DNA of 11,626 nt from Nanohaloarchaea archaeon PL-Br10_U2g5. Lineage in GTDB: Archaea; Halobacteriota; Halobacteria; Halobacteriales; Haloferacaceae. Position 1 is the first letter of the stretch, and each line of letters opens with the position of its first letter. Below the pieces are notes generated by a model, which was not told the origin of the DNA, ran no database searches, and worked only from the letters and a program-made list of their open reading frames with translations. Positions 1 through 11,626 of this stretch are shown one piece after another. Made by a program: the position numbers and the translations under genes. The stretch spans positions 1 through 11,626 of the forward strand of contig LKMY01000036.1 in assembly GCA_001564205.1 (NCBI GenBank), in the 5' to 3' direction.

Positions 1-752
1 GGACTCGCGTCGGCGTCCTCGCGGAAGAGGTACTGTGTCCACTCGCGGTCGCCTTCGACGCCCCAGTCGCCGAGGTCGGCGTGCGGACAGACGCCGTCGT
101 AGTCGCCCATCCGCTCGCGTATCGTCTCGCGGGCGCGCTGGCCCGCTTCGGTGTCGGCGGTGAGCCCCTCGAAGACGGCCCGCGGTTGGAACGTGATCTC
201 CAATCCGACCGGCGAGTACCGGCTCATACGCTCGTCGTAAAAAGGCGCCCGCGACGTCGGAAACAGCGGCTCGCCGCCGAAACAGAACTCCCAGCGGGAG
301 TCGTCGGGATCCGTGGGAATCTCGTCGGGCCACGGCTCCGGGTCGTGAACGTGGAGGAATTCGAGTACGTGCCACAGCCGTTCGTGATACCGCGCCTCGC
401 CGGGCGCCACATCGGCGTCGACAGCGGGTTCACCGCCGGGCGGACGGAAGAACACGGCGAGCGGTGCGCGCTCGGCGTGGTCCGGGTACACGCGAAGGTA
501 CTCCAAGAGCGTGTCGCGGAGGCGGAGCAGCGCGGCCGGATCGGTCGTCGACTCGCAGGCGGCGTACAGCAGCTCCCCGTTCTGCTCGACTTCGATCCCG
601 AAGTAGCAAGGAAACGGCGAGCCGTCGCGCTCGCCGAGCATCGACTCTCGAAAGGTTCGATAATGCTGTTGTAGCCAGTCGGGGGCGTCGTCGACCCGGT
701 CGCGGAGGGTCTCCTGATCTAACAGCACGCCCTCGGTTCCGGGCTCGTTCAT
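1..752 (-). CDS. YqcI/YcgG family protein (3' end cut by window edge)
   Basis: The reading frame opens with ATG at 752 on the minus strand and runs without a stop to base 1, giving about 250 residues. The protein starts MNEPGTEGVLLDQETL and carries a FPCYFGIE stretch near residues 47-54. This is followed by a leucine-rich helix (ALLRLRDTLLEYLRVYP), an aromatic-rich middle (RYHERLWHVLEFLHVHD) and, later, MSRYSPVGLEITFQPR. This pattern matches the YqcI/YcgG family, a family of unknown biochemical function found in bacteria and haloarchaea. The family is usually about 240-260 residues, so probably only a few C-terminal residues are missing. An AAATTA box lies 25 nt upstream of the ATG, so it is probably transcribed alone and leaderless. 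The neighbouring downstream gene is outside the window, and nothing here suggests a role. The family call is from recalled motif similarity. Confidence 0.8.
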   Translation of the reverse strand, partial: MNEPGTEGVLLDQETLRDRVDDAPDWLQQHYRTFRESMLGERDGSPFPCYFGIEVEQNGELLYAACESTTDPAALLRLRDTLLEYLRVYPDHAERAPLAVFFRPPGGEPAVDADVAPGEARYHERLWHVLEFLHVHDPEPWPDEIPTDPDDSRWEFCFGGEPLFPTSRAPFYDERMSRYSPVGLEITFQPRAVFEGLTADTEAGQRARETIRERMGDYDGVCPHADLGDWGVEGDREWTQYLFREDADAS

Positions 753-774
753 ACGTTCGATACGCGTCAGGCGG

Positions 775-780
775 TAATTT
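775..780 (-). promoter_or_regulatory. Putative TATA box of the YqcI/YcgG gene
   Basis: The minus-strand hexamer AAATTA is centred about 25 nt before the ATG at 752, with an A-rich BRE-like CGAAAG just upstream. The spacing fits a leaderless haloarchaeal transcript. The surrounding 753-879 gap shows no other convincing gene or RNA. Confidence 0.45.
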
Positions 781-879
781 GGCTTTCGACGAGACCAGCG
801 TCGTGAGAACGAGCGGTGTCGTTGAAACTGTTCGATCGTGAGAGAGCCCCCGTGCTGAATAGGAGCTGCAGATCGAAAC

Positions 880-1434
880 TCAGTCGAGTTCGACCGCTCG
901 ATCGGCCCACGTTCGGAGACGCTGAAGCGCTTTTCGCTCCCGTCGTGACACCGCGTCGTTGCTCCCGAACTCGTCTCCCTCGTAAGCGTTGACCACGACG
1001 CAGTCTGCGCCGTCACAGTATTCGAGAAAGCGCGTGAGTTCGCCGACTTCATGCTGGAAAGCGATGGTTGCATCGTTGATGAAGACGGCTTGTGGATCCG
1101 GCGGCGCGGCGTCGAGCCACCGGTTCGCTTGCGCGGCGTTCTCTCGGGCGAGGGCACGGACCTCAGCCGCCGTCTGTCCCTGGGAGCGTGGCGCGTTGGC
1201 GTCGACGGTAGCAGTCCAGACGTCATCGGGTATCTGAGTGAACCGGTCCAGTCGACCGCCGATAACGCGGTCGTTTCGCTCTAACTCGGGACCGAACTCG
1301 AAGACGACCGTTTCACACGGGTCGTGATCGCCGAGCCACTCTGCAAGGGCCTGTGCAGTCGCCGTCGTTTTGCCGGCCCCTGACACCCCGACGATCAGCG
1401 TCGACCCGGTTAGGGGAAACGGGAGGTCGGTCAT
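880..1434 (-). CDS. Small P-loop NTPase, coupled to the NRAMP-like transporter gene
   Basis: This 184-residue soluble protein has a clear Walker A motif, GVSGAGKT at residues 16-23, with catalytic Lys22. A hydrophobic strand ending in Asp (AVFIND, Asp121) is a likely Walker B. A further strand, CVVVNAYEGDEFGSNDAVSRRE (about 145-166), precedes an Arg-rich C-terminal helix. It binds and probably hydrolyses ATP or GTP, or phosphorylates a small molecule. No TKxD-type GTPase specificity motif is evident, and I cannot name a subfamily. The ATG at 1434 overlaps the stop of the transporter gene in an ATGA arrangement, so the two are co-transcribed and probably translationally coupled. That suggests the NTPase regulates or serves the transporter. 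It is not an ABC ATPase: there is no LSGGQ signature and the protein is too short. Alternative readings are a nucleotide-kinase-like enzyme or a stand-alone regulatory ATPase. Confidence 0.85.
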   Translation of the reverse strand: MTDLPFPLTGSTLIVGVSGAGKTTATAQALAEWLGDHDPCETVVFEFGPELERNDRVIGGRLDRFTQIPDDVWTATVDANAPRSQGQTAAEVRALARENAAQANRWLDAAPPDPQAVFINDATIAFQHEVGELTRFLEYCDGADCVVVNAYEGDEFGSNDAVSRRERKALQRLRTWADRAVELD

Positions 1435-2756
1435 GCGAGCGAGGTCTCCTCTCGGACGTAGTTGAAGAACAGAACGACTGTCGCGGCTCCGAGCACGAGC
1501 CCGAATGCGAGGACGGCGCCTGAGAGCGCGTCGACACCGCCTCCGAGCTGCTCTCGGACGAAGTTCGCTGCGAGCGTCCCGGAGATGACCAGCAAGGCGA
1601 GCCCGCCGAGGTTCGCGAGCGTGGAGGCCGGCTCGGAAACGGCGTCGCTGTTGAGCAGATACAGCACGATTGCGATGGCAAACGGCGTCCCTACGGTTCC
1701 CAATGCGAGGACGAGCACGAGCTGTCCGATGACCTCGCCACCGATGAACGCCCCGACGCCGGAGACCAGCGCGAACGCGGCAAGCAGGCCGCGGTATCGC
1801 GCGTCTTCCACGGAGGTCCCCCAGCCGAGCTTATCAGCGAGGAGAAACGGTGGCACGATCGTGTTCCCGCCGAGGGTGGAGACGGCGGCCCCACCGAGGC
1901 CGAGGAGAAACAGCAGCCGGGCGTTTTCGCCGACCAGCGGGCCCAGCGCCGCCGCGGCCCCTACGGTCGTCAATCCCGGGTCCGAGAGAACGCTCGCTGC
2001 CACGAGAAAGATCGCGACGCTATAGATGCCGAACGCTACCAGCATCGAAATGCCGACGTCGAAGGTGGCGAGTCCGTAGTCGCGGGCGGTCCAGCCTCGG
2101 GCCCGCATCGTGTACGAGTGCATCGTGATAAGCGTGATGTGGACTGCACCGCCGAGAACCCCCGCTGCGATCAGCGCGCCGCCGATGGGCAACGAGGGGA
2201 CGAGACCGCTTGCGGCCGTGCCGTAATCGACCGGAACGACCAGCAACGAGGCGACAAACGCGAGGACGACGGCCGTCACGAGCAGTTTTGCGAGGAGCTC
2301 GACGAACCGGTAGCCACGCCCGGCGAGCCCGATTGCGAGGACGACGGCCCAGATCAACCCCCATATCCGGGCATCAACACCGGTGAGTGCCGCAGAGACC
2401 GATGCGGCGGTGTTCATAATCACGAGCTGTGCGACCCCGGCGGCGATGACCACGTCGGCGACGAGAATCCACGCCCACGTCTCGCCGACGTGGTCCTCGA
2501 CGACACCCACGATGCCGCGTTCCGTGAGGAGGCCGAGTCGCATCGCGAGATACTGTGCGAACGCGCCTGCCACCGCCGAGAGGACGACCACCCAGAGAAG
2601 GGCGTAGTTGAAACTCGCGCCGGCAGCGATCAGGCTGGCCATCGTCGCCGGGCCGGCGGCGATCGCGCCCGCCACCCAGGACGGGCCCATATTACTGAGG
2701 TACTCACGAACCGTGCCGCCGGTTACCGCGGACACGTTCGTCGTGGTATCAGTCAT
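1431..2756 (-). CDS. NRAMP-fold (divalent-metal-transporter-like) membrane protein with atypical substrate site
   Basis: This 441-residue, very hydrophobic protein has about eleven predicted membrane helices. The N-terminal region (GPSWVAGAIAAGPATMASL, then ASFNYALLWVVVLS, about residues 24-60) aligns with helix 1 and 2 of NRAMP transporters. The canonical DPGN metal-binding motif is replaced by GPAT (35-38). In helix 6 the usual MPHN segment is replaced by HITLITMHS (206-214), so both canonical metal-coordinating elements are absent. The protein belongs to the LeuT/APC-type fold, but its substrate need not be Mn or Fe. I chose the ATG at 2756. An in-frame TTG at 2825 would add 23 Arg-rich residues unlike the rest of the protein. 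The gene overlaps the downstream NTPase gene by 4 bp. It could import Mg or another cation, or an organic solute. It is not assignable further from sequence alone. Confidence 0.85.
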   Translation of the reverse strand: MTDTTTNVSAVTGGTVREYLSNMGPSWVAGAIAAGPATMASLIAAGASFNYALLWVVVLSAVAGAFAQYLAMRLGLLTERGIVGVVEDHVGETWAWILVADVVIAAGVAQLVIMNTAASVSAALTGVDARIWGLIWAVVLAIGLAGRGYRFVELLAKLLVTAVVLAFVASLLVVPVDYGTAASGLVPSLPIGGALIAAGVLGGAVHITLITMHSYTMRARGWTARDYGLATFDVGISMLVAFGIYSVAIFLVAASVLSDPGLTTVGAAAALGPLVGENARLLFLLGLGGAAVSTLGGNTIVPPFLLADKLGWGTSVEDARYRGLLAAFALVSGVGAFIGGEVIGQLVLVLALGTVGTPFAIAIVLYLLNSDAVSEPASTLANLGGLALLVISGTLAANFVREQLGGGVDALSGAVLAFGLVLGAATVVLFFNYVREETSLA

Positions 2757-2870
2757 GAACCGGGGTAGCGATCCGATTCGTCTGGTACACTGTCCCGTTC
2801 GGGATCCGGTCGTCGGGTTCGACAACTTGGGAGCGTCCGACGATGATCCGTCGAGTGGGATCTACGACCC

Positions 2871-2876
2871 TTAAAA
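2871..2876 (-). promoter_or_regulatory. Candidate TATA box for the NRAMP-like/NTPase operon
   Basis: The minus-strand TTTTAA would place transcription start near 2846, leaving a leader of roughly 90 nt before the ATG at 2756. The stronger AT-rich element at 2914-2923 could also serve this strand. The choice between them is open. Confidence 0.35.
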
Positions 2877-2913
2877 CATCGGTAAGGAACACATCTAGCA
2901 GCTATTTCTGGGG

Positions 2914-2923
2914 TATAATATAA
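2914..2923 (+). promoter_or_regulatory. Strong TATA-like element in the divergent intergenic region
   Basis: TATAATATAA is the most AT-rich element in the intergenic region between the NRAMP-like gene and the small membrane protein (2757-3051). On the plus strand it would start transcription near 2946, exactly at an in-frame GTG (2947) of the small membrane-protein frame. It could equally act on the minus strand because it is nearly symmetrical. The rest of this gap shows no other gene that I can support. Confidence 0.5.
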
Positions 2924-3051
2924 CTTGGTGATACAACACCGTCATAGTGCCTGGCGGTCGCGTCGCTAACCGAGGCGTGCAGCGGGGCAGCTCCATCGAA
3001 GAGGACGGCGTCGGTCGGCGCCGTTATCTGTGTCGAATTCGTACTCCGGAC

Positions 3052-3213
3052 GTGAACTGGACCGCAGTGCTACACGCGGCTGCGACCGTCGTCGCCGTCG
3101 TCGGAGTGTTCGTGTTCGAACAGCCGGTCACAGTCGGACTGCTCGTGGTGGCAGCCGGGCTGTTCATCGGTGGGATCGTACTCGCTCGCCGAGATGAGGA
3201 ACCGGGAGCGTAG
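3052..3213 (+). CDS. Small two-helix membrane protein
   Basis: The 53-residue product has two hydrophobic stretches, AVLHAAATVVAVVGVFVF (about 5-22) and TVGLLVVAAGLFIGGIVLA (about 27-45). They are separated by a short EQP turn, and the protein ends in a charged RRDEEPGA tail. It is a predicted helical hairpin in the membrane, function unknown. I chose the GTG at 3052. A TTATCT box sits about 26 nt upstream, and GC at third codon positions is higher from here on. The alternative GTG at 2947 adds 35 Arg- and Gly-rich residues with weaker codon bias, although it lies 28 nt after a strong TATA element. The gene is upstream of doeA in the same direction, but doeA has its own promoter, so co-expression is not required. 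Small proteins of this kind are common in haloarchaea and rarely characterised. Confidence 0.6.
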   Translation: MNWTAVLHAAATVVAVVGVFVFEQPVTVGLLVVAAGLFIGGIVLARRDEEPGA

Positions 3214-3256
3214 CGCCGACTGCCTGAGTCAGCCGGTGCAAAAATAAACGAATTCC

Positions 3257-3271
3257 GTACACTGAGTACAC
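3257..3271 (+). promoter_or_regulatory. Repeated GTACAC words upstream of the doeA TATA box (possible operator)
   Basis: GTACAC occurs twice as a direct repeat (3257-3262 and 3266-3271) with a 3-nt spacer, just before the BRE/TATA region of doeA. The segment 3257-3269 is also a 13-bp palindrome with one mismatched pair. Related words (GTGTAC, GAGTACAC, CGAAATAC) occur upstream of the amidohydrolase gene, suggesting a common regulator. This is inference from a few short matches. Confidence 0.35.
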
Positions 3272-3282
3272 GAAATACTTTA
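3271..3282 (+). promoter_or_regulatory. Putative BRE/TATA element of doeA
   Basis: A purine/A-rich CGAAA followed by TACTTTA forms a haloarchaeal-style promoter. It predicts a transcript starting near 3305, with a leader of about 15 nt before the ATG at 3320. No Shine-Dalgarno sequence is evident. Confidence 0.5.
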
Positions 3283-3319
3283 CTTCTATCTGCGAGTGGG
3301 TAGCGGTAGAGTCCAGATA

Positions 3320-4498
3320 ATGCCAGGCAACGTGTTCCCACAGTCGGAGTACGAACGGCGAGTCGAGCGGACCAAACAGCGGCTCCACGAGCGCGACCTC
3401 GACGCGGTCGTCGTCTCGGATCCCGCAAATATGAACTACCTCGCCGGCTACGACGGCTGGTCTTTTTACGTGCATCAGGCGGTGATCGTCACCCGCGATC
3501 ACGCCGAGCCGGTCTGGGTCGGGCGCGATATGGATATAAACGGCGCGCGGGCGACGACGTGGCTCTCCGAGCCGAACATGCGGGCGTACAGCGACGACCA
3601 CGTCCAGTCGCCACACGACCTCCATCCGATGGATTTCGTCGCGAACGTTCTGGAGGATCTCGACGTTGACGACGGGCGCGTCGGCCTCGAGATGGACGCT
3701 TCCTACTTCACGGCGAAGTCGTACACTCGCCTCCAGTCGAAGCTTCCGGACGCCGAGTTCGTCGATACGACGCTGCTCGTCAACTGGCTCCGCGTCCGGA
3801 AATCGGACCGAGAGATCGCGTATATGGAGGAGGCGGCGCGGATCTCCGAAGAGGCGATGCTCGCCGGGCTCGACGCCATCGAAGCCGGCGTCCCCGAGTA
3901 CGAGGTCGCCGCAGAGATCTACGACCGACTGATCCGCGGAACCGACGAGTACGGCGGCGACTACCCAGCGATCGTGCCGCTCATGCCCTCCGGCGACCAC
4001 ACCGGAACGCCCCACCTCACCTGGACCGATCGGGAGTTCGAGGAGGGCGATCCGGTCCTCATCGAGCTGTCCGGGTGTCGGCATCGGTACCACTCGCCGC
4101 TCGCGCGGACGGCGTTCGTGGGCGACCCGCCGGACGCCGTCGAGCGAACGACCGAGATCGTTGCCGAGGGGATCGACGCTGCGCTGGACGCGATCGAACC
4201 GGGCGTCACCTGCGAGACGGTCGAGCAGGCGTGGCGTGAGACGATCGCGCAGTACGGCGTCGAAAAAGAGGACCGAATCGGCTACTCGGTGGGGCTCGGC
4301 TACCCGCCGGATTGGGGCGAACACACCGCCAGCATCCGCCCGGGCGACGAAACCGTCCTCGAAGAAGGAATGACGTTCCACATGATCCCCGGGCTCTGGG
4401 AAGACGAGTTCGGGGTCGAACTCAGCGAGACGTTCCGCGTCACGTCCACCGGCGTCGAGACGCTCGCTGACTTCCCGCGCGAGCTGTTCACGGTCTAG
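3320..4498 (+). CDS. doeA: Ectoine hydrolase (DoeA/EutD type, M24 fold)
   Basis: The 392-residue protein matches bacterial DoeA/EutD, which opens the ectoine ring to N-acetyl-2,4-diaminobutyrate in the cytoplasm. Family-typical blocks are visible in order: DPANMNYLAGYDGWSFYVHQ (34-53), HVQSPHDLHPMD (94-105), GGDYPAIVPLMPSG (212-225), IELSGCRHRYHSPLART (248-264) and GYSVGLGYPPDWGEHTASI (321-339). In ordinary M24 peptidases the fifth-block region carries two metal-binding Asp residues. Here they are Glu249 and Pro260, as in the metal-free ectoine hydrolases, where the Glu acts as the catalytic residue. The length agrees with the family (about 390-400). I start at ATG 3320 because MPGNVFPQSEYERR matches the usual N terminus. 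An in-frame GTG at 3296 lies too close to the TATA box. The gene converges on the dehydrogenase gene with 36 bp between stops. A generic Xaa-Pro peptidase is the less likely alternative. Confidence 0.9.
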   Translation: MPGNVFPQSEYERRVERTKQRLHERDLDAVVVSDPANMNYLAGYDGWSFYVHQAVIVTRDHAEPVWVGRDMDINGARATTWLSEPNMRAYSDDHVQSPHDLHPMDFVANVLEDLDVDDGRVGLEMDASYFTAKSYTRLQSKLPDAEFVDTTLLVNWLRVRKSDREIAYMEEAARISEEAMLAGLDAIEAGVPEYEVAAEIYDRLIRGTDEYGGDYPAIVPLMPSGDHTGTPHLTWTDREFEEGDPVLIELSGCRHRYHSPLARTAFVGDPPDAVERTTEIVAEGIDAALDAIEPGVTCETVEQAWRETIAQYGVEKEDRIGYSVGLGYPPDWGEHTASIRPGDETVLEEGMTFHMIPGLWEDEFGVELSETFRVTSTGVETLADFPRELFTV

Positions 4499-4534
4499 CT
4501 CGACCGACGAATCCGCGATTAACTCGGCCCCTGG

Positions 4535-5521
4535 CTACGTGTCCGCCTCAGCCGGAGCGCGAACGAGGTTCCGGAGCGCTCCGACGTCCCGACCGTCGTC
4601 GAGCGCGGCGACGTTGTCCGCGACGATCTCGGCGAGCCGATCCCAGTGCTTCGGCGTGTGTCCGCCCGTATGCGGCGTGATAAGGCAGTTCTCCAACTCC
4701 CACAGCGGATGCTCCGCAGGGAGTGGCTCTGGGTCGGTCACGTCCAATGCGGCTCCCCGGATCCCGCTGGACTGGAGCGACGAGACCAGCGCGTCGGTGT
4801 CGACGATCCCTCCGCGAGCAGCGTTGACGACGACGGCTTGTGGCGGCAGGGTCGCTAGCTCTTCCGTTCCGATCAGCCCTCGCGTGAGGTCGTTGAGCGG
4901 GCACGCGACGACGACGTAGTCGCTCCGAGCGAGCGCGTCGTGGATCGCGTCAGTCTCGAAGCCAACCACTTCGTCGGTCGGTCCGCCTTTCGAAGGCGTG
5001 TAGCGAACGCCGATTGTCTCCACGTCGAACCCGTCGAGCCGCTCGACGACGTGCTGGCCGATGGAGCCGAGCCCGATGACGGTGACCGTGCTCCCCGCGA
5101 GTTCGAACGATTGGAAGTGACGCCACTCCGCGTTCGATTTGCGCCGCCATCCCTCGTGGAGCCGCCGAGCGAAGACGAGCATGTTGCCGATCGTCTGTTC
5201 GGCGATCCCCGGCGCGTGGATGCCGCCGGCGTTGGTGACGGCGACGCCGCGATCGGCGAGCGCCTCCACCGGGACGTGATCGGTCCCGGCAAAGGTACAC
5301 GCGAACAGCTCTAGGCGGTCCGCGTCGGCGATGCGGTCCTCCGCAACGGTGATCCCGGTGACGACACGAGCCCGAGGAACGAGTTCGCGCTCGGCGGCGG
5401 GGGTTCGCGCGAGGGCCACCTCGTGGTCCGGAAGGCGCTCGCGAAGCGTCTCGGTGTACGATTCCATCGACAGTCCTTCGGTCCCCTCACGGAGAACAAC
5501 GATATCGGGCTGGTCGCTCAT
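4535..5521 (-). CDS. D-isomer-specific 2-hydroxyacid dehydrogenase
   Basis: The 328-residue protein has the two-domain architecture of the D-2-hydroxyacid dehydrogenase family, which reversibly reduces 2-oxoacids to D-2-hydroxyacids with NAD(P)H. Visible elements are the Rossmann loop GLGSIG (150-155) and the catalytic triad: Arg236 in NAARGGIVD, Glu265 in DVTDPEPLP, and His284 in ITPHTGG. The second Rossmann strand ends in VRYTPSK (172-178), with Arg and Ser/Lys where NAD enzymes carry an acidic residue, suggesting an NADP(H) preference. The substrate is unknown. The gene lies between doeA and the amidohydrolase gene, is divergent from the latter, and shares its palindrome-bearing promoter region. 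This suggests a role linked to the ectoine cassette, perhaps reducing a 2-oxoacid made from a diaminobutyrate derivative. That link is inference, since no such enzyme belongs to the known ectoine pathway. A TTATCT box about 28 nt upstream of the ATG supports the start. Confidence 0.9.
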   Translation of the reverse strand: MSDQPDIVVLREGTEGLSMESYTETLRERLPDHEVALARTPAAERELVPRARVVTGITVAEDRIADADRLELFACTFAGTDHVPVEALADRGVAVTNAGGIHAPGIAEQTIGNMLVFARRLHEGWRRKSNAEWRHFQSFELAGSTVTVIGLGSIGQHVVERLDGFDVETIGVRYTPSKGGPTDEVVGFETDAIHDALARSDYVVVACPLNDLTRGLIGTEELATLPPQAVVVNAARGGIVDTDALVSSLQSSGIRGAALDVTDPEPLPAEHPLWELENCLITPHTGGHTPKHWDRLAEIVADNVAALDDGRDVGALRNLVRAPAEADT

Positions 5522-5546
5522 GCGTGGATACGCCGCCGTGTGGCGG

Positions 5547-5552
5547 AGATAA
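5547..5552 (-). promoter_or_regulatory. Putative TATA box of the D-2-hydroxyacid dehydrogenase gene
   Basis: Minus-strand TTATCT is centred 28 nt before the ATG at 5521, consistent with a leaderless transcript. The same hexamer sits at the equivalent distance before the small membrane-protein start. Confidence 0.45.
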
Positions 5553-5596
5553 TCGAGCGTTCGCCGGTCCGGTACTTACCTTTTTTGTAGTCGAAA

Positions 5597-5613
5597 TACA
5601 CGATCATCGTGTA
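5597..5613. promoter_or_regulatory. Perfect 17-bp palindrome, probable operator
   Basis: TACACGATCATCGTGTA is an exact inverted repeat with 8-bp arms around one central C. It ends 2 bp before the CTTAAG box of the amidohydrolase gene, where the transcription factor B element should be, and about 45 bp upstream of the dehydrogenase TATA box. The length and symmetry suit a dimeric helix-turn-helix regulator. In Halomonas elongata the doe genes are controlled by the Lrp/AsnC-type DoeX, so an Lrp-like regulator is a reasonable guess. No regulator gene is present in the window. Confidence 0.7.
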
Positions 5614-5615
5614 CG

Positions 5616-5621
5616 CTTAAG
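5616..5621 (+). promoter_or_regulatory. Putative TATA box of the amidohydrolase gene
   Basis: CTTAAG is centred about 27 nt before the ATG at 5646, giving a leaderless transcript. It adjoins the 17-bp palindrome, so a bound regulator would either block or assist promoter recognition. Confidence 0.45.
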
Positions 5622-5645
5622 TCCGTCCGGGGGTCACGAGTACAC

Positions 5646-6947
5646 ATGACACGTCCCGTCTCCGAGCGACTCGTTGAGCTGCGCCGAGGCTTCCACGAAC
5701 ATCCGGAGCCCGGCTGGCGCGAGTTCTACACGACCCACCGGCTCGTCGAGGAGATCGAAGCCATCGGCGTCGACGAGCTCGCCGTCGGCAGAGAGGCGTA
5801 CGATCCCGACGACCGAATGGCGGTCCTCGACGACGACGCTCACGAGCCGTGGGTCGAGCGCGCTCGCGATCGGGGGGCCCGCGAGGACGTACTTGAACGG
5901 ACCGAGGGCGGTGTCACGGGCTGTGTCGCCGTGCTCGACCGCGGCGAGGGGCCGGCCGTCGGGCTCCGCGTCGACATCGACGGGCTGTTTATCGAGGAGT
6001 CGGCCGATGCCGACCACGTCCCCGCACGCGACGGGTTCAGATCCGACACCGACGGGGCGATGCACGCCTGCGGCCACGACGCGCATATGACGTGGGGGTT
6101 GGCTACTCTCGAAGCGGTCAAAACGAGCGACTTCTCCGGTCGGTTCGTCGTCTTCTTCCAGCCGGCCGAAGAGATCAGCGGCGGCGGGCACCCGATGGCT
6201 GAGAGCCGATTCGCGGACGGGCTCGACTATCTGTTTGCGGTCCACGTCGGGCTCGATCACCCGACCGGACGGGTCGTCGGCGGAATCGAACGCCCGCTCG
6301 CGATGGCACACATCGACGCGTCCTTTGCGGGCGTTTCCGCCCACGCGGGGAAATCCCCAGAGTCGGGCGAGAACGCGATGCAGGCGCTCGGAACGGCCAT
6401 CTCGAACGCGTATGGGATCCCCAGACACAGCGACGGGATGACCCGCGTGAACGTCGGCTACGCGGAGGCCGGGAGCGCGAGCAACGTGATCGCTGACCAC
6501 GCCCGCGTGGAGGCCGAAGCCCGCGGCGAGACGACGGCGCTGAAAGAGTTCATGAAATCCCGGTTGGAACGAGGGTTTCGGGGCGCTGCAGAGTCGCACG
6601 GCTGTGAGCTCGAGTTTAACGTCGTCAGCGAGTCGCCGCGCGCAGACAGCGATCCCGCGCTCGTCGACCACGTCTCGTCGGTCGCTCGGGAGATCGACGG
6701 CGTGACCGAGGTGGTTCCGACGGCCGACTTCGGCGCGAGCGAGGACGCGACGTTCCTGATGGAGCGCGTACAGGCGGACGGCGGGCTCGCGACGTATCTC
6801 ATCGTGGGGACGGACCATCCGACCGCTCACCACACACCGACGTTCGACGTGGACGAGCGCAGCCTCCGAATCGGCGTCGACACGCTGACAGAGACCGTGT
6901 TGAGCGTCGGTGACGTCGGCTCGAACGAGCAGACAGGCGACAGCTGA
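5646..6947 (+). CDS. M20-family amidohydrolase, probable N-acetyl-diaminobutyrate deacetylase (DoeB2-like)
   Basis: The 433-residue cytoplasmic protein shows the M20D amidohydrolase pattern: RRGFHEHPEPGW (13-24), GLRVDIDGLFIEE (106-118), HACGHDAH (140-147, metal ligands Cys142 and His144), FQPAEE (171-176, with the catalytic/metal Glu pair), HVGLD (200-204), the dimerisation-domain motif SAHAGKSPESGENA, and a C-terminal His pair in AHHTPTF (His395/396). A polar insert at about 48-90 resembles the AbgA (p-aminobenzoyl-glutamate hydrolase) subgroup. Zinc-type ligands appear intact, so it should be an active amide hydrolase or deacetylase. Beside doeA, the best-fitting substrate is N-acetyl-2,4-diaminobutyrate, giving 2,4-diaminobutyrate and acetate. 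M20-type deacetylases are recognised alternatives to the aspartoacylase-like DoeB. Substrate assignment is inference from context. Alternatives are an indole-acetyl-amino-acid, aminobenzoyl-glutamate or other N-acyl amino acid hydrolase. Its stop is 1 bp from the stop of the convergent aminotransferase gene. Confidence 0.88.
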   Translation: MTRPVSERLVELRRGFHEHPEPGWREFYTTHRLVEEIEAIGVDELAVGREAYDPDDRMAVLDDDAHEPWVERARDRGAREDVLERTEGGVTGCVAVLDRGEGPAVGLRVDIDGLFIEESADADHVPARDGFRSDTDGAMHACGHDAHMTWGLATLEAVKTSDFSGRFVVFFQPAEEISGGGHPMAESRFADGLDYLFAVHVGLDHPTGRVVGGIERPLAMAHIDASFAGVSAHAGKSPESGENAMQALGTAISNAYGIPRHSDGMTRVNVGYAEAGSASNVIADHARVEAEARGETTALKEFMKSRLERGFRGAAESHGCELEFNVVSESPRADSDPALVDHVSSVAREIDGVTEVVPTADFGASEDATFLMERVQADGGLATYLIVGTDHPTAHHTPTFDVDERSLRIGVDTLTETVLSVGDVGSNEQTGDS

Positions 6948-6948
6948 G

Positions 6949-8310
6949 TTACGCCGCGATCGAGGCCGAATCGGCCGCCTTCGCGGCGTCGACGAAGATC
7001 GAGACGCCAAGCTCGATCTCTCGGTCGGTCGAGTCGAGCGGCGGTAACAGCCGGATCGTCTTTTTTCCGCAGCCGAGCGTGAGCAGGCCGCGCGCCAGCG
7101 CCTCGGCGACGACCGAATCGCGGCGGTCGGGCGTGTCGAACTCGACGGCGAGCATCAGCCCCTTTCCGCGTACGTCGACGACTGAGTCCGGGAGGTCGTC
7201 CGCGAGCAGTTCCGTCGCCTGACGGCCGCGCTCGGTCGCGTTCGACAGCAGGTCGTGTTCTTGAATGGCCTCTATCGTCAGCGTCCCCATCATCGACGCG
7301 AGGAGGTCACCGCCGCCGAACGTGGAGCCGAGCCGGTTCTTCTCGTCCGGGAATAGCTCTGCGCGCGCGACCGTCGCCCCGACGCGAAGCCCCTTCGCCG
7401 CGGTGATCACGTCCGGCTCGATATCGTAGTGCTCCGAGGCCCAGAACTCGCCGGTTCGGCCGACACCGGACTGGATCTCGTCGACGACGAGCGGGATGTC
7501 GTACTCGTCGGTGACAGCCCCGACCTCGGCCATGAACGATTCGCTCGGGAAGCGGTAGCCACCGACGCCTTGTATCGGTTCGAGGATCGCAAACGCGATC
7601 TCATCCGGATTGAGATGGCCGCCTTCGGGGGCAAGCGCGTTTCGGAGCCGTGACCCCTCAGCGTCGAAGAAGCCGCAGCCACACGTCTCGGGCGTACAGT
7701 CACGGTCGGCACAGAACGGAACCGTCTCGATTCCGGCGATCTCCGGGTAGTGGCGGGTGTACACCTCCTTCGACTTCGTGAGCGAGAGCGTGCCGAGAGT
7801 GCGCCCGTGGAAGCTCCCGCCGAACGTGTACCCGTACTTCGCGGCCGGCTTGTGGTTGTGGGTGATCTTCATCGCGTTCTCGACCGCCTCTGCGCCCGAG
7901 TTCGAGAGAAACACCGTGTCCATCCCGTACGTGGAGGAGACCTCGGTGAGCTTCTCCATCAGATGAGTTGAACCCGGGAACGCCGCTGACTCCGGATCCG
8001 GCCCCGACCCGAAGTAGAGGTCTTGCCCTGCTATTTTCATCGGCTCAACGAGGTCGAACGTTCGGAGTTTATCGAGTATCTTCTCGTTGTTGTACCCCAG
8101 CGGTGCGGCGCCGATGTGACAAGTGAAATCCATGAGGACGTTGCCGTCGACGTCGGTGACGAAGGGGCCGTCCGCCTCTTCGGTGACGTCCCAGACGAAC
8201 TCGTGAGAGTACTCGCTCGGTGCCGCGTGTTCACGGTAGTGGGCGACCCACGCTTCGGCGTTCGGCCCCGGCAGTTTGTCGGTGTCCGGCTCCGCAGTGT
8301 CCCGGTCCAT
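6949..8310 (-). CDS. Class III PLP-dependent aminotransferase, probable diaminobutyrate transaminase (DoeD-like)
   Basis: The 453-residue protein has all class III hallmarks: SNSGAEAVENAMK (136-148) and GSFHGRTLGTLS (165-176) for cofactor phosphate and ring contacts, the Asp278/Gln280 pair in VVDEIQSGVGRTGEFW, and the PLP-binding Lys306 in ITAAKGL. Family members transfer omega-amino groups of GABA, ornithine, N-acetylornithine or 2,4-diaminobutyrate to 2-oxoglutarate. With doeA and the deacetylase gene adjacent, diaminobutyrate to aspartate semialdehyde (the DoeD step) is the favoured reaction. Ornithine to glutamate semialdehyde is a serious alternative because proABC lies next door. A four-Cys segment (Cys200, 205, 210, 212) forms an insert that could bind a metal or be structural. 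The start at 8310 is supported by an ATTTAGT box about 28 nt upstream. The gene has its own promoter 174 bp downstream of proA. Confidence 0.88.
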   Translation of the reverse strand: MDRDTAEPDTDKLPGPNAEAWVAHYREHAAPSEYSHEFVWDVTEEADGPFVTDVDGNVLMDFTCHIGAAPLGYNNEKILDKLRTFDLVEPMKIAGQDLYFGSGPDPESAAFPGSTHLMEKLTEVSSTYGMDTVFLSNSGAEAVENAMKITHNHKPAAKYGYTFGGSFHGRTLGTLSLTKSKEVYTRHYPEIAGIETVPFCADRDCTPETCGCGFFDAEGSRLRNALAPEGGHLNPDEIAFAILEPIQGVGGYRFPSESFMAEVGAVTDEYDIPLVVDEIQSGVGRTGEFWASEHYDIEPDVITAAKGLRVGATVARAELFPDEKNRLGSTFGGGDLLASMMGTLTIEAIQEHDLLSNATERGRQATELLADDLPDSVVDVRGKGLMLAVEFDTPDRRDSVVAEALARGLLTLGCGKKTIRLLPPLDSTDREIELGVSIFVDAAKAADSASIAA

Positions 8311-8334
8311 ATACAGATAATGTTTATGCCGTCA

Positions 8335-8341
8335 ACTAAAT
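8335..8341 (-). promoter_or_regulatory. Putative TATA box of the aminotransferase gene
   Basis: Minus-strand ATTTAGT, preceded by an A-rich GAAAC, is centred about 28 nt before the ATG at 8310. It indicates an independent leaderless transcript rather than read-through from proA. Confidence 0.5.
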
Positions 8342-8465
8342 GTTTCCCGTCCGCTCGTGCGGATCGACCGCGCATCCGTCGCTCGATCCGTGCCGACTGG
8401 TACCCAGTTCGGTACTCGGGGTTGCTACCTGTCGCTCTGAGAACGACTCTGTGAAAGCCCGTTGG

Positions 8466-8494
8466 AACCGAGTGGTTAAAGCCCTCACTCGGTT
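8466..8494 (-). terminator. Hairpin overlapping the proA stop codon (possible 3'-end or processing signal)
   Basis: AACCGAGTG and CACTCGGTT form a perfect 9-bp stem around an 11-nt loop. The hairpin spans the last codons and the TGA of proA at the end of the proCBA operon. No U-rich tract follows, so a classical terminator is not supported. It may instead protect or define the 3' end of the mRNA. Confidence 0.35.
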
Positions 8495-9828
8495 GAGCGT
8501 CGCCCTGGAACCCACTCAGCGTCCATCTCGCGGTGAGTGAACGGCTTCGGGTCCTCGCCGGCGTACGTCGCGACGAGGTGGCCGTCACCCTCGAGATAAT
8601 ACTTGTACGTGGTCAACCCGTCGAGGCCGACGGGGCCTCGGGCGTGGATCTTCCCGGTCGAGATGCCGACCTCCGCACCGAGCCCGTATCGATGCCCGTC
8701 CGCAAATCGAGTCGAGGCGTTGTGGAAGACGCTCGCGGCGTCGACGCCGGTCATGAACGCCCGGGCGGTCTCCGTGTTTTCGGTGACGATCGACTCAGTG
8801 TGTTTCGATCCGTACGTGTTGACGTGGTCGATCGCCGCGTACACGCCGTCGACGACGGCGATCGATAGCTCGAGATCGCCGTACTCCGTCGACCAGTCGT
8901 CGTCCGTCGCCGCGCCGACATCGACGATTTCACGCGTTCGTTCGTCGCCGCGAATCTCGACGCCGGCCGCCTCGTATCGCTCGACGAGGGTTGGCAGGAG
9001 CGCTTCCGCGACTGACTCGGCGACGAGCAGGGTCTCGACCGCGTTACAGACGGCCGGATACTGAACCTTGGCGTCGAACGCGATGTCGGCGGCCTCGCCG
9101 AGGTCGGCGTCGTCGTCGACGTACACGTGGCAGACCCCCTCAGTATGGCCCAGTACGGGAATCTGCGTGGCGTCCTGAACGTACGACACGAACTCGGAGG
9201 AGCCGCGAGGCATCACCAGGTCGACGGCGTCGTCGCGCTCGAGCACCCGGTCGACCGCTTCGTGTGCCTCAATGAGCTGGATCCAGCCGTCCGGCAGCGT
9301 CTCCGTCGCCTCGCGGATGGTCTCGAACAGGACCCTGTTCGACTCGGTCGCCTCGCTGCCACCCTTCAGAATGACCGCGTTTCCGGACTTCAATGCGAGT
9401 GCGGCGATCTGGACGAGCGCGTCTGGCCGCGATTCGAACACCGCTGCGACGACGCCGATCGGCACGCTGACCGTGTACAACTCGAGACCCTCGTCGAGTT
9501 CGCGCGCGGAACGGGTCGCGCCGAGCGGGTCGGCCAACTCGCCGACCGACTCGACCATGCCGGCGATAGACGCCACTTTCGTCTCGTCGAGTCGGAGGCG
9601 GTCGACGAGCGTCTCCGTGTACTCGCCACGTTCGAGCAGCGTTTCGGCCGCCTTGACGTCGTCTGCATTGGCCGACAGGATCGCGGATTCGTTCGCTCGG
9701 ACCGCCTCGGCGATCGATTCCAACGCCTCGTTTCGAGTCGCCTCGTCGGTGTTCGCCAGCCGTAACGCGGCACGCCGCGCGCCGGTGATCTGTTCGTCGA
9801 TATCGTGTTCAGTCTCGGATATGGTCAT
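8485..9828 (-). CDS. proA: Glutamate-5-semialdehyde dehydrogenase (gamma-glutamyl phosphate reductase)
   Basis: The 447-residue enzyme reduces gamma-glutamyl phosphate with NADPH to glutamate-5-semialdehyde, the second step of proline synthesis. It shows the ProA signature across its length: VSVPIGVVAAVFESRPDALV (120-139), ALKSGNAVILKGGSEA (145-160), the catalytic cysteine Cys261 in QYPAVCNAVETLL, the GSKHTESIVTENTETA block, and the C-terminal RFADGHRYGLGAEVGISTGKIHARGPVGLDGLTTYKY stretch. The length is slightly above that of typical bacterial ProA (about 415-420), with acidic extensions at both ends as usual in haloarchaea. It is the last gene of the proC-proB-proA operon, 26 bp after proB, with no obvious promoter in between. 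The start MTISETEHDIDEQ is the first ATG with good context, and a stem-loop straddles its stop codon. Confidence 0.96.
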   Translation of the reverse strand: MTISETEHDIDEQITGARRAALRLANTDEATRNEALESIAEAVRANESAILSANADDVKAAETLLERGEYTETLVDRLRLDETKVASIAGMVESVGELADPLGATRSARELDEGLELYTVSVPIGVVAAVFESRPDALVQIAALALKSGNAVILKGGSEATESNRVLFETIREATETLPDGWIQLIEAHEAVDRVLERDDAVDLVMPRGSSEFVSYVQDATQIPVLGHTEGVCHVYVDDDADLGEAADIAFDAKVQYPAVCNAVETLLVAESVAEALLPTLVERYEAAGVEIRGDERTREIVDVGAATDDDWSTEYGDLELSIAVVDGVYAAIDHVNTYGSKHTESIVTENTETARAFMTGVDAASVFHNASTRFADGHRYGLGAEVGISTGKIHARGPVGLDGLTTYKYYLEGDGHLVATYAGEDPKPFTHREMDAEWVPGRRSTE

Positions 9829-9854
9829 CGGTCTCGTGAGTCGTGGTGGGTCGT

Positions 9855-10760
9855 TCAGGTGCCGCCAGCGTCGCGGTCGCCGTCGACGCTCGCTCCGGTG
9901 TTGCTATCGCCGTCCGCTCTGTTGTGGCTATCTGCTGGGGCGAACAGCGTTCCGACCGGCTTTTCCGTAGCAATACGCTCGAGTACGTCCGGATCCGCGG
10001 ACCCCGCGATGATCGCCGGGATGCCGTGATTACTGGTGTCGCGGGCCGCTTCTACCTTCGTGCGGATGCCGCCGAACCCCGCGGTCGTGGTTTCGGTGAC
10101 GATCGCTTGGACGGCGTCGTAGTTCGTGTCGACGACCCCGATCAACTCGGGGTTCGGATCGTCTTTCGGGTTGCTGGTGTAGAGGCCGCCGACATCAGTC
10201 AGTATCGTCAGCAGGTCGATGTCGATTCCGGTGGCGATCGACGCCGAGAGCATATCGTTGTCCCCGATTTGTAGCTCGTCGGTCGAGATCGCGTCGTTCT
10301 CGTTGAGGATCGGGACGACGCCCCAATCGATCAGCGTCTCGACCGTCGTTCGGAAGTTCTCGAAGCGCTCCGGCGCGTGGAGGTCCTGACCGGTCAGCAG
10401 GATCTGCGCGACCGTCTGGTCGTATCGATCGAAACTCTGCGTGTAGTGCCGCATCAGGTGGCTCTGTCCGATACTCGACAGCGCCTGGCTCTGTTCTATC
10501 GTGTCGCCCGCCCGCCCGACCAGTCCCGTTCCGGCTCCGACCGCTCCGGACGAGACGAGTACAACTTCTTTACCCCGCTTGCGCAGGTCCATGACATCGC
10601 TGACGAGTTTGTCGAGTTTGACGCGATCGAGGTGTGAAGACTCGTCGGTCAGCGAGTTGGTTCCGATTTTGACGAGGACGCGGTCGGCCGCAGCGGCGTG
10701 TGCGCGCACTCGACTGGCCGTCTCCGTGTCGACGGCGCCGATCGATGCGGCATCGCTCAT
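9855..10760 (-). CDS. proB: Glutamate 5-kinase, short form without PUA domain
   Basis: The 301-residue enzyme phosphorylates glutamate to gamma-glutamyl phosphate, the committed step of proline synthesis. Amino-acid-kinase motifs are all visible: [12 protein letters not shown] (28-39, Lys31), [12 protein letters not shown] (66-77), [12 protein letters not shown] (148-159), [10 protein letters not shown] (164-173), [16 protein letters not shown] (183-198) and [11 protein letters not shown] (229-239). Many bacterial enzymes carry an additional C-terminal PUA domain of about 100 residues. It is absent here; the kinase domain ends near residue 276 and is followed by an Asp/Gly/Ser-rich disordered tail (277-301). 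The ATG at 10760 overlaps the proC stop by 4 bp, giving coupled expression. Feedback inhibition by proline resides in the kinase domain of the family, so it may still occur, but the sequence does not settle this. Confidence 0.95.
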
Positions 10761-11530
10761 TCGGCGACGTCCTCCGAGAGCTCCCGCGACCGACGCTCGG
10801 CCGCGCGGACTGCATCGGCGACCGCCTCATCGGCGTTGCTATCCCACAACACGTTCATCCCTTCAATGGTCGTCCCGTTCGGGGAGCAGACGGCGTCAAT
10901 GAGGTCGTCGACGGAGCGGTCGTCGCGTAACACGGTTTCGGCGGCGCCTCTGAACGTCTGTGCCGCCAGCGTCTCGGCCTGGTCGGGCGTTAACCCGCCC
11001 TCGATCCCCGCGGTCTTCACCGCGTCGATGAGGTAGAAGGCGAACGCCGGTCCGCTGCCGTTGACCGCGGTCGAGATATCCATCAGCGACTCATCGACCT
11101 CGGCGAACTCGCCGACAGCGTCGAGGATCGACCGGACTTCGTCGGTGAGCCCCTCCGTCGTTACCGCCGCCGCCATCGTCCCAAACTCGGCGGCGACGTT
11201 AGGCATCACCCTGACCACTGCCGCGTCCGTCCGCTCGATGACGAACGAGCGCGGGACGCCGGCCGCCAGCGTCACCAGCGTCTGGTCTGCCGTGAGGTCC
11301 AGATCGGCTAACACGACGCCGACGAGGTCCGGCTTGACCGCAAGGACGACGATCGGCGTGTCCGCGGCCGCTCCGGGGTCGTCCGTGACCCGCGACGCGC
11401 TGTCGGCGACCGACTCGCGCGCGGCCGGATCCGGGTCGATCGCCGTGATGTCGTACGCACCGGTCCGTCCAAGCCCCTTGATGAAGGCGCCGCCCATGTT
11501 TCCACAGCCGATAACGCTCACCCGTGTCAT
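10757..11530 (-). CDS. proC: Pyrroline-5-carboxylate reductase
   Basis: The 257-residue enzyme reduces 1-pyrroline-5-carboxylate to proline, completing the pathway made by the two following genes. The N-terminal Rossmann loop reads [11 protein letters not shown] (6-16). Later landmarks are [13 protein letters not shown] (105-117), [11 protein letters not shown] (157-167) and the family signature around [14 protein letters not shown] (212-225), including the substrate-contacting Ser/Asn-Gly-Thr-Thr. The second strand ends in AIDPDP with Asp32, a feature more often linked to NAD(H) than NADP(H), so the cofactor may be NADH. The length is close to the family norm (about 260-275). It is first in the operon, its ATG lies 28 nt after a TATATC box, and its stop overlaps the proB start. 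Order C-B-A places the last enzyme of the pathway first. Confidence 0.95.
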
Positions 11531-11555
11531 CTCGTGGATACCAAGCTGTTTGAGA

Positions 11556-11561
11556 GATATA
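11556..11561 (-). promoter_or_regulatory. TATA box of the proCBA operon
   Basis: Minus-strand TATATC, within GGTATATCTC, is centred 28 nt before the proC ATG. It is one of the clearest promoter elements in the window and predicts a leaderless operon transcript. The remaining bases to the window edge hold no gene I can support. Confidence 0.6.
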
Positions 11562-11626
11562 CCACCTGTGATTCTCTTCGAGGGTGCTGATCGGGTCGCT
11601 GTGGCTGCTCCGGCTCGTGTTTTTAC

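Follow-up and report, generated by a model that had tools for sequence, protein, structure and literature searches.

Ectoines are major nitrogen-rich solutes in saline habitats. Their consumers have been considered restricted to Proteobacteria in the excerpted text of PMC5924519. Putative ectoine clusters of Halobacteria were published in April 2026 in Appl Environ Microbiol (PMC13188858), where, in the accessible portion, EutD homologs in Archaea are put at more than 100 matches above 55% identity. The clusters in that portion, with an EutD homolog accompanied by aminopeptidase, aminotransferase and BCCT genes and conserved between genera, resemble the one analysed here. The basic finding is thus not new, since putative haloarchaeal ectoine clusters were already reported there, and the suggestion in the initial annotation that archaeal ectoine catabolism may be little described is overtaken in that respect, although, judged by the same accessible text, only in part.

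The window (the whole stretch of DNA analysed, 11,626 nucleotides) carries, in order and on alternating strands, genes for an M24-fold hydrolase (plus), a D-2-hydroxyacid dehydrogenase (minus), an M20 amidohydrolase (plus) and a class III aminotransferase (minus). The M24, M20 and aminotransferase genes had been described as a three-gene cassette, and all three are present where they had been placed, with full-length open frames; the description omitted the fourth gene within the interval, the dehydrogenase, which is found in 81 of 81 M24-bearing genomes. The set was read as a cassette with which haloarchaea would probably break down ectoine and/or 5-hydroxyectoine that they scavenge.

The M24 gene was detected in 81 of the 242 Halobacteria genomes sampled, and in 71 of these 81 all four genes lie within 25 kb, a count built from best match rows, with aminotransferase and M20 rows taken for M24-bearing genomes only and, out of 11 dehydrogenase rows at 72–80% identity from M24-free genomes, just that of G141; it was relied on for M24-bearing genomes. 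Gene-neighbourhood conservation across Halobacteria, proposed earlier as a check, was thereby confirmed, and because of this recurrence the grouping exceeds chance. M24 was distant from the remaining cluster genes in five genomes; in two of them (G091, G076) it is contig-terminal, so an assembly break is possible there. Clusters were located on both chromosomes and plasmids, and a phage origin was rejected, the best match among phage records being only 36% identical. Haloferax, a genus amenable to genetics, has species that carry the cluster. Among the matches listed, the top named relative of M24 was from Halorubrum sp. DTA46 (90%), with nine relatives at 92–94% scoring higher, and the nearest named loci were from Halorubrum plus one Halobellus (84–89%); by these similarities the host is a haloarchaeon close to Halorubrum. 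In the window proABC adjoins the cassette. A proline-linked reading was dropped because proA, proB and proC were absent beside the clusters of sampled relatives (0/31 sampled genomes and 0/80 listed loci).

The M24 gene (3320..4498, plus strand) was assigned to the DoeA/EutD (ectoine hydrolase) clade on profile, structures, tree and ligand pattern. Translated from position 3320, the protein has 392 aa, as do most of the 120 relatives listed. In the profile scan, TIGR02993 (DoeA) gave 459.8 bits against 110 bits for PepQ, and among solved structures DoeA (6twk) scored 383 bits, prolidase 114 and creatinase 77. TIGR02993 has a curated equivalog cut-off of 613 bits, which the protein does not reach; by its sequence it is placed among the DoeA-clade enzymes and is not counted as a certified equivalog. 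In the tree it fell within the DoeA clade with support of 100/100, the clade comprising 54 rows including four proteobacterial DoeA; all 17 rows labelled other M24 fell outside, two of them forming the next group out together with two bacterial paralogs. Prolidases were taken into the tree and no creatinase, the latter being compared by structure-match score alone. E249, P260, Y322 and I356 of the window protein occupy M24-peptidase metal-ligand positions. With two bacterial M24 rows that lie outside the DoeA clade in the tree (L078_o9, L078_o14) removed beforehand, E249, P260 and Y322 were kept in 54/54 DoeA-clade rows, which have I or M at position 356 and S or T in the fifth-ligand column. 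The earlier naming of M24 as DoeA/EutD type is borne out by the agreement of profile, closest solved structures, tree and active-site pattern, at a score under the cut-off.

Many relatives are named in databases as M24 metallopeptidase, Xaa-Pro aminopeptidase or creatinase, and the protein could accordingly be taken for an ordinary Xaa-Pro peptidase or creatinase next to unrelated amino-acid genes. Its placement in the DoeA clade at full support, the replacement of four M24 metal ligands and the structure scores argue so strongly against this that it is considered extremely improbable. A grouping with prolidases, named earlier as grounds for refutation, was not seen in the tree, and the prolidase or creatinase objection fails because M24 sits in the DoeA clade and shares its metal-ligand loss; both identities were rejected from the tree placement, the active-site residues and the scores.

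The M20 gene (5646..6947, plus strand) encodes an AbgA-like amidohydrolase of 433 aa, a candidate N-acetyl-diaminobutyrate deacetylase. It scored 249.5 bits with TIGR01891, above the cut-off, and its closest solved structure was 3io1, an aminobenzoyl-glutamate utilization protein (297 bits). Residues C142, H144, E175, E176 and H200 were invariant across 12 aligned rows, and by sequence the enzyme looks intact. It did not reach DoeB2 (NF038260, 94.6 bits against a cut-off of 550). DoeB (TIGR02994) had zero matches among the 10 window proteins scanned, and across the Halobacteria this canonical DoeB model was over its cut-off in 0/242 genomes, with weak sub-cut-off matches in 242/242. The deacetylase role given to M20 at the outset stays plausible by gene context, but the protein, being AbgA-like, matches neither DoeB nor DoeB2.

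The aminotransferase gene (6949..8310, minus strand, 453 aa; PF00202, 262 bits) encodes a class III enzyme with a putative role in amino-group removal. The protein scored 300 bits with PRK05769 (cut-off 552) and was closest to the solved structure 7vno; K306 was invariant across 12 aligned rows, one of which (L081:1010-2347) is a different aminotransferase included by mistake, and the enzyme looks intact. With PRK06938 (diaminobutyrate transaminase) it scored 145 bits against a cut-off of 671, and by sequence it is no clear match to DoeD. A second class III aminotransferase, from the wider cluster, gave 409 bits with the same model, under the same cut-off, its best model being PRK05769 (418.6 bits), and on these scores it is closer to diaminobutyrate transaminases than the enzyme of the window. 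At E 1e-140 or better it was found in 6/6 genomes whose M24 is 86–88% identical to that of the window (two matches being partial), and in 1/20 M24-free genomes, at 54% identity. A class III enzyme is thus present as first annotated, but the profile scores render doubtful the role assigned to it then, diaminobutyrate to aspartate semialdehyde.

The dehydrogenase gene (4535..5521, minus strand, 328 aa; PF02826/PF00389), a core cluster member, scored 232 bits with NF041369 (cut-off 400) and was closest to the D-2-hydroxyacid dehydrogenase structure 5mh5. Relatives of at least 67% identity account for its presence in every M24-bearing genome. Others at 72–80% identity were found in 11/161 genomes without M24, in 10 of which no further recognised cluster gene lay beside it, three of these maps (L116, L118, L120) being poor since the gene caller missed the dehydrogenase itself. 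The enzyme is not exclusive to the pathway, as it occurs without M24 and mostly without other cluster genes.

In the proposed pathway, the M24 protein would open the ectoine ring to give N-acetyl-diaminobutyrate and, like bacterial DoeA, would probably need no metal for this; the M20 amidohydrolase would then strip the acetyl group, and PLP-dependent transamination, catalysed by the window class III enzyme, by the second aminotransferase elsewhere in such genomes or by both, would take off an amino group. The dehydrogenase may oxidise or reduce a 2-oxo or 2-hydroxy acid that arises later in the pathway. All substrates, the step order and the dehydrogenase role are ones that we infer. A narrower, overlapping version of the scavenging cassette keeps strictly to canonical chemistry: M24, M20 and the window aminotransferase would perform the first three Doe steps, the resulting aspartate semialdehyde would enter general metabolism, and the dehydrogenase would be a mere redox accessory. 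This is possible, at well below even chances; the order of ring opening, deacetylation and transamination is that of the bacterial route in the excerpted text of PMC5924519, and an aminotransferase relative of at least 62% identity is listed for 79/81 M24-bearing genomes, but the second aminotransferase, nearer to diaminobutyrate transaminases and accompanying close M24 relatives, and the constancy of the dehydrogenase argue against it.

Fuller clusters elsewhere add genes for a BCCT transporter, a threonine ammonia-lyase, a Rid protein, the second aminotransferase, a glutamate dehydrogenase and a YdiJ-like oxidase. A BCCT gene was present in 31/31 sampled clusters, from genomes picked by hand and with two (G028, G003) examined on one side only; ectoine is transported by the BCCT class according to the accessible text of PMC13188858. 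An acetate–CoA ligase gene downstream of one cluster fits acetate release. Among the 10 window proteins scanned there were zero matches to BCCT, TRAP or ABC transporters and none to a DoeC-like aldehyde dehydrogenase, an aldehyde dehydrogenase fold occurring only in proA; no recognised regulator was found within the window. Own synthesis of ectoine in Halobacteria was rejected as a source: ectoine synthase gave any match in 11/242 genomes, and only three exceeded the 27-bit cut-off, with partial matches of 36.8–38.1 bits. Scavenging, not own production, is therefore expected.

It is less probable, and on balance unlikely, that M24 opens another small cyclic amidine or amide and that the cluster degrades a different compatible solute or nitrogen source. 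The window protein matches 157 of the 272 positions invariant across four canonical DoeA and scores under the TIGR02993 cut-off, the downstream enzymes come from other subfamilies, and archaeal clusters are described in the accessible text of PMC13188858 as biochemically unconfirmed and perhaps functionally divergent. Against such a substrate stand the universal BCCT gene of the sampled clusters and 68 positions identical in at least 53/54 DoeA-clade rows, including W47–Y50, P330–E334 and the three replaced metal ligands.

Within the preferred reading, catabolism of scavenged ectoine and/or 5-hydroxyectoine, a more speculative elaboration, given a rather low probability, is an own haloarchaeal (hydroxy)ectoine route that would part from the bacterial one after deacetylation. 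Deamination at carbon 2 (through threonine ammonia-lyase and Rid where the compound is hydroxylated, or through the core aminotransferase) would give a 2-oxo acid, which the dehydrogenase would reduce to a D-2-hydroxy acid (e.g. D-4-amino-2-hydroxybutyrate); the remaining nitrogen would be taken by a second aminotransferase, and the YdiJ-like FAD/Fe-S enzyme would pass the final D-2-hydroxy acid to respiration, the end product being oxaloacetate, not aspartate. Among the papers listed for hydroxyectoine breakdown through hydroxyaspartate, none mentioned hydroxyaspartate.

Between the divergently oriented dehydrogenase and M20 genes, the intergenic region (5522..5645) contains the palindrome TACACGATCATCGTGTA at 5597–5613, with one match in the window against 0.03 expected from shuffles; a similar inverted repeat was found in 11/39 dehydrogenase/M20 intergenic regions and 0/597 other upstreams. 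Upstream of the M24 gene, an element at 3257..3274 has two GTACAC copies, the second continuing into TACACGAA. The 8-mer TTYGTGTA (either strand), present here at 3267–3274 on the minus strand, was found in 32/52 M24 upstream regions and 27/39 dehydrogenase/M20 intergenic regions against 16/597 other upstreams. Because it was chosen post hoc from the sequences on which it was then counted, and from loci related to one another, 32/52 and 27/39 overstate independence. The exact 8-mer does not occur in the window's own dehydrogenase/M20 intergenic region. It was missing before the aminotransferase (0/34) and the BCCT gene (0/31), and upstream of M24 in 5/6 loci without a visible dehydrogenase/M20 gene, one locus being a 3.3-kb contig. 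It preceded the second aminotransferase in 3/25 cases, the small protein in 3/26, Rid in 1/19 and M20b in 6/31, the last figure contaminated by M20a matches. By these post hoc counts M24 and the dehydrogenase/M20 pair, whose genes diverge, share a putative promoter motif. The constant dehydrogenase, the absence of DoeB and DoeC and the shared motif together suggest an archaeal variant of the ectoine pathway.

A DoeA-clade gene in a third of the sampled Halobacteria (81/242) would make haloarchaea ectoine consumers in brines, and the constant dehydrogenase with no recognisable DoeB makes the route worth working out. In the main text of PMC13188858, as accessible, 'hydroxyacid' occurs 0 times, and the dehydrogenase may be drawn in supplementary Figs S10 and S11; the promoter motif is not described in the text compared. 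Bacterial doe/eut clusters (Leisingera plasmid L136, Ensifer plasmid L133) have a hydrolase of the same clade as the window M24, and that of Leisingera likewise has a deacetylase and an aminotransferase close to the hydrolase gene. It differs in that doeA is accompanied, in the same direction, by doeB (a family distinct from M20), a succinate-semialdehyde dehydrogenase gene, eutABC and genes for an Lrp/AsnC regulator and a TRAP transporter, whereas the window has M20, no DoeB or DoeC, an extra D-2-hydroxyacid dehydrogenase and alternating strands. The Priestia plasmid L084 (Bacillota) resembles the window in having a DoeA-clade M24 and a nearby M20 protein, but has genes for PucR, EutB, cyclodeaminase, a cystathionine gamma-synthase family protein, homoserine dehydrogenase and aldehyde dehydrogenase; its M20, 28% identical to that of the window, is nearer to DoeB2 (232 against 95 bits, both under the 550 cut-off).

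The 11,626-base window carries the M24 gene (3320-4498, + strand), followed by genes for a D-2-hydroxyacid dehydrogenase (4535-5521, −), an M20 amidohydrolase (5646-6947, +) and a class III aminotransferase (6949-8310, −). Three of these had been correctly named in the initial annotation as a putative ectoine-degradation cassette, which left the dehydrogenase between them unmentioned. The aminotransferase gene is adjoined by a proA-proB-proC row (8485-11530, −), made up of proA (8485-9828), proB (9855-10760) and proC (10757-11530). Of the 363 positions in the glutamate 5-kinase model, the proB product (301 aa) matched just 2-259, so it seems to be without its C-terminal part. On the other side of M24 lie genes for an NRAMP-like transporter (1431-2756, −), a protein that matched no family but begins in a P-loop-like manner (880-1434, −) and, at the window edge, a YqcI/YcgG protein (3-575, −; PF08892, 192 bits). 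The latter also gave a weak match to the GntA (heme-dependent N-hydroxylase) model (30 of 145 bits), and a relative with 78% identity is encoded near M24 in another locus, L058. Among the matches listed, M24 was 90% identical to a Halorubrum sp. DTA46 protein and the nearest named loci, at 84-89%, were Halorubrum and one Halobellus, which places the host near Halorubrum.

On NCBIfam, the M24 protein scored 459.8 bits with TIGR02993 (ectoine hydrolase DoeA; below the cut-off of 613), 257.6 bits with DoeA_2 and 110 bits with PepQ. Against solved structures, DoeA 6twk was the top match at 383 bits, with the best prolidase at 114 and creatinase at 77. A maximum-likelihood tree was built from 73 rows, creatinase being absent from these and long branches among the outgroups being flagged by the program. 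The window protein and 22 other haloarchaeal rows formed a single clade (support 100/100), nested in a 54-row clade (100/100) with DoeA of Ensifer, Rhizobium leguminosarum, Sinorhizobium meliloti and Leisingera. All 17 rows labelled other M24 fell outside, two of them forming the next group out together with two bacterial paralogs. The earlier DoeA call is thus upheld as clade membership. Ligand counts were made with the two bacterial paralogs dropped from the alignment. In window numbering, all 54 DoeA-clade rows have E249, P260 and Y322 in place of M24-peptidase metal ligands; position 356 is I or M, and the fifth-ligand column holds S or T. Among the 17 other M24 rows, each of the two D was kept in 12, H in 15, the first E in 15 and the second E in 12, and the DoeA-like E, P and Y occurred in two, one and two, respectively. 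These replacements make it likely that M24 is a metal-free, DoeA-type hydrolase. The window matches 157 of the 272 positions invariant among four canonical DoeA. Among the matches listed, five haloarchaeal relatives (P0023, P0030, P0031, P0036 and P0060) carry the NCBI name 'ectoine hydrolase DoeA', and a Natrialba magadii relative (P0083) is named 'homolog to ectoine hydrolase'. A second DoeA-like gene (G065:C12:175687-176838) occurs in one Halobacteria genome; its 54% identity to window M24 is within the range of bacterial relatives. Three Haladaptatus plasmids (L029, L030 and L085) carry extra M24 copies at about 75% identity, with the rest of the cluster not in view.

Using window M24 as query (E at most 1e-90), matches were obtained in 81 of 242 Halobacteria genomes. 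By match positions, dehydrogenase, M20 and aminotransferase genes all lay within 25 kb of M24 in 71 of the 81; in five, the aminotransferase was missing from the neighbourhood, and in a further five M24 stood apart (at a contig end in two) with the other three genes together elsewhere. Dehydrogenase and M20 were at most 4 kb apart in 81/81. The dehydrogenase alone is not exclusive to M24-bearing genomes, being found at 72-80% identity in 11 of 161 genomes without M24. These 11 loci were examined over 17 kb each: one had an adjoining FAD/Fe-S gene, and in the other ten no further cluster gene was recognised, the gene map of three of these being without the dehydrogenase itself. Halobacteria, including genomes without M24, commonly encode close paralogs of the M20 protein (55-65%) and the aminotransferase (about 60%).

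Longer clusters were found on annotated haloarchaeal plasmids. Besides M24, D-2-hydroxyacid dehydrogenase, M20 and class III aminotransferase, their genes include gdhB and those for an FAD/Fe-S protein, threonine ammonia-lyase, a BCCT transporter, a small conserved protein, Rid, aldehyde ferredoxin oxidoreductase, a second M20 and a second class III aminotransferase and, in some cases, an IclR regulator; the complete set was not present in any one record. Neighbourhoods were counted in 31 of the 81 M24-bearing genomes, hand-picked, mostly with clusters well inside long contigs. M20, dehydrogenase and BCCT genes were present in all 31, aminotransferase in 30, M24 itself in 29 (cut by the ends of the fetched regions in two), the small protein in 26, second aminotransferase in 25, threonine ammonia-lyase in 24, Rid in 19, second M20 in 16, FAD/Fe-S in 15, gdhB in 14, aldehyde oxidoreductase in four and IclR in three. 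The window cluster is a short form without BCCT, proABC occupying the usual BCCT place; proA, proB, proC and the NRAMP gene were near M24 in 0/31 genomes. The FAD/Fe-S protein best matched D-2-hydroxyglutarate dehydrogenase YdiJ (503 of 1350 bits). The threonine ammonia-lyase barely exceeded the TIGR01127 cut-off (385.7 versus 378.75 bits), with EutB models lower (255.6 and 236.9). The second aminotransferase scored 418.6 bits with PRK05769, 409 with PRK06938 and 294 with EctB, all under cut-offs. At E 1e-140 or better, six of six genomes with an M24 86-88% identical to that of the window had a match, which lay outside the main cluster and was partial in two; one of 20 genomes without M24 also had one, at 54% identity.

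The motif TTYGTGTA (either strand) was present upstream of M24 in 32/52 sequences and in 27/39 of those separating the divergent dehydrogenase and M20 genes, against 16/597 of the remaining upstream regions at these loci (11/199 of the AT-rich ones) and 0/34 aminotransferase upstreams. In a second count over the 31 genomes, with dehydrogenase and M20 scored over 200 bases before the gene, it preceded M24 in 21/29, dehydrogenase in 21/31 and M20 in 21/31, the second aminotransferase in 3/25, the small protein in 3/26 and Rid in 1/19; counts were nil for gdhB (0/13), FAD/Fe-S (0/15), threonine ammonia-lyase (0/24), aminotransferase (0/30) and BCCT (0/31). Where no dehydrogenase/M20 gene was in view, one of six M24 loci had the motif. 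In the window, a copy (TACACGAA, 3267-3274) precedes M24. The exact 8-mer was not found between the window's dehydrogenase and M20 genes, where a palindrome (TACACGATCATCGTGTA, 5597-5613) lies; its chance expectation with at most three mismatches is 0.03, and it was present in 6/200 shuffles. Since TTYGTGTA was picked post hoc and the loci are related to one another, these counts are support for, not proof of, co-regulation of M24 with the dehydrogenase/M20 pair.

Deacetylase and aminotransferase roles had been assigned from context; both genes are present, and both roles are putative. The M20 protein exceeded the cut-off of TIGR01891 (general amidohydrolase, 249.5 bits), and its closest structure was 3io1, an aminobenzoyl-glutamate utilization protein (297 bits). 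It reached only 94.6 of 550 bits on DoeB2, whereas M20 proteins encoded close to DoeA-clade genes at four bacterial loci scored 232-265 bits, likewise under the cut-off, so the haloarchaeal M20 looks like a different recruit. DoeB (TIGR02994) exceeded its cut-off in 0/242 Halobacteria genomes, with sub-cut-off matches in all 242. In a few genomes, the coordinates put weak matches some 10-40 kb away from the cluster (e.g. G167:C26:176402, G147:C1:2134136, G148:C1:1426437, G122:C3:359415 and G032:C1:2276932; about 101-110 of 402.7 bits); these are possibly aspartoacylase-type relatives. The window aminotransferase scored 300 bits with PRK05769 and 145 bits with PRK06938, a diaminobutyrate transaminase model. 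It contains a cysteine-containing insertion (PFCADRDCTPETCGCGFF, residues about 199-213), whose cysteines are largely retained in same-cluster relatives and missing from the second aminotransferase.

By analogy with bacterial biochemistry as described in the available text of PMC5924519 and PMC8739950, M24 would open the ectoine ring to N-acetyl-diaminobutyrate, which M20 would deacetylate. We infer the later steps from gene content. Transamination would follow, with glutamate dehydrogenase (14/31 clusters) recycling the amino acceptor. A DoeC-like gene is absent from the window, and aldehyde ferredoxin oxidoreductase (4/31) could oxidise a semialdehyde. The constant dehydrogenase together with the YdiJ-like oxidase (15/31) suggests a D-2-hydroxy acid intermediate, and threonine ammonia-lyase plus Rid would suit the hydroxylated form. 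In Halobaculum sp. CBA1158 (L145, 30756-33934), the cluster is followed by acetate-CoA ligase and phosphotransacetylase-family genes, which fits acetate release by a deacetylase.

An archaeal version, it had been suggested, may be little described. As far as the available text of PMC13188858 (Appl Environ Microbiol, April 2026) goes, the occurrence of putative ectoine clusters in Archaea is already in print; previously, ectoine consumption had been regarded as confined to Proteobacteria (PMC5924519, in part). No experimental report on haloarchaeal ectoine catabolism was found in the titles and abstract openings searched, subscription journals lying outside this scope. The available portion of a haloarchaeal survey (PMC12029414) describes ectB genes in Haloarcula and Natrinema that are not accompanied by ectA and ectC; these genes may be relatives of the second aminotransferase. 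The remaining interest is a proposed archaeal variant whose second half differs. The Leisingera doe cluster encodes an aminotransferase from a different subgroup (PRK07482, 842 bits) than the window's. A Priestia plasmid (L084, 7743-21093) combines a DoeA-clade M24 gene with genes for M20, PucR, EutB, cyclodeaminase, homoserine dehydrogenase, aldehyde dehydrogenase and a member of the cystathionine gamma-synthase family, a set that perhaps finishes the pathway in another way.
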